From NCBI RefSeq assembly GCF_014635185.1, contig NZ_BMCM01000004.1, positions 310,001-374,000 of the forward strand: DNA of 64,000 nt, given 5' to 3'. Source of the stretch: Microbacterium murale. GTDB lineage: Bacteria; Actinomycetota; Actinomycetes; Actinomycetales; Microbacteriaceae. A program made the position numbers and the translations under genes. The notes beneath the pieces are model-generated. The model worked only from the letters and a program-made list of their open reading frames with translations. It searched no databases and was not told the origin of the DNA. This document shows, piece after piece, positions 1-64,000 of this stretch. How positions within the stretch are numbered: the stretch's first letter is position 1; every line of letters begins with the position of its first letter.

Positions 1-856
1 CCGACCCGACGACGATCACCACTGGGCGATCGGCGAGTGCGAGGTCGGGCAGTGACACATCGCCACCGCCGTCGAGGCCGATCACGAACACGCCCTGCTT
101 CTTGAATTCCTTGAGCTGCGTGGTCAGGTTCGTCGCCATCGCCACGGGGATGCGTGCAGCGGCACCGGCGCTCGTCTTCCAGGCTGCGGAGTTCACACCG
201 GCCGAGCGACGCTGCGGCAGGATGATGCCGTGCCCGCCGAAGGCGGCCGTCGAGCGGATGATCGCACCGAGGTTGCGCGGATCGGTGATGCCGTCGAGCG
301 CGACGAACAGCGGCAGCTCACCGCGACCGATGACCTGCTCGAGCAGATCCTGTGGGTGCGCGTACTCATAAGGAGGCACCTTGAGCGCGACGCCCTGGTG
401 CACACCGTCGAAACCGGCCATGCGGTCGAGTTCCTGCCGCGTGACCTCCATCACGGGAATCCCTCGATGCGTGGCGATCGACAGCATCTCCTTCACGCGG
501 TCGTCCATCTCGACGCGCTGCGCGATGTAGAACGCTGTCGCGGGGATCTTGGCCCGCAACGCCTCCAGCACGGAGTTGCGTCCCGTGACGTTCTCGGTCT
601 CGTCGCCGGCCTTCGCCTTGGACGAGCGGTTCTGGTTACTCGCGTTGTTCGGACGCCCACCGGGCCTGCCCTTGCCGCCGGAGGCCGCAAAGCGTTCGGC
701 GGCAGCCTTGCGCTTGCCCGCGGGGTGCCAGGCTCGATCCTCCGCCTTCGGGGTCGGCCCGCGGCCCTCGAGCGATTTCCGCCCGAGTCCGCCGGTGCCC
801 TTGAGAGGGCCCTTCTTCTTGCCGTTGTTTGCGCCGGGGCGCTGTGGCTTAACCAT
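1..856 (-). CDS. rlmB: 23S rRNA 2'-O-ribose methyltransferase, RlmB/TrmH (SpoU) family, C-terminus cut by window edge
   Basis: The gene starts at ATG 856 and runs off the left edge, leaving 285 residues. Residues 1-85 are a basic, glycine-rich extension with many Lys, Arg and Asn. A SpoU substrate-binding domain begins near residue 89 (NVTGRNSVLEAL). The SpoU methyltransferase domain follows, with the first knot motif DGITDPRNLGAIIRSTAAFG at residues 188-207. The family transfers a methyl group from S-adenosylmethionine to a ribose 2'-OH, classically G2251 of 23S rRNA. The last conserved motifs lie outside the window. The start overlaps the cysS stop by 8 nt, so the two genes are probably translationally coupled. 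The exact methylated nucleotide cannot be read from sequence. Confidence 0.9.
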   Translation of the reverse strand, partial: MVKPQRPGANNGKKKGPLKGTGGLGRKSLEGRGPTPKAEDRAWHPAGKRKAAAERFAASGGKGRPGGRPNNASNQNRSSKAKAGDETENVTGRNSVLEALRAKIPATAFYIAQRVEMDDRVKEMLSIATHRGIPVMEVTRQELDRMAGFDGVHQGVALKVPPYEYAHPQDLLEQVIGRGELPLFVALDGITDPRNLGAIIRSTAAFGGHGIILPQRRSAGVNSAAWKTSAGAAARIPVAMATNLTTQLKEFKKQGVFVIGLDGGGDVSLPDLALADRPVVIVVGS

Positions 857-2288
857 CAATACTCCAATGAGTTCCGTCTGCTGTGTCTTCAAGAGCGATG
901 CCGGCCGCCGCGATCGCGTCGCGGATGCGGTCGGCCGTCGCCCAGTCCTTGTCGGCCCGTGCTTGGGCGCGTTGCGTGATCATGGTCTGCACGAGCGCGT
1001 CGAGAGCGGATGCCTCGGCGCCGGTCCCACCTGCTGCCAGAGGCGCCTCATCCAGGCCGAGCACGCCGATCATCGCGCGCACCTCGTACCACGCCCGTTC
1101 AGCGGCCGCGTCGTCGCCGTCGTCGAGAGCCTGGTTCCCCCGCCGCACACGATCGTGCACCACCGCGAGCGCCTGCGGCACGCCGAGGTCGTCGTCCATG
1201 GACGACGCGAACTCTTCGGGGATCAGCGGGATGTACTCCACGGCCTCGTCGTCCGAGTCGCGCCCACGACGCCGTGTCCCGTTCCGTTCGACTGCGCGCC
1301 CCGCCCGCTCGACGAACGAGTGTATGCGCCCCAGTGCGGCATCTGCCTCGGTCCACGACGACTCGGTCAGATCGAGGCTCGATCGGTAGTGCGCGGCGGC
1401 GAGCGCGTAGCGCACGACGAGTGGGTCGTGCGCGGCGAGCACGTCGGCGGCGAGTGTGAAGTTGCCGAGCGACTTAGACATCTTCTGCCCGTCGACGGTC
1501 ACCAGGCCGTTGTGCACCCAGTACCGCGCGAACCCCTCGCCCGCCGCCGTCGATTGCGCGAGCTCGTTCTCATGGTGCGGGAAGCGCAGGTCGAGCCCGC
1601 CGCCGTGGATGTCGAATTCCGATCCGAGGTAGCGCCTGGCCATGGCAGAGCACTCGATATGCCAGCCGGGTCGGCCGGCGCCCCACGGCGATGCCCAGAT
1701 CGCGTCGGCGGGCTCATCGGGCTTGGAGCCCTTCCACAGGGCGAAGTCCTGGGGGTTGCGCTTACCGCGGGGATCCGCATCTTCCGCGGCTTCCATCGCG
1801 TCGACTGACTGATGCGTGAGCGCACCGTACTCCGGCCACGACCGCACGTCGAAGTACACGTCGCCCGAACCGTCCGGCGCGGGGTACGCGTGCCCGCGCT
1901 CGATCAGAGTCTGGATGAGCTCCTGCATCTGCGGAATGGATGCCGTCGCACGCGGCTCATACGTCGGAGCGAGGATGCCGACGCCGGCATACGCCGCCGT
2001 GAACTGCTGTTCCATCCGGTACGCCAGCGCCCACCACGGCTCCGCATCCGTCGCATTGAGAAGGACTTTGTCGTCGATGTCGGTGACGTTGCGCACAAAC
2101 GTCACCCGACTGAAGCGATGTGTGAGCCAACGACGCAGGAGGTCGAAGCTCAGGGCCGCACGGACGTGACCGATGTGGGGGCCGGACTGCACCGTGGGTC
2201 CGCATACGTACATCGTGACGTTCTCGGAGTCGAGAGGCACGAAGTCGCGCAGCTGCTGTGCGCGTGTGTCGTAGAGGCGGAGAGTCAC
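849..2288 (-). CDS. cysS: cysteinyl-tRNA synthetase
   Basis: This 479-residue class I synthetase charges tRNA-Cys with cysteine in the cytoplasm. The HIGH signature is PHIGH at residues 37-41 and the KMSKS loop is at 269-273. Zinc ligands expected for CysRS are visible: Cys29, Cys213 and His238. The C-terminal part carries the DALR-type anticodon region, and length is normal. The start is GTG. It lies 9 nt after ispDF and overlaps rlmB, so carD, ispDF, cysS and rlmB probably form one operon. The same order occurs in mycobacteria (Rv3583c to Rv3579c). The MshC paralogue is less likely because the order matches cysS1. Confidence 0.97.
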
Positions 2289-2297
2289 TGCACCAGA

Positions 2298-3488
2298 CTA
2301 CCCGGGGTATATGAGCGCGACCGCTGTGACGGCGATGCCCTCACCGCGGCCCGTGAATCCGAGACCGTCCGTCGTCGTCGCGGTCACGGCGACCGATGCT
2401 CCACCGAGGGCTGCGGACAGCGTTCGCTCGGCCTCCGCGCGTCGAGCGGCGAATCGCGGACGGTTGCCCTGGAACTGCACCGAGACGTTGCCGATCGTGA
2501 AACCCGCCTCGGACACGAGTTGTGCCGTGCGTGCGAGGAAGACATCGGCGTGTGCGCCGGCGTACTCGGGATGCGAGGTGCCGAAGTGCTCGCCGATGTC
2601 ACCGAGCCCGGCAGCGCCGAGCAGGGCGTCGACCACGGCGTGCGCGACCGCATCGCCGTCGGAATGCCCCGACAGCGGCTGCTCGCCCGGCCATTCGAGC
2701 CCCGCCAGCCAGAGGTGCCCCTCACCGCCGAACGCGTGCACGTCGGTGCCGACGCCGATGCGGGGAGAAGATGTGCCGGCCGGCTCCGCCCGCACATTGA
2801 GGATCTGTCGTGCTCGCGCCAGATCGCCCGGCGTCGTGATCTTGAATGCGCGCTCCGAACCGGCGATGTGTCGCACGGGATGCCCCGCGGCTGCGAACAG
2901 CGCAGCGTCGTCGGTGTACTCGACGCCTGACGCTGACGCGGCGGCGTACGCCGCTTCGAGAAGCCCTCGAGGGAAACCCTGCGGGGTCTGGGCAGCGGCC
3001 AGCTCTGAACGATCCACCGCAGCGACGACATCACCCGCATCCACGCGCTTGAGCGTGTCGATGACGGCGATCGCCGGGATCACTCCGGCGTCGATGGTCA
3101 CCGCCGCGGCGACGGCGTCGATCTGGGCCGGTGGTGTCAGGGCGCGCGCGGCGTCGTGGACGAGCACCGTGGTGATATCGCCCCAGAGTGCTGCAAGACC
3201 CGCGGCGACGGACTGCTGCCTCGTCTCGCCACCCGTCACGACACGACCGAGGTCGTGCCGGTCCCCTGCGGCGGCGAGCAGTTCGGTCTCGGCATCGCCC
3301 TCGTGCCCTGAGGGCGCGACGACGATCACCTGCGCGGCCTCGGCCGCGAACACGCCGTCGAGCGCGTGTCGAAGCACCGAGTGCTCGTCGATGCCGACGA
3401 ACGCCTTGGGCGCCACGGCGCCCAGACGTGTTCCGGAACCCGCCGCGACGACGATGATCGCCGTCGTGGGCACAGGGATGAGAGTCAC
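2298..3488 (-). CDS. ispDF: bifunctional IspD/IspF: MEP cytidylyltransferase and MECDP synthase
   Basis: This 396-residue protein joins two steps of the methylerythritol phosphate isoprenoid pathway. Residues 1-230 are the cytidylyltransferase IspD, with the nucleotide-binding loop [11 protein letters not shown] near 13-23. Residues 243-396 are the 2,4-cyclodiphosphate synthase IspF, with metal ligands Asp249, His251 and His283 and the later [14 protein letters not shown] segment. Mycobacteria carry separate ispD and ispF at the same place, so here the pair is fused. The start is GTG, close behind the family N-terminus. It lies between carD and cysS in the same direction. Confidence 0.95.
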
Positions 3489-3523
3489 ACGCTCACACTA
3501 GCGAGGCCCGCGGGCCTCGGCCA

Positions 3524-4006
3524 TCAAGACGCGAGGACCTCGTCGAGAAGCGCCCCGGCCTTGTCCTCGTCGCACTTCTCGGCGAGCGCGAGCTCGGAGA
3601 TGAGGATCTGACGGGCCTTCGCGAGCATGCGCTTCTCTCCCGCGGACAGACCGCGGTCCTGATCGCGACGCCACAGGTCGCGCACGACCTCGCTCACCTT
3701 GATCACATCGCCGGAGGCGAGCTTCTCGAGGTTCGCCTTGTAACGACGTGACCAGTTCGTGGGCTCTTCCGTGAACGGAGCGCGCAGCACCTCGAACACG
3801 TGGTCGAGGCCCTCCTGACCGATGACGTCGCGGACGCCGACGAGGTCGACGTTCTCTGCAGGAACCTCGATGATGAGGTCACCCTGGGTGACGTTCAACT
3901 TCAGGTACTTCTTCGTCTCGCCCTTGATGACGCGATCCTTGACCTCGATGATCGTCGCGGCCCCATGGTGCGGATAGACGACCGTCTCGCCAACTTCAAA
4001 AAGCAT
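3524..4006 (-). CDS. carD: CarD family RNA polymerase-binding transcription regulator
   Basis: CarD binds the RNA polymerase beta subunit and stabilises open complexes at rRNA and other promoters. The 160-residue protein starts [15 protein letters not shown], the usual start of the family. The N-terminal Tudor-like interaction domain covers about residues 1-60, and the C-terminal helical DNA-binding domain holds the conserved region around [14 protein letters not shown] chose ATG 4006 over an ATG 45 nt upstream because an AAAGGA Shine-Dalgarno sequence precedes 4006 and the extra residues do not fit the family. The divergent lpqE-like gene and downstream ispDF match mycobacterial order. Confidence 0.95.
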
Positions 4007-4100
4007 AAAATCGTGTCCTTTCGGCAACCTCCAGAATACCACAGGCGACATGCACTAAGGTTTGCTCCGCACGGCCGCATGGGCACCCCTCGCGTACCCA

Positions 4101-4136
4101 TAGAATGGATGCGGATATCCCAAATCTCCCAGGAGG
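4101..4136 (+). promoter_or_regulatory. promoter -10 and ribosome binding site of the lpqE-like gene
   Basis: TAGAAT at 4101-4106 resembles a -10 box, and the strong Shine-Dalgarno AGGAGG at 4131-4136 stands 4 nt before the GTG at 4141. This decides the start of the lipoprotein. No convincing -35 was seen. Confidence 0.5.
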
Positions 4137-4140
4137 ACTC

Positions 4141-4620
4141 GTGAAATCGCGCCTTGTAGCGTCTGCCGCCATCAGCGCCCTTGTTCTGCTCGGCGCCACG
4201 GGATGCACGTTCATCACCCCGCAGTCGACCGAGATCAAATACTCGGCGTCCGACGGCGTGAACATCGCCGACTCCGACGGCCCTCTCGAGATTCGCAACG
4301 CGATGGTCATCGCGACTGACGACGGCGCCACGGGCAACCTCATCGCCGCGATCGTGAACCCGACCGACAAGCCGGCGACACTCACCGTCGAGATCGAGGG
4401 CCTCGATCCCCTCACCCTTCGGGTGGGAGCCGGTGACTCTCTGAGTCTCGGCGCGAACGCCGAGCCGCTGCGCATCGACGACCTCGACACGATGCCCGGC
4501 GCCACGATCAAGATCTACTTCCAATCGGGCGACGCCACCGGCACAGCCGCCGACGTGCCCGTCCTCGACGGGGCCCTCTCGTACTACGCCGACCTGGTCC
4601 CGCAGGAGGACGACGCCTGA
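4141..4620 (+). CDS. LpqE-like secreted lipoprotein
   Basis: This 159-residue protein has a lipoprotein signal: a positively charged start, a hydrophobic run and the lipobox GATGC with the modified Cys22. The mature part is rich in beta-strand-type sequence and acidic residues and should sit on the outer face of the membrane. The place, divergent from carD, is that of mycobacterial lpqE, so I call it LpqE-like from position and general form. A PCu(A)C-type copper chaperone fold is possible, but the mature part has no His and only one Met pair in likely positions, so metal binding is doubtful. GTG 4141 is supported by AGGAGG. A bidirectional terminator follows. Confidence 0.75.
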   Translation: MKSRLVASAAISALVLLGATGCTFITPQSTEIKYSASDGVNIADSDGPLEIRNAMVIATDDGATGNLIAAIVNPTDKPATLTVEIEGLDPLTLRVGAGDSLSLGANAEPLRIDDLDTMPGATIKIYFQSGDATGTAADVPVLDGALSYYADLVPQEDDA

Positions 4621-4641
4621 TCGAGCGCTCCCACACCCCTC

Positions 4642-4685
4642 ACGCAGAGAGGCCGGCACCCACGGGGTGACCGGCCTCTCTGCGT
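4642..4685. terminator. bidirectional terminator between lpqE-like gene and regX3
   Basis: A perfect 15-bp inverted repeat (4642-4656 with 4671-4685, ACGCAGAGAGGCCGG on the left arm) encloses a 14-nt loop that can pair further (CACC with GGTG). It lies between two convergent genes. Confidence 0.85.
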
Positions 4686-4694
4686 CTGCGGCTA

Positions 4695-5378
4695 TCAGCC
4701 CTCGAAGCGGTAACCGAGTCCGCGCACGGTGACGAGCATGACCGGCTCGCCCGGGTTCTCCTCGATGCGGGAGCGGATGCGTTTGATGTGCACGTCGAGC
4801 GTCTTGGTGTCGCCGAAGTAATCGCTGCCCCACACCCGATCGATCAGCTGACCGCGAGTCAGCACTCGACCGGAGTTGCGCATCAGCACCTCGAGCAGCT
4901 CGAATTCCTTCAGCGGCATGTTGATCTCCTCACCGGAGACCGTGACGGTGTGCCGATCGATGTCGAGCGTGACGCGCCCGCCGTCGAGCACTCGCTCATC
5001 GAGATCGCTGTCGGCCTGCACCACCCGGCGCAGCACCGCGCGCATGCGTGCGAGCAGCTCGCGGGACGAATATGGCTTGGTGATGTAGTCATCCGCGCCG
5101 AGCTCGAGCCCGACGACGATGTCCACCTCCGAGTCCTTCGCCGTGAGCATGATGATCGGCACCGCCGAGGTCGAGCGGATCTGCCGGCACACCTCGGTGC
5201 CCGGCATACCGGGAAGCATGAGGTCGAGAAGGACGATGTCGGCTCCGCGCTCTCTGAACGCCGTCAGCGCACCCGGTCCGTCCTCCGCGATCTCCACCTC
5301 GTAGCCTTCACGGCGCAGCAGATAGGCAAGGGGGTCGGCGAGATCGGGTTCGTCCTCGACGAGAAGAATTCGGGTCAT
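4695..5378 (-). CDS. regX3: OmpR-family response regulator RegX3 (phosphate response)
   Basis: This 227-residue regulator has a receiver domain (acidic pocket Glu8, Asp9 and Glu10, phosphoacceptor Asp52, Lys in MLTAKDSE near 100) and an OmpR-type winged helix ending in the typical VRGLGYRFEG. It lies behind a SenX3-type kinase and divergent from phoU, so it should be the phosphate-starvation regulator of the nearby pst genes. I chose ATG 5378 because upstream residues are not receiver-like and because ATG 5378 overlaps the kinase stop in an ATGA junction. Targets are inferred from context and from PHO-like repeats nearby. Confidence 0.92.
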   Translation of the reverse strand: MTRILLVEDEPDLADPLAYLLRREGYEVEIAEDGPGALTAFRERGADIVLLDLMLPGMPGTEVCRQIRSTSAVPIIMLTAKDSEVDIVVGLELGADDYITKPYSSRELLARMRAVLRRVVQADSDLDERVLDGGRVTLDIDRHTVTVSGEEINMPLKEFELLEVLMRNSGRVLTRGQLIDRVWGSDYFGDTKTLDVHIKRIRSRIEENPGEPVMLVTVRGLGYRFEG

Positions 5379-6592
5379 ACGGTCTCTCCGTTTCGGGCGC
5401 GCACTGCCGCGGCCTTGGCCGCCTTCTTGGCGCGCTTCTTGGTCTTGCGGTCTGTCGTCTCCGGCATCGGGGCGTCGATCCGAGGCAGCACCATGGTGAA
5501 GGTCGATCCGCGACTCGGCCTCGACCACACCCGCACCTCACCGCCGTGACGCTGCGTGGCGTGTTTCACGATCGAGAGTCCGAGCCCCGTGCCGCCGGTG
5601 CGCCGCGAGCGAGCCTCGTCAGCGCGGTAGAAGCGCTCGAAGATGCGCTCCCGGTCCGACTCCGAGATGCCGATGCCCTGATCGGAGACGGCGATCTCCA
5701 CAGTCTCCCCCTCGATCTTGACGCCGACGCCGACGCGCGAGCCCGTCGGCGAGTACAGGATCGCGTTGGCGACGAGGTTACCGACCGCCTCGATCAGGAT
5801 CTGCAGATCGCCGCGGACGAACACTCCCCTGTCGCCTCCGCGCATGAGCTCCACGCCGGCGGAATCGGCCTGCACGGCGTGAGCCTCGATGGAAGCGGCG
5901 ACGACCTCGTCGATGGCCACGGGACCGAAGTCGTTGGCGCCGTCGGCGGTCTGAAGACGCGAGAGACTCATGATTCGGCCGGTGAGTTGTCCGAGCCTTG
6001 CCGCCTCTGCAGAGATGCGTGACGCGAAGATCCGCACCTGCGCCGGATCGTCCGCGGCGGACTCGATGGCCTCGGCGAGCAGACTCACCGCCCCGACAGG
6101 GGTCTTCAGCTCATGGCTGGTGTTGGCGACGAAGTCACGGCGCATCTGGTCAAGGCGCTCCTGCTCCGTCACATCGCGGATGATCAGCAGCGTGAGGCGC
6201 GCGGCCAGCTCGCTCGCCCTCGCCGACACCAGTCGCGGATCAAGGCTGACGCCGGGGCGCGTGATGCGCATCGTCTCGGTGGAGGACGCACCTATCGAAC
6301 GGACCGTGCGCACGAGTTCCCGCAGCTCCGGGTTGTCGAGCGTCGCACCGACCTCGATGCCGAAGCGCGCAGCGGCGTGGGATATGGCCAGCACGAGTCC
6401 GGATGAGTCGATCACGCACGCCGCATCGTCCATGCTCTCGAGAACGTCGACCGTGCCCTGCGGAACCCTGGTGGATGATTCCTCCACCACCTTGGCGCGA
6501 GCGCGGTACGCCCAGAACACGAGCGCGGCCAGCCCTATTCCGATCGCCAGCCCGACGGCGAGGGCGAGCAGCGCGATCTGCGGCGTGGTCAT
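5375..6592 (-). CDS. senX3: SenX3-type sensor histidine kinase (phosphate two-component system)
   Basis: The protein has one clear N-terminal membrane segment (about residues 5-28), a PAS-like region, and a kinase core with the H-box SHELKTP (His160), N-box, and ATP-binding motifs DQGIGIS and TGGTGLGLSI. It is the expected partner of RegX3, to which it is fused by a 4-nt ATGA overlap. Mycobacterial SenX3 has two membrane segments; only one is obvious here. I used ATG 6592 (405 residues) because the membrane segment follows at once, but a GTG at 6670 would add 26 residues. PhoU and PstB are likely to gate its activity, as in other Pho systems. Confidence 0.9.
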   Translation of the reverse strand: MTTPQIALLALAVGLAIGIGLAALVFWAYRARAKVVEESSTRVPQGTVDVLESMDDAACVIDSSGLVLAISHAAARFGIEVGATLDNPELRELVRTVRSIGASSTETMRITRPGVSLDPRLVSARASELAARLTLLIIRDVTEQERLDQMRRDFVANTSHELKTPVGAVSLLAEAIESAADDPAQVRIFASRISAEAARLGQLTGRIMSLSRLQTADGANDFGPVAIDEVVAASIEAHAVQADSAGVELMRGGDRGVFVRGDLQILIEAVGNLVANAILYSPTGSRVGVGVKIEGETVEIAVSDQGIGISESDRERIFERFYRADEARSRRTGGTGLGLSIVKHATQRHGGEVRVWSRPSRGSTFTMVLPRIDAPMPETTDRKTKKRAKKAAKAAAVRARNGETV

Positions 6593-6682
6593 GTCACCAG
6601 CGTAGAGTGCGTTCACCTCGGCTCTGGCGGGTTTCCGCGCCATCTCGGACGCAGGCGAACTAGTATTCACGTGCTGGGCACC

Positions 6683-6703
6683 GTTCGTTAACCTTCGACG
6701 AAC
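6683..6703. promoter_or_regulatory. candidate Pho operator between senX3 and phoU
   Basis: An imperfect palindrome has arms GTTCGT (6683-6688) and ACGAAC (6698-6703) and contains GTTAACC-like and GTTCG half-sites typical of actinobacterial PHO boxes. It sits in the space between senX3 and phoU. Binding by RegX3 is inferred only. Confidence 0.45.
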
Positions 6704-6788
6704 ACAATCAGCAAGGGCGTGCGCACACAGCAGCGCCCGTCATCAGCCGGCCAGACCGCCCGAGCTCCGAACGAAAGGTTGCGCGCTC

Positions 6789-7511
6789 ATGCGTGAACTC
6801 TTCCATCAGTCCCTCGAGGATGTGCAGTCTCGTCTCGTGGAGATCGCCGACCTCGTCACGGTCTCCATCGACAAGGCGACCCGGGCCTTCGCGACCGGTG
6901 ACGTCGCACTCGCGGAGGAGGTCATCGCAGACGACGCGAAGATCGACGATCTCGCGGTGAAGCTCGACGAGCAGGCCATCGAGATCCTCGCCCGTCAGCA
7001 GCCCGTCGCACGCGACCTGCGCATCGTCGTCTTCGCGCTCCGAGTGAGCGCATCCCTCGAGCGCATGGGCGACATGTCGGAGCACATCGCTCAGCTCGCG
7101 CGCCTGCGCTTCCCCGAGCGCGCCATCCCGAAGGGGCTGAAGAGCACGTTCACCCGGATGGGTGAGCTCGACGTCGAGATCGCACGCACCCTCAGCGAGC
7201 TCCTGCGCACCCAGGATCTGCGCTTCGCCGACACGATCCGCAACTCCGATGACGACGTGGACGAGCTCCACGCCAAGGTCTTCGAGAAGGTGCTCAGCGA
7301 CAATTGGAAGGGCGAGGCCGGCGCAACCGTCGATGCCACTCTCGCGAGCCGCTACCACGAGCGCTTCGCGGACCACGCCGTCGCCATCGCGAAGAAGGTC
7401 GTGTATCTCGCCACCGGCGACTGGGCTGTCGACGAGGAGGACATCGCCCTCGCAGCAGCAGAAGCGCACGCGAACGAAGCCAAGGACCCCGACGGCAAGG
7501 GCCTTGCCTGA
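6789..7511 (+). CDS. phoU: PhoU phosphate-signalling protein
   Basis: This 240-residue all-helical protein has two PhoU repeats (about residues 10-100 and 118-205), each with the E/DxxxD metal-cluster motif pattern; RMGDMSEHIAQLA near 97-109 is a typical stretch. PhoU (PhoY in mycobacteria) links the Pst transporter to the SenX3-type kinase and keeps the Pho regulon off when phosphate is plentiful. A GAAAGG Shine-Dalgarno precedes the ATG. It is divergent from senX3-regX3 and about 8 kb from pstSCAB. A strong terminator follows. Confidence 0.95.
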   Translation: MRELFHQSLEDVQSRLVEIADLVTVSIDKATRAFATGDVALAEEVIADDAKIDDLAVKLDEQAIEILARQQPVARDLRIVVFALRVSASLERMGDMSEHIAQLARLRFPERAIPKGLKSTFTRMGELDVEIARTLSELLRTQDLRFADTIRNSDDDVDELHAKVFEKVLSDNWKGEAGATVDATLASRYHERFADHAVAIAKKVVYLATGDWAVDEEDIALAAAEAHANEAKDPDGKGLA

Positions 7512-7530
7512 TCGTTCACGACCCCTGCAT

Positions 7531-7565
7531 ACGAAGACCCCCTGCCGTCGGCAGGGGGTCTTCGT
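7531..7565. terminator. bidirectional terminator between phoU and gpmA
   Basis: A perfect 16-bp stem (7531-7546 with 7550-7565, ACGAAGACCCCCTGCC on the left) with a 3-nt loop GTC lies between convergent genes and ends in TCTTCGTC. Confidence 0.9.
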
Positions 7566-7577
7566 CGTGAGGCGAGG

Positions 7578-8327
7578 TTACTTCTTGCCCTGGGACGCGA
7601 CGGCGGCAGCTCCCGCTGCGGCGGCCTCGGGGTCGAGGTAGCGACCGGGGCCGGTGGGCACGTTGTTCTCGTCCAGCTCGTACACCAGCGGGATGCCGGT
7701 GGGGATGTTCAGCTCGGCGATCGCATCATCGCTGATGCCGTCGAGGTGCTTGACCAGACCGCGCAGCGAGTTTCCGTGCGCCGTGACCAGGACCGTCTTG
7801 CCCGCTTCGAGGTCGGGGACGATCGCGCTCTCCCAGTAGGGCAGCAGGCGATCGATGACGATCTTGAGCGATTCGGTCCGAGGGACCTCTCCGTCGATGT
7901 CGGCGTAGCGGGCGTCGTGGACCTGGCTGAACTCGCTCTCGTCGTCGAGCAGGGGCGGCGGCACGTCGAACGAACGACGCCACAACTGGAACTGCTCCGG
8001 ACCGAACTCCTCCAGCGTCTGCGCCTTGTCCTTGCCCTGCAGCGCGCCGTAGTGGCGCTCGTTGAGGCGCCAGGAGCGGGTCACCGGGATCCAGAGCCGG
8101 TCGGCGGCGTCCAGCGCGATGTCGGCGGTCTGGATCGCGCGGCTGAGCAGTGAGGTGTGCAGCACGTCGGGCAGCAGACCGGACTCTGCGAGCAGCTCAC
8201 CGCCGCGACGGGCCTCGTTCTTGCCCTGCTCGGTGAGGCGGACATCCACCCAACCGGTGAAGAGGTTCAGTTCGTTCCACTCGCTCTGGCCGTGGCGGAG
8301 CAGGATGAGGGTGCGCGTCGCAGTCAT
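7578..8327 (-). CDS. gpmA: 2,3-bisphosphoglycerate-dependent phosphoglycerate mutase
   Basis: This 249-residue glycolytic enzyme interconverts 3- and 2-phosphoglycerate. It starts with the phosphohistidine signature [10 protein letters not shown] (His12), has the conserved [10 protein letters not shown] stretch and the second catalytic histidine in [11 protein letters not shown]. Length and motifs fit the cofactor-dependent branch rather than a general histidine phosphatase. ATG 8327 was chosen because the family begins a few residues before RHG. A -10-like TAGACT lies only 7 nt before this ATG, which suggests a leaderless message. The gene is also near senX3-regX3 in mycobacteria. Confidence 0.96.
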
Positions 8328-8334
8328 GCGTCCC

Positions 8335-8356
8335 AGTCTATGAGGTCTGGGACAAT
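8335..8356. promoter_or_regulatory. overlapping divergent -10 elements, probably leaderless starts
   Basis: On the minus strand TAGACT (8340-8335) stands 7 nt before the gpmA ATG. On the plus strand GACAAT (8351-8356) stands 6 nt before the methyltransferase ATG at 8363. Both distances place transcription starts at or next to the start codons. The -35 regions are weak. Confidence 0.45.
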
Positions 8357-8362
8357 GGATGC

Positions 8363-9202
8363 ATGGCGCCATCTCCCCTCGGCCGCCCCACCCGGGGCAC
8401 CACGGGGACCAACCGACTGCGCAGGAACGACCGCTGGATCGCGGCGAGCGCAGCGTTGCGAACCGCCGCCGACCCCCTGGTCATCGACCTCGGCTACGGG
8501 GCGAGTGGTGTGACGGCGTTCGAACTGGCCACCAGACTCGCTCGCGTGCGCCCCGACGTGGAGGTGATCGGCTTCGAGCTCGACGCCGACCGCGTCGCCA
8601 CCGCCCGCGCGCAACTCGAGGAAGTGCGCGCAGGGCGCACCTCCTTCGCCCGCGATCTCGCCGTCTCCTTCGCGCGCGGCGGGTTCGAGGTGCCGCTGGG
8701 CGCAGGGCGCAGGCCCGCCGTGATCAGGGCGATGAACGTGCTGCGTCAGTACGACGAAGCCGATGTCCCCGCCGCATGGGCGTCGATGGCTGCACGGCTC
8801 GCGCCGCACGGCGTGCTCTTCGAGGGAACCTGCGACGAGATCGGCCGCATCGCGAGCTGGGTCGACGTCTCGTCCGCCGGACGACCGCTGCAGTTCACGA
8901 TCTCCCTGCGCCTGGCGGAGCTCGAACGCCCCAGCATCGTCGCGGAGCGGCTGCCCAAGGCGCTGATTCATCGCAACGTGCCCGGCGAGCGCATCCACAG
9001 TCTGCTGGTCGAGCTCGATCGCGAATGGGAGTATGCGGCGCCGCTGTCCACGTTCGGCGCCACGCAGCGTTTCGTCGCCGCGGTCGGCGCCCTCAAGGCG
9101 CACGGGTGGCCGGTGGTCGGCGACCGCAGGCGCTGGCGGCTCGGCGAGCTCACTGTGCCGTGGGATGCTGTGGCACCCGCTCAGGCGTTGCGAGGATCCT
9201 GA
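8363..9202 (+). CDS. class I SAM-dependent methyltransferase-like protein
   Basis: This 279-residue protein shows the first steps of a Rossmann methyltransferase: [17 protein letters not shown] (residues 40-56, motif I, acidic residue in VIDLG) and [14 protein letters not shown] with an acidic ribose-binding position. The later part has no recognised substrate signature. The substrate is unknown. It is divergent from gpmA with only 35 bp between starts, and its 3' end overlaps the convergent ygfZ-like gene by 22 bp. The start ATG is the first residue after a -10-like GACAAT, so the mRNA may lack a leader. Confidence 0.75.
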
Positions 9203-10305
9203 CCGGCAGGGCGGCGGGAGAGCCGCGTCAGTCGGGGGATGTCGGCAGTGGCGCCGGCGTCGGCCGGAACGATCACCTGCTGTGAGGCCGCGATGTCGGC
9301 GCCGCCGGCCTTCACGATCAGGTCGCCGATCGGTGCCCTCCGGGACAGGATCGCGAGGGCGATCGGGCCGTCCTCATGATGCCGCGCCACGGACGTGATG
9401 TGACCGACCTCGTCTTCGGCGGCGAACACAGCGTCACCCGGTGAGGGAAGGACGTCATCGCTGCCATCGAGCTGCAGGGCTGCGAGGCGGCGTGGAGGAT
9501 GCCCGAGGTTGTGCACCTTCGCCACGGTCTCCTGGCCGCGATAGCATCCCTTGCTCAGGTGCACCGCACTGCGGATCCAGTCGGATTCGTGCGGCAGCGA
9601 GCGCTCATCGACCTCGCTCGTCCACCGGGGACGCCAGGCGGCGACGCGCAGCGCCTCGGTCGCGAGGGTGCCGGCGACGCCCACCACGGCTTCGCCGATC
9701 AGACCGACGACGGATGCCGCGGCATCCGCATCGACGATCGCCACCCGCCACTCGTACGAGGCGGACGGATGCTGTTCGGTCGTCGCGTACTGGTGACCAC
9801 CCGGTTGCACCGCCGCCCACGGGTCGGCCCATACGAGAGGGACACCGTTCGGGCTGAGCGCAAGCCCACGCACGACGGCCTCGGCGTCGCCGCCTGCGAA
9901 GAAGCCGATCAGACCGAGCTCACGCCGAACCGCGACGGTCACGCGGGAGCGGAACACCATGCGCTGCAACCAGACCGCGAGCGACTCGGCATCCGCAGCA
10001 TCCGCGATCAGCCAGACCGACGAACCGTCCTCCAGGACGCCGGCGGCGTGCTCGACGCGCCCCTGCGGATCGAGGATCAGCAGTTCGGTACTGTCACCGG
10101 CGCCGAGTCCCGTGACCGACTGCGAAGTGATGGAGTCCAGCCAGCTCAGGCGGTCGACGCCTGCGACCTCGATGACCACGCGATCGCCGAGAGGTGCCAC
10201 TGCGGTGCCGGCGACGAGACGTCGCTGCTCGCGGATCGGATCCCCGAAATGGAGAACGACTTCATCTTCTGACACGGCGCCGGGCAGGGCGGAGAAGGCG
10301 CTCAT
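9181..10305 (-). CDS. ygfZ: folate-binding YgfZ/CAF17 family protein
   Basis: This 374-residue protein has the family signature KGCYRGQETVAK and a GcvT-like body. YgfZ proteins bind tetrahydrofolate and help maintain or repair certain Fe-S enzymes; the Cys of the signature is the key residue. ATG 10305 (MSAFSALPG) was preferred over upstream codons that add a basic tail unlike the family. The stop of the nitrobindin-like gene lies 2 nt upstream of this start, so the two are co-transcribed. The 3' end overlaps the convergent methyltransferase. Confidence 0.88.
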   Translation of the reverse strand: MSAFSALPGAVSEDEVVLHFGDPIREQRRLVAGTAVAPLGDRVVIEVAGVDRLSWLDSITSQSVTGLGAGDSTELLILDPQGRVEHAAGVLEDGSSVWLIADAADAESLAVWLQRMVFRSRVTVAVRRELGLIGFFAGGDAEAVVRGLALSPNGVPLVWADPWAAVQPGGHQYATTEQHPSASYEWRVAIVDADAAASVVGLIGEAVVGVAGTLATEALRVAAWRPRWTSEVDERSLPHESDWIRSAVHLSKGCYRGQETVAKVHNLGHPPRRLAALQLDGSDDVLPSPGDAVFAAEDEVGHITSVARHHEDGPIALAILSRRAPIGDLIVKAGGADIAASQQVIVPADAGATADIPRLTRLSRRPAGQDPRNA

Positions 10306-10307
10306 CG

Positions 10308-10910
10308 TCAGACCTTCGCCAGGCGAGCCGACGCGTGCGAGGCGAGCTCGGTTCCGAGCGCTGCGATGTCCCATGCCCACAGCAGATGGCCATCGACCAG
10401 GCCGTACATGCGACTCGCCGCGCCGTACTCCTTGCCGCCGGCGCCGCGCACGATCGCGTCTGTCGCGATGTCGATGCGGGGGCCGTTGATCTCGCCCAGA
10501 TACAGCTCGAGCGTGCCATCCGAGTGCGCGAGGGACACCTCGATCGGAAACCCGCCTGACACCGCTCGCAACTGCTCGACGTCGTCCACGGTGCGCGCGG
10601 GTGCGCTCTCGACGGGCGGCAGCAGGGCCGGCCCAGGATCCGCGGCAGTGGCGGGCCGGGAGAGACGCCAGAACCCGGACTCTGCGACCAGCGCGACCGA
10701 CGACTCGCCCTCAGCGGCCGCCGTCCATCCTGTGGCCGAATAGTTCAGGTACCCGGCGCCGTCGTGGCTGAAGCTGACGCGATGCGTGAACTCGCCCTCG
10801 AAGCGGTGGCCGTCGGCGGTGTACTCGATGACACCAGTGCCCTCCCAGACGCCGATGAGCCAACTCAGCGGGGCAAGATCTGCCGGCAGGTCAGTGGGAA
10901 GCTCGAGCAT
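10308..10910 (-). CDS. nitrobindin / FABP-like beta-barrel protein (DUF1794)
   Basis: This 200-residue protein has the GVWEGTG motif near residue 20-26, which is the GxWxGxG signature of heme-binding nitrobindins, and the conserved C-terminal LASHASARL. The family forms a small beta-barrel and binds ferric heme; mycobacterial Rv2717c is a member. A role in handling NO or peroxynitrite is proposed for the family and is inference here. The insertion [16 protein letters not shown] in the middle looks like a loop. It heads a pair with ygfZ. Confidence 0.82.
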
Positions 10911-10939
10911 TGCGCTCTCCGATCAGCACGTGTCTCGGA

Positions 10940-11053
10940 TCAGCGCTGGCCGCGGAACAGGTTCCACAGCACGGTGCCGGCCACGAAGGCGATCGCGAGA
11001 CTCGCAAGGCCCAGCAGACCGATGAAGAAGAGTTCGAGTGCGACGAGATCCAT
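10940..11053 (-). CDS. 37-residue single-pass membrane protein
   Basis: A short open frame encodes 37 residues: an acidic start MDLVAL, one hydrophobic stretch of about 25 residues, then NLFRGQR. The shape is that of a small membrane protein with a positively charged cytoplasmic tail. GGAGCC precedes the ATG. It lies between the nitrobindin-like gene and another small membrane protein, all on the minus strand. I do not recognise the family and cannot assign a function. Confidence 0.55.
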
Positions 11054-11101
11054 GGCTCCCACTCTACCCCTGGGGCGGATGCACGGCGGCGAGCGCGCGC
11101 G

Positions 11102-11392
11102 TCACGCGGGGACGAGAGCCGCCAGGGCGAATCCGGCGGAGACGACTCCGAGCAGAAGCAGGGCACCGGTCACGCTGGCCGCGGTGCGGAGGATGAACCC
11201 CTTCGTCTGGCCGTACCAGAGCTGCAGGGCGAAGGAGAGCAGCACCGCTCCGCCGAAGCCGACGATCAGCCATTGCACTCGCCACTCGGCGGGCACGAAG
11301 ATGCCGATCGCGATCGCCGCGAGAAGCGCAGCGCCCCATACGATGACGACGCCACCGAAGGGGCTGCGCGGCGCGAGAGCAGGTTCGGACAT
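11102..11392 (-). CDS. small three-helix membrane protein
   Basis: This 96-residue protein has three hydrophobic segments (about residues 12-33, 41-63 and 68-95) and no enzymatic motif. ATG 11392 was chosen because GGAGA stands just upstream; an in-frame ATG at 11410 is also possible. It is divergent from glnR and in the same direction as the 37-residue membrane protein. Family and function are not recognised. Confidence 0.65.
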
Positions 11393-11530
11393 GTCTCCAT
11401 TGTCACCCATCAGGCGGCTGATCCGCGGTTGCGCGTCACGACCATCTGCGTCGCTGGGTATCATTGGCGCACGGCGTCGTACTCGATCGCCGTTCAGGGC
11501 GACGGTACCCGCAGCCCGGAAGGAAAGTGC

Positions 11531-12214
11531 GTGGCCCTGCTCCTTGTTCTGACCTCAGCTCCCGCTTCGGAGCGAGTGCTGCCCGCCCTGGAACTGCTGA
11601 GCCACCGTGTGCGGCAGATCCCCGCGGAGCCGGCGCAGCTCGTCAGCGCCCCCGAGAGCGACATCGTCATCGTCGACGGGCGCCACGACCTCTCCGCGGC
11701 CAAGTCGCTGTGCAAGCTGCTGCGCACGACGGGCCAGGACGCGCCGCTTCTGCTCGTCGTCACCGAGGGCGGGATGAGCGCCGTCTCAGGTGACTGGGGC
11801 ATCGACGACGTACTGCTGACCGACGCCGGACCTGCGGAGACGGATGCCCGCATCCGCCTGGCGATCGCGCGCGGCGAGGCCACGGCCGAGCCCTCCCGAG
11901 TCCAGGCATCCGGTGTGACCATCGACGAGCAGTCGTATTCGGCCAAGCTGCACGGCAGGTCGCTGGATCTCACGTACAAGGAGTTCCAGCTGCTGCATTT
12001 CCTCGCCACGCATCCCTCACGCGTGTTCACCCGCGAGCAGCTGCTCAGCGAGGTGTGGGGGTATGACTACTTCGGAGGCACGCGGACGGTCGACGTGCAT
12101 GTTCGGCGCCTGCGCGCCAAGCTCGGCGACCAGGAGCAGATCATCGGCACGGTTCGCAACGTCGGCTACCGCTTCAACGTCTACGACGAGGACCAGCTCG
12201 CCGCGGCACGATGA
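11531..12214 (+). CDS. glnR: GlnR-type orphan OmpR-family regulator (nitrogen control)
   Basis: The 227-residue protein follows actinobacterial GlnR closely along its whole length: LLLVLTSA start, [12 protein letters not shown] with the structural Asp49, [24 protein letters not shown] and the winged helix with [20 protein letters not shown]. GlnR controls ammonium uptake and glutamine synthetase genes. Its receiver lacks the normal acidic pocket and it has no partner kinase, as seen here. GTG 11531 is preceded by GGAAGGAAAG. The next gene is ppk, 37 nt to 67 nt downstream depending on the ppk start, so nitrogen and phosphate control lie side by side. Confidence 0.9.
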
Positions 12215-12241
12215 CGCGGCGCGGTGACATGATGCCAACTC

Positions 12242-12263
12242 GTTCACGCGCGTGTCATCTGGC
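12242..12263 (+). promoter_or_regulatory. possible PHO-box-like repeat before ppk
   Basis: GTTCACG at 12242-12248 is followed 11 nt later by the weaker TGTCATC at 12253-12259. The spacing matches PHO boxes but the second half-site is poor. If real, it argues for a ppk start downstream of it. Confidence 0.25.
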
Positions 12264-12281
12264 GGTGCCAAGATGTACTCC

Positions 12282-14447
12282 ATGATCGATTCCGCGCTCG
12301 CTGACGCCGGGCTGGGTGATGCCGAGGACGATGACTTCGATGCCATCGAGTCCCCGGACTCCCTGCTGCCTGACCATCGCTACCACGATAGGGAGGTCAG
12401 CTGGCTCGCGTTCAACCAGCGAGTGCTGGAACTCGCCGAAGACGCGACGCTCCCCGAGCTGGAGCGCGCGAACTTCCTGGCGATCTTCGCGAGCAACCTC
12501 GACGAGTTCTTCATGGTGCGCGTCGCCGGCCTCAAGCGCCGCATCGTCACCGGTCTCGCCGTGCCGACGAACGTCGGCCGCTCCCCCGCGGATGTGCTCG
12601 CCGACATCTCCCGCGAAGCGCACGCCCTGCAGCTGCGCCACGCCGCCGCGTGGACCGAGTCGGTACGCCCTGCGCTGGCGGATGCCGGGATCGAGATCAC
12701 CGAGTGGGACATGCTCACCGACGCCGAACGCGCCGCACTCACCGAGTACTTCCAGCTGCATGTCTTCCCGGTGCTCATGCCCCTCGCGGTCGACCCCGCT
12801 CATCCCTTCCCTTACATCTCCGGTCTGTCTCTGAACCTCGCGATCCGCATCCGCAATGCGCGCACCGGTCGGCAGGAGTTCGCGCGCCTCAAGGTGCCGC
12901 CCATGCTCCCGCGTCTCGTCGAGGTGCCTGGCAACAGCGAGATCGCACGCTACCTCCCGCTGGAAGACCTCATCTCCAACCACCTCGGCGACCTCTTCCC
13001 CGGCATGGAGGTGCTCGATCACCACGCGTTCCGCCTCACCCGCAATGAAGACGTGGAGATCGAGGAGGACGAGAGCGAGAACCTCATCCAGGCGCTCGAG
13101 GCGGAACTGCTCCGGCGCCGGTTCGGGCCGCCGATCCGCCTCGAGATCGCCGACGACATGGATGATCTGACCCTCGATCTGCTGATCAAGGAGCTCGACA
13201 TCACCGACCAGGAGGTCTATCGGCTGCCGAGCCCACTTGATCTCCGCGGACTCTTTTCGCTGTCCCGCGTCAACCGACCCGACCTGCGATACCCGCCGCA
13301 TCTGCCCACGACCGCGGTCCCGTTCCAGCCGACGGGCTCGAACAGCCGTGCCGACATCTTCAGGGCCATCCGCAAGAGCGACGTTCTGGTGCACCACCCG
13401 TACGAGTCGTTCGCGACCAGCGTGCAGGCGTTCCTCGAGCAGGCAGCCCGCGACCCCGACGTACTCGCGATCAAGCAGACGCTGTACCGCACCTCCGGTG
13501 ACAGCCCCATCGTGCAGGCGCTGATCGACGCGGCAGAGTCCGGCAAGCAGGTGCTCGCCCTGGTCGAGGTGAAGGCACGCTTCGACGAGGCGAACAACAT
13601 CGTCTGGGCCCGCAAGCTCGAAAAAGCCGGCGTGCACGTCGTGTACGGCCTGGTCGGTCTCAAGACGCACTGCAAGCTCGCGCTGGTCATCCGCGAGGAA
13701 GACGGCAAGCTGCAGCACTATTCGCACGTCGGCACCGGCAACTACAACCCGAAGACCAGCCGCATCTACGAGGACTTCGGACTCTTCACCGCCGATGCGC
13801 AGGTCGGCAAGGACCTCACCCGTCTCTTCAACGAGCTCAGCGGCTACGCGATCGAGAAGAAGTTCAAGCGCCTGCTCGTCGCTCCCCTGCACCTGCGCAA
13901 GGGTCTTCTGCGTCAGATCGACAACGAGCGCAAGAACGCCGAGGCCGGCAAGGCCGCCCACATCCGCATCAAGGTGAACTCGATGGTCGATGAGGAGATC
14001 ATCGATGCGCTGTACCGGGCGAGCGGGGCCGGGGTGAAGGTCGACATCTGGGTGCGCGGCATCTGCAGCATCAAGGTCGACCTGCCAGGAATCAGCGACA
14101 ACATCACAGTGCGCAGCATCCTGGGGCGCTACCTGGAGCACTCCCGGATCTTCGCATTCGACAACGACGGCGACCCGCAGGTGCACATCGGCAGCGCCGA
14201 CATGATGCATCGCAACCTCGATCGCCGCGTCGAGGCGCTCGTCCGTGTCACGGACCCCGCTCACATCAGCGAGCTGCTGTCGTTCTTCGACCTCGCGCTG
14301 GATGACGGGACCATCTCGTGGCATCTCGGCGAGGACGGCGTGTGGACACGTCACTCTGTGAACGCGGATGGGGAGTCGCTCGTCGATCTGCAGGACAAGA
14401 CGATGAGCCAGATCCGACGCCGCCGGCGTACGCGGACGGTGCGATGA
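12282..14447 (+). CDS. ppk: polyphosphate kinase 1
   Basis: PPK1 reversibly transfers the gamma-phosphate of ATP to polyphosphate. The protein begins [10 protein letters not shown] and reaches the N-terminal domain at [19 protein letters not shown]. The autophosphorylated histidine is in [16 protein letters not shown] (His482 from this start), and the second phospholipase-D-like motif is [18 protein letters not shown]. About 721 residues is normal. In-frame starts at 12252 (GTG), 12273 and 12282 exist; I chose 12282 because it matches the family start, but no strong Shine-Dalgarno decides. It overlaps mutT1 in an ATGA junction. Confidence 0.95.
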
Positions 14448-15415
14448 CCCTTCATCAGGACGCGACCGAGGTGGTGCGCGATGACAAGGCCGTGTACGCC
14501 GCGGGCGCGGTGGTGTGGCGTCTTGTCGATGCCAAGCTCTGCATCCTGCTCATCCATCGCACGAAGTATCGCGATGTGACGCTGCCGAAGGGCAAGGTCG
14601 ATCCGGGTGAGATGCTCGCGCAGACGGCCGTGCGCGAGGTTCATGAAGAGACCGGCATCCGGGTGGCTCTCGGCGTTCCCGTAGGAGTCAGCCGCTACTT
14701 CATGCGCCCCAAGCGGCAGAAGGTCGTGCACTACTGGGCGGCAGAGGCCACCGAGGAGGCCATCCGCAATTCGACGTTCGTCCCCAACCACGAGATCGCT
14801 GCGATCGAATGGGTGAGTTTGAAGAAGGCGCGCAAGAACCTGAGCTACCCGGTCGATCTGGAGATCCTCGACGAGTTCGAGCGGCTCGTCGACGACGGCG
14901 TGCTGCACACTTTCCCGATCATCGCGTTGCGCCATGCGAAGGCCGTCTCGCGCTCGGACTGGGACGGCTCCGACGCGTCGCGCATCCTGACCGACCGCGG
15001 GAGGAAGCAGGCCAAGGCGATCGTCGCCCCGCTGCGGGCCTTCGGTGTGCGAAAGATCATCACCAGCGATGCCGAGCGCTGCGTGCAGACGGTCACTCCC
15101 CTCGCGAAGGCACTGGATCGCAAACCCGTCGAAACGGAACTGATCAGCCAGGATGCATGGGAAGAGGGTCGATCCGACCTTCGCGCGGTGATCGGCAAGC
15201 GCGTGCGCGCCCGCAAGCCGGCGGTCCTCTGCAGTCATGGCCCGGTCCTGCCCGGTCTGCTCAGTGAGCTGGCTCTGGCCACCGGCACCCTGCACGGCTC
15301 GTACCTCGGCAGCGCCTCCGCGCTCGAGGTCGCCGCCTTCTCGGTCGCGCATCTGTCGGCGACCAACCCCGGTTCGGGGATCATCTCGATCGAGACGCAC
15401 GTTCCGAAGCCCTGA
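14444..15415 (+). CDS. mutT1: MutT1-like NUDIX hydrolase with C-terminal histidine phosphatase domain
   Basis: The 323-residue protein has two domains. Residues 14-140 are a NUDIX domain with the full box from Gly50 to Ile72 (RE at 64-65, EE at 68-69). Residues 157-320 are a histidine phosphatase domain with [10 protein letters not shown] (catalytic His164) and a late CSHGP. Mycobacterial MutT1 has this architecture and cleans 8-oxo-dGTP or diadenosine and diphosphate nucleotides. Its stop-start overlap with ppk makes co-translation likely. The ppk-mutT1 order is as in mycobacteria. Confidence 0.92.
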
Positions 15416-15443
15416 TCCTCGCCACCCCAAGGGGTTGCCAGTC

Positions 15444-15465
15444 GTTCACCTCCCGTTTACCCGTG
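15444..15465 (+). promoter_or_regulatory. PHO box upstream of pstS
   Basis: Two 11-nt direct repeats stand head to tail: GTTCACCTCCC (15444-15454) and GTTTACCCGTG (15455-15465). A further GTTAACC lies at 15478-15484. This is the classic actinobacterial PHO-box arrangement, about 85 nt before the pstS start, and fits control by RegX3. The likely -10 is near CATAGC at about 15491. Confidence 0.75.
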
Positions 15466-15549
15466 CGGGAGAGTCTCGTTAACCGCCGCCCATAGCGTCA
15501 CTGTGTGCCCTGCACCGGGCCTCAACCATCCACGATCGAAGGATCCACA

Positions 15550-16653
15550 GTGAAGATCTCCCGAATCGCTCGTATCGGCGCCGTTGGCGCCGTCGCCGCT
15601 CTCGCTCTCGCCGGTTGTGCCGCGAACGAAGGCGGAACCCCCGAGGGCTCTGGCGAGCCGTCGACCTCGACTCTCTCCGGCTCGGTGGAAGCCACCGGCG
15701 CCTCCTCTCAGGAAGCAGCCCAGCAGGCCTGGGTCGCCGCGTTCCAGACCGCCAACCCCGACACCACGATCAATTACACCGCCACGGGTTCCGGCACCGG
15801 CCGCGAGAACTTCCTCGCCGGCTCGTCCAACTTCATCGGCTCCGACCGTGCGTTCAACGCCGAGGAGATCGCCGCAGGCGGCTTCGGCTCGTGCACCTCG
15901 GACGAGATCGTCGAGATCCCGGTCTACATCTCCCCCGTCGCCGTCGCGTTCAACCTCGAGGGCGTCGACACGCTGAACCTCGACGGCGCGACGATCGCTG
16001 GCATCTTCGCCGGCACCATCACCAACTGGAACGACGCGGCCATCGCCGACCAGAACCCGGATGCGACACTCCCCGACCAGGCGATCGTCCCGGTGCACCG
16101 CGCCGACGCGTCCGGCACGCAGGAGACCTTCACCGCCTACCTCGAGGCCGTCGCTCCCGATGTGTGGACGAACGAGGCCAGCGACGAGTGGCCGCTGTCG
16201 ACCGGTGAGGCTGCCGACGGCACCTCCGGTGTCGTGAGCGCGATCACGAACGGCGTCGGCTACATCGGCTTCGCCGACGCGTCGCAGACTTCAGACCTCG
16301 GTCAGGTCGCTGTCGAGGTCGAGGGCGAGTACGTCCCCTACTCGGCCGAGGCAGCCTCCGCACTGGTCGCCGCTTCGCCGCTCGAGGAGGGCCGTTCGGC
16401 TCACGACCTCGCGTTCGCGGTCGACCCGGCTGCAGCTCCCGCCGGCTCGTACCCGATCGCCCTGGTGTCGTACCTCATCGGGTGCGTCGACTACGAAGAC
16501 GCCGAGGTCGCCGCGCTCGTCAAGGGGTACTTCCAGTACGTCGCGTCGGCCGAGGGCCAGGATGTCGCCGCAGAGGCTGCTGGAAACGCCCCGATCTCGG
16601 ACGATCTGCGCGAGAAGGTCAACGCCGCGATCGACGCGATCGTCACTGAGTAA
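15550..16653 (+). CDS. pstS: phosphate-binding lipoprotein PstS
   Basis: This 367-residue lipoprotein captures inorganic phosphate outside the membrane for the PstCAB transporter. Its signal ends in LALAGC with lipidated Cys23. The mature part shows the phosphate-binding segments TGASSQEAAQQAW (near 50-62), FIGSDRAF and RADASGTQETFTAYL. GTG 15550 is preceded by GAAGGA. It is the first gene of pstSCAB and stands behind a PHO box. A long GC hairpin separates it from pstC, probably raising pstS mRNA over that of the membrane genes. Confidence 0.96.
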   Translation: MKISRIARIGAVGAVAALALAGCAANEGGTPEGSGEPSTSTLSGSVEATGASSQEAAQQAWVAAFQTANPDTTINYTATGSGTGRENFLAGSSNFIGSDRAFNAEEIAAGGFGSCTSDEIVEIPVYISPVAVAFNLEGVDTLNLDGATIAGIFAGTITNWNDAAIADQNPDATLPDQAIVPVHRADASGTQETFTAYLEAVAPDVWTNEASDEWPLSTGEAADGTSGVVSAITNGVGYIGFADASQTSDLGQVAVEVEGEYVPYSAEAASALVAASPLEEGRSAHDLAFAVDPAAAPAGSYPIALVSYLIGCVDYEDAEVAALVKGYFQYVASAEGQDVAAEAAGNAPISDDLREKVNAAIDAIVTE

Positions 16654-16691
16654 CACGGCCCCCTCAGCCATAAGCTGAGAACCGTGCAGAA

Positions 16692-16737
16692 GCCCCCGCG
16701 GCACTGGTCGAATCGATCGCACCAGCGCCGCGGGGGC
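16692..16737 (+). terminator. intercistronic hairpin between pstS and pstC
   Basis: An 11-bp stem (GCCCCCGCGGC at 16692-16702 with 16727-16737) continues after a one-base mismatch into CTGGT/ACCAG around a 12-nt loop. A smaller hairpin CTCAGC/GCTGAG lies at 16663-16679. There is no T run, so partial termination or mRNA stabilisation is more likely than full termination. Confidence 0.7.
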
Positions 16738-16790
16738 ACACGCATGAACACACCCCGCACATCCCTCCGAACACCCGTGGAGCCACTCAG

Positions 16791-17759
16791 ATGACCACCA
16801 CCACGACGGAAACCGAGAGCACCCGTTCGCCCGTGTCACCGAAGGCCGTGCTTCGCCCTGGAGATCGCATCTTCTCCGGCACCGCTCTCAGTGCCGGCAT
16901 CATCATCCTCATCACGCTGGCCGCCGTCGCCGTCTTCCTGATCGTGCAGGCCATTCCGGCCTTCGCCCCCGACACGTCCGACAACCACATCCTCGAGGGA
17001 CAGTCGTTCATCACGTGGGTGTGGCCGTTCGTCTTCGGAACGCTGTGGTCGAGCCTGATCGCCCTGGTCATCGCCGCCCCGATCGCGATCGGCATCGCGC
17101 TGTTCATCTCGCACTACGCACCTCGCAGGCTCGCCGGCCTGCTGGGCTACATCATCGACCTGCTCGCGGCCGTCCCCTCGGTCGTCTTCGGGCTCTGGGG
17201 CGCCCTCACGTTCGCTCCGATGCTCGTGCCGTTCTACAAGTGGCTCAACACGAATCTCGGTTGGATCCCGATCTTCGGCGGTACGCCGTCCGGCACGGGC
17301 AAGACGATCCTGACGGCATCCCTCGTCCTCGCCGTCATGATCCTGCCGATCATGACGGCGATCTGCCGTGAGATCTTCCTGCAGACGCCCAAGTTGCACG
17401 AAGAGGCGGCGCTCGCTCTCGGGGCGACCCGCTGGGAGATGGTGCGGATGGCTGTGCTCCCCTTCGCTCGAAGCGGCATCGTCTCGGGCGCGATGCTCGG
17501 TCTCGGACGCGCACTCGGCGAGACTATGGCTGTGACGCTCGTGCTCTCGCCGCTCGGCATCGTCACCTTCAACCTGCTCAACCCGGAGAACCCGACGACG
17601 ATCCCCGCGATCATCGCGCTGCGGTTCCCCGAGGCCCACGATTCGGGCGTCAACACCCTCATCGCGGCCGGTCTGATCCTCTTCATCGTGACCTTCGCGG
17701 TCAACTTCATCGCACGCTGGATCGTGTCGCGCCGTGCCGAGTTCTCGGGAGCCAACTGA
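16791..17759 (+). CDS. pstC: phosphate ABC transporter permease PstC
   Basis: This 322-residue membrane protein has a Thr-rich cytoplasmic start, a first membrane segment at about 31-56, and five more segments. The ABC-interaction loop EEAALALGATRWEMVRMAVLP (the EAA motif) is clear. With PstA it forms the phosphate channel. It lies 137 nt after pstS and 1 nt before pstA. Confidence 0.96.
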   Translation: MTTTTTETESTRSPVSPKAVLRPGDRIFSGTALSAGIIILITLAAVAVFLIVQAIPAFAPDTSDNHILEGQSFITWVWPFVFGTLWSSLIALVIAAPIAIGIALFISHYAPRRLAGLLGYIIDLLAAVPSVVFGLWGALTFAPMLVPFYKWLNTNLGWIPIFGGTPSGTGKTILTASLVLAVMILPIMTAICREIFLQTPKLHEEAALALGATRWEMVRMAVLPFARSGIVSGAMLGLGRALGETMAVTLVLSPLGIVTFNLLNPENPTTIPAIIALRFPEAHDSGVNTLIAAGLILFIVTFAVNFIARWIVSRRAEFSGAN

Positions 17760-17760
17760 C

Positions 17761-18846
17761 ATGACCGCTATCGCCGTCGCGCCCACCACGCACACGACCA
17801 GCGCTGGACATCTGCCCAAGTGGGCCCCGTGGGCCCTTCTCGCGGTCTGCTTCGTGATCGCGGGCACGATCTTCGCATTCGCCAACAGCGGCGGAGACCC
17901 AGCCGACTTCAACATCGCCCTGACCCTCGTCGTCGGGATGATCCTCTACATGGGGCTCATCTTCGTCGTCTCCACGGTGGCCGAGAGTCGACGCCACGCG
18001 ACAGACCGGCTGATGACGGCTCTCGTCTCGGCAGCGTTCGTCGTGGCGCTCCTCCCTCTCGTCTCGCTTCTCTACACGGTCGTCATCAACGGTCTTGCCC
18101 GCTTCGACGGCGAGTTCTTCAGCTTCTCGATGCGCAACATCGTCGGCGACGGCGGCGGCGCCATCCACGCCGTCTGGGGCACGCTGCTCATCACTCTCGG
18201 CGCAACGATCATCTCCGTGCCGATCGGCCTGATGACATCGATCTACCTGGTCGAGTACGGCCAGGGCAAGAAGCTCGCACGGGGAATCACGTTCCTCGTG
18301 GACGTCATGACCGGCATCCCGTCGATCGTCGCCGGTCTGTTCATCTACTCTGTGTTCGCGCTCATCATGGGGCCGGGCACGCGCATCGGCATCATGGGTT
18401 CGATGGCGCTCTCGGTGCTCATGATCCCCGTCGTCGTGCGCGGTTCGGAAGAGCTCCTGCGCATCGTGCCGAACGAACTCCGCGAGGCCGCGTACGCACT
18501 CGGCGTTCCGAAGTGGCTGACGATCATCAAGGTCGTGATGCCCACGGCCATCGCCGGCATCGTGACCAGCATCATGCTCGCGATCGCGCGCGTCATCGGC
18601 GAGACCGCGCCACTGCTGCTCACGGTCGGCATCGTGCAGGGCATGAACCTCAACATGTTCAGCGGACAGATGTCGACGCTGCCGGTGTTCTCCTACATGC
18701 AGGCCAAGTACCCCGGTCTTCCGGCGGATGCCTACATCGACCGTGCGTGGGCCGCCGCCCTCACACTCATCCTGATCGTCATGGTCCTCAACCTGGCCGG
18801 TCGACTCATCGCCAAGATATTCGCCCCCAAGCTGGCCGGCCGCTGA
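17761..18846 (+). CDS. pstA: phosphate ABC transporter permease PstA
   Basis: The protein has 361 residues and about seven to eight hydrophobic segments, with an N-terminal pair (about residues 25-75) ahead of the usual six-helix permease core. The EAA loop is [21 protein letters not shown]. It pairs with PstC to move phosphate. ATG 17761, 1 nt after the pstC stop, was preferred over an ATG 27 nt upstream inside pstC. Confidence 0.96.
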
Positions 18847-18861
18847 GCCGTCCCCCTTTCC

Positions 18862-18893
18862 CGACAGAAGCTTTCCCGACCGAAGGATCTCTC
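18862..18893 (+). repeat. short tandem repeat before pstB
   Basis: TTTCCCGAC followed by A or C and GAAG occurs twice in a row between pstA and pstB. The second copy supplies the GAAGGA that can serve as ribosome binding site for pstB. Confidence 0.5.
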
Positions 18894-18895
18894 AG

Positions 18896-19675
18896 GTGTC
18901 CAAGAGCATCGAAGTAAACGACCTCAACGTCTTCTACGGCGACTTCCTCGCCGTCGAGGGTGTCAGCATCGACATCAAGCCCAACACCGTGACAGCCTTC
19001 ATCGGCCCGTCCGGCTGCGGCAAGTCGACCTTCCTGCGCACCTTGAACCGCATGCACGAGGTCATCCCCCGTGCTCGTGTCGAGGGCGAAGTGCTGATCG
19101 ACGGCAAGAACCTCTACGGCGCGAACGTCGACCCTGTGCTCGTGCGCCGTCAGGTCGGCATGGTGTTCCAGCGTCCGAATCCGTTCCCGACGATGTCGAT
19201 CAAGGAGAACGTGCTCGCCGGCGTCAAGCTCAACAACACGCGTATGGCGAAGAGCGACCAGGATGCTCTCGTCGAGCAGTCGCTGCGTGGCGCCAACCTC
19301 TGGAACGAGGTCAAGGACCGCCTCGAAAAGCCTGGTTCCGGGCTCTCGGGTGGCCAGCAGCAGCGTCTGTGCATCGCTCGCGCTATCGCCGTCTCACCCG
19401 ACGTGATCCTCATGGACGAGCCCTGCTCCGCGCTCGACCCGATCTCGACCTTCGCGATCGAGGAGCTCATCGCCGAGATCAAGACCCAGTACACGGTCGT
19501 CATCGTGACGCACAACATGCAGCAGGCATCCCGCGTCTCCGACAAGACCGCGTTCTTCAACATCGCGGGCACCGGCAAGCCGGGCAAGCTCATCGAGTAC
19601 GACGAAACGGCCACCATCTTCACCACGCCGTCCGTGCAGGCCACTGAGGACTACGTCTCGGGCCGCTTCGGGTAA
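18896..19675 (+). CDS. pstB: phosphate ABC transporter ATP-binding protein PstB
   Basis: This 259-residue ATPase drives PstSCA. The Walker A loop is GPSGCGKST (near 38-46), the signature is LSGGQQQRL, Walker B is [13 protein letters not shown], and the switch histidine is in IVTHNMQQA. Start is GTG. It ends the pst operon and is followed by a large inverted repeat. Together with PhoU it is also likely part of phosphate signalling to SenX3. Confidence 0.97.
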
Positions 19676-19705
19676 ATTCCGGCTCCATCCCGGCAACGTC
19701 CGGTG

Positions 19706-19787
19706 CCGGATCTCGGACGAGCCCGCCCTATTGCGGCGTGCCCGGAACATTCCTGCGCGCGGCACGCCGGGCGCGTCTGAGATCCGG
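19706..19787 (+). terminator. nested inverted repeat ending the pst operon
   Basis: Outer arms CCGGATCTC-G-GACG (706-719) and CGTC-T-GAGATCCGG (774-787 in the same kilobase) form a 14-bp stem with one G-U pair. Inner arms GGCGTGCC (19735-19742) and GGCACGCC (19761-19768) form a second hairpin. There is no T run. It may end transcription or protect the 3' end of the operon. Confidence 0.65.
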
Positions 19788-19874
19788 TGCTGCCGACTCT
19801 GCCTGCACTGATGTGCGATCCGACTGAGCTTCCCACCGTTCGCGGAGTTCCGGCATTCACGAGCCGGCTGCGGC

Positions 19875-20834
19875 GTGAATGCTCGGACGATGAGTTTCGT
19901 CCTCGCGACCACTGTGCTCGCAACAATCGGCCCGATCGCGCATGCGAACGAACTGCTCTCCAGAGGGGTGACCAAACGAGAGATCGCCCGCGCTCTCACC
20001 GCGGGCGAGATAGTTCGGGTGCGCCGAGGCGTGTATGCAGAGGTGGGAACATCCGATGACCTCATTCACGCGGCTGAGCACGGTGGTGTGCCGTCATGCA
20101 CAGTCGCCGGGCGGATGCTCGGGATATGGATCCTCGATGAGGACGAGATGTCGGATGTCGCGACGCAGTTCGCTCCGGCGCCGCACGTGTGGATGGGACA
20201 CGCTGGAGCGCGTCACGAGTGCGGGCGACCGCACTGCAGGGGAACGCCGCGCACACACTGGGATGATGGCGTGGCGCGGCTGGGCGACCTGCCACCGGTT
20301 CACAACGTGTTGCTGCAGATCGCGGTGTGCAAAGGAGAAGAAGTGTTCTTCGTTGCGCTGGAGTCAGCACTGCGAAAGAGCCTGCTGTCACCGGGTGGGC
20401 TGAGATGGCTTGGTGAACGCGTCCCGGAAGGCTTGCGCTGGCTCATCGCGTTCGCACGAACGGATGCCGACAGCGGGCTGGAGTCCCTCGTCCGCCTTCG
20501 CCTGCACCGCCTCGGGATCACGGCACGAACTCAGGTGCGAATCGCTGGCGTTGGGGAAGTGGACTTCCTCATCGGTGACCGTCTGATCATAGAAGCGGAT
20601 GGAAAGTCGAACCACGATGACGGATCCACCACCGATCTCAAAGCCCGAGGTTCACTGCGCCATAAGGATCTGCTTCGTGACGCGAGGGCAGCCGCACTCG
20701 GATACGAGACGCTGCGATTCGACTACGCCATGATTGTGCACGACTGGCCAACGGTGGCGGCCGCGATCCTCGCCAAGCTCGCAGCGGGCGCCCACCTGCA
20801 TCACTTATCGCATCGGCTCGTGCCTCATCTCTGA
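19875..20834 (+). CDS. AbiEi-type winged-helix and DUF559 nuclease-fold protein
   Basis: The 319-residue protein combines an N-terminal region like the AbiEi antitoxin winged helix (ANELLSRGVTKREIARALTAGEIVRVRRGVYAE, quoted here only in part: residues about 23-57) with a C-terminal Vsr/DUF559-like fold: EVDFLIGDRLIIEADGK, RHKDLLRDARAAALGYETLR and a late VxxDW. The acidic-then-EADGK pattern is the catalytic arrangement of this nuclease fold. Such proteins are common in actinobacteria and their role is unknown; no toxin partner is adjacent. GTG 19875 or ATG 19890 could start it, and no Shine-Dalgarno decides. Confidence 0.7.
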   Translation: MNARTMSFVLATTVLATIGPIAHANELLSRGVTKREIARALTAGEIVRVRRGVYAEVGTSDDLIHAAEHGGVPSCTVAGRMLGIWILDEDEMSDVATQFAPAPHVWMGHAGARHECGRPHCRGTPRTHWDDGVARLGDLPPVHNVLLQIAVCKGEEVFFVALESALRKSLLSPGGLRWLGERVPEGLRWLIAFARTDADSGLESLVRLRLHRLGITARTQVRIAGVGEVDFLIGDRLIIEADGKSNHDDGSTTDLKARGSLRHKDLLRDARAAALGYETLRFDYAMIVHDWPTVAAAILAKLAAGAHLHHLSHRLVPHL

Positions 20835-20841
20835 CGGGGTC

Positions 20842-20875
20842 GGTCCGTGACGGCGCGCCCGAGCGCCGACGGACC
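20842..20875. terminator. bidirectional terminator between DUF559 gene and pabC-like gene
   Basis: A 13-bp stem (GGTCCGT plus CGGCGC on the left, with a 2-nt GA bulge; GCGCCG plus ACGGACC on the right) has a 6-nt loop and lies between convergent genes. Confidence 0.75.
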
Positions 20876-20938
20876 GCGGCGCGCCGTGTCCGTCTGAAAT
20901 CCAGCACAAGTGGGTGGCGTCGCTGGAACGTGCACGGA

Positions 20939-21823
20939 TCAGTCGCGGGGCGACAGGAGGTACTGATTGAGTTCGGCCGTCAGGGTGCGGTCGACGGGTA
21001 TCGGGACACCGTCGATGGCGGTGATGGGGACGGCCAGTCGGACGCTGGAGACCAGCCACGCGGCATCCGGCTTCGAAAGATCCGTCGCCGGGATGCGGTC
21101 GTACCCGGCGTCGAAGCCGCGACCCGCCAGGTGCTCGTACACGCTCAGCTGAGTCGTGCCGTGCAGGATGCCACCGGTGGGCGCCGGAGTGGTGAATCGA
21201 TCGCCGAAGCGGAGGATGAGTGATGCCGTGGGCGCCTCGAGCACGAAGCCGTCGCTGGAGAGGAAGATCGCATCATCCGCTCCCCTGCGATGCGCCTCGC
21301 GCAGCGCCGCCATGTTCACGGCGTACGACAGCGTCTTCGCCCCGAGCAGCAGCCAAGGAGCCTGCTCCGCGGCATCCAGGCCGTACCCGCGATCGAGAGT
21401 GACGACCTTGATGCCGGCCTCACGGACAGTCGCGAAATCGGATGCAGGCGCAGCCGTCACCCAGGCGGTCGGGGTGGGTCCGTGCTCGACGCCGCGGCTG
21501 AGGATCAGCTTGATCACGGCCTCCCCGGCAGGGCACTGCGAGGCAGCAACCGCGACAGCCTGACGCCACTGCTCGTGGTGAGGCACCGGAAGATCGCACA
21601 GCCGCGCTGAGTTCGCCAGCCGCTCGAGGTGTGGGAGGACCTCCTGCGCATGTCCATCGACCACGCCGATCGACTCGAACACGCCGTCGCCGCGCTGGGT
21701 GCTGAGCTCCCCCACGCTGAGCGCAGGGGCCGCGGCATCCACGACCGTGAATGTGTCGGCGTAGTCGGCGCGCTCCTCGGAGGCACCTATGGGATCGATG
21801 ATCAGAGCGAAGCGCCGGGTCAT
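20939..21823 (-). CDS. pabC: class IV PLP enzyme, aminodeoxychorismate lyase-like
   Basis: This 294-residue protein belongs to the branched-chain aminotransferase / aminodeoxychorismate lyase fold. The PLP lysine is Lys163 in LLGAKTLSYAVNM, and the cofactor-binding loop FLSSDGFVLEAPTASL follows. Aminodeoxychorismate lyase makes 4-aminobenzoate for folate. The sequence favours PabC over IlvE by length and by the SYAVNM context, but D-amino acid transaminase activity cannot be excluded. No pabA or pabB is nearby. Confidence 0.75.
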   Translation of the reverse strand: MTRRFALIIDPIGASEERADYADTFTVVDAAAPALSVGELSTQRGDGVFESIGVVDGHAQEVLPHLERLANSARLCDLPVPHHEQWRQAVAVAASQCPAGEAVIKLILSRGVEHGPTPTAWVTAAPASDFATVREAGIKVVTLDRGYGLDAAEQAPWLLLGAKTLSYAVNMAALREAHRRGADDAIFLSSDGFVLEAPTASLILRFGDRFTTPAPTGGILHGTTQLSVYEHLAGRGFDAGYDRIPATDLSKPDAAWLVSSVRLAVPITAIDGVPIPVDRTLTAELNQYLLSPRD

Positions 21824-21876
21824 ACAGCGACTCTACGACTACGGCACCGAAGGGAATACCAGCGACGTGCGGACGT

Positions 21877-21882
21877 TACAAT
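21877..21882 (+). promoter_or_regulatory. -10-like element before candidate structured RNA
   Basis: TACAAT stands 6 nt before the base of a 12-bp RNA stem. The -35 region is weak (GAATAC at 17 nt spacing). Confidence 0.35.
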
Positions 21883-21887
21883 GGAGT

Positions 21888-21975
21888 GGCCGGGCCGCAT
21901 AACCCCGGGCTCCAAATTCTGCCGCTGCGAGCGGCCTTCCGCCGAGAGGCGTTCTTGCGGCCCGGTCTTTCTGTG
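21888..21975 (+). ncRNA. candidate structured small RNA of unknown family
   Basis: A 12-bp closing stem (21888-21899 with 21956-21967, one G-U) encloses a C-rich single-stranded stretch, a hairpin GCCGCT-GCG-AGCGGC (21921-21935) and a hairpin CGCC-GAGA-GGCG (21940-21951) with a GNRA tetraloop. TCTTTCTGTGT follows the closing stem as in a terminator. The arrangement is RNA-like and lies between two minus-strand genes. If transcribed on the minus strand it would instead be the leader of the pabC-like gene. It does not match tRNA, SRP RNA or tmRNA by eye. Confidence 0.4.
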
Positions 21976-22001
21976 TCCTGGACGGATCTGCCCAGTGCGC
22001 G

Positions 22002-22631
22002 TCAGTTCAGTCCGCCACTGCGCCAGAGTCCGGCCGCGGCACTCAGGTCGCCCGCGTACATGTGAAGCCGTCGGGCACGGGCGGTGAGTTCAGTCGCGCG
22101 CTCCGGCTCGGTCGCCTCGTAGTCGTCAGCGGTGTGGGTCGCCCCTGAAACCTGAACACGGCAGAATGCGGCCGCACGCTCGAGCGCGACCGAGAAATCG
22201 CCGCGGAACACACCCCGAAGGATCGTGTCGATCAGCGCCACGATCTCCTCCGGGTTCGCCGGCACCGGCGCGCCCGCGACGACAGCATCCACCGAGCCGA
22301 GTTCGACGCGGCCCCGTTCGTAGAGCAGCGCAGAGGTCTGCGGATCACTGTGGATGGCCAACTGCAGCAGGTACAGGCGCCAGAGTGCCCCGGGAAGTGA
22401 GACGGCGGGGGCCGTCGCCCACAATTCGGCGATGTCGTCGATGCCGTGTTCGGCCGTGAACGCGATCAGGCGTTCTGCGCTCTCCCCGCTCTCGTCTTCG
22501 CGAGCGCGGGTCAGCAGAGCGGATGCCGTGGCGTGAGCGATCCTCGTCGCCTCCGCGGAATCAGAGGAACCGACGAGATTGTCGAAGGACGCCGACGGGC
22601 GGCGGACGGGACGGTGGAACTGCTCGGGCAT
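22002..22631 (-). CDS. conserved hypothetical protein of 209 residues
   Basis: I do not recognise this family. The protein is mostly helical and soluble with no membrane segment or signal peptide. It contains the stretches LPGALWRLYLLQLAIHSDP and GDFSVALERAAAFCRVQ, and ends GLWRSGGLN. The start MPEQFHRPVRRPSASF looks like a real N-terminus. It lies directly downstream of the rskA-like anti-sigma gene with 19 nt between them, so it may be in the same transcript as sigK-rskA. No function is proposed. Confidence 0.7.
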   Translation of the reverse strand: MPEQFHRPVRRPSASFDNLVGSSDSAEATRIAHATASALLTRAREDESGESAERLIAFTAEHGIDDIAELWATAPAVSLPGALWRLYLLQLAIHSDPQTSALLYERGRVELGSVDAVVAGAPVPANPEEIVALIDTILRGVFRGDFSVALERAAAFCRVQVSGATHTADDYEATEPERATELTARARRLHMYAGDLSAAAGLWRSGGLN

Positions 22632-22650
22632 CCGTCCAGGGTACTCGCGC

Positions 22651-23409
22651 TCAGGCGGTCGGGATCGCGATGATCGGATCGCTCGTCGGCTGCCCGGTGG
22701 GTGATCCGCCTGCGGGCTCCACCGTCACGGCGATCACGTCGCCTTCGTGCATTGCCCCTTCGAGCAGCGCGGTGGCGTCACCGGCATCCGCTTCGAAGAG
22801 ACCGGCGGGCACCGGTTCATCGCCGCGCACGAACCACAGCTCATAGGTCTGATCGTCGCTGAGCGGCTCGAGACCGTCTGCGACGAGAACCGCGCTGCCC
22901 ACTGATGTCGACCAGTGCGCGGTGGCGACTGCGCCGGATTCCAATTCCACGGAGGCCTTCTGCGCGTCCGTTGCCGACTGGATCTCGTTCAGGGCGACGA
23001 CGGATGCCGGTGTCGTCAGCTGCGACGTGAGGGCGACGATTCCGAAACCCAGACCGGCGAGAAGCACCAGGCATGCGGCGAGCGCGAAGATGGTGCGTCC
23101 CCAGCGACGGGGCGGGCGCAGCAAGGGATCTTCGACCTCGTGTACCTGGTCGGCGGCTGCCGGCGTCGCGGCGTCATCGCCCTGCGGCATCGTGGCGATC
23201 TGAGCGAGCAGGGCAGCACGTATGCCGGCCGGCGGCGCGGCCGTCGATGAGGCATCGGCGAGCAGGTGCGCGGTCTCGACATCGTCGTCCGCGATCGCCT
23301 GCCACTGCGGGTGGTCGGCGAGGGCGTGCGCATAGCGCTGCTCATCGGCATCCGAGAGAGCGTGGAGGGCGTGCCCTGCAGCCAGCTCGGCGAATTCCTT
23401 CTCGTTCAT
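22651..23409 (-). CDS. rskA: RskA-type anti-sigma factor
   Basis: This 252-residue protein has a cytoplasmic N-terminal zinc-free anti-sigma domain ([19 protein letters not shown]), one membrane segment at about 105-127, and an extracellular RskA domain with the conserved ADGLEPLSDDQTYELWFV. RskA holds SigK until its membrane part is cleaved by regulated proteolysis. Its ATG overlaps the sigma factor stop by 4 nt (ATGA). It is placed as in mycobacterial sigK-rskA. Confidence 0.9.
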   Translation of the reverse strand: MNEKEFAELAAGHALHALSDADEQRYAHALADHPQWQAIADDDVETAHLLADASSTAAPPAGIRAALLAQIATMPQGDDAATPAAADQVHEVEDPLLRPPRRWGRTIFALAACLVLLAGLGFGIVALTSQLTTPASVVALNEIQSATDAQKASVELESGAVATAHWSTSVGSAVLVADGLEPLSDDQTYELWFVRGDEPVPAGLFEADAGDATALLEGAMHEGDVIAVTVEPAGGSPTGQPTSDPIIAIPTA

Positions 23410-24005
23410 GCGTTCACCCCCATCTCGCTTCGCAGACGTGAGAGTCCGTCTCTCATCCTCGTCTTGATCGTTCCCAGCGGCGCTCCGATCAGCACCGAGA
23501 TCTCGCTCTGGCTGTACCCGCCGTAGTACGAGAGGACCAGGGCCTCCCGCTGCGGTTCGGGGAGCGTCGCCAGGGCTGCGACGACCTTGCCTCCTTCGAT
23601 GCTCAATTCGACCTGCTCGGCGACGCTGTCATGCGCGACACCGAGATCTCGCGTTCCTACCCGCATGTCACGGTCTGCGCTCGACTGTGACGCACGCACC
23701 CGGTCGACCGCCCTGCGGTGAGCGATCGTGAGAACCCACGTCCTGCCCTGTCCCTTGTTCGGAGCGAACCGTGCAGCGGATTGCCACACCTCGAGAAAGA
23801 CCTCTTGGAGCACCTCTTCGCTCTGCGATCGATTGACCAGCACGCGGAGGATCAGTCCGAAGACCCGGGAGGAGAGCAGATCGTACAGATCGGCGAAGGC
23901 TCTCTGGTCTCCGTCGGCGACACGGACGAGGAGGTCGGCGGCGAGATCTCCCGCCGAGCCGTCCTCCGGCATATCCACGCCGTCAATGACCATCCACATA
24001 AGCAT
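23406..24005 (-). CDS. sigK: SigK-type ECF sigma factor
   Basis: The protein has up to 199 residues. Region 2 is [18 protein letters not shown] to the [11 protein letters not shown] stretch with the [17 protein letters not shown] core, and region 4 is [23 protein letters not shown] with the helix-turn-helix [15 protein letters not shown]. It belongs to the SigK group by partner and neighbours. Start is uncertain: ATG codons at 24005, 23993 and 23972 are all in frame. The divergent fasciclin gene carries a SigK-like promoter, so a small SigK regulon is likely. Confidence 0.9.
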
Positions 24006-24088
24006 GCCGTATCTGCCTGGTCCCGTGCCGTTCCCTCGCCCATCGGCGCACCATCCGATATCGAACAGAAAGATTTATCCATCCGATC

Positions 24089-24115
24089 CCATCCGATCTC
24101 GGAGGGGCTCCGAAG
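24089..24115 (+). promoter_or_regulatory. SigK-like promoter of the fasciclin lipoprotein gene
   Basis: CCATCC (24089-24094) and CCGAAG (24110-24115) are 15 nt apart. This is close to the mycobacterial SigK promoter form (CCATCC, about 16 nt, CCGAAT). Two more CCATCC copies lie at 24051 and 24079. A start near 24122 would leave a leader of about 43 nt. Confidence 0.65.
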
Positions 24116-24164
24116 AATCCTCGACACCGCGGGAATGCCGCGGTTCCGATTTCCGGAGGTAGAC

Positions 24165-24821
24165 ATGTTCAGCACCAAGAAGAAGATCACCGCAGCTCTG
24201 TCGCTCGGCTTCGCCAGCGTTCTCGTGCTGTCGGGTTGTTCGATGAGTTCGGACACGGCCGAAGAGCCGGCCGACTCCACCGCACCAGAGACGTCGCAGG
24301 AGACGCCCGAGGCGATGGATCCCGCAGGCGACCTCGTCGGTCCCGGTTGCGAGGCGTACGCCGAGGCGGTGCCGGACGGCGGCGGCTCGATCGAGGGAAT
24401 GTCGAAGGACCCCGTGGCGGTCGCAGCATCCAACAACCCGCTCCTGAAGACCCTCGTCGCAGCTGTGAGCGGACAGCTCAACCCGGACGTCGACCTCGTC
24501 GACACTCTCAACGGCGATGAGTTCACCGTCTTCGCGCCGGTCGATGAGGCATTCGCGATGATCGACCCCGCCACCATCGAGGCACTGAAGACGGATTCGG
24601 CGACGCTGTCGTCGATCCTCACCTACCACGTGGTTCCCGGCCAGATCGCGCCCGAGGACATCGCAGGTATGCACCCGACCGTGCAGGGTGCCGACCTCGA
24701 GGTCACCGGCAGCGGCGACGAGCTGATGGTCAATGACGCGAACGTGATCTGCGGTGGAGTTCAGACCGCGAACGCGACCGTGTACCTGATCGACTCGGTC
24801 CTCATGCCGCCGGCTGAGTAA
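24165..24821 (+). CDS. fasciclin-domain lipoprotein (MPT83/MPT70-like)
   Basis: This 218-residue lipoprotein starts at ATG 24165 behind GGAGGT. The signal ends in LVLSGC with lipidated Cys25, followed by an acidic Ser/Thr/Glu linker. Residues about 85-218 form one fasciclin (FAS1) domain with [12 protein letters not shown] and the second conserved box [11 protein letters not shown]. Mycobacterial MPT83 and MPT70 have the same form and are the main SigK targets. It is divergent from sigK-rskA and carries a SigK-like promoter. A function in surface adhesion is family-level inference. Confidence 0.9.
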
Positions 24822-24828
24822 GTAGAAG

Positions 24829-24852
24829 TTCCGACCTTTGGGTAGGTCGGAA
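24829..24852 (+). terminator. terminator of fasciclin gene
   Basis: A perfect 8-bp stem TTCCGACC/GGTCGGAA with an 8-nt loop begins 7 nt after the stop codon. Confidence 0.75.
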
Positions 24853-24861
24853 TGGGGGGCG

Positions 24862-24900
24862 ACGCGGTCGCCGGCGAAGCTGTGTCGCCGGCGGCCGCGT
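24862..24900. repeat. long GC-rich inverted repeat upstream of tRNA-Lys
   Basis: ACGCGG-T-CGCCGGCGA (24862-24877) pairs with TCGCCGGCG-G-CCGCGT (24885-24900), giving 16 pairs with one U-G and a 7-nt loop. A similar TCGTCGGCGG follows at 24906. It could be a second terminator or the edge of an inserted element. Confidence 0.6.
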
Positions 24901-24939
24901 TGTGTCGTCGGCGGGAGCTCACGACGGAATCGGTGCGGA

Positions 24940-24968
24940 TTCAAGCAGCCTCCGACGCCCGCTAGACT
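24940..24968 (+). promoter_or_regulatory. promoter of tRNA-Lys
   Basis: A -35-like TTCAAG (24940-24945), 17-nt spacer and -10 TAGACT (24963-24968) place the start of transcription about 2 nt before the tRNA. Confidence 0.6.
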
Positions 24969-24976
24969 GGAGATAC

Positions 24977-25267
24977 GGGCCTCTAGCTCAGTTGGCAGAG
25001 CATCGGACTTCAACATAATAGGAGCGCCTCGAGGGAAACCTCGGGGATGACACCACTCAAAGTCGGGGAACCCTTCCTGGGAGACCAGTTGGCAATCCCG
25101 AGCCAAGCCGGACGCAAGCCCGGAAGGTGTAGAGACTGGACGGGTGGCACCTAAAGCGAAAGCCAGGGTGAAGGGACAGTCCAGACCACGAACGTCCGAC
25201 GGACGGCGGCGAAAGTCGAAGTGGTATGTTAATCCGCGGGTCATGGGTTCGAGCCCCATGGGGCCCA
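24977..25267 (+). tRNA. tRNA-Lys(UUU), split by a group I intron
   Basis: Exon 1 is 24977-25010 and exon 2 is 25229-25267; joined they make 73 nt. The acceptor GGGCCTC pairs with GGGGCCC, the D arm is GCTC/GAGC, the anticodon stem is CGGA/TCCG, and the T arm is ATGGG/CCCAT around TTCGAGC. The discriminator is A and CCA is not fully encoded. The joined anticodon loop is CUUUUAA, giving anticodon UUU. The intron enters between anticodon positions 34 and 35, as in cyanobacterial tRNA-Leu(UAA). Without removal of the intron the gene cannot give a tRNA. Confidence 0.92.
25011..25228 (+). mobile_element. group I intron, IC3-like, 218 nt, in tRNA-Lys(UUU)
   Basis: Exon 1 ends in U and the intron ends in G, as group I splicing needs. 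CUU|C at the 5' site can pair with GGAG (25021-25024) to form a short P1 with U-G at the cut. A P2 hairpin (25027-25046) has a GAAA loop. A Q-like AATCCCGAGCC (25094-25104), an R-like GTGTAGAGACTGGACGG (25127-25143) and an S-like ACAGTCCAG (25176-25184) form the core, with P7 CTGGAC/GTCCAG. Further GNRA loops occur at 25081-25084 and near 25211. The core closely resembles the Azoarcus tRNA-Ile intron, a self-splicing IC3 member. No open reading frame lies inside. Confidence 0.92.
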
Positions 25268-25305
25268 CCGTATCCAACGTCTGACCTGGGCGTTATCGTG
25301 ACCGC

Positions 25306-25800
25306 ATGAAGATGTGCGGCACGTGTCAGATGGTCAAGCCGCTGTGCGAGTTCAATCGGAAGTCCTCTCGCGCAGACGGCCGCCAAGAAGTCTGTCGCGA
25401 ATGCAATCGGGCATCATCGCGGAAGTACTACCGACAGCATCGGGCACACCACAAATCAGTGATTCGGGCGCGGACGATCGCGCAGCGATCTGTGAGCATC
25501 GCATTCATCACGAAGTATCTGAACGACCACCCTTGTGTCGACTGCGGAGTTTCAGACCTCCGCGTACTCGACTTCGATCACCGACCGGGCGGCAACAAGC
25601 GCGACGGCGTGATGCAACTCGTTCGGAACGGGTTCGGTCTGTCAATCATCGAAGACGAGATCAGCAAATGTGATGTGCGCTGCCGTAACTGCCACGCCAT
25701 CGTGACCTACGAGCGCATGGGGAACAACTGGCGTTCGACGGCGGCGGGTAGAAGTGTGCCGCCGCCTGGCTGCGATACGACGGTTCTTCACGACCTCTAG
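25306..25800 (+). CDS. free-standing HNH (His-Me finger) endonuclease-like protein
   Basis: This 164-residue protein has an N-terminal zinc-ribbon-like part (Cys4, Cys7, Cys30, Cys33, pattern CxxC...CxxC) and a His-Me finger part: HPCVDCG (Cys77, Cys80), LDFDHR (Asp91, His92) and CRNCHAIVTYER (Cys126, Cys129, His130). Many phage and mobile HNH nucleases share this plan. It starts 38 bp after the intron-bearing tRNA-Lys. GC in the four 60-nt lines I counted averages about 57 percent, clearly below its neighbours. A -10-like TATCGT 6 nt before the ATG suggests a leaderless message. Homing of the adjacent intron is an attractive but untested role. Confidence 0.75.
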   Translation: MKMCGTCQMVKPLCEFNRKSSRADGRQEVCRECNRASSRKYYRQHRAHHKSVIRARTIAQRSVSIAFITKYLNDHPCVDCGVSDLRVLDFDHRPGGNKRDGVMQLVRNGFGLSIIEDEISKCDVRCRNCHAIVTYERMGNNWRSTAAGRSVPPPGCDTTVLHDL

Positions 25801-25901
25801 CACTGCTCACCCTCATCGACCACCCCCTTCAGGGCATCCGTCCTCGGCGAGAGAGTCGAAGCGTCCCATCCGGGGCACTCCACTCACCGCGAAAGGAATC
25901 A

Positions 25902-26453
25902 ATGATGGCCAAGCTCACCGACAAGCGCGTCGCCTTCCTGGCGACGAACGGATTCGAGGACAGCGAGCTCACCAGCCCCTGGGATGCCGTGACCGGTGAC
26001 GGTGCGACCGCGACGATGGTCGCACCCGACGGTTCGGAGATCACCGGCAAGAACGGACATGTCCAGACGGTCGATCTCGCCGCTTCGGATGCTTCCGCCG
26101 ATGACTTCGACGCACTCGTCCTCCCGGGCGGTGTCGTGAACGCCGATCATCTGCGCCTGGACAAGCCCTCGATCGCACTCGCACGCTCGTTCTTCGAACA
26201 GCACAAGCCCGTCGGCGTGATCTGCCACGGCTCCTGGATCCTCATCGAGGCCGATGTCGTCAGCGGCCGCACGCTCACCAGCTATCCGAGTCTCGCCACC
26301 GATCTTCGCAACGCCGGAGCCACTTGGGTCGATGAGGAGGTCGTCGTCGATCAGGGTCTGGTGTCGAGCCGGACGCCCGATGACCTTCCCGCGTTCAACG
26401 CCAAGGTGATCGAGGAGATCGCCGAGGGGCCGCACTCGGGTCAGACGGCCTGA
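25902..26453 (+). CDS. DJ-1/PfpI family type 1 glutamine amidotransferase-like protein
   Basis: This 183-residue protein has the DJ-1/PfpI fold: FLATNGFEDSELTSP with the conserved Glu20, ALVLPGG, and the nucleophile elbow VGVICHGSW with Cys108 and His109. Members act as glyoxalases, deglycases or chaperones, and the exact reaction is unknown here. GAAAGGA at 25891-25897 serves ATG 25902 or ATG 25905; the latter has the better spacing. It lies alone between the HNH gene and a convergent regulator. Confidence 0.88.
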   Translation: MMAKLTDKRVAFLATNGFEDSELTSPWDAVTGDGATATMVAPDGSEITGKNGHVQTVDLAASDASADDFDALVLPGGVVNADHLRLDKPSIALARSFFEQHKPVGVICHGSWILIEADVVSGRTLTSYPSLATDLRNAGATWVDEEVVVDQGLVSSRTPDDLPAFNAKVIEEIAEGPHSGQTA

Positions 26454-26462
26454 GCGTGCTCC

Positions 26463-26981
26463 TCACGCGGCGCGTGAGCGGTGGCGCCTGACCGCGGCGC
26501 GATTCGCGCACCGAACGGAGCAGTAGCGCTGGCGTCCGTTGCGGGTCACGTCGACCACGACATTCGTGCACGGCTCGGCTTCGCATCGACGCAGTCTGCT
26601 CATGCCGCGCGTGACCAGATGCAGCGAGGTGCCGACGCCTATCACGGCGCGCAGCACGAACGGCAGCGCGTCGTTGCTGTCGCGGTAATGCAGATGCCAT
26701 CCTTCGCCGTTGTGATCGACCAGGCGCGGGTAGGCCGCTGCTGATGCCATCTGCAGGTTGAGCATCGCAGCGCGGTCTTCATCGCGATCGCTGTCGACGA
26801 TGCGCAGCCAGTCATCGACCACGACTCGGCACGCCGCGTGGTCATCCGCGCCATGAGCGAAGTCCATCGTCATCCCCGCCTCGCGGGTGCGCTCGACGAT
26901 CCCTGCGCGATCTGTCGGCCAGTCATTGGCGAGGGATGCCGCCAGCAGCACCGCGTACTCGCCGTAAGGGTTGAGATGCAT
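26463..26981 (-). CDS. CGNR zinc-finger (ABATE-domain) protein, putative regulator
   Basis: This 172-residue protein has an N-terminal ABATE-type region (MHLNPYGEYAVLLAASLAN) and a C-terminal CGNR zinc finger: RRCEAEPCTNVVVDVTRNG, then RYCSVRCANRAAVRRHR, with four Cys ligands. Such proteins are thought to be transcription regulators of stress or degradation genes. It is divergent from a small zinc-knuckle-like gene with 25 bp between starts. The target is unknown. Confidence 0.82.
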   Translation of the reverse strand: MHLNPYGEYAVLLAASLANDWPTDRAGIVERTREAGMTMDFAHGADDHAACRVVVDDWLRIVDSDRDEDRAAMLNLQMASAAAYPRLVDHNGEGWHLHYRDSNDALPFVLRAVIGVGTSLHLVTRGMSRLRRCEAEPCTNVVVDVTRNGRQRYCSVRCANRAAVRRHRSRAA

Positions 26982-27006
26982 AACAGCATTACATCACGCT
27001 GGAAGC

Positions 27007-27234
27007 ATGACCTCCACGACAACAGCATCCATCCCGCTGAGCGCCGCGACGCACGAGCACGGCTGGAGCATCGAATCTCGCCATATGACGAGCGAGGGAC
27101 ACGTGCTGTACGTGCGCTGTGCGGAATGCGGCGCACGGCGCATCGACGTGCAGCACGCGCCCGACCAGCCCCCACAGGCGCTCAGCCGCGAGGCGCCGGC
27201 CTTGGCACTCCCACAAGCCTCTCGGCGCCGGTGA
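27007..27234 (+). CDS. 75-residue hypothetical protein with one CxxC pair
   Basis: The short protein has a Thr/Ser-rich start, a middle HGWSIESRHMTSEGHVLYVRCAEC (residues about 19-42, only the CAEC pair could hold metal) and a basic C-terminus. The middle looks conserved-type, and the frame is kept free of stops. It is divergent from the CGNR regulator and may be its target. Its last 53 nt overlap the convergent yigZ-like gene. Function is not recognised. Confidence 0.5.
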   Translation: MTSTTTASIPLSAATHEHGWSIESRHMTSEGHVLYVRCAECGARRIDVQHAPDQPPQALSREAPALALPQASRRR

Positions 27235-27862
27235 CGACGGCCTGCACGGCACCGCTGGACGCGGTCGCCAGCTCGGCCGACAACGCCGCGATCTCGGATG
27301 GTGGAGCCCACACCTCGAAGGCGGCCTTCGCTTCGTACACGGGGTCGGCGAGCAGCGCGCCATGACCACGCACCCACTCACGCAGCAGGTTGTCGTAGCG
27401 CCCGGCATCCGCATGATCTACCGCGACCGTCACGCAGGCGAGAACACGTCGATCGACCGTGGTCGCGAGATCGAGCGCTTCTGACACGGCGGAGGAGTAC
27501 GCGCGCACCAGTCCCCCGGCACCGAGCTTGATCCCACCGAAGTGGCGCGTCACCACGGCCACGACGTCGGTGAGTTCGCGACGCAGCAGAACCTCGAGCA
27601 TCGGCACGCCAGCGGTGCCGGATGGCTCGCCGTCATCCGAAGAGCGTGCCCGATCGCCCAGATCACCCGTGATCTGCGCCGAGCAGTTGTGCCCGGCATC
27701 CCACGCGCGACGTTTCACATCGGCGATGACGGCATCCGCCTCCTCCGGCGACGCGACCGGCACGACATGCGCGATGAAACGAGACTTCTTGATCACCAGT
27801 TCATGGTCGACGGGTGCAGCGATCGTGGCCGGGTAGCGCCTGGTCACCGCTCCGGCACCCAC
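27182..27862 (-). CDS. YigZ/IMPACT family protein
   Basis: This protein of up to 226 residues carries the IMPACT/UPF0029 signatures: KKSRFIAHVVPV, DDGEPSGTAGVPML and RHFGGIKLGAGGLVRAYS. The bacterial family is linked to translation or proline peptidase-associated functions but is not well defined. GTG 27862 overlaps the padR stop; a second GTG at 27847 would avoid much of this. It is co-directional with padR and probably follows it in one transcript. Confidence 0.88.
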   Translation of the reverse strand: MGAGAVTRRYPATIAAPVDHELVIKKSRFIAHVVPVASPEEADAVIADVKRRAWDAGHNCSAQITGDLGDRARSSDDGEPSGTAGVPMLEVLLRRELTDVVAVVTRHFGGIKLGAGGLVRAYSSAVSEALDLATTVDRRVLACVTVAVDHADAGRYDNLLREWVRGHGALLADPVYEAKAAFEVWAPPSEIAALSAELATASSGAVQAVVTGAERLVGVPRPAPRG

Positions 27863-28428
27863 GCCAGACTCCCGCTCTCCAGTCGCTCGGCGACCGCGAT
27901 GAACCAGTCGCGCTCCGCGCGTTGCTGACTCCGTTCGAACTCGGCCTCGATCAGGAGGATCTCCGGGACATCGGATGCGGCATCGAGATCCGAGCCGATC
28001 GACGCGATCCGTGCGTCGAGCGCCGCGATGCGCGCACGCAGCGCGAGGATCGCTTCGCCCTTGCCGAGGATGCCGACATACGAGAGCGCCGCGATCGTCA
28101 CGGTCCGATCCGATTGCGGAGAAGACAGCAGCGCCGCGACGCGGTGCCGAACCTCGGCGCGGCCGGCATCCGTGAGCGCGAACACCGTGCGCTCGGGCCG
28201 CCCGCCCGCCTGCTCGGATCCGATCGGCTCGATCAGATGCGCACGCTCGAGTCGCTGGACGGCATGGTAGATGCTGCGCGGAGCACCGGTGACGAAGTCC
28301 TTGCGGGTCTCCACGACGAATCGGTGGATGTCGTAGGGATGACGCGGTCCGACGGTGAGCAGGGCGAGCACCGTGAGGGCCGCGAGATCGCGGTCGGTCC
28401 GGCCCGGCTGCCGCTTCGCGTCGTTCAC
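27844..28428 (-). CDS. PadR family transcription regulator
   Basis: The 194-residue protein has an N-terminal winged helix (ALTVLALLTVGPRHPYDIHRFV to the YHAVQRLERAHLIEPI stretch, with RPERTVFALTDAGRAEV) and a C-terminal helical dimerisation part, typical of PadR subfamily with Vir-type tail. GTG 28428 was chosen because family similarity begins a few residues later. A TAGTGCA/TGCACTA palindrome stands 30 bp upstream, between this gene and the divergent NTF2-like gene, and is its likely operator. The ligand is unknown. Confidence 0.88.
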   Translation of the reverse strand: MNDAKRQPGRTDRDLAALTVLALLTVGPRHPYDIHRFVVETRKDFVTGAPRSIYHAVQRLERAHLIEPIGSEQAGGRPERTVFALTDAGRAEVRHRVAALLSSPQSDRTVTIAALSYVGILGKGEAILALRARIAALDARIASIGSDLDAASDVPEILLIEAEFERSQQRAERDWFIAVAERLESGSLAWVPER

Positions 28429-28446
28429 GCGACCGAGTCTACGAGC

Positions 28447-28496
28447 TTGACAGGCATTAGTGCATCTTGCACTATTATTATGGCAACTTGCACTAA
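28447..28496. promoter_or_regulatory. PadR-type operator and divergent promoter
   Basis: A perfect palindrome TAGTGCA-TCT-TGCACTA (28458-28474) and a further TTGCACTAA (28488-28496) lie between padR and the divergent gene. A consensus -35 TTGACA (28447-28452) faces right, with TATTAT at 28473-28478. A repressor on the palindrome would cover the promoter. Confidence 0.7.
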
Positions 28497-28509
28497 GAGA
28501 GGAAGAGCC

Positions 28510-28944
28510 ATGGAAACTGTGAAGACTCCGCCCGCGATCGCAGAGACGTTGGAGCGGATGCGCCGGGCATGGGACGCCGGAGATGCGACCGCGTTCGCGC
28601 AGGAGTTCACTGAAGACGCGACGTACGTGATCTTCGCCGGCATCGTCAGCCGCGGGCGCGACGAGATCCGCGCCGATCATGTGCCGGTGCTCGAGAAGTG
28701 GCAGCGCGGCACGCGGATGTCGATGAACGTGCTCGACGTGCGCGTCTACGGCGGCGACGTCGCCGTGGTGCTCACGGACGGCGGCATAGGCAAGGGCTCA
28801 CACATCCGCCACGACAAGGTGCAGACCTACACGCTCGTCCGCGAGGGGGACCGCTGGCTGTGCGCCGCCTTTCAGAACACCAAGCGCAACCGCCTGTTCG
28901 CCGCGATCAACGCACGGGCGAAGAAGCAGCCGGCCGCGGCCTGA
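28510..28944 (+). CDS. SgcJ/EcaC-like NTF2-fold protein
   Basis: This 144-residue protein has the cone-like NTF2/SnoaL form: ETLERMRRAWDAGDATAFAQEFTEDATYVIFAG, then RGRDEIRADH and VREGDRWLCAAFQNTKRN. Such proteins are small enzymes or binding proteins of uncertain substrate. ATG 28510 is preceded by AGAGAGGAAG. It is divergent from the PadR regulator, whose operator covers its promoter, so it is probably repressed until a ligand binds PadR. Confidence 0.8.
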   Translation: METVKTPPAIAETLERMRRAWDAGDATAFAQEFTEDATYVIFAGIVSRGRDEIRADHVPVLEKWQRGTRMSMNVLDVRVYGGDVAVVLTDGGIGKGSHIRHDKVQTYTLVREGDRWLCAAFQNTKRNRLFAAINARAKKQPAAA

Positions 28945-28956
28945 CGCGCGCCGTCC

Positions 28957-29490
28957 TCAGGCCGTGAGCGCGGCGAGCTTCCTGGTGGTGCGCAGGTTGC
29001 GTGCTGTGCCTGCGACGCCGAGGGCCCTGTCCAGCACGGACTTCGTGAGCTTCGTCGCCTGGACCCCTTGCTCGCTGTAGGCGATCCACAGGTCTCGGCC
29101 GACGAGTGCGACCCGCTCCCCCGGCATGAGTCGCTGTTCGAGCGCCACGACGGCATCCGATGACGGCTCACCCTCCAGGAACATCGCGTGCACGAGCTTC
29201 TCGATGCCGTCATGGAAGGGCTGCGCTTCGAGCGACGCAGTGAGCTCACCATGGGTGCGCGTGATCACAGGAGTGTCGACACCGAACTCCGTCGAGATCA
29301 CCTCGCGGACGCGAGCGCAGGATGCCACGGCATCCGCGAGTTCGTCACAGACGATGTTGCCGCTGGCGATGTAGGTGGAGACGCCGACGAGATCGGTCTC
29401 GGATGCAAGGACCTCACGCAGTCGCACCATCGGCACGAGATTGCGACCGCTGACATTGACAGCACGCAGCAGCAGGACGCTGCGACTCAC
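28957..29490 (-). CDS. DUF1697 family protein
   Basis: This 177-residue protein has the DUF1697 signature LLRAVNVSGRNLVPMVRLRE at residues 7-26 and TYIASGNIV near 39-47. The function is unknown. It starts at GTG and overlaps the stop of pncA by 4 nt, so it follows pncA in one transcript. The C-terminus RNLRTTRKLAALTA is typical of the family. Confidence 0.88.
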   Translation of the reverse strand: MSRSVLLLRAVNVSGRNLVPMVRLREVLASETDLVGVSTYIASGNIVCDELADAVASCARVREVISTEFGVDTPVITRTHGELTASLEAQPFHDGIEKLVHAMFLEGEPSSDAVVALEQRLMPGERVALVGRDLWIAYSEQGVQATKLTKSVLDRALGVAGTARNLRTTRKLAALTA

Positions 29491-30086
29491 GCGCCGGATT
29501 CCTCAGCCGCCTGCGAGCTCTCGATCAGCTCGGCCCCCGCATGCGCCATCTCGGCGAGTGCCGTCTCGCTGGATTCTGCGCCGACGCCCGCGACGAGATC
29601 GGTCAGCACGCGGATGTGGATCCCGTGCGCGGTCGCGTCGAGAACGGACGCGCGCACGCAGTGGTCCGTCGCCAGTCCCACGACGTCTGCCGTGAGCACG
29701 CCTCGCGCACTCAGCACCTCGGCGATCGTGGTGCCATCCTGCGTGACACCTTCGAACATCGAGTAGGCGGGCTTGCCCTGCCCCTTGTGCACGTGGTGCG
29801 TCACGGCATCCGCAGTGAAGAGCTCGTCGTACTCCGCACCGGGCGTTCCGGCGACGCAGTGCTCGGGCCAGGTGTCGAGGAAATCAGGGTCATCCGCGAA
29901 ATGTCCGCCGTTGTCGCTGTCCGCATCGTGCCAGTCGCGCGATGCGGCGACCACGTCGTAGTCACCGGCGCGAGCTGCGAGGAATGCGGACACTCCGGCT
30001 GCCACGGCATCGCCACCCGCGATCGCGAGCGCACCGCCCTCGGTGAAATCGTTCTGCACGTCGATGATGAGAAGCGCCTTCGTCAT
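29487..30086 (-). CDS. pncA: nicotinamidase / isochorismatase-fold amidase
   Basis: The 199-residue protein has the catalytic triad Asp9 (IIDVQNDF), Lys101 (HKGQGKPAYS) and Cys143 (ATDHCVRAS). Metal ligands Asp51, His53 and His62 are present. It should deamidate nicotinamide to nicotinate for NAD salvage. ATG 30086 was chosen over an ATG 57 nt upstream because the family begins just before LLIIDVQNDF. The tRNA-Thr terminator lies just upstream. Confidence 0.9.
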   Translation of the reverse strand: MTKALLIIDVQNDFTEGGALAIAGGDAVAAGVSAFLAARAGDYDVVAASRDWHDADSDNGGHFADDPDFLDTWPEHCVAGTPGAEYDELFTADAVTHHVHKGQGKPAYSMFEGVTQDGTTIAEVLSARGVLTADVVGLATDHCVRASVLDATAHGIHIRVLTDLVAGVGAESSETALAEMAHAGAELIESSQAAEESGA

Positions 30087-30122
30087 GATTCGAGGGTACG
30101 CCGATGCCTCGGCCGAACGGCG

Positions 30123-30155
30123 AAGCCCCGTGATGTCGTTCACATCACGGGGCTT
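30123..30155 (-). terminator. terminator of tRNA-Thr
   Basis: A perfect 14-bp stem (30123-30136 with 30142-30155) with a 5-nt loop directly follows the tRNA 3' end on the minus strand. Confidence 0.85.
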
Positions 30156-30156
30156 G

Positions 30157-30232
30157 TGGAGCCGCCTGTCAGAATCGAACTGACGACCTTTTCATTACGA
30201 GTGAAATGCTCTGCCGACTGAGCTAAGGCGGC
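30157..30232 (-). tRNA. tRNA-Thr(CGU)
   Basis: The minus strand folds into a 76-nt tRNA with acceptor GCCGCCT/AGGCGGC, D arm GCTC/GAGC, anticodon loop CTCGTAA (anticodon CGU), T loop TTCGATT, discriminator U and an encoded CCA. Confidence 0.95.
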
Positions 30233-30312
30233 GTGCGCTGCAAGAGCGGCACGATCAACGATATTACCCTGTCGAAGCCACCATCGCGAACCGACGCCTT
30301 GGCGCGGTCAGA

Positions 30313-31884
30313 TCAGCTGCATTCGAGGTCGGCCTCCGGCACGGCGTCATCGAGGAAGTACGCCTCGACCGCCTCGTCCACGCAGGTGTTGCCCTTGTTG
30401 TACCCGGTGTGCCCCTCGCCGACGCGGGTGATCAGCACGCCCTCTTCGAGCTGCTCGGCGAGCGACACCGACCACTCGTACGGCGTCGCCGGATCGTTCG
30501 TCGTGCCGACCACGAGGATGGGACCCGCGCCTTCGGCATGGATCGCACCGCGCGTGCCGGTGGGCGGATACGGCCACACCGCGCACGTGTCGGGACCGCT
30601 CCAGTACGGCGCGATCGTCGGCGCAGCAGCTTCGATCTTCGCCATCGTGGCGTCCTCGGCGGCCTGATCGTCCTCGACCGGGTAGTCCATGCAGTTGTAC
30701 GCCGTGAAAGCCTCGCTGGAGTTGGAGAGGTAGACGCCGTCTTCACGTTCGTTGTAGAAGTCGGCGAGGTAGAACGCGCTGTACGGATCGCCCTGCAGCG
30801 TTTCGTCGAGCGCCTGGGTGAGGAAGTCCCAGCTGTCCGCGGAGTAGAGCGCGGCGATGATGGCGGTCATCAGCGAGTCGGCGCCGAGCATGCGCCCGTC
30901 GTCGTTCTTCAACGGTGTGCGGTCGACGCTCGCGAGCAGCGCTCCGAGGTCTGCCATGGCCTCATCCACCGTGCCGTTGAACGGGCATGACCCGGAGTCG
31001 AGGCAGTCCTGCATGTAGGCGCGCAGCGCCGCCTCGAACCCGATGGCCTGGGTCGCGCCGACCTCGAGTCCGGGAACGGCGGGGTCGATCGCACCGTCGA
31101 GCACGAGCCGGCCGGCCTTCTCCGGATACAGCTCGGCGTATGTCGCGCCGAGGAATGTGCCGTAGGAGTAGCCGAGGTAGTTCAGCTGCTTGTCGCCGAG
31201 CACGGCGCGGATCAGGTCCATGTCGCGGGCCGAGTTCACGGTCGTGATGTACGGCAGGATGCCGTTGCTGTTCGCCTCGCACGCATCCGCGAACGCCTGG
31301 TCGGCCTTGGTGAGTTCGGCCTCCCATGCATCGGTGCCGCGCGCGGCGGTGGGGATGTCGTAGAGGTACTTGTCCATGTTCGCGGCATCGAAGCAGCTCA
31401 CGGCGCTGGAGTCGCCGACGCCGCGCGGGTCGAAGCCGATCACGTCGTAGTTCTCGATCAGGTCGGCGCCGACGGCGTAGTCGAGGCTGTCGAGGATGAA
31501 GCCGCGGCCGCTGCCGCCTGGACCGCCGGGGTTCGTGAGCAGCGATCCCATCGGCGTGCCAGTGGCCTGGTGGCGCACGATCGACAGCTCCATCGTGGCG
31601 CCGTCCGAGGGGTTCTCCCAGTCCAGCGGCGCCGTGACGTATGCGCAGTCGAATCCTGCCGCCGCTCCGCCGTCGCACTCGGTCCATTCCAGCGTCTGCT
31701 CGTAGAACGGCAGCAGTTCGGCCGCGACGCCCTCGGTGTCGGGCTCGTTCGTCGTGGACGGCCTCGGCTCTGCGCCTTCAGGGATGAGCGAGTACAGGCA
31801 TCCGCTCAGCATCATGGATGCTGCGGCGAGACCCGCGGTGATTGCGACGATGCGTCGCACGCGAGAAGTCTGTCGAGTGGTCAC
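30313..31884 (-). CDS. secreted tripeptidyl aminopeptidase-like alpha/beta hydrolase lipoprotein
   Basis: This 523-residue protein has a lipoprotein signal with lipidated Cys29 (MMLSGC). The hydrolase part has the oxyanion stretch NPGGPGGSG, VIGFDPRGVG, the nucleophile Ser240 in LGYSYGTFLG, a late Asp in GTTNDPATP and His in GEGHTGYN. It fits the Streptomyces Tap/SlpD group of extracellular tripeptidyl aminopeptidases. It is last in a run topA, tmk, holB, hydrolase; its start overlaps the holB stop by 4 nt. Confidence 0.88.
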   Translation of the reverse strand: MTTRQTSRVRRIVAITAGLAAASMMLSGCLYSLIPEGAEPRPSTTNEPDTEGVAAELLPFYEQTLEWTECDGGAAAGFDCAYVTAPLDWENPSDGATMELSIVRHQATGTPMGSLLTNPGGPGGSGRGFILDSLDYAVGADLIENYDVIGFDPRGVGDSSAVSCFDAANMDKYLYDIPTAARGTDAWEAELTKADQAFADACEANSNGILPYITTVNSARDMDLIRAVLGDKQLNYLGYSYGTFLGATYAELYPEKAGRLVLDGAIDPAVPGLEVGATQAIGFEAALRAYMQDCLDSGSCPFNGTVDEAMADLGALLASVDRTPLKNDDGRMLGADSLMTAIIAALYSADSWDFLTQALDETLQGDPYSAFYLADFYNEREDGVYLSNSSEAFTAYNCMDYPVEDDQAAEDATMAKIEAAAPTIAPYWSGPDTCAVWPYPPTGTRGAIHAEGAGPILVVGTTNDPATPYEWSVSLAEQLEEGVLITRVGEGHTGYNKGNTCVDEAVEAYFLDDAVPEADLECS

Positions 31885-33038
31885 GGTTTCCTCCCGCTCG
31901 CGACAGTCACGAGCAAACTCTCCAGGGCGAGCGTCGGGGCGACATTGCGCTCCAGCGATTCCCGGGTCTCGGCAAGATGGTCAAGAACAACCAGCGTACG
32001 TGTCACCGACCACGCGTGAGCCATCGCGCTCAGATCGTCACGCAATTCCCGGTTGATGAGGTCTTCGCCCCGGCCGTACTGCAGCATCACGACGTCGCGG
32101 AACATCGACTGCAGGTCGGTGAGCACTCGATCGATGCCGTCGCGCAGGCTGCGGGTCGCGCGCTTCTTCTGGTCGTCCTCCAGCGCGGATATCTGTGAGC
32201 GCAGCGCAGGCGGCACCGCCTGCCCCTCGGCGATGCCGACCGTGCGCAGCAGACTCGCGCGTTCCGCGGCGTCGCGCTCGGCGGTCAGCGCCTTGGCGTC
32301 ATCGGTCGCCGCCTGGATGATGTGCCCTGCCACCTCGACCGCACTGCCGACTCCACGGACACCGAGCACGGAGCGCAGCGTCGTGTCGCGCCTGTGCCGT
32401 GCCGCGTCGTCGGTCGCCAGGCGCTGCGCCATGCCGATGTGGCGCTGGGAGTGGCGAGCGGCCTGCTCTGCCGTGACCTCATCGGCGCCGGTGCGCTGCA
32501 CGATCAGCCGTGTGACGTCGTCGACATCGGGTTCGCGCAGCCGCAGGGGGCGAACGCGGGAGCGGATAGTGGGCAGCAGATCGGCCTCGCTCGGTGCGCA
32601 GAGGATCCAGACCGTGTTCTCCGGTGGTTCCTCGAGAGCCTTCAGCAGCACATTCGAGGTGCGCTCGACCATGCGGTCGGCGTCTTCCACGACGATGACC
32701 CGATAGCGACCGGCCGACGGTGCGAAATACGATCTCTCGACCAGCGCCCTGGCCTCTTTGATCGTGATGATGACCTTGTCGGTGCGCAGCGCCGTGACAT
32801 CAGGATGCGTGCCGGCGAACACCTGCCGCATCGCGTGCTCATCGTCGGGGCTGTCCGCGACGAGCGCTGCAGCGAACGCGTAGGCGAGGGTGGATCGCCC
32901 GGATCCTGGAGGGCCGGTGATCAGCCAGGCGTGCGAGAGCGCGGAAGGATCGGATGCCGCGGTGCGCAGCGCCTCGACCGCGTCGTCCTGCCCCCAGACG
33001 TCCGTCCACGGGAACGGGGCGAGGGTGGGTGACGACAT
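31881..33038 (-). CDS. holB: DNA polymerase III delta prime subunit
   Basis: The 385-residue clamp-loader subunit has Walker A GPPGSGRST (42-50), the VIVVEDADRM Walker B region and SNVLLKALEEPPE. No zinc-binding Cys cluster is present; actinobacterial delta prime proteins can lack it. With DnaX (also in this window) and delta it loads the sliding clamp. It follows tmk by 32 nt. Confidence 0.93.
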   Translation of the reverse strand: MSSPTLAPFPWTDVWGQDDAVEALRTAASDPSALSHAWLITGPPGSGRSTLAYAFAAALVADSPDDEHAMRQVFAGTHPDVTALRTDKVIITIKEARALVERSYFAPSAGRYRVIVVEDADRMVERTSNVLLKALEEPPENTVWILCAPSEADLLPTIRSRVRPLRLREPDVDDVTRLIVQRTGADEVTAEQAARHSQRHIGMAQRLATDDAARHRRDTTLRSVLGVRGVGSAVEVAGHIIQAATDDAKALTAERDAAERASLLRTVGIAEGQAVPPALRSQISALEDDQKKRATRSLRDGIDRVLTDLQSMFRDVVMLQYGRGEDLINRELRDDLSAMAHAWSVTRTLVVLDHLAETRESLERNVAPTLALESLLVTVASGRKP

Positions 33039-33070
33039 GGATTCAGCGTAACCTGCAGCGCCGACGTCGA

Positions 33071-33697
33071 TCAGACGAGCCGCGCGACGCGGAGGCGGAT
33101 GGCTTCGGCGATCTCCTCGGCGGATGCCGCGGCATCCAGCACCAGGAAACGCACGGGCTCAGCGGCGGCGAGCGCGAGGAATGATTCGCGCACTCGGGTG
33201 TGGAACTCGGCCTTCTCGGATTCCAGCCGGTCGAACGGCTTGTCCGCTGAATCGAGACGTGTTCTGGCCGTCGCAGGATCGAGATCGAGCAGCAGCGTCA
33301 GATCGGGCAGCGCACCCTCGGTAGCCCACAACGACAGTTCTCGCACCTCGGTGGCATCGAGCACGCGTCCGGCGCCCTGGTAGGCGACGGAGGAGTCGAG
33401 ATAGCGGTCCTGCAGCACGATCTCGCCCCGCTCGAGCGCCGGTCGCACGACCGTCGCCACGTGGTGCGCGCGGTCCGCCGCATAAAGCAGCGCCTCGGCG
33501 CGCGGTGCGATGTCGCCGCGGTGATGCAGCACGATGTCGCGGATCAGCTGACCGACCTCGCTGCCGCCCGGCTCTCGCGTGCGCAGCACGGTGTGCCCGG
33601 CATCCGTCAGCCACTTCTCGAGCATCTCGGCCTGGGTGGTCTTGCCGGAGCCGTCGCCCCCCTCGAGAGTGATCCACACTCCTGAGCGTGCACTCAC
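33071..33697 (-). CDS. tmk: thymidylate kinase
   Basis: The 208-residue kinase turns dTMP into dTDP. It has the P-loop EGGDGSGKTTQ (12-22), the DR(Y) motif LQDRYLDSSVAYQGAGR and LLLDLDPATARTR. Start is GTG. It lies between topA and holB, the usual order in actinobacteria. Confidence 0.95.
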   Translation of the reverse strand: MSARSGVWITLEGGDGSGKTTQAEMLEKWLTDAGHTVLRTREPGGSEVGQLIRDIVLHHRGDIAPRAEALLYAADRAHHVATVVRPALERGEIVLQDRYLDSSVAYQGAGRVLDATEVRELSLWATEGALPDLTLLLDLDPATARTRLDSADKPFDRLESEKAEFHTRVRESFLALAAAEPVRFLVLDAAASAEEIAEAIRLRVARLV

Positions 33698-33703
33698 CGG
33701 CGC

Positions 33704-36535
33704 CTACTTCTTCGCCGCGTTCGCGGCACGCGTGGCCGCGGCCTTCTTCGCCGCAGCCGAACGTGCGGCGGCCTTCTCCTCGTCGGTCTTCGCCGCGGGC
33801 TTCTTCGCGGGCGCCTTCTTGGCAGGCGATTTCTTCGCCGGAGCCTTCTTCGCGGGGGCCTTCTTCGCAGGTGCCTTCTTCGCGGCGCCCCGCTTCGGAG
33901 CCGGACCCTTGGCGCGCTTGTCCGCGAGCATCTGCGTGGCGATCTCGAACGTGATGTCCTCGGGCTTCTGACCGCGCGGGATCGTGACGTTCGTCTCGCC
34001 GTCGGTGACGTAGGCGCCGAAGCGTCCGTCGCGGATGCGGATCGGCTTGCCGCTGACGGGATCGGCCTCGAACTCGGCGAGCGCGCTGGAGGCACGGCGG
34101 GAGCCTGCACCGTATTTCGGCTGCGCGTAGACGGCAAGGGCCTGGTCGAGGGTCACATCGAAGATCTGCTGCTCGCTCTCGAGCGAGCGCGAGTCGGCGC
34201 CCTTCTTCAAGTACGGCCCGTAGCGGCCGTTCTGTGCGGTGATCTCGTCACCGGACTCCGGGTCGGCGCCCACGACGCGCGGCAGGCTCAGCAGAGTCAG
34301 TGCGGTGTCGAGGTCGATGTCCTCCACGGACATCGAGCGGAAGAGCGAGGCCGTGCGCGGCTTGGGCGCATCCTTCTTGGCCGTCTTCTTCTTGGGCTTG
34401 TCGACGACCTCCCCTGTCGCCTCATCGACCGCGACGTCCTCCTCCGGCAGGTTCTCCTGCACGTAGGGACCGTAGCGGCCGTCCTTCACGACGATGAGCC
34501 GACCATTCTCGGGGTTCTCGCCGAGAACACGGTCACCCGCGACAGGTGCGTCGATGAGCTCCTGCGCCTTCGCCGCTGTCAGCTCATCGGGTGCGAGTTC
34601 CTCGGGAACGTTGACGATGCGTCCGCGCTCCTCGGGCTTCGTCGGATCGATGACCTCGAGGTAGGGGCCGTACTTGCCGAAGCGCAGTGTCGCGGTGTCG
34701 GTGATGGGCGTGGAGTTGAGCGCACGCGCGTCGATCTCGCCGAGGTTGTCGACGACCTGACGCAGACCCACCTGCGCCTCGGTGCCGAAGTAGAACGACT
34801 TGAGCCATTCGACGCGCTTCTGCTCACCGCGCGCGATCGCGTCGAGGTCGTCTTCGAGGGCGGCGGTGAAGTCGTAGTCGATCAGGTCTGCGAAGTGCTC
34901 CTCGAGCAGACGTATGACGCTGAACGCCATCCAGGTCGGTACGAGCGCCTGTCCGCGCTTGGTCGCGTAGCCGCGATCGATCACTGTGCCGATGATGCTG
35001 GCGAACGTCGAGGGGCGGCCGATGCCGTGCTCTTCGAGCGCCTTGACCAGCGAGGCCTCGGTGAAGCGCGGCTTCGGAGTGGTCTTGTGGCCCTTGGCCT
35101 CAGCATCCGACATCCCGAGCTCGTCGCCGACGGCGACCGCGGGCAGCGACTGGTTCGAGTCGGCGTCGGCGTCGCCGCGCTTCTCGTCCCGGCCCTCTTC
35201 ATAGGCTTCGAGGAAGCCCTTGAACGTGTAGACGGTTCCGGACGCCGTGAACTCGGCGACCTCGCCGGCGGCATCGACCGACAGCGTGACCGTGGTGGTC
35301 TCGTACTTGGCGTCGGCCATCTGGCTGGCGACCGTGCGCTTCCAGATGAGGTCGTACAGTCGCAGCTCTTCGCGGTCGAGCTCGCCGGATACCGAGGACG
35401 GCTTGCGGAAGTTCTCCCCCGATGGGCGGATCGCCTCGTGCGCCTCCTGCGCGTTCCTGCTCTTGGACTTGTACACGCGGGGCTTGAGCGGCACTGCCTT
35501 GTCGCCGTAGAGCGCGACCGCCTGGCTCCGTGCCGCCTGCACCGCCTGGGTGCTCAGCGCGACGGAGTCGGTGCGCATATAGGTGATGAAGCCCTTCTCA
35601 TACAGGCGCTGGGCGACGCTCATCGCCTGCTTCGCGCTCATCGAGAGCTTGCGTCCTGCCTCCTGTTGCAGCGTGGAGGTGGTGAACGGGGCGTACGGGC
35701 TGCGCGTGCCGGGCTTCGCCTCGACCTTGGTGACGGTGCCGGCACCCGTGGCGTCGACGGCGTGCGCGAGAGTCAGCGCCCGCTTCTCGTCGAGGACGAC
35801 GACGGCCTTCTTGAGCTTTCCGTTGTCATCGAAGTCGGTGCCCCTGGCGAGCTGACCCCCGTCGACACGGACGAGTCGCACCTTGAAGGCCGTGCCGGTG
35901 GCGGAGGCGGATGCTTCGACATCCCAGTAGTCGGCGGAGACGAACGCCATGCGCTCGCGCTCACGCTCGACGATCATGCGAGTGGCGGCGGACTGCACGC
36001 GTCCGGCGGAGAGACCGGTCTTGACCTTGTACCACAGCACCGGGGAGACATCCCAGCCGTAGAGACGGTCGAGGATGCGACGGGTCTCCTGGGCGTCGAC
36101 GAGTGCGAGGTCGAGCTCGCGGGTGTTGCCGATGGCCGCCTGGATCGCGTCCTTGGTGATCTCGTGGAACACCATGCGCTTGACGGGCACCTTCGGCTTC
36201 AGCGTCTCGAGCAGGTGCCAGGCGATCGCCTCGCCTTCGCGGTCCTCATCAGTGGCGAGCAGGAGCTCGCCGGCATTCTTCAGCGCACGCTTGAGTTCGG
36301 CGACGGTCTTCGTCTTGCGATCCGAGACGACGTAGTACGGGTCGAACCCGTTGTCGATGTCGATCGAGTACTTCCCGTATGCGGCCTTGTCGGCGGCGGG
36401 GATGTCCTTCTTATCAGCGAGGTCGCGAATGTGGCCGACGGAGCTGAGCACCTCGTAGTCATCACCGAGGTACCCCTGAATCGACCTCATCTTCGTCGGA
36501 GACTCGACGATGACGAGCTTCTTGCCTTCAGCCAA
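33704..36535 (-). CDS. topA: DNA topoisomerase I with Lys/Ala-rich tail
   Basis: This 943-residue enzyme relaxes negative supercoils. The Toprim domain has LVIVESPTK and DEDREGEAIAWHL, and the nucleophile is Tyr319 in GFITYMRTDS. Four C-terminal repeats with GRYGPY-type cores follow, then a basic tail of AKK-type repeats over the last 60 residues, common in actinobacteria, which helps DNA binding. No Cys zinc fingers are seen. I chose TTG 36535 (LAEGKKLVIVESPTK) because AAAGGA stands 7 nt upstream; ATG 36586 is less likely. Confidence 0.95.
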   Translation of the reverse strand: MAEGKKLVIVESPTKMRSIQGYLGDDYEVLSSVGHIRDLADKKDIPAADKAAYGKYSIDIDNGFDPYYVVSDRKTKTVAELKRALKNAGELLLATDEDREGEAIAWHLLETLKPKVPVKRMVFHEITKDAIQAAIGNTRELDLALVDAQETRRILDRLYGWDVSPVLWYKVKTGLSAGRVQSAATRMIVERERERMAFVSADYWDVEASASATGTAFKVRLVRVDGGQLARGTDFDDNGKLKKAVVVLDEKRALTLAHAVDATGAGTVTKVEAKPGTRSPYAPFTTSTLQQEAGRKLSMSAKQAMSVAQRLYEKGFITYMRTDSVALSTQAVQAARSQAVALYGDKAVPLKPRVYKSKSRNAQEAHEAIRPSGENFRKPSSVSGELDREELRLYDLIWKRTVASQMADAKYETTTVTLSVDAAGEVAEFTASGTVYTFKGFLEAYEEGRDEKRGDADADSNQSLPAVAVGDELGMSDAEAKGHKTTPKPRFTEASLVKALEEHGIGRPSTFASIIGTVIDRGYATKRGQALVPTWMAFSVIRLLEEHFADLIDYDFTAALEDDLDAIARGEQKRVEWLKSFYFGTEAQVGLRQVVDNLGEIDARALNSTPITDTATLRFGKYGPYLEVIDPTKPEERGRIVNVPEELAPDELTAAKAQELIDAPVAGDRVLGENPENGRLIVVKDGRYGPYVQENLPEEDVAVDEATGEVVDKPKKKTAKKDAPKPRTASLFRSMSVEDIDLDTALTLLSLPRVVGADPESGDEITAQNGRYGPYLKKGADSRSLESEQQIFDVTLDQALAVYAQPKYGAGSRRASSALAEFEADPVSGKPIRIRDGRFGAYVTDGETNVTIPRGQKPEDITFEIATQMLADKRAKGPAPKRGAAKKAPAKKAPAKKAPAKKSPAKKAPAKKPAAKTDEEKAAARSAAAKKAAATRAANAAKK

Positions 36536-36612
36536 GGGTGCGTCCTTTCTTCGAAGCACACCATACACACCACTGACGTGGTGCATTCACAGCGGAGCCG
36601 TGGGTGGAGCCG

Positions 36613-36942
36613 TCAGAATCCCTCGGGTGGCCCGGCACGGGCTCGGGAGACGGCAGCAAGACCAGCGTACGCCGCCTCGACCTGCACGGTCGCCACCGGT
36701 CCGGCCAGCGTGCACGATGTGAGCGTCGCTCCGGATGCCGCTGCCACCCTCACGGCGAGTGCACAGGGCTCTTCTCCGGTGACGATCGCACCGGAGGACG
36801 CATCGGCGGCCGCGAGCGCGGCAGCGTCCGCTGCGCCGGCGGCGCGCTGGGCGGTGACGGCCGCACCTCCGACGGCGGCGAGTCCCAGTGACAGGGATGC
36901 CGCGACCGCCAGCACACCGGCGGCGAGCGCACTGCCGGCCAT
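36613..36942 (-). CDS. TadE/TadG-like pilus-locus protein (Rv3654c-like)
   Basis: The 109-residue protein has one N-terminal membrane segment (about residues 1-26) and an Ala-rich mature part with one Cys pair (PCALA...TSCTL). It resembles the Rv3654c-type family that ends Tad-like clusters near a helicase or topoisomerase gene. Its ATG overlaps the stop of the TadE-like gene by 1 nt. It is probably a minor pilin or assembly factor. Confidence 0.7.
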   Translation of the reverse strand: MAGSALAAGVLAVAASLSLGLAAVGGAAVTAQRAAGAADAAALAAADASSGAIVTGEEPCALAVRVAAASGATLTSCTLAGPVATVQVEAAYAGLAAVSRARAGPPEGF

Positions 36943-37313
36943 CAGAGTCCTCCGCTGAGCGCACAGCTCGAGGCGGTCAGCGGGATGTGGATGATGCGTC
37001 CGATCACCGCATCGACCCTGGCGCTGACACAGCTGAGGTCGCCGCGGAGCTCGCTCGACACGTTCGCATCGCTGACGGAAGCCGTCACCGCCGCATGAGC
37101 GATCGCAGCGCTTTCGCCCCGCCCCAGCAGACGTGCGGCGTCTGCCACGGCATCCTGCAGCGACACCTGTCGTGCGGCGGCGCCGAGCGCGCCGACGCCC
37201 AGCAGCAGTGCGAGCACCACTGCGGGGAGGGCGATCGCCAGCTCGGCGGCGACCGATCCGCGTTCGAAGTCGCGCCTCCTTGTCATCTCATTGTTCGTCC
37301 GCCGCATCCTCAT
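36942..37313 (-). CDS. tadE: TadE-family minor pilin-like protein
   Basis: The protein has up to 123 residues and a type IV-pilin-like N-terminus: a charged start, then ERGSVAAELAIALPAVVLALLLG, in which the Glu at pilin position 5 is seen. Two Cys occur in the mature part. It lies 3 nt after the DUF4244 pilin. ATG codons at 37313, 37307 and 37286 compete as starts. Confidence 0.8.
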   Translation of the reverse strand: MRMRRTNNEMTRRRDFERGSVAAELAIALPAVVLALLLGVGALGAAARQVSLQDAVADAARLLGRGESAAIAHAAVTASVSDANVSSELRGDLSCVSARVDAVIGRIIHIPLTASSCALSGGL

Positions 37314-37316
37314 CGT

Positions 37317-37514
37317 CTACGAGACCGTGAGCGCACGGCGCACGAGATCCGTCAGAATGCCGCGCACCTCGTCCGATCGCATGATGACCACTAGTAACCC
37401 CGCGAACGCGACGGCCGCCATCGTCGTGATGGCGTACTCAGCGGTGGCGGCACCGGATTCATCGGTGAAGAGCGACGCAGCGCGGCGTCTGGTGAGGGTG
37501 GGGATGGTGTGCAT
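37317..37514 (-). CDS. Flp-like pilin, DUF4244
   Basis: The 65-residue protein has a basic start RRRAASLF, then ESGAATAEYAITTMAAVAFAGLLVVIM, the Flp pilin hydrophobic helix with Glu at position 5 after Gly-Ala. DUF4244 proteins are small pilins of actinobacterial Tad clusters (Rv3656c). It is followed at once by the TadE-like gene. Confidence 0.85.
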   Translation of the reverse strand: MHTIPTLTRRRAASLFTDESGAATAEYAITTMAAVAFAGLLVVIMRSDEVRGILTDLVRRALTVS

Positions 37515-37543
37515 CGTGTTTCCTTCTTTCTGTTGTGCTGCCG

Positions 37544-38461
37544 TCAGATCGGCAACGGGGTTGATGACATGACGGAGAGCATGAGCGGCGCGACGCCGAG
37601 CAGCAGGAAGGCGGGGAGCGTGCAGACGCCGAGCGGGATGATCAGCTGCGAGGAGAGCTTGGATGCACGCAGCCGTCCGCGGATGCGTGCATCATGACGC
37701 TCCTGCGCGGCGGCGGCGCGCAGCAGCTCGCCCGCGGGTACGCCGGCCGCGCGCGACAGCTCGAGTACGCCCCTGGTATGTGTGCCGCTGATGCGATCGC
37801 GCGCCGGACTGTCGTCGACGAGGCGCAACGAGCGCTCGATGGATGCGCCACCCGACAGGGCCACGGACATGAGTTCGGCATGCATCCCTGGGGTTCCCGG
37901 ATCCGGCTGCGCCCGCCGGAGCAGTCGACGAGTCCACAGGCGGGCGCCGAGCACGAGAAGCAGGCCGACGATCAGGCAGGCAGTGCCGAGGGGATTGCTG
38001 AAGAGCACACTCACCGTGTCGAAGCCGAGCGCGAATCCGAGCAAAAGCCCCGCGAGCGGCATCCAGAGCAGCAGCCGTGCGGTACCGGCCGGCTCTGCGA
38101 GCGCGATGCGCACGTCGTCGGCTGCGGCAGCCGCATCGCGCATCGTCTCCGCGAGCGACCTCAGCACTTCCGCGAGCGGAGCCCCCACGGTCGTCGCGAC
38201 ATCCCACGCGGCCGCGACATCCGCCCACGCCCCGCCCTCGGCCTCGATCGCGTCGACGAGGCCGGCACCCTCATCGCAGCGCGCGACCACGCTCTCCGCA
38301 TGCACGTCGCCCGAATCGGCGAGATGACGCCAGGCATTGAGGGGAACGGCGCCCGCCTGCAGCAGCACGGCGAGTGTGCGCACCGAGACCGCGGCCTCCT
38401 CTGCACCGGCATCCGCTGCCGTCGCCGGCCGCAGGCCCGGCATCGAAACGAGACTCACCAT
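37544..38461 (-). CDS. TadB/TadC-like type II secretion F-domain membrane protein
   Basis: This 305-residue protein holds two half T2SSF regions: the first near 30-125 (VLLQAGAVPLNAWRHL to VLRSLAETMRDAA) and the second near 195-275 (LMSVALSGGASIERSL to VPAGELLRAA). Two membrane segments lie between them and one at the end. Mycobacteria have two separate genes here (TadB- and TadC-like), so this looks like a fusion. It overlaps tadA by 7 nt. Confidence 0.8.
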   Translation of the reverse strand: MVSLVSMPGLRPATAADAGAEEAAVSVRTLAVLLQAGAVPLNAWRHLADSGDVHAESVVARCDEGAGLVDAIEAEGGAWADVAAAWDVATTVGAPLAEVLRSLAETMRDAAAAADDVRIALAEPAGTARLLLWMPLAGLLLGFALGFDTVSVLFSNPLGTACLIVGLLLVLGARLWTRRLLRRAQPDPGTPGMHAELMSVALSGGASIERSLRLVDDSPARDRISGTHTRGVLELSRAAGVPAGELLRAAAAQERHDARIRGRLRASKLSSQLIIPLGVCTLPAFLLLGVAPLMLSVMSSTPLPI

Positions 38462-39459
38462 GGCCGTACCTCCTCGATGTCGAGTCGATCGGCACGCAGC
38501 AGAAATCGTCCCACCTTGGCGATACGCCGTACGCCGTCACTGCCGCGCGCCAGATGAACCACGATGGTGAAAGCGCTGACGGCCTGCCGCGCCAGTGCCG
38601 TTGCGTCCATTCCGGCCAGCGCTCCCAGCGCCTCCAACCGCGCCGGTACGTCGACGAGCCCGCTGGCGTGCAGAGTGCCCGCACCGCCGTCGTGGCCCGT
38701 GTTCAGTGCGGAGAGCAGTTCGCGCACCTCCTCGCCGCGGCATTCACCGACGACGAGCCGGTCCGGACGCATGCGCAGCGACTCGCGGACGAGCCGGGCG
38801 AGCGTGATGGAGCCGGCCCCCTCGAGATTCGCCTGCCTGGCTTCAAGAGCGACATGGTGCGGATGCGCCGGCCGCAGTTCCGCGACGTCTTCGATCGTGA
38901 CGATGCGCTCGGATGCTGGAACGCTGTGCAGCAGCGCGGTGAGCAGTGTCGTCTTTCCTGTGCCGGTGCCACCGGTGATGAGGATGTTCGCGCGGTCAGC
39001 GACCAAGTGCTCCAGCCACGCCTGCTGCGATGCGTCGAATGCCCCGAGCGCCGCCAGAGCATCGAGATCGACTGCGCGCACGCGCGGAATGCGCACCGAC
39101 ACAGCGGTGCCCGACGTCGACACCGGCGCGAGCACCGCATGCACTCGGATGCCGGACGCGAGCCGCACATCCACGCACGGCGACTGATCGTCGAGATGGC
39201 GTCCGCCTGCTCCGATCAGCGCGACGGCGAGGTCGCGCACCTCCCGCTCCGATGCGGCCCATCCCGCCACTCGCTCCGCACCGTCGCCGCGATCGACGAA
39301 GAGTCCGTCCGCACCGTTGACGAACACGTCTGTCACCCGAGGATCTGCGCAGTGCTCGGCGAGCGGCCCGAACGCGGCATCCACGTCGGCGGGGAGCGCG
39401 CTGACGCCCTCGTCGGCGGGCACCGCATGGCGCGGCTGGATGATGAACGGCTGTGGCAT
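38455..39459 (-). CDS. tadA: TadA/CpaF-type pilus assembly ATPase
   Basis: The 334-residue ATPase drives pilus assembly or secretion. It has VNGADGLFVDRGD, the Walker A GGTGTGKTTLL, the Asp box TIEDVAEL, and the ESLRMRPDRLVVGECRG Walker B-like box plus a His box GHDGGAGTLHAS. It is the first gene of the cluster tadA, tadBC, DUF4244, tadE, tadG-like. A septum-site CpaE-like gene found upstream in mycobacteria is absent. Confidence 0.92.
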   Translation of the reverse strand: MPQPFIIQPRHAVPADEGVSALPADVDAAFGPLAEHCADPRVTDVFVNGADGLFVDRGDGAERVAGWAASEREVRDLAVALIGAGGRHLDDQSPCVDVRLASGIRVHAVLAPVSTSGTAVSVRIPRVRAVDLDALAALGAFDASQQAWLEHLVADRANILITGGTGTGKTTLLTALLHSVPASERIVTIEDVAELRPAHPHHVALEARQANLEGAGSITLARLVRESLRMRPDRLVVGECRGEEVRELLSALNTGHDGGAGTLHASGLVDVPARLEALGALAGMDATALARQAVSAFTIVVHLARGSDGVRRIAKVGRFLLRADRLDIEEVRPW

Positions 39460-39832
39460 GCCCCGACGCTATGCGCCGCTGCGTTCCCGTGAGCGCCGGA
39501 ATCCCACGGGCTGTGCGCAACCCGGCACGTCCAGGCCACAGTGCAGAACGACTGCGTGCCCAGCGCAGAAGACGGCTTGACGCGGAGGAGGGCGGCACCT
39601 CACGGGGGGAATGGGATGCCGCCCAGAGGCGTGCCGGATCCGGGGGACGACGGGCACGCCATGGCCGAATGAATACACGGCTGACGTCGAGTGTACGCAA
39701 GGCGACCGTCCTCACAAAACCCGTCGCGCTACCGACTTTCGGGAGTATTTGCGCATTGAGGCGCAGACTAGATTCACCGTGTCACGGTCGTGCGCTCTGC
39801 ACGATCTCGTCCGCCGCAAAGGAGCGCATGCC
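39460..39832. other. 373-bp intergenic region between tadA and acs, no gene seen
   Basis: No frame in this stretch has a protein-like sequence or a good ribosome binding site. Near the right end TAGATT (39769-39774) looks like a -10 box for acs, and AAAGGAG (39818-39824) is its Shine-Dalgarno. No repeat or tRNA was seen. Confidence 0.6.
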
Positions 39833-41800
<1,968 letters not shown>

Positions 41801-41807
41801 CCAGGAC

Positions 41808-41850
41808 ATGAAGAAGGTCCCCGCACTCACGGTGCGGGGACCTTCTTCAT
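41808..41850. terminator. bidirectional terminator between acs and ridA-like gene
   Basis: A perfect 19-bp stem (41808-41826 with 41832-41850) with a 5-nt loop TCACG lies between convergent genes. Confidence 0.92.
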
Positions 41851-41865
41851 GTAGAGACGAGTTGC

Positions 41866-42324
41866 TCAGGCGAGGGTGAAGGTCACCTCGACCTCGACCG
41901 GGCTGTCCAGAGGCAGCACGGCGACGCCGACGGCTGCGCGAGCATGCTGTCCGGCGTCGCCGAAGATCTCGCCGAGCACGTCGCTCGCGCCGTTGATGAC
42001 GCCGGGCTGGCCGGTGAAGGCCGGATCGGATGCCACGAAGCCGCCGACGCGCAGTACGCCGCCGATCTTCTCCAGTCCGCCTGCGGCGGCGGCCGCGGCG
42101 GCGAGAGCGTTCAGCGCGCAGGTGCGCGCGTAGGTCTTGGCGTCTTCGGCGGTCACCTCTGCGCCGACCTTTCCGGTCGCGGGCAGGGCACCGGATGCGA
42201 ACGGCAGCTGACCCGAGGTGTACACGAGGCCGGCGTGCACGACGGCGGGGACGTAGGCCGCGACGGGGGCGGCGACGTCGGGCAGCTCTATCTCGAGCTC
42301 ACTCAGCCGGGCCGCGATGCTCAT
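41866..42324 (-). CDS. RidA family protein (YjgF/YER057c/UK114)
   Basis: The 152-residue protein has the family features VHAGLVYTSGQLPF, DAKTYARTCALNALAAAAAAAGGLEKI and the C-terminal PLDSPVEVEVTFTLA. RidA hydrolyses reactive enamine and imine intermediates of amino acid metabolism. The catalytic Arg of classical RidA is not at its usual place (here AAVGVAVLPL), so this belongs to the Rid group of less certain activity. It overlaps the DUF4177 gene stop by 4 nt. Confidence 0.85.
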   Translation of the reverse strand: MSIAARLSELEIELPDVAAPVAAYVPAVVHAGLVYTSGQLPFASGALPATGKVGAEVTAEDAKTYARTCALNALAAAAAAAGGLEKIGGVLRVGGFVASDPAFTGQPGVINGASDVLGEIFGDAGQHARAAVGVAVLPLDSPVEVEVTFTLA

Positions 42325-42578
42325 GCGGCACCGCCCTTCGACTCGCTGCGCTCGCTCAGGACATCGCCCTCGAACTGGCGCGATGCCTGCTCTGCGGCTG
42401 CGAGCCCAGCGCTGTTCGATCCGTCCTGCGACACTGGCCGCTTGAAGTACGCCACGAGGCCCCCTTCAGGACCTTGGACGACCTGCACGAGCTCCCAGCC
42501 CTGCTTTCCCCAGTTGTTGAGGATCGCGGCGGTGTTGTGGATCAGCAGCGGGGTGGTGAGGTACTCCCACGTGTTCAT
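42321..42578 (-). CDS. DUF4177 domain protein with repeat-encoded C-terminus
   Basis: The 85-residue protein begins with the DUF4177 form MNTWEYLTTPLLIHNTAAI, GWELVQVVQGPEGGLVAYFKRP. The C-terminal part, ending GDVLSERSESKGGAA, is different: SERSESKGG is encoded by an intergenic-type repeat that has entered the gene end. AGGAG precedes ATG 42578. The stop overlaps the ridA-like start. Function of the domain is unknown. Confidence 0.75.
   Translation of the reverse strand: MNTWEYLTTPLLIHNTAAILNNWGKQGWELVQVVQGPEGGLVAYFKRPVSQDGSNSAGLAAAEQASRQFEGDVLSERSESKGGAA
42334..42360. repeat. small dispersed GC-rich repeat unit inside the DUF4177 gene
   Basis: The plus strand reads CCCTTCGACTCGCTGCGCTC then GCTCAGG. 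I recognise this as a short dispersed repeat seen in many actinobacterial and other genomes; when translated in one frame it gives LSERSESKG. It contains two CTCGCT units separated by GCG. Confidence 0.6.
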
Positions 42579-42656
42579 GGCACTCCTGCGGTCAGAGACG
42601 GTCGACACGTCGAGCGTCAAAGGCGGTATTCAGGGAACTCCCCTACGATCTAGCGT

Positions 42657-45242
42657 ATGCCTCAGAAGAATCGCACGGCGAAAGGCGTGCTCGGCGGCCT
42701 TCTCGGTCTGATCGGGCTCAGCGCTGTCGCCGGGATCCTGGTGACCGCGACGGTCACGCCCGCGCTCGCCGTCGCCGGAGCCGCCGGATCCCAAGCCCTC
42801 GATCTGTTCGAGAACCTGCCGTCGTACCTGAAGCCGGACGCGCCGATGGAGCCGAGCAAGTTCTACGCGATCGGCTACGACGGCCAGCCGGTGCAGATGG
42901 CGACGTTCTTCGACCAGAACCGCACGCAGGTGGAGTTCGACCAGGTCTCCCCCGTCATGTACGACGCCATTCTCTCCAGTGAGGACAAGGGCTACTACGA
43001 GCACGGCGGAGTGAACCTCGGTGCGACCGCGAAAGCGCTGATCGACAACGTGCGCGGCACGTCGTCGCGCGGCGCATCCACGATCAGCCAGCAGTACGTG
43101 AAGAACGTGCTCGTGCAGCAGTGCGAGCAGAAGGTGCTCCCTGGCGACGAGAACTACGCCGACAAGACCGCGCAGTGCTGGCTGGACGCCACCAACGCCG
43201 TGGGCACCGACGGCATCGAGCGCAAGCTGCAGGAGATGCGATACGCGATCCAGATCGAGAAGGACTACTCGAAGAACGAGATCCTGCTCGGCTACCTGAA
43301 CATCGCCAGTTTCGGCGGCACCGTGTACGGCATCGAGGCCGCCGCGAATTACTACTTCAGCACCAGCGCATCGAATCTGACGATCGCGCAGGCCGCGACA
43401 CTCGCCGGCATCGTGCAGAATCCGAACCGATACCGCATCGACAAGACGGGCGGCTCCGCCACCGATACCGACGGCAACGCTGTGAACAGCGAGGCGGACG
43501 GCTATTCGCTGACGAAGGTTCGCCGCGACTACGTCATCAACCGCATGTACGCAGACGGCAAGATCACCGAAGCGCAGCACGCCGAGGCGATTGAGGCTCC
43601 CATCGTCCCCGCCCTTCAGCCGCCGTCGCAGGGTTGCGCGGCCGCGCAGAACAACGCCTACTTCTGCCAGTACGTGAAGACTGTGGTTCTGAGCGACCCC
43701 GCCTTCGGCGACTCTCCCGAGGAGCGCGTGAAGGCACTTCAGCGCGACGGCTTGGAGATCTACACCTCGCTGGATCTGCGCATTCAGGACCCTGCTGTGG
43801 CCGCTCTCAAGGACCGGGTGCCGGCGAATTACGACAACCAGTACTTCGGCGGTGCCGGTGTCACGATCGAACCCGCGACCGGCAGGATCCTCGCGATTAC
43901 GCAGAACACGACTTTCCAGGAGACTCCGACCGAGGATCAGGCATATTCGAGCCTCGTGTACGCCGCGGACTACGCCCACGGCGGATCCGCAGGGTTCCCG
44001 GTCGGATCGACGTACAAGTTGTTCACGCTGATCGACTGGCTCGAGACCGGGCACTCCGTCAACGAGTCGATCAACGGCCGCCACCAGACGTTGAAGATGA
44101 ATGTGTGCGATGGACAGACCCAACCTCTCAAGACCAGTGAGGTCAACAACTTCAACAACAATCCCGGCTATTACGGCACACCCATGCGGTTCACGAAGGA
44201 CTCGCTCAACTCGGGCTACTTCGCCATGGCATCCAAGCTGGAGATCTGCGACATCAACGCCGTGGCCGATCGCATGGGTGTCACGACGTGGGACCCCGAC
44301 GCGCAGAAAGTCGTGAAGACGACGGACTTCAACTACCCCTACAACGTCCTCGGGGACAAATACATCGCACCGCTCGACATGGCCAGCGCGTACGCGACGG
44401 TCGCCAACAAGGGCGTCTACTGCCCCCCGAAGGCGATCGACCGGGTCGTCAACCAGAAGGGCGAGGAGTTGCCGGTCCCGGAGACCGCCTGCTCGCAGGT
44501 GATCACTCCCGAGGTCGCGGCCACCGCTGCCTACGCACTGCAGGGAGTCATGGCCCAAGGCGGAACCGGTTCCGGCGCGAACCCGTGGGACGGAACCCCC
44601 CTGATCGGCAAGACCGGTTCGCACCAGACGTACGCGACGATGATGATCGAGGCGAGCACCAAGGCAGCATCTGCCGTGTACATCGGCCGCACAGAGGGCC
44701 AGGCGAACATCTGGAACGAGTGGTTCAACGGCAACTACCTGCAGAACATCCGCTACGACGTCGCCCGCGACATGCAGGCCGCAGCGAACGCCGTACTCGG
44801 CGGGGGCGACCAGTTCCCCGCGCCGGACAACAACCTCACCCGCCGGGTGCTGGTCGATCTGCCGAACGTCGTCGGCCAGAGCGTGGCGGATGCGACCTCG
44901 ACGCTCGAGGGCGCCGGATTCTCGGTGAACGTCGGCGCGCCCGTCGACAGCGATGCTGCCGAGGGCATCGTCGCCACGCAGGATCCTGGGGCGGGTCAGG
45001 TGTCCAGCGGCACGACGGTCACGATCTCACCGAGCAACGGACAGGGCGCGACGGTGCCCGACGTCTCCGGAAAGCCGCTCGCCGATGCCGTCGAAGCTCT
45101 GAAGGCCGCCGGGTTCACCAGCGTGACCCCGCATGCGTCATGCGCTGCCGGCGACGACGACGACAAGACGGTCAACAGCACCACGCCGGCAGCGGGAACC
45201 GCGACGAAGAAGTCGACTGCCGTGACAGTCAAGTGCTCGTAG
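42657..45242 (+). CDS. ponA: class A penicillin-binding protein with two PASTA domains (PonA-like)
   Basis: This 861-residue cell-wall enzyme has a membrane anchor (about 11-40), a GT51 glycosyltransferase domain with EDKGYYEHGGV (catalytic Glu109) and ASTISQQYVKN, and a transpeptidase domain with STYK (nucleophile Ser451), SLN and KTG. Two PASTA domains follow (about 742-800 and 803-861). It polymerises and cross-links peptidoglycan outside the membrane. A -10-like TACGAT lies 7 nt before the ATG, with no Shine-Dalgarno, suggesting a leaderless message. Its stop overlaps the downstream phosphoesterase start. Confidence 0.95.
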   Translation: MPQKNRTAKGVLGGLLGLIGLSAVAGILVTATVTPALAVAGAAGSQALDLFENLPSYLKPDAPMEPSKFYAIGYDGQPVQMATFFDQNRTQVEFDQVSPVMYDAILSSEDKGYYEHGGVNLGATAKALIDNVRGTSSRGASTISQQYVKNVLVQQCEQKVLPGDENYADKTAQCWLDATNAVGTDGIERKLQEMRYAIQIEKDYSKNEILLGYLNIASFGGTVYGIEAAANYYFSTSASNLTIAQAATLAGIVQNPNRYRIDKTGGSATDTDGNAVNSEADGYSLTKVRRDYVINRMYADGKITEAQHAEAIEAPIVPALQPPSQGCAAAQNNAYFCQYVKTVVLSDPAFGDSPEERVKALQRDGLEIYTSLDLRIQDPAVAALKDRVPANYDNQYFGGAGVTIEPATGRILAITQNTTFQETPTEDQAYSSLVYAADYAHGGSAGFPVGSTYKLFTLIDWLETGHSVNESINGRHQTLKMNVCDGQTQPLKTSEVNNFNNNPGYYGTPMRFTKDSLNSGYFAMASKLEICDINAVADRMGVTTWDPDAQKVVKTTDFNYPYNVLGDKYIAPLDMASAYATVANKGVYCPPKAIDRVVNQKGEELPVPETACSQVITPEVAATAAYALQGVMAQGGTGSGANPWDGTPLIGKTGSHQTYATMMIEASTKAASAVYIGRTEGQANIWNEWFNGNYLQNIRYDVARDMQAAANAVLGGGDQFPAPDNNLTRRVLVDLPNVVGQSVADATSTLEGAGFSVNVGAPVDSDAAEGIVATQDPGAGQVSSGTTVTISPSNGQGATVPDVSGKPLADAVEALKAAGFTSVTPHASCAAGDDDDKTVNSTTPAAGTATKKSTAVTVKCS

Positions 45243-46183
45243 CGGGCCAGCGCGCCGCCCACCCGGCCCTCATCGCGCTCGGCGCGGTGGGGGCCGTCGG
45301 CGCCGCCTGCGCGGTGTGGGGCATCGGCATCGAGCGCTACCTGTTCACCCTCAGGGAGGCCTCAGCCAGGGCTCTGCCCGCCGGGGCACCGCCGATCCGG
45401 GTCCTGCATATCTCCGATGCCCACATGGCGCCGTGGCAGCACCGAAAGCAGGACTGGCTCTCGTCGCTCGCCGAGCTGGAACCCGACCTCGTCATCAACA
45501 CGGGCGACAATCTCGGCCACCGCGACGGTCTGCAGGGCATCCGTCGCTCTTTCGACGCGTTCGCGGGGATCCCCGGAGTGTTCGTGCACGGCTCGAACGA
45601 TGTCTACGGCCCTTCGCCGCGCAATCCGCTGCGGTATTTCGCCGGGCCTTCCAAGCGCCACCAGGAGCCCGAGCACCTCGATACGGATGCGCTCGACGCG
45701 TACTTCATCGACGAGCTCGGCTGGACCGATCTCAACAACGCGGCCACGCGACTGAACGTCGCCGGCACCGACGTCGACCTGTTCGGCGTCGACGACGCGC
45801 ACCGCGACTGGGACGAGCTCGATGCCCTGCCAGCGGCCATCGAGTCACTCGGTGCTCGTGACGCGGCCACTCCCCTGCTGGGCGTCACTCATGCGCCGTA
45901 CCAGCGCGTCCTCAACACGTTCACCGACCTCGGTGCGCAGGCGATCTTCGGCGGGCACACCCACGGCGGCCAGGTCTGCCTGCCCGGATTCGGCACCCTC
46001 GTGGCGAACTGCGACATCCCGCTGAAGCAGGCCAAGGGCCTCAGCACCTGGACGCACGACGGGCGCAGCATCCCGCTGAACGTCAGTGCCGGCTGCGGAC
46101 ACTCGATCTACGCGCCAGTACGCTTCGCATGCCGTCCGGAGGCGACTCTCCTGACGCTCACGGCGCAGGACACGCCCACCTGA
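45233..46183 (+). CDS. membrane-anchored metallophosphoesterase
   Basis: The 316-residue protein has one N-terminal membrane segment (about 14-36) and a calcineurin-like core: [34 protein letters not shown] and [10 protein letters not shown], covering the metal ligands Asp, His, Asp, Asn, His and His. The physiological substrate is not known; the partner PBP suggests cell-envelope work. GTG 45233 overlaps the ponA stop, as is usual for this pair in actinobacteria. Confidence 0.9.
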
Positions 46184-46242
46184 CGTGAGAGAGCGTCGAT
46201 TCGGCGCAGCGCTCGTTTCCCTGTAGACTCAAACGGTTGCAA

Positions 46243-46316
<74 letters not shown>

Positions 46317-46326
46317 CCGCTGTTGC

Positions 46327-46357
46327 AAGAAGGCCGCCCCACCGGGGCGGCCTTCTT
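46327..46357 (+). terminator. terminator of tRNA-Pro
   Basis: A perfect 14-bp stem AAGAAGGCCGCCCC (46327-46340) with 46344-46357 has a 3-nt loop and ends in CTTCTTC. Confidence 0.9.
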
Positions 46358-46410
46358 CACGTCCTGGCTGGAACGAATGCCGCGCCCCGCTCGCCTACGC
46401 TGGAGACATC

Positions 46411-47166
46411 ATGACCACTCCCCGACTCGTCGCATTCGACCTCGATGACACCCTCGCTCCGTCCAAGAGCGCCATCGACCCCAGGATCGCCGCTCAGCTG
46501 CTCGCGCTCCTGCGCCGCGTCGACGTCGCGATCATCTCCGGTGGCAACGAACAGCAGTTCCGCACCCAGGTGATCTCGCAGCTCGGCGACGCGGATGTCG
46601 TCGACCTGGGCCGCCTGCACCTGCTGCCGACGTGCGGCACACGCTACCTCCGCCATGACGGGGTCGGGTTCGACACCGTGTACGCGCACGACCTGTCGGA
46701 CGAGCAGAAGTCCGCTGCACTGCAGGCGCTTCGTGAAGAGGCGGAACGCCTCGGACTCTGGGAGCAGAGCCCCTGGGGCGAGATCCTCGAGGACCGCGGC
46801 TCGCAGATCACGTTCTCGGCGCTCGGGCAGAAGGCCCCGCACGAGGCGAAGCAGGCATGGGATCCGACCGGAGCCAAGCGCAGGCTGCTGCGTGATGCCG
46901 TCGCCGCGCGACTGCCTGAACTCGAGGTGCGCTCCGGTGGTTCGACGTCGATCGACATCACCCTCGCCGGAATCGACAAGGCGCACGGTATGAAGGCCCT
47001 CGCCGAGCACACCGGCATCCCGCTGAGCGACATGCTGTTCTACGGCGACCGCCTCGACGAGGGCGGCAACGACTTTCCGGTCAAGGCGCTCGGTGTCCGC
47101 TCCGTCGCGGTGACCGGATGGGAGCACACCGCGACCGAGTTGGACGAGCTGCTCCCCACGCTGTAG
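46411..47166 (+). CDS. HAD-IIB family phosphatase, phosphomannomutase-like
   Basis: The 251-residue protein has HAD motif I DLDDTLAPSK (Asp9 in FDLDDT), motif II IISGG, and a late GDRLDEGGND with the metal-binding Asp pair. The cap domain with DITLAGIDKAHGMKAL resembles eukaryotic-type phosphomannomutase (PMM2-like), so sugar phosphate chemistry is likely. ATG 46411 is preceded by GGAGA. Confidence 0.85.
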   Translation: MTTPRLVAFDLDDTLAPSKSAIDPRIAAQLLALLRRVDVAIISGGNEQQFRTQVISQLGDADVVDLGRLHLLPTCGTRYLRHDGVGFDTVYAHDLSDEQKSAALQALREEAERLGLWEQSPWGEILEDRGSQITFSALGQKAPHEAKQAWDPTGAKRRLLRDAVAARLPELEVRSGGSTSIDITLAGIDKAHGMKALAEHTGIPLSDMLFYGDRLDEGGNDFPVKALGVRSVAVTGWEHTATELDELLPTL

Positions 47167-47199
47167 CCGCGCCGGGTGGCCGAGTCGTAGCATTGCGGC

Positions 47200-48042
47200 A
47201 TGGACCCGCTGACGCTCACCATCGTCGTCGCCGCGTGCGCCAGCGCGGCGTGCTGGCTGCTGTCGCTTTTCACCCGCGACACCTCCTGGGTGGACCGCGC
47301 CTGGTCAATCGTGCCGGTCGTCTACGTGTGGATCTTCGCCGCGGCTGCGCTCGCCTCCGGCGCAGACCCGACACGACTCGTGGTCATGGCACTCCTCGTC
47401 ACCGCCTGGGGCGCCCGGCTCACCTTCAACTTCGCGCGCAAGGGCGGTTACAGGGGCACCGAGGACTACCGGTGGGCGATCCTGCGCGGTCGAATGCGGC
47501 CGTGGCAGTTCCAGGTCTTCAATCTGCTGTTCATCATCGGATTCCAGATGACGCTGCTCGTGCTCATCACGCTGCCCGCGCACGTCGCCCTGCAGCATCT
47601 CGCACCGTTCACCGCAGGGGATGCCGCATTCGCCGTGCTGTTCCTCGCGCTGCTGAGCGGTGAGACGATCGCCGATCAGCAGCAATGGAACTTCCACAGC
47701 CGCAAGAGCGCCGGTCAGGCATCCGGGTTCCTCACCGCCGGCCTGTTCCGCTACAGCCGTCACCCGAACTTCTTCTTCGAGCAGGCCCAGTGGTGGGTGT
47801 TCTACGCGATCGGGGCGACAGCGGCGGTGACATCCGGTCTCGGCCTCCTCGGTGGGGCGCTGAACTGGACGATCGTCGGTCCGCTGCTGCTGACGGCGCT
47901 GTTCATCGGCTCGACGATCTTCACCGAATCGATCTCGGCATCCCGATATCCGGAGTATGCCGAGTATCGGCGCACGACCTCGATGCTCGTGCCCCTTCCT
48001 CCGCGGGCCACCCGCCTGCGTGCACGGCGTTCAGCGGGCTGA
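47200..48042 (+). CDS. DUF1295 membrane protein (steroid 5-alpha reductase-like)
   Basis: The 280-residue protein has about six to seven membrane segments and the family motifs [27 protein letters not shown] and the C-terminal [15 protein letters not shown] and [11 protein letters not shown], which match the isoprenylcysteine methyltransferase and 5-alpha reductase fold. Substrate is unknown. The 3' end overlaps the convergent lldD-like gene by 12 bp. Confidence 0.85.
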
Positions 48043-49290
48043 GACGGCCGTCGCCGTGGTGCCCACCGGCACGAGCCGGGTGAGCTGCGTCACATGCCCC
48101 GGCTCGAGTTCGGCGAGGGAGGCGACGCCGAGCAGACGCATCGTGCGCTCGATCTCGGTGCGCAGAATCGTGATCGTGCGATCCACGCCCTGTCGGCCAC
48201 CGGCCATCAGCCCGTAGAGGTACGCGCGTCCGATGAGGGTGAAGTCCGCGCCGAGGGCGACGGCAGCGACGATGTCGGCCCCGTTCATGATGCCGGTGTC
48301 GACCATGACGGTGAAGTCGTCACCGACCTCCTTACGCACCTTCGGCAGCAGATGGAACGGGATGGGTGCACGATCGAGCTGACGACCGCCGTGGTTCGAC
48401 AGCACGATGCCGTCGACGCCGGCGTCGCGGAGCCGCACTGAGTCCTCGACGTTCTGCACGCCCTTGATGACGATCTTGCCTGGCCACAGATCGCGGATCA
48501 CCGCAAGGTCGTCGTAGCTGATCGTCGGGTCCATCGCAGCGTCCAGCAGTTCGCCGACCGTGCCGCCCGTGGTGCTGAGTGACGCGAACTCGAGCTTCGG
48601 CGTCGTCAGGAAGTCCCACCACCACCAGGGTCGGGGAATCGCGTTGATGATCGTTCCGAGCGTGAGCTGCGGCGGGATCGAGAATCCGTTGCGCTTGTCG
48701 CGCAGACGTGCGCCGGCGACCGGGGTGTCGACGGTGAACTGCAGCGTGTCGAAGCCTGCGGCAGCGGCACGACGGGTGAGCTCGTAGGAGATCTCGCGGT
48801 CGCGCATGACGTACAGCTGGAACCAGTTGCGTCCGTTCGGGTTCGCGGCCTTCACGCCCTCGATCGACGTGGTGCCGAGCGTGGAGAGCGTGAACGGGAT
48901 GCCGGCGGCTGCTGCTGCGCCCGCGCCGGCCTCTTCGCCCTCGGTCTGCATGAGGCGGGTGAAGCCGGTCGGCGCGATGCCGAAGGGAAGTGCGCTGGGG
49001 CCGCCGAGGATGTCGACCGACGTATCGACGTCAGGGGCGGGCTTCAGGATGCCGGGATGGAACTCCACGTCGCGGAACGCCTGTCGCGCGCGCGTCAGCG
49101 ACAGCTCGCCCTCTGCGGCGCCGTCGGTGTAGTCGAACGCTGCTGTCGGTGTGCGGCGCTTCGCGATCGTGCGCAGATCGTCGATCGTGAGGGCCGCGTC
49201 GAGGCGGCGCTTGCGTCCGTCGAGTTCGGGCTTCTTGAACTTCATGAGCTCGAGGAGCTCTGAGGGCTTGGGTACCTGGCGGGTGACCAT
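48031..49290 (-). CDS. lldD: FMN-dependent L-lactate dehydrogenase / alpha-hydroxy-acid oxidase
   Basis: The 419-residue flavoenzyme has the FMN barrel: [21 protein letters not shown], the phosphate loop and the active-site box [12 protein letters not shown] with the catalytic His. It should oxidise L-lactate to pyruvate and pass electrons to quinone or oxygen. ATG 49290 is preceded by AAAGGAAGAGG; upstream codons give a non-family tail. It follows an LldR-type repressor, and both probably share the double-operator promoter. Confidence 0.9.
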
Positions 49291-49303
49291 GGGCCTCTTC
49301 CTT

Positions 49304-50014
49304 TCAGTGGGCGGGACGAGCGGCGGTGAGACCGGCCGCGGTGTAGTAGCCGGTGATGTGGTCATGGACGAGGATCCGCGCGGCATCCGCGTCTCCCCCG
49401 TCGATCGCAGCGATCAGTGCGCGGTGCTCGTGCCGCAACCGGATCGACATCGCGTCCCAGTCGTCGATGGATGCGGAGCCGGTGAGCACGTACGACTCGA
49501 TGGACGTACGCAGGCCCGCCATCATCGCGGCGATCACGGTGTTGCCAGTGGACTCGGCGAGTGCCAGGTGCAGCTGTGCGTCGAGCGCGAGGAACTCGCC
49601 GGTGGTGAGCCCCGCGGCATCCATCGCGTCGAGCACCTGGTGCGCCGCGGCGGTGTCACGCGCGGGGCTCGATGCGAGGTCGGAAACGACAGCATCCTCG
49701 AGCACGAGTCGGGTGCGTACGACATCTGCCAGGGCGAAGCCCTGTGCGGCCACCTGAAGGCGCAGCAACGCGGACATCCCCCCGGAGGGTGTGGCGATGA
49801 CGATCGCGCCCGCCTGCGGCCCTGAGCCGGTCGCCGTGCGGATCAGCCCCATGACCTCGAGCACGCGCAGCGCCTCGCGGACGCTCGAGCGACCGACTCC
49901 GAGATCAGCGGCGAGTTCACGCTCGGAGGCAAGCCGGTCGCCGGGGGCGAGGTGGCCGTCCAGCAGGTCGCGCTCGATGCGTTCGAGCACCGTCTTCCAA
50001 GCACGATCCGTCAC
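49304..50014 (-). CDS. lldR: FadR/GntR family regulator, LldR-like
   Basis: The 236-residue repressor has an N-terminal winged helix ([36 protein letters not shown], quoted region residues 27-62) and a C-terminal helical FCD domain with the metal ligand pattern DAQLH...HRALIAAI. It precedes lldD, so lactate is the likely inducer. GTG 50014 is preceded by AGGAGG, which itself overlaps the first of two perfect palindromic operators. Confidence 0.9.
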
Positions 50015-50023
50015 GATGCCTCC

Positions 50024-50066
50024 TGTGGTCTGACCACAGCGTACATCGTGTGGTCTGACCACACAA
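50024..50066 (-). promoter_or_regulatory. lldR-lldD promoter with two FadR-type operators
   Basis: TGTGGTC-T-GACCACA occurs twice (50024-50038 and 50049-50063), 25 bp centre to centre. On the minus strand TTGTGT (50066-50061), a 17-nt spacer and TACGCT (50043-50038) form a promoter that both operators overlap. The arrangement fits autorepression. Confidence 0.8.
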
Positions 50067-50077
50067 ATACGTGCGGG

Positions 50078-50731
50078 TCAGCCCAGGCGCCCGCCGGACT
50101 CCTGCAGGTAGCAGTCGCCGCACAGCGACTCGTAGGTGACGACATCCGCCGGCGCTCCGGCGGCCGCACCCTCGTCGATCGCGACCTGATCGCCGTCGAA
50201 CACGAAGCGGCCGTTGATCACACGACCGTTGAAGACGGCCTTGCGGCCGCAGCGGCAGATCGTCTTGAGCTCCTCCAGGGAGTGCGCGATCGCGAGCAGC
50301 CGCGCAGAGCCGGGGAAGGCGTGGGTCAGGAAGTCGTTGCGGATGCCGTAGGCCATCACCGGGATGCCGTCGACCACCGCGATCCGGAACAGATCGTCGA
50401 TCTGCGCGGGTGTGAGGAACTGCGCCTCATCGATGAGCAGGCACGCCACATCGATGGGCTCCCCCGGGATGAGCTCGTCGTCGTGGTGTCGCTGCACTCG
50501 CGTGCGCTGTTGCTGGAACAGCGCACGCGCGTCACCGTCGGGCGGGATCAGGAAGTCGACCTCGCGGGTCATACCGAGCCGGCTCTCCACCTGGCTCGCA
50601 CCCTTGGTGTCGATCGCCGGCTTGGCGAGAAGCACGTGCTGGCCGCGCTCCTCATAGTTGTACGCGGCCTGCAGCAGCGCCGTCGACTTGCCGGAGTTCA
50701 TCGCCCCGTAGCGGAAGTACAGCTTCGCCAC
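50078..50731 (-). CDS. tdk: thymidine kinase
   Basis: The 217-residue type II thymidine kinase has the P-loop GAMNSGKST (9-17), the LLIDEAQF Walker B and a zinc site (CRCG near 166 and CGDCY near 206). It salvages thymidine to dTMP. Start is GTG. It is 9 nt downstream of mqo in the same direction. Confidence 0.95.
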   Translation of the reverse strand: MAKLYFRYGAMNSGKSTALLQAAYNYEERGQHVLLAKPAIDTKGASQVESRLGMTREVDFLIPPDGDARALFQQQRTRVQRHHDDELIPGEPIDVACLLIDEAQFLTPAQIDDLFRIAVVDGIPVMAYGIRNDFLTHAFPGSARLLAIAHSLEELKTICRCGRKAVFNGRVINGRFVFDGDQVAIDEGAAAGAPADVVTYESLCGDCYLQESGGRLG

Positions 50732-50740
50732 GGTGCGCTG

Positions 50741-52213
50741 CTACCTCGAGATGCCGAGCGCGGCCGCCGTCGCCGTCATCGACTCGTCTGCACCGGCCTC
50801 GTTCTCGTTCAGCTTCTCCCCGTACGTCGGGATGAGCTCGCGCAGCGCGGGCTCCCACCCGGCGTACTGCTCGGGGAAGCAGGTCTTCAGCAGGCTGAGC
50901 ATGATCGGCACGGCGGTCGATGCGCCGGGCGATGCACCGAGCAGGCCGGCGATCGAACCGTCGGCAGCCGAGACGACCTCGGTGCCGAACTGCAGCACCC
51001 CGCCCTTCTCGGCATCCTTCTTCATGACCTGCGCACGCTGGCCCGCATCGATGAGCGACCAGTCCTCGTCCTCAGCCGTGGGCATGAAGACGCGGAGGCC
51101 GTCGACCTTCTTGCGGTGGTTCTTCAGCAGTTCGCCGACCAGGTACGTGATCAGGTCGGGGTTCGCGAAGGCCACCCGCAGCATGGGCCAGAGGTTGTGG
51201 GGGCGCACCTGGCTCACGATGTCGAACATCGAGCCGTTCTTGAGGAACTTCGGGCTGAACGTGGCGAACGGGCCGAACAGCAGCGACGCTTCGCCGTCGA
51301 CGACACGGGTGTCCAGGTGCGGCACCGACATCGGCGGAGCGCCGACGGATGCCTGGGAGTAGACCTTCGCCTTGTGCTGCGACACGATGGCGGGGTTGGT
51401 GGTCTTGAGGAACTGACCGCCAATCGGGAACACTCCATAACCCTTGATCTCAGGGATGCCGGAGCGCTGCAGCATCTTCAAGGCCCACCCGCCGGCGCCC
51501 ACGAAGACGAACTTCGCGTTCAGCTGCCCCGGGGTGTGTCCCAGAGCGCGTCGGTACGAGACCTGCCAGCTGCCGTCCTTCTGCTTCTTGAGCTTTCGCA
51601 CCTCCTGGTTCGTGCGCAGCTCGACGCCGCTCGCGGCGAGGTGATCGAAGAGCTGGTGCGTCAGAGCGCCGAAGTCGACGTCGGTGCCGGCCGGCACCCT
51701 GGTCGCGGCGAACGGCTCGCCCTTGCGGCGCTTCTGCATGAGCAGCGGCGCCCACTGGTTGATGACGCGGGAGTCCTCGCTGTACTCGATGCCCTCGAAC
51801 AGCGGCTGCTTCTTGAGCACCTCGTAGCGCGCCTTGAGGTACGCGACATCCTTCTCGCCGCGCACGAATGTCATGTGCGGGGTGGCGTTGATGAACGTCG
51901 AGGGCTCGTCGAGCACGCCCTTGGAGACCAGCGACGACCAGAACTGACGACTCTGCTGGAACTGCTCGTTGATCGAGACGGCCTTGGCCGGATCCAGCGG
52001 GCCGCCGTCGTTCTTCGGCATGTAGTTCAGCTCGCAGAGCGCGGCATGGCCGGTGCCTGCGTTGTTCCAGGGGTTGGAGCTCTCCTGGGCGACATCAGAC
52101 AGTCGCTCGAAGGCGACGATCTTCCAGTCGGGCTGGAGTTCGTGCAGCAGAGTGCCCAGTGTGGCGCTCATGATGCCACCACCGATGAGGACGACGTCGA
52201 CGGATTCAGTCAC
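50741..52213 (-). CDS. mqo: malate:quinone oxidoreductase
   Basis: The 490-residue FAD enzyme oxidises malate to oxaloacetate and reduces the quinone pool at the membrane. It has the FAD loop LIGGGIMSATLG (residues 9-20), the ESSNPWNNAGTGHAALCELNY stretch and the family end with LIPTYGEKLNEN. Start is GTG. It lies between asd and tdk on the same strand, 58 nt after asd. Confidence 0.96.
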   Translation of the reverse strand: MTESVDVVLIGGGIMSATLGTLLHELQPDWKIVAFERLSDVAQESSNPWNNAGTGHAALCELNYMPKNDGGPLDPAKAVSINEQFQQSRQFWSSLVSKGVLDEPSTFINATPHMTFVRGEKDVAYLKARYEVLKKQPLFEGIEYSEDSRVINQWAPLLMQKRRKGEPFAATRVPAGTDVDFGALTHQLFDHLAASGVELRTNQEVRKLKKQKDGSWQVSYRRALGHTPGQLNAKFVFVGAGGWALKMLQRSGIPEIKGYGVFPIGGQFLKTTNPAIVSQHKAKVYSQASVGAPPMSVPHLDTRVVDGEASLLFGPFATFSPKFLKNGSMFDIVSQVRPHNLWPMLRVAFANPDLITYLVGELLKNHRKKVDGLRVFMPTAEDEDWSLIDAGQRAQVMKKDAEKGGVLQFGTEVVSAADGSIAGLLGASPGASTAVPIMLSLLKTCFPEQYAGWEPALRELIPTYGEKLNENEAGADESMTATAAALGISR

Positions 52214-52271
52214 CAGACCAGTCTAGTTCGCACGCCGGATGCCGCGGACCACGGCCGCCGCTCGGTATGCG

Positions 52272-53354
<1,083 letters not shown>

Positions 53355-53385
53355 CTACGGGGTTTGGGCGAGTCTATCGCGGGTT

Positions 53386-53904
53386 TCAGCGGCCGGTGCC
53401 GGCGTGGACGACGGCGTCGTCCTGACCGTCGAGACCGTACGCGGTGTGCACGATGCGGGCGGCATCGGCGAGGTCCGAGCCGCGCAGCACCACCGAGATG
53501 CGGATCTCGGAGGTCGAGATCATCTCGATGTTGATGCCTGCGGTCGACAGCGCCTCGAACAGCGTCGCCGACACTCCGGAATGCACGCGCATGCCCGCAC
53601 CGACGACGGAGAGCTTGCCGATCTGGTCGTCGTGGATCAGACTGTCGAAGCCGACGTCCGACTGTTCGGCGGCGAGCGCCTTCAGCGCCGTGGAGGCGTC
53701 GCCCTTCGGCAGCGTGAACGAGATGTCGGCACGACCGGTGGCAGCCACCGAGACGTTCTGCACGATCATGTCGACGTTCGCACCGGACTTCGCCACGATC
53801 TTGAAGATCTCGGCCGCTTTCCCAGGGACGTCCGGCACGCCGACGACGGTGATCTTGGCCTGCCCCAGTTCGGTGGCGACACCGGCGACGATCGGCTCTT
53901 CCAT
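53386..53904 (-). CDS. aspartokinase beta subunit from an internal start
   Basis: In frame inside ask, ATG 53904 begins [20 protein letters not shown], very close to the known beta subunit start of Corynebacterium lysC. A GAGGGAGAAG Shine-Dalgarno stands before it. The 172-residue product contains only the two ACT domains. This is inferred from sequence. Confidence 0.65.
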
Positions 53905-54672
53905 GACTTCTCCCTCGGCTTCGCGAGGGTTCTTCATGCCCTCGCCCAGAACGTATGTGCCTTCACTCGATGAGAACGTCGAGCGTGCGTGGATGAGCAC
54001 GCCGTGACGGCGTGCGAACTCGACGGCGCGGATGTAGAGCACCTTCGCGCCGTTCGCAGCGAGCTCGAGCATCTCCTCGCTGGAGACGTGATCGAGCTTC
54101 TGCGCACGCGGGATCACGCGCGGGTCGGCCGTGTAGATGCCGTCGACGTCGCTGTAGATCTCGCAGACATCGGCATCGAGAGCCGCGGCGAGTGCCACAG
54201 CCGTCGTGTCGGATCCGCCGCGTCCGAGTGTCGTGATGTCACGGGTGTCGCGGTTGAACCCCTGGAAGCCGGCGACGATGACGATCGCGCCCTCGTCCAG
54301 AGCTTCACGCAGGCGAATCGGCGTCACATCGACGATGCGCGCCGAGCCGTGGTGGTCATCGGTGATCATGCCGGCCTGGCTGCCGGTGAACGATCGGGCG
54401 TCGAACCCCATCGAATGGATCGCCATCGCCAGCAGCGCCATCGAGATGCGCTCCCCGCTGCTCAGCAGCATGTCCATCTCGCGTGGCGCGGGGATCGGGG
54501 CGACTTCACCTGCGAGTTCGAGCAGTTCGTCGGTGGTGTCTCCCATCGCGCTCACGGCGACGACGACATCGTTGCCCGCGCGCCGTGCGTCGACGATGCG
54601 CTTGGCGACGCGTTTGATGCTCTCGGCGTCGGCGACGGATGAGCCGCCGTACTTCTGCACAATGAGGGCCAA
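53386..54672 (-). CDS. ask: aspartokinase (alpha subunit frame)
   Basis: The 428-residue enzyme phosphorylates aspartate. It starts [19 protein letters not shown] from TTG 54672, chosen over further upstream codons because GGAG stands 7 nt before it and the family begins here. The kinase domain has [15 protein letters not shown] and [11 protein letters not shown]. Two ACT domains cover the last 170 residues. An internal ATG at 53904 with a strong ribosome site would give a beta subunit. Feedback control by lysine and threonine is expected from family. Confidence 0.95.
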
Positions 54673-54764
54673 CGTACACTCCCAGGGATCTCGGGCAGAT
54701 CCGCCCACGGCCATTGTACTTTCGACGCGTATTCCCCTCAGCGCATGTGACGCTCCGGCTGTCG

Positions 54765-55382
54765 TCAGAGCAGGCCGAGCCGGCGTGCCTCGCTCGCGGC
54801 AGCCGTGCGGCTGGCCACCCCGAGCTTCTCGAGCAGATGCACGATGTGGGTCTTGACCGTGGATTCGGAGATGAACAGCCGTGCGGCGATCTCCTTGTTC
54901 GCAGCTCCCTCGTCCACCTGCATCAGCACGTCGCGTTCGCGTTCGGTGAGCGTCACGCGCGGGGCGCGCAGCGCCGCGATCAGGCGTTCGTCGCCTCCGG
55001 GGGTGAGCACCATGGCACCGGATGCTGCGTCGATGATCGCCCGCGCGATCGTGTCGTTGTCGACATCCTTGAGCAGATAGCCAGCGGCCCCTGCTTCGAG
55101 CGCACGGATGATCTGCGCGTCATGGTCGAAGGTGGTGAGGATCAGCACGGCGGGGGCATCCGGCATCCGCCGCAGTGCCGCCGTCGTCTCGACACCGTCG
55201 ATGCCAACTCCCAGCCGCAGATCGCACAGCACGACATCGGGTCGCAGATCGGACGTCACGGTGAGTGCCTCCTCTCCGGTGGAGGCCTCCCCGACCACGG
55301 TGAATCCGCGCGACTCGACGATGGAGCGGAGCCCGGCCCGCACGACGGGGTGATCATCGATCAGCAGCACGCGGATGCTCAT
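54765..55382 (-). CDS. NarL/LuxR-type response regulator
   Basis: The 205-residue regulator has a receiver (Asp9, Asp10, phosphoacceptor Asp54 in LCDLRL, Lys in YLLKD) and a LuxR helix-turn-helix ([22 protein letters not shown], with [11 protein letters not shown]). Its ATG overlaps the kinase stop by 4 nt. The DUF2871 gene divergent to its kinase is a possible target. The stimulus is unknown. Confidence 0.92.
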
Positions 55383-56581
55383 GCCTGTGCCTCCCCCTGG
55401 ACGGAGGAGACCGGTACGGCGGAGACGGGCACAGACGCGACCAGGATCGTCCCCTCCCCGACAGCGGAGCGCACCTGGAGTTCGCCGGCGAACTCGCGCA
55501 GACGTGAGCGCATCGCGGAGAGGCCGTACGATGATCCGCCGGGCGCTGGGGCGGCCTCCGAGAATCCGACGCCGTCATCCGTGACGGTCAGCCGCGCAGA
55601 GGCTCCGGCCATCGACAGTCCGACGCGGACGGCGTGCGCCTCGGAGTGCTGCCGCACGTTCGCGAGAGCGGATTGCGCGACACGCAGGAACACCACCTCG
55701 ACGGGTGTGGGCAGGGCGGGCAGCGCGGCGTCCACCTCGAGCGAGACCTCGATGCCGGTGTCGGAGTGCAGCGTCTCCAGCATCCGCTCGATCGCCGCCG
55801 CGAGCGCCGATCCCTCCAGCTCTGCCGGTGCGAGGGCTGCGACGATGCGGCGCAGGTCGGTCAGCGAGTGCTGAGCGAGGGATTCGATCTGCGGCATCCG
55901 CTCGGCATCCGCGCTGCGCGCCAGCATCACCATCGAGCTGAGCTCCTGAGCGATCGTGTCGTGCAGATCGCGGGCGAGCCGGGTGCGCTCGTGCGTCGCG
56001 CCGGCCTCGCGCTGAGTCTGCGCGAGCTCTTCCTGGAGGGCCGCCGTCTCGTCGCGGGCACGCACGAGCGACGCGATGAGGCGGTCTCGTTCGACCGCAT
56101 CGCGCAGCAGGGCGTCATAGCCCAGCGAGATCGCGAGAGCGAACCCTCCGCCGAGCAGCGGGCCGGCGATGTGCGCGAACGAGATCGGCGACTGGTGCAG
56201 GATCGGTGCGAGGATGGCCGCGGCCAGCACCGGCACGGCGAAAGCCACCGACGCCCACGCGCGCAGCAGATGCCCGGCGAGCAGCAGCAGCGGGAACGAC
56301 AACCACACGAACTCGGCGGACACCGCGAGCATGACGAGCCAGATGACGCCAAGACCGATCAGCCACCAGCGAGCGAAACGCCCTCGGGCGAACGCCGCCC
56401 CCGCGCCGTACCAGGCCAGGAAGACTCCCGGCAGCAGCATGGCCGGCAGCAGCGGCACGTCGACGGCTGCGGCGCGGAACGCCGTCACGACGGCCAGCAG
56501 CACGGTGATCAGATGCAGCGCGAAGCGCGCGGACCTCAGCATCCGTCCCCTCACGGGGTCTGCAACGGTCGGCTCGGACAT
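55379..56581 (-). CDS. NarL-type sensor histidine kinase (HisKA_3)
   Basis: The 400-residue kinase has five to six N-terminal membrane segments (about residues 20-160), a coiled stretch and the HisKA_3 box ERTRLARDLHDTIAQELSS with His207. The ATP domain has VTDDGVGFSEA and SYGLSAMRSRL. It pairs with the response regulator by a 4-nt overlap. It resembles LiaS/DesK-type membrane sensors. Confidence 0.92.
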   Translation of the reverse strand: MSEPTVADPVRGRMLRSARFALHLITVLLAVVTAFRAAAVDVPLLPAMLLPGVFLAWYGAGAAFARGRFARWWLIGLGVIWLVMLAVSAEFVWLSFPLLLLAGHLLRAWASVAFAVPVLAAAILAPILHQSPISFAHIAGPLLGGGFALAISLGYDALLRDAVERDRLIASLVRARDETAALQEELAQTQREAGATHERTRLARDLHDTIAQELSSMVMLARSADAERMPQIESLAQHSLTDLRRIVAALAPAELEGSALAAAIERMLETLHSDTGIEVSLEVDAALPALPTPVEVVFLRVAQSALANVRQHSEAHAVRVGLSMAGASARLTVTDDGVGFSEAAPAPGGSSYGLSAMRSRLREFAGELQVRSAVGEGTILVASVPVSAVPVSSVQGEAQA

Positions 56582-56676
56582 GATCTGATTCTCCCTCTTT
56601 CACGCGCAGCATGCCCGAAGGCAAGATCGATCATTCGATGGATCCCGTTCGCGGACGCGGCGATCAGGCTGAAGAC

Positions 56677-57129
56677 ATGACTCTCGACACCATCACCCGC
56701 ACCGCTTCACGTACCGCCCAGCTCCTGCTCCTGCGCGCCATCGCCGTCTACACCGTGATCGGCCTCGCCGCAGGGCTCTTCTACCGCGAGTTCACCAAGG
56801 CGAACGGCTACCCGGAGGGCCTGATGGGCCAGCTGGGGCTCGCGCACACGCATATCCTCACGCTCGGACTCATCGTGCTGCTGATCGTGCTGGCCCTCGA
56901 GAAGGTGTTCACGCTGTCGGCGAGCCGCCTCTTCCGCTGGTTCTTCTGGATCTACAACGCCGGCGTCGCGCTGACGGCCGCGATGCTGGTCTGGCACGGG
57001 ATGCTGCAGGTGCAGGATCTCGAATCGTCGAAGATGATCGCCGGCATCGCAGGCGTCGGGCACATGCTCGTCGGCGCCGGTCTCGTACTGCTGCTGCTCA
57101 GCCTGCGGACGGCGATCCGTCGGGCATGA
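56677..57129 (+). CDS. DUF2871 membrane protein
   Basis: The 150-residue protein has four membrane segments with a conserved LGLAHTHILTLGLIVLLIVLALEK (first His pair in the second segment). The family is found in Gram-positive bacteria and has no known function. It is divergent from the NarL-type kinase with 95 bp between starts. I chose ATG 56677 as the family begins there. The 3' end overlaps the convergent EamA gene by 32 bp. Confidence 0.82.
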   Translation: MTLDTITRTASRTAQLLLLRAIAVYTVIGLAAGLFYREFTKANGYPEGLMGQLGLAHTHILTLGLIVLLIVLALEKVFTLSASRLFRWFFWIYNAGVALTAAMLVWHGMLQVQDLESSKMIAGIAGVGHMLVGAGLVLLLLSLRTAIRRA

Positions 57130-58027
57130 CCGGAGGGCGGGCGCGGAGGCGCCCGCCGGTCGCGGCGAACCAGCATCCTGCGAGGATCACGGGGAAGCCG
57201 ATCAGCAGCCCAGGGGTCACGGGCTCGGAGAGGATGATCGCCCCGAGCACGATCGCGACGACGGGGTTGATGTAGGTGAACAGGGGCGCTCGTACCGGTC
57301 CGACTTCGCGGATGAGCGCGAAGAAGGCGATGAACGCAACCGCCGTGCAGATGACGCCGAGCAGCACGAGCGACACGGTCGAGCGGATCGTCGGCACCTC
57401 ATGCTGCGTGAGGAGTGCGGCGGGCAGGTAGCCGAGGCCGATCGCGAACAGTGCGAGCGTGATGGTGCCGATCGACGGGACGTCTGAGAGCTTGTGGGCG
57501 ATGATGAACGGTGCGATGGCGTACAGCAGCGCCGTCAGCAGGATCTCGCCGATCGCGAAGACGCTCGCCTGACCGTGCGGGAAGAGACCGGGGCCCGCCA
57601 CGACGATTCCGACGCCGATGAAGCCGAGGAGAAGTCCGCCCAGGCGCACGGGAGCGAGGACGGTGCGGTCGCCCCGCAGCAGCGCGATGATGACCGCGAA
57701 CAGCGGCACGGTGGCGACGAGCAGCCCGGTGAGGCCCGATGGCAGTTGCGTCTCGGCGTGGCTGAGGAGCAGGAACGGCCCCGCCATCTCGACCAGGCCG
57801 AATGCGAGCACCCATGGCCAGTGCCGCAACGCCCCCTTCAGCGCCCCGCTGCGGATCGCGAAGGGCAGCAGGATGAGTCCGCCCAGCAGCGTGCGACCGG
57901 CCACGACGGCCGGCGGGGTGAACGACTGCACCGCCTCTTTGATGAAGAGATAGGTGATGCCCCACACGAAGGCCATGATCGCGAAGAGGATCCAGCCTCT
58001 GCGCGTGAAGCCCCCGTCGGCGTTCAT
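57098..58027 (-). CDS. EamA/DMT superfamily transporter
   Basis: The 309-residue protein has ten membrane segments in two EamA repeats (about 7-140 and 150-290). AFVWGITYLFIKEAV and PVTPGLLIGFPVILAGCW are typical of the drug/metabolite group, such as YdcZ or RhaT-like exporters. The substrate is unknown. ATG 58027 removes an unlikely basic extension. Confidence 0.9.
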   Translation of the reverse strand: MNADGGFTRRGWILFAIMAFVWGITYLFIKEAVQSFTPPAVVAGRTLLGGLILLPFAIRSGALKGALRHWPWVLAFGLVEMAGPFLLLSHAETQLPSGLTGLLVATVPLFAVIIALLRGDRTVLAPVRLGGLLLGFIGVGIVVAGPGLFPHGQASVFAIGEILLTALLYAIAPFIIAHKLSDVPSIGTITLALFAIGLGYLPAALLTQHEVPTIRSTVSLVLLGVICTAVAFIAFFALIREVGPVRAPLFTYINPVVAIVLGAIILSEPVTPGLLIGFPVILAGCWFAATGGRLRARPPVMPDGSPSAG

Positions 58028-58067
58028 CCGGCCGCTGCCGCGGCGATGACGACAACCGCGAGGACGC

Positions 58068-58661
58068 TCACAACGTCCGTCGCCCTTCGAAGGCGCGACC
58101 GAGGGTGACCTCGTCGGCGTATTCGAGGTCGCCACCCACCGGGAGACCCGATGCGAGGCGCGACACCGTGATCTGCATCGTGGTCAGCAGACGGCTGAGG
58201 TAGCTGGCGGTCGCCTCGCCCTCGAGGTTCGGGTTCGTCGCGAGGATGACCTCCTGCACGGTGCCGTCGGCGAGACGCGACATCAGCTGGGTGATGCGCA
58301 GATCGTCGGGGCCGACGCCGGCGATCGGGCTGATGGCCCCGCCGAGCACGTGGTAGAGCCCGCGGAACTCGCGGGTGCGCTCGATCGCCGAGACGTCCTT
58401 GGCGTCCTCCACGACGCAGATCAGCGCCGGGTTGCGGCGCGGATCGCGGCAGATCGTGCAGCGATCCTGCTCGGAGACGTTGCCGCAGATCTCGCAGAAC
58501 CGCACGCGCTCTCGCACGTCGGTGAGGAGCTCGGCGAGCCGGGCGACGTCGAACGTCGGGGTCTGCAGGATATGGAACGTGATGCGCTGCGCCGACTTCG
58601 GGCCGATGCCGGGCAGGCGGCCGAATTCGTCGATGAGCTCCTGAACGATGCCGTCGTACAT
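58068..58661 (-). CDS. recR: recombination protein RecR
   Basis: The 197-residue protein has a helix-hairpin-helix region ([15 protein letters not shown]), a Cys4 zinc finger ([16 protein letters not shown]) and a Toprim domain ([11 protein letters not shown]). It works with RecO and RecF in gap repair. Its ATG overlaps the dnaX stop by 1 nt, the usual dnaX-recR order. Confidence 0.97.
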
Positions 58662-60841
58662 CAGGCGAACCTCGTCGGCGGCTCATACGGCTCTTCGCGC
58701 ACGAACGTCGCGCCGAGCACCTGGCGGATCACGGCCTCGCCGTAGCGCTGCACACCACCGCCTGCGGCACGCTCGGTGGTGACGGGAGTGGAACGCTGCG
58801 GTGTCGCGGCGGAGCCCGGCTGCGGGACGGATGCCCGGGCCGACGGCTCGGCCTGTGGCTTCACCTGTGACTGCGCCTGCGCCGGGGAGAACTGCGCCGA
58901 TGGGACGGGTGGTTCGTACGGCGGCTCTTCATCGGGAGCGTCTGCGTCATCGGGCGCATCCGCATCGTCGGGCAGGGGCGGCGTGTCGTGGTCGACCTCG
59001 CCGTCCCGCGGCGGGAGCGGGGCGGATGCCGCGGACTCGACGTCTGCGGGCTCGTCATCGACGGGGAACTGAGGTTGAGTCGCGACCGGCTGCTGTTCTG
59101 CGCTCGGGATCGACGCGACCGCCCACTCCGTCACCGGCGTCGAAGCCGCAGGGGCGGGGGCCGTCGCGGCTGGCGCCGAGCGCTCGCGTTCGGGCCCGGC
59201 TGATTCGGCGGGCGTCACCGGCGGTAGCGGCTTCGGGAGGTATTTCACACGCACCCCGAGCTCCTGCTCGATCGCCGTGCGCAGGTGGTCGGACGGGCCG
59301 GGGCCCGGCGTGGAGCCCTTGAACGCCTTGACGTCCTGCGGACTCGCGAAGCCGAGCGTGAGCACCTCGGAATCGGTGACGTAATCGAGCGGCTGCACGG
59401 TCGTGACAGTCAGCCACGCTGTGCGGCTGACGTCTTCGAGGCGCTTGAGGATCGCCGGCCATGACGAGCGGATGCGGGCGAAATCGACCGGGCCGGATGC
59501 GGCTGGCGCGGGCTCGGCAGGCTCAGGGACGGATGGGACGGGCTCGGGCTCGGCAGGCTCAGGGACGGATGCGGCGGGCCCGGCCGACTCGGCGGCGGAT
59601 GGGACAGGCTCGGCAGGCGCCGCAGCGGGAGCAGGAGCGGCAGCGGGAGCAGGAGCAGGAGCAGGAGCAGACGTCGCAGGCGCAGGCACCGCGGACGGAA
59701 CGGGCTGAGCGAGCCCTGGCGAGCCGGAGCCCTCACTCCCACCCGCGGCGTTCAGAACTCGCGCGATCATGAGTTCCAGGTGCAGCCGTGGTGAGGTCGC
59801 CCCCGTCATGTCGTCGAGAGCTGCGCTCACGACATCCGCCGTGCGCGAGAGGCGCGCGGCGCCGAACGCCGTGGCCTGAGTGCGCATGCGTGCGAGCTCG
59901 TCTTCAGCGAGGCCGCGCAGCACCGCGCCCGCTCCTGCGCCGACCGCGGCGATCACGATGAGGTCGCGCAGCCGTTCGAGCAGGTCGTCGACGAAGCGCC
60001 GCGGGTCCTGCCCGGTCTGCACCACTCGGTCGATCGCAGGGAAGGCGGCAGCGGCGTCGCCGGCGGCGAGCGCGTCGACGATCTCGTCGAGCAGCGCGCC
60101 GTGGGTGTAGCCGAGAAGCGAAACCGCCCGCTCGTACGCGACCGAGTCGCCGTCGGAGCCGGCGATGAGCTGGTCGAGCAGCGACAGCGTGTCTCGAGGA
60201 GAGCCGCCACCGGCGCGCACGACCAGCGGCAGCACGCCCTTGTCGACGTTCACGCCCTCTTCGGCGGACAGCTTCTCGACGTATTCGAGCATCGCCGCAG
60301 GCGGCACGAGCCGGAACGGGTAGTGGTGCGTGCGGGAGCGGATGGTGCCGAGCACCTTGTCGGGCTCGGTGGTCGCGAAGATGAACTTGACGTGCGCCGG
60401 CGGCTCTTCGACGAGCTTGAGCAGGGCGTTGAACCCCTGCGGGGTGACCATGTGCGCCTCGTCGAGGATGAAGATCTTGAAGCGATCGCGGCTGGGAGCG
60501 AACGTCGCCCTCTCACGCAGGTCGCGCGCATCGTCAACACCGTTGTGGCTGGCCGCGTCGATCTCGACGACGTCGAGCGATCCGCCGCCGGCGCGAGACA
60601 GCTCCACACAGCTGGGGCAGGTGCCGCACGGGGTGTCCGTCGGACCCTCGGCACAGTTCAGGCAGCGGGCGAGGATGCGCGCGGAGGTCGTCTTTCCGCA
60701 CCCGCGGGGTCCGGAGAACAGATACGCGTGACCGACGCGGTCGCTGCGCAGTGCCGTCATGAGCGGATCGGTCACCTGCGACTGCCCGATCATCTCACCG
60801 AAGTTCTCGGGCCGGTAACGGCGGTACAGGGCTGTGGTCAC
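58661..60841 (-). CDS. dnaX: DNA polymerase III subunits gamma and tau
   Basis: The 726-residue clamp-loader ATPase has Walker [10 protein letters not shown] (44-52), the zinc Cys cluster (Cys60, 63, 72, 75, 78) and the DEAH-type box FILDEAHMV. Residues about 375-455 are a Pro/Ala/Glu-rich low-complexity linker encoded by a repetitive stretch (about 59480-59710). The tau-type C-terminus follows. No A-rich frameshift site was seen. Start is GTG. Confidence 0.96.
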
Positions 60842-60882
60842 TGCTCCAGCCTACGGCGTACCGCAGACACCGGACTTCCGGC

Positions 60883-63366
60883 TCAGTCCTCGATCACGCT
60901 GATCACCGGGATCGTCGTCGTCACCACCGGCACTGAGGCGGATATCAGCGTGCCGTCGTCACGACGCGCGTCCTCGAACTGCCCCAGGGTCGGACGGCCC
61001 GACAGCACCGGCCCCTGGTCGGCGAGCGCCACGACGACCTCCTCGTCCGTGCTCACCGTGCACTCGACGCCGCGCACCGTGAACGTGACCGGCTCGCCCG
61101 ATCGCGCGACCACACGAAGCTGATCGCGGGTCACGGTCACGTGCAGCGCAGTGCCCTGCCATTGCAGCTGATACGACAGCGATGGCCAGTCGACAGGCAG
61201 TCGCGGGTCGAAGCTGAGCTCGCCGGCGTGATCGCGCATCCCGCCGAAGCCGCAGACCAGCGCGGTCCACACGCCGCCGGCCGACGCCACATGCACGCCG
61301 TCGGATGCGTTGTGGTGCAGATCGCCGAGGTCGACGAACAGCGAATGCTCGAAGTACTCCCGCGCGAGGTCCTGATATCCGACCTCGGCCGCGAGAATCG
61401 ACTGCACGACGGCCGACAGCGTCGAATCGCCGGTGGTCAGCGGATCGTAGTACTGGAAGTCGGCGAGCTTCTCCTCCGGAGTGAAGTGGTTGCCCTGCAG
61501 GAACAGGGCCAGCACGACATCGGCCTGCTTGAGGACCTGGAATCGGTAGATCACGAGCGGGTGGTAGTGCAGCAGCAGGGGCCGCTGGTCGTCCGGGGTA
61601 TGCTCGAGATCCCACACCTCGCGCTCGAGGAACATCGCGTCCTGCGGATGGATGCCGAGGCTCTCGCTGAACGGAATGAACATCGCCTCTGCAGCGCGAT
61701 CCCAGGCGTCCGGCTCACCGGCATCCAATCCGATGCGCTCCACGAGTGCGTCGTACGCTCGCGGATTCGCGGCTGCGATCTCACGCACCACGCGGGCGGC
61801 GTAGCGCAGGTTGTACCGCGCCATGACGTTCGTGAAGAGATTGTCGTTCACGACCGTCGTGTACTCGTCAGGGCCGGTGACACCGTGGATGTGGAACGTG
61901 GCGTCGCCGTTCGTGCCGCGCCAGAACCCGAGCGTCGCCCAGAGCCTCGCCGTCTCCACGGCGATGTCGACGCCCTCCCTGCGGAGGAACTCCACATCCC
62001 CCGTGGCACGCACATACTTGCCGAGCGCGAAGCTGATGTCGGCGTTGATGTGGTACTGCGCCGTCCCCGCCGCGTAATACGCAGATGCCTCTTCGCCGTT
62101 GATCGTGCGCCAGGGGAACAGCGCCCCCGCCTCGTTCAGCTGCGCGGCCCTGCGCCGCGCAGCCGGCAGCATGAGCGCCCGCGCACGCAGGGCGTTGCGC
62201 GCCCACTGCGGGCTCGTGTACGTCAGGAACGGAAGCACGTAGATCTCGGTGTCCCAGAAGTAGTGCCCGCTGTAGCCGGACCCGGAAAGGCCCTTCGCCG
62301 GCACGCCGGAGCCGTCTGCACGCGCCGATGCCTGCGCGAGCTGGAACAGGCACCAGCGGCTGGCCTGCTGCAGATCGTCATGTCCTTCGATCACGACATC
62401 CGACCGCTCCCAGAACGCGTCGAGCCACTCCCTCTGACGACGGAACTGCGCATCGACGCCCTCGACGCGCGCACGGTCGAGCGAGCGGCGGCAGCGGTCG
62501 ACCAGCTCCCGAGCCGGCACGCCGCGCGAGGTGTGGTAGCTGACGAGTTTGGTGATGCGGATCGGCACTCCGGCCTTCGCCTGCACCCGGAAGACGTTCT
62601 TCGCGACGTCCTGCTCGACGAGCCGGCGCGCGCTGTAGTCGTTCTCCGTCTCGATCACGTGGTCGGCGACGACCGCCACGGTCATCCCCGACTCGGTCGT
62701 CTCGTACGACAGCGCCGATCGCAGTCCGTCCTGCCAGAACTCGACCGGCTGCAGCACCCGCTCGGTGATCTTCTCGGTCTTGCGCGGGTCGAATCCCGCC
62801 TTCTTGGCTGCCCTCGGCGCACCGCCGTACACGCTGCCGCCGTCCTGCCTGTTCAGCAGCTGGCAGCTGATCGTGACCGGCGCATCCGAGTTCTCGACCG
62901 TGACCTCGAGGCTCAGGATCGCGAGATGACGCTCTTCGAAGCTGACCAGTCGCTCGTCGCGCATGCGGATGCGCTTGCCCGATGGCGTCTCCCAGACGAA
63001 GCTCCGCTCGAGCACACCGGTGCGCATGTCGAGCGAGCGCGAGTAGTCCCTGACCTCCGACTCGTCGAACGAGATCGGCTCGTCGTCGACGTACACGCGC
63101 ATGATCTTCGCATCTGGAGCGTTGACGATCGTCTGGCCGACCTCGGCGAAGCCGAACGCCTGCTCGGCGTGGCGGATGCGCCAGGTCTCGTGCAGCCCGT
63201 TCAGGAACGTGCCGTGCTCGTGTGCGCCGCGACCCTCGATGTGGTTGCCGCGTAGGCCGAGATAGCCGTTTCCGACGGCGAACAGGGTCTCCGAGAGGCC
63301 ATCCTCGTCATAGCGGGTCTCGGTGAGACGCCAGGGTTCGACGGGGAAGCGTTCGCGATCGATCAT
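60883..63366 (-). CDS. glycoside hydrolase family 65 phosphorylase
   Basis: The 827-residue protein has the three GH65 parts: N-terminal beta-sandwich (to about 280), (alpha/alpha)6 barrel with SGSGYSGHYFWDTEIYVLPF and the catalytic acid Glu501 in GVTGPDEY, and a short C-terminal sheet. The KQADVVLALFL segment supports phosphate binding. It should split trehalose, kojibiose, maltose or nigerose with phosphate to beta-glucose 1-phosphate; which one is unknown. The partner gene encodes a beta-phosphoglucomutase-like enzyme, overlapping by 4 nt. Confidence 0.93.
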   Translation of the reverse strand: MIDRERFPVEPWRLTETRYDEDGLSETLFAVGNGYLGLRGNHIEGRGAHEHGTFLNGLHETWRIRHAEQAFGFAEVGQTIVNAPDAKIMRVYVDDEPISFDESEVRDYSRSLDMRTGVLERSFVWETPSGKRIRMRDERLVSFEERHLAILSLEVTVENSDAPVTISCQLLNRQDGGSVYGGAPRAAKKAGFDPRKTEKITERVLQPVEFWQDGLRSALSYETTESGMTVAVVADHVIETENDYSARRLVEQDVAKNVFRVQAKAGVPIRITKLVSYHTSRGVPARELVDRCRRSLDRARVEGVDAQFRRQREWLDAFWERSDVVIEGHDDLQQASRWCLFQLAQASARADGSGVPAKGLSGSGYSGHYFWDTEIYVLPFLTYTSPQWARNALRARALMLPAARRRAAQLNEAGALFPWRTINGEEASAYYAAGTAQYHINADISFALGKYVRATGDVEFLRREGVDIAVETARLWATLGFWRGTNGDATFHIHGVTGPDEYTTVVNDNLFTNVMARYNLRYAARVVREIAAANPRAYDALVERIGLDAGEPDAWDRAAEAMFIPFSESLGIHPQDAMFLEREVWDLEHTPDDQRPLLLHYHPLVIYRFQVLKQADVVLALFLQGNHFTPEEKLADFQYYDPLTTGDSTLSAVVQSILAAEVGYQDLAREYFEHSLFVDLGDLHHNASDGVHVASAGGVWTALVCGFGGMRDHAGELSFDPRLPVDWPSLSYQLQWQGTALHVTVTRDQLRVVARSGEPVTFTVRGVECTVSTDEEVVVALADQGPVLSGRPTLGQFEDARRDDGTLISASVPVVTTTIPVISVIED

Positions 63367-64000
63367 GCGGTCTCCGGGTTGTCAGTCGAGTTCAGAAGCA
63401 GACGGGCAAGATCATCGACGATACATGTTGCGCCGGCGGCGCGCAGGGCGTCAGGGCCGGCGCCGCGGTCGACTCCGACGACGGTGGCGAAACCGGCGGC
63501 CGCGGCGGACGCGGCGCCGGAGACGGCATCCTCCACGGCGATGCTCTGCGCGGGATCCACGCCCAGCGCGGCGGCGCCGGCGACGAACATGTCGGGGGCA
63601 GGTTTCGACGCCAGCCCGTCGCGCTCGGCGACCGTTCCGTCGACCACCACGGTGAAGAACCCACGGATTCCGGCGGTCGCCAGCACCTCTTCGGCATTCT
63701 TCGAACTCGAGACGACGCCCTGGCGGATGCCGGCATCGCGCAGCTGCTCGATCAACGCGAGCGAACCGGGGTAGGCGGCGATGCCTTCCCGGCGCAGCGA
63801 CGCCGAGAACGCGGCGTTCTTGCGGTTGCCGATGCCGCAGATCGTCTCAGCGTCCGGTGGATCGTCGACCTGTCCCCAGGCGATCTCGACGTTGCGGCTG
63901 CGCAGCAGACTCGCGACGCCGTCGTAGCGCTTCTTGCCGTCGACGTACGCGAAGTAGTCGTCGTCGGTGTACGCCGGCTCGATCCCCCAGTTGGCGAAAA
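63363..64000 (-). CDS. beta-phosphoglucomutase-like HAD protein, N-terminus cut by window edge
   Basis: At least 212 residues are visible; the N-terminus lies beyond the right edge. The partial protein has the cap region (FAYVDGKKRYDGVASLLRSR), GIRQGVVSSSKN (HAD motif II), FLASKPAPDMF (motif III Lys), and the metal pair AVEDAVSGA. It fits beta-phosphoglucomutase, which converts beta-glucose 1-phosphate from GH65 to glucose 6-phosphate. It overlaps the GH65 start in an ATGA junction. Confidence 0.88.
   Translation of the reverse strand, partial: FANWGIEPAYTDDDYFAYVDGKKRYDGVASLLRSRNVEIAWGQVDDPPDAETICGIGNRKNAAFSASLRREGIAAYPGSLALIEQLRDAGIRQGVVSSSKNAEEVLATAGIRGFFTVVVDGTVAERDGLASKPAPDMFVAGAAALGVDPAQSIAVEDAVSGAASAAAAGFATVVGVDRGAGPDALRAAGATCIVDDLARLLLNSTDNPETA

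Follow-up and report, generated by a model that had tools for sequence, protein, structure and literature searches.

A group I intron in the sole tRNA-Lys(UUU) gene of Microbacterium murale and a predicted free-standing HNH endonuclease gene beside it

In the 64,000 nucleotides of Microbacterium murale DNA analysed here (the window), the gene for tRNA-Lys(UUU) is interrupted within its anticodon by 218 nt. This raises the questions of what the insert is, whether the cell depends on its removal, and how it came to lie in an essential tRNA gene.

The host gene and its intron

While ARAGORN called no tRNA-Lys in the whole, unjoined window, it recognized a full 73-nt tRNA-Lys(ttt) once positions 24977-25010 and 25229-25267 were joined. 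The locus comprises four features:

24977..25010, + strand: 5' exon of tRNA-Lys(UUU), tRNA positions 1-34, ending GGACUU (ARAGORN on the joined exons; 34/34 identical to the intronless gene of genome G139)
25011..25228, + strand: 218-nt group I intron between tRNA positions 34 and 35 (RF00028 match, core covariation, exact empty site)
25229..25267, + strand: 3' exon of tRNA-Lys(UUU), starting UUAAUCC (ARAGORN on the joined exons; comparison with G139)
25306..25800, + strand: predicted HNH endonuclease gene, 164 aa (PHROG 2255, fold match, pN/pS, linkage to tRNA-Lys(UUU))

The insert begins with CAACAUAAUAGGAG and ends with GUAUG, and tRNA nucleotides U34 and U35 flank the splice junction. Both this junction and the lysine identity follow from the terminal G of the insert and from the uninterrupted GGACTTTTAATCC in relatives. 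The intron mode of ARAGORN set the splice one base off and called tRNA-Asn(gtt), an assignment we rejected; the same mode misnames many other intron-split copies as Asn(gtt), and such genes are missed altogether by ARAGORN without intron mode and by the Rfam tRNA model. The clearest empty site is found in G139, a genome near that of the window on a topA tree (98% topA protein identity), where no insert separates the exons and the gene agrees with the window's joined exons at 73/73 nt. Its flanks match the window at 84-89%, and it contains neither the intron nor the HNH gene. Judged from these sequences the insertion is precise, such that its removal would restore an intact tRNA exon sequence.

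The elements read within the intron are listed below, where type A denotes introns of the window's kind:

25021..25024, + strand: internal guide sequence GGAG (sequence reading; invariant in 16 type A introns)
25008..25011 with 25021..25024, + strand: P1, C25008-U25009-U25010-C25011 paired with GGAG (CUUC/GGAG; four pairs in RNAalifold of four genomes)
25053..25058, + strand: P3 5' strand CCACUC, pairing with GGGUGG at 25142-25147 (4/6 pairs vary on both sides)
25063..25101, + strand: P4-P5 domain, P4 being UCGGGG/UCCCGA (3/6 P4 pairs vary on both sides)
25102..25128, + strand: P6/P6a (GCC/GGU; CCGGAC GCAA GCCCGG), with one A·C mismatch in P6a of the window's copy (core covariation alignment)
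25132..25138, + strand: P7 5' strand, G, bulged A, GACUG, pairing with CAGUCC at 25177-25182 (paired in 33/33)
25148..25170, + strand: P8 (core covariation alignment)
25186..25224, + strand: P9 with two sub-hairpins (CCAC/GUGG; CGUCC/GGACG; CGGC GAAA GUCG), one of them with compensatory changes (RNAalifold, four genomes)
25228, + strand: last nucleotide of the intron, a G (unchanged across 16 type A introns and across 32 tabulated loci)

These elements place a U·G pair (U25010·G25022, that is, U34·G) at the 5' splice site within P1, a G at the end of the intron, and between them a P3-P8 core with a P3/P7 pseudoknot and a bulged A in P7, which by analogy would be the guanosine-binding helix. 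In an alignment of 33 cores, 97.8% of the cells are paired and 23/40 pairs show two-sided changes, a level reached by 0/500 shuffles, while slid registers pair at most 41.4%. The underlying P3-P7 model was built from 14 near relatives. For the helices in that model the alignment is a fitted one; P7 is the exception, having been left unpaired. P7 nevertheless pairs in 33/33 sequences in the register G, bulged A, GACUN / NAGUC, C, and its variable pair is G-C in 21, A-U in 10 and U-A in two; because this covariation lies outside the modelled pairs, we counted it for the group I class. The same model scored 140-141 bits with two Frankiales tRNA-Lys copies, 106 with the tRNA-Lys copy of Gordonia phage Daredevil, 72-77 with other actinobacterial fMet-type introns, and 37-42 with a second intron type found in Microbacterium and Agromyces tRNA-Lys (type B, see below). 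Copies in the window's genome and three further genomes of the genus are 90-100% identical. The conservation of copies, their presence in 34/367 Microbacterium genomes and the covarying core argue that the intron is not a chance structure. Minimum-free-energy folding gave no signal (z -1.07; 34/200 shuffles fold equally well), and we set it aside as evidence.

A sequence-only reading of this DNA had proposed a group I intron, flanked by a U at the 5' cut and a G at its own end, in the anticodon of a 73-nt tRNA-Lys(UUU). Its exon coordinates are exact, and the class, the two splice-site nucleotides and the position in the anticodon all agree with the analyses above. The P7 helix drawn there, CTGGAC/GTCCAG, is in the wrong register, with two pairs broken in 12 and 9 of the 33 sequences. 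Rfam model RF00028, which the same reading had named as a check, does match (25001-25197, 34.8 bits, E 3.8e-7 in 651 nt searched) yet falls short of its gathering score of 50, and for this reason a default whole-window Rfam scan at gathering reports no intron. Rfam is a weak guide to type A introns in general: RF00028 left one type A copy (L066) unmatched at E 0.1 and the two Frankiales copies (L236, L237) at 0.001, matched the Gordonia phage copy at 15.4 bits over part of the model, and scored 49.8-60.4 bits with type B. Taken together, the sequence evidence makes it close to certain that the insert belongs to the group I introns of bacterial tRNAs (IC3-like), and both intron and host are secure.

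Bacterial IC3 group I introns have tRNA-Leu(UAA), tRNA-fMet(CAU), tRNA-Ile(CAU) and tRNA-Arg(CCU) as hosts. We take the Azoarcus tRNA-Ile intron as the structural model, which the Microbacterium intron presumably resembles, and its R- and S-type strands are, we assume, like those of known bacterial tRNA introns. With those introns it shares the common size, the P3-P8 core, the U·G pair at the 5' site, the terminal G and insertion in the anticodon loop; it differs from them in its host, a sole-copy tRNA-Lys(UUU), in its lineage, Microbacterium and other Actinomycetota, and in having a free-standing HNH gene outside the intron. Group I introns in bacterial tRNA-fMet and tRNA-Ile2 are described in PMC8450103. 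In the literature searched, which lay largely outside subscription journals, no group I intron in a bacterial tRNA-Lys(UUU) was found, in line with the earlier suggestion that the host may be new; with the present locus, tRNA-Lys(UUU) joins the tRNAs that harbour such introns in bacteria. PMC5733544 claims "group I introns" for tRNA-Arg, -Gly and -Lys(CTT) of cyanobacteria; at 22-49 nt (37 or 49 nt in tRNA-Lys(CTT)) these inserts are too short for a group I core, and we rejected them as a precedent.

The suggested dependence of the cell on splicing was borne out at the level of genes. All 44 other tRNAs that Rfam found in the window's genome were read; one of them is Lys(CUU) and none is Lys(UUU), and a query made of the joined exons returned only the two exon halves. 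AAA codons occur twice in topA and twice in a holB-like gene. Since the split gene is the only tRNA-Lys(UUU), a status that is secure for this assembly, the gene content predicts that the cell must splice. Across the 34 type A genomes the joined-exon query never matched better than exon halves (best E at least 5e-14); a diverged second UUU tRNA was checked for in the window's genome only.

Two intron types with a patchy distribution

A survey of tRNA-Lys(UUU) in relatives, also proposed in the sequence-only reading, showed that presence of the intron is patchy. Type A occurs in 34/367 Microbacterium genomes, one genome per species, and type B in 17/367. The latter figure comes from a DNA search, as an RNA-model search loses type B because few candidates get scored. 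Type B introns are about 56% identical to the window's intron and longer (245-269 nt by ARAGORN), and they split a different tRNA-Lys(UUU), which often encodes CCA. Together, in 51/367 Microbacterium genomes, roughly one in seven, tRNA-Lys(UUU) is split by an intron and an intact ordinary copy is lacking. A topA tree built from 30 hand-picked genomes (18 with and 12 without intron) requires 5 changes of the type A label versus 9.6 for shuffled labels, and at least 3 changes are forced on well-supported branches.

In a sample of 396 genomes from across the phylum, 10 besides that of the window gave an intron match, and the hosts that could be read were Ile(CAU), fMet and Asn(GUU). Related introns in an apparent tRNA-Asn(GUU) of other Actinomycetota (L121:1428-1743, L125-L128) possibly represent another unreported host. 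In two Frankiales metagenome-assembled genomes a type A intron, 83% identical, sits in tRNA-Lys with an HNH gene downstream. Gordonia phage Daredevil (NC_048021.1, about 41822-42131; L085:3994-4303) carries a tRNA-Lys(UUU), unannotated in the record, that is split at 34/35 by a 238-nt group I intron 77% identical to that of the window. This tRNA adjoins an integrase gene, with an HNH gene about 0.5 kb away, which makes phage a possible route of transfer. Viral contigs gave six matches to the type A pattern, of which the Daredevil record is the only one in tRNA-Lys; for type B there was no match in phages and no viral-contig match to its pattern.

As to where the intron came from, the likely source, judged from the exon sequences, is the intron of tRNA-Leu(UAA), whose 5' exon ends alike. 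Cyanobacterial tRNA-Leu(UAA) introns use the same GGACUU site, and in the huge phage LR756511 (LR756511.1; L086:1369-2153) a group I intron splits tRNA-Leu(UAA) at the same position 34/35 and after the same 5' exon end (GGACTT|AAAATCC). Because both genes are split after GGACUU, the guide of a Leu intron would fit tRNA-Lys(UUU) unchanged. The phage tRNA-Leu(UAA) intron appears, by eye, to contain an HNH-like ORF.

The HNH gene beside tRNA-Lys(UUU)

At 218 nt the intron is too short for an endonuclease gene and codes for nothing. An ORF starting 39 nt past the last base of the tRNA (25306-25800) is, by sequence and predicted fold, an HNH endonuclease, a neighbour absent from the sequence-only reading and one that changes the story. 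The protein shows CxxC ... CxxCN zinc ligands together with DFDH and CRNCH, and the CxxC, DFDH and CxNCH residues are invariant in 11 homologues. It matches PHROG 2255 "HNH endonuclease" (E 1.5e-30) and also PHROG 3106, and Foldseek relates its predicted model, of moderate confidence (mean pLDDT 81.6, pTM 0.60; five models 60-82), to phage HNH endonucleases (best E 1.7e-14, TMq 0.64, rmsd 10 angstrom). Searches returned no Pfam or NCBIfam family at 0.001 and nothing relevant from the PDB by sequence. With pN/pS of 0.13-0.36 in eight pairs, the HNH genes tested are under purifying selection. Relatives of the protein occur at 13 loci on viral contigs, and plasmids gave only 7 distant matches. 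A second, weaker homologue (39%) lies in the window's genome about 195 nt from another tRNA (G000:C3:113940-114236).

The gene is linked to type A introns. Among the 20 best HNH loci of the genus, 17 adjoin one, and in the 34 type A genomes a near full-length HNH gene (defined by a match over no fewer than 134 residues of the protein in the window) lies downstream on the same strand in 21, a frameshifted or truncated one in four (G014, G342, G360, G253) and none in nine; the near full-length set includes G245, with a frame change near the end, and G323, with a stop near the end. Where measured, the gene starts 39-160 nt past the tRNA. In total, 25/34 of these endonuclease-less introns have a linked endonuclease gene, four of them damaged, while 14 intronless loci examined with their flanks contain no HNH gene. 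Of the 80 Microbacterium genomes that lack an intact ordinary tRNA-Lys(UUU), 42 have a strong homologue (E <= 1e-30; 42/367 genomes in all, against 60/367 at 1e-10); of the 287 that do possess such a tRNA, none has one (Fisher p 3e-33, kinship of the genomes ignored). Here "intact ordinary" means a best E <= 1e-15 with the joined-exon query, and the 287, counted by eye, takes in G002 and G075 despite their broken native copies, which makes the true number slightly lower.

As a family, these HNH genes track tRNA-Lys(UUU) with or without introns. Among the best 80 of 174 named homologues, 62 have a tRNA-Lys(UUU) gene no more than 200 nt away by pattern and 31 have an intron core; for the best 54 the former count is 53, and in the remaining one (L231) tRNA-Lys(ttt) was called by ARAGORN only. 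That gene (L231:877-961) is an odd one of 85 nt with a long variable arm, beside the HNH gene. More distant homologues adjoin other tRNAs, as in Chloroflexi and others, where they lie beside tRNA-Gly, -Arg or -Gln (L234, L235, L245, L248, L252, L253, L257-L259), for which reason the wider family seems to follow tRNA genes. Intronless tRNA-Lys(UUU) genes with an ordinary anticodon arm stand beside an HNH gene in Agromyces (L217, L223, L224, L228). At other loci (L047, L056, L060, L072, L074-L076, L079, L084, and, in Agromyces, for example L206 and L213-L216) an intronless, diverged tRNA-Lys(UUU) is oriented divergently from the HNH gene; it has an odd T arm, GTCGGAA or ATCGTAA against the usual TTCGANN, and a low Rfam tRNA score, about 51-54 bits where scored.

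Proposed homing and its alternatives

We consider it likely that the account as a whole holds, in which a self-splicing intron occupies the sole tRNA-Lys(UUU) and the HNH endonuclease serves as its vehicle by collaborative homing; taken by itself, the part of the HNH protein as homing partner is an even call. Splicing, as we infer it, would begin with a guanosine bound in P7 attacking after U34, which the internal guide holds in P1; the 3'-OH of U34 would then attack after the terminal G, joining U34 to U35, and the product of the two transesterifications would be an ordinary tRNA-Lys. The probable vehicle, encoded 39-160 nt downstream, is expected to cleave tRNA-Lys(UUU) genes that lack the intron, or their flanks, whereupon repair from an intron-bearing copy would move both the intron and the HNH gene into the cut allele, and presence of the intron would protect the carrier's own gene. 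What would be the stages of such a cycle exist side by side: an empty site (G139), both parts together (G000, G285), a broken HNH gene (G014) and the intron alone (G164, which has lost its HNH gene, along with most of the gene that follows, to a deletion beyond the tRNA).

Collaborative homing, in which a group I intron has its insertion site cut by a free-standing endonuclease encoded close by, is described for phages in PMC10448857 and PMC2988022. The likeness lies in an endonuclease-less group I intron with an endonuclease gene just outside the host gene; the difference is that the phage examples concern protein genes, whereas here the host is an essential tRNA on a bacterial chromosome and cleavage is inferred. 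SegB of phage T4, a free-standing homing endonuclease of the tRNA region (PMC2988022), is similar in that its gene lies among tRNA genes, in a region with biased inheritance. SegB is a phage-borne GIY-YIG enzyme, whereas the Microbacterium gene is chromosomal and of the HNH type. With its natural empty sites and decayed copies, Microbacterium offers a chromosomal setting for testing collaborative homing and essential-gene drive.

Several findings count against this account: Rfam scores type A only weakly, HNH genes also stand beside intronless tRNA-Lys(UUU), nine of the 34 type A introns have no HNH gene, and the clustering of type A on the topA tree also fits vertical descent with losses. One alternative, an intron inherited vertically in one Microbacterium clade, lost repeatedly and no longer mobile, would account for both the low number of changes (5 against 9.6) and the missing or broken HNH gene in 13/34 carriers. 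We consider it rather unlikely, given that the same kind of intron is found in the tRNA-Lys of Frankiales and of a phage and that the HNH genes tested are under purifying selection. A stronger contender, falling only somewhat short of an even chance, is that, with the intron itself genuine, the HNH gene acts as a selfish element of its own, homing to tRNA-Lys(UUU) loci whether or not they hold an intron, its linkage to the intron being a by-product of the shared target. Such a gene would be expected beside intronless tRNA-Lys(UUU), as it is in Microbacterium, Agromyces, Frankiales and others, and it occurs in two orientations relative to the tRNA; against this stand the absence of a strong homologue from all 287 Microbacterium genomes with an intact ordinary tRNA-Lys(UUU) and the recurrence in Frankiales of the order type A intron, then HNH gene.

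The remaining two alternatives concern the tRNA itself. tRNA-Lys is a known target of anticodon nucleases of the PrrC type, and three allele classes all alter this one tRNA, which might suggest that split or altered genes shield the cell from such nucleases. As splicing of type A would restore the ordinary tRNA sequence and leave the RNA target unchanged, this reading is very improbable. Scarcely credible is that the gene is a dead pseudogene and another tRNA reads AAA: a low Rfam score, and nothing else, speaks for it, while the gene is the only UUU tRNA beside 44 others, 34 genomes, each of a different species, contain the core, and the copies that were read have kept both intron and exon sequences.

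Returning to the HNH protein as a homing endonuclease, its position beside intronless tRNA-Lys(UUU) implies that the intron is not the only escape from it and that the cut site may lie elsewhere. It is tempting to speculate that it drives the replacement of an essential, chromosomal single-copy tRNA gene in Microbacteriaceae and some other Actinomycetota, with resistant tRNA-Lys(UUU) alleles (split by a type A intron, split by a type B intron, or diverged) spreading together with the nuclease. We hold this idea tentatively, as somewhat less probable than its negation; if true, the group I intron would mark resistance to a gene drive that occurs naturally in bacteria.

A separate observation concerns two mobile elements of about 22 kb and about 35 kb (G002, L039:6417-6738; G075, L175:4880-5201). 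They encode a DUF6262 protein besides two tyrosine recombinases (families assigned in G002, with homologues in G075), interrupt the anticodon arm of the native tRNA-Lys(UUU), and bring a replacement tRNA-Lys(UUU) that contains a type B group I intron.
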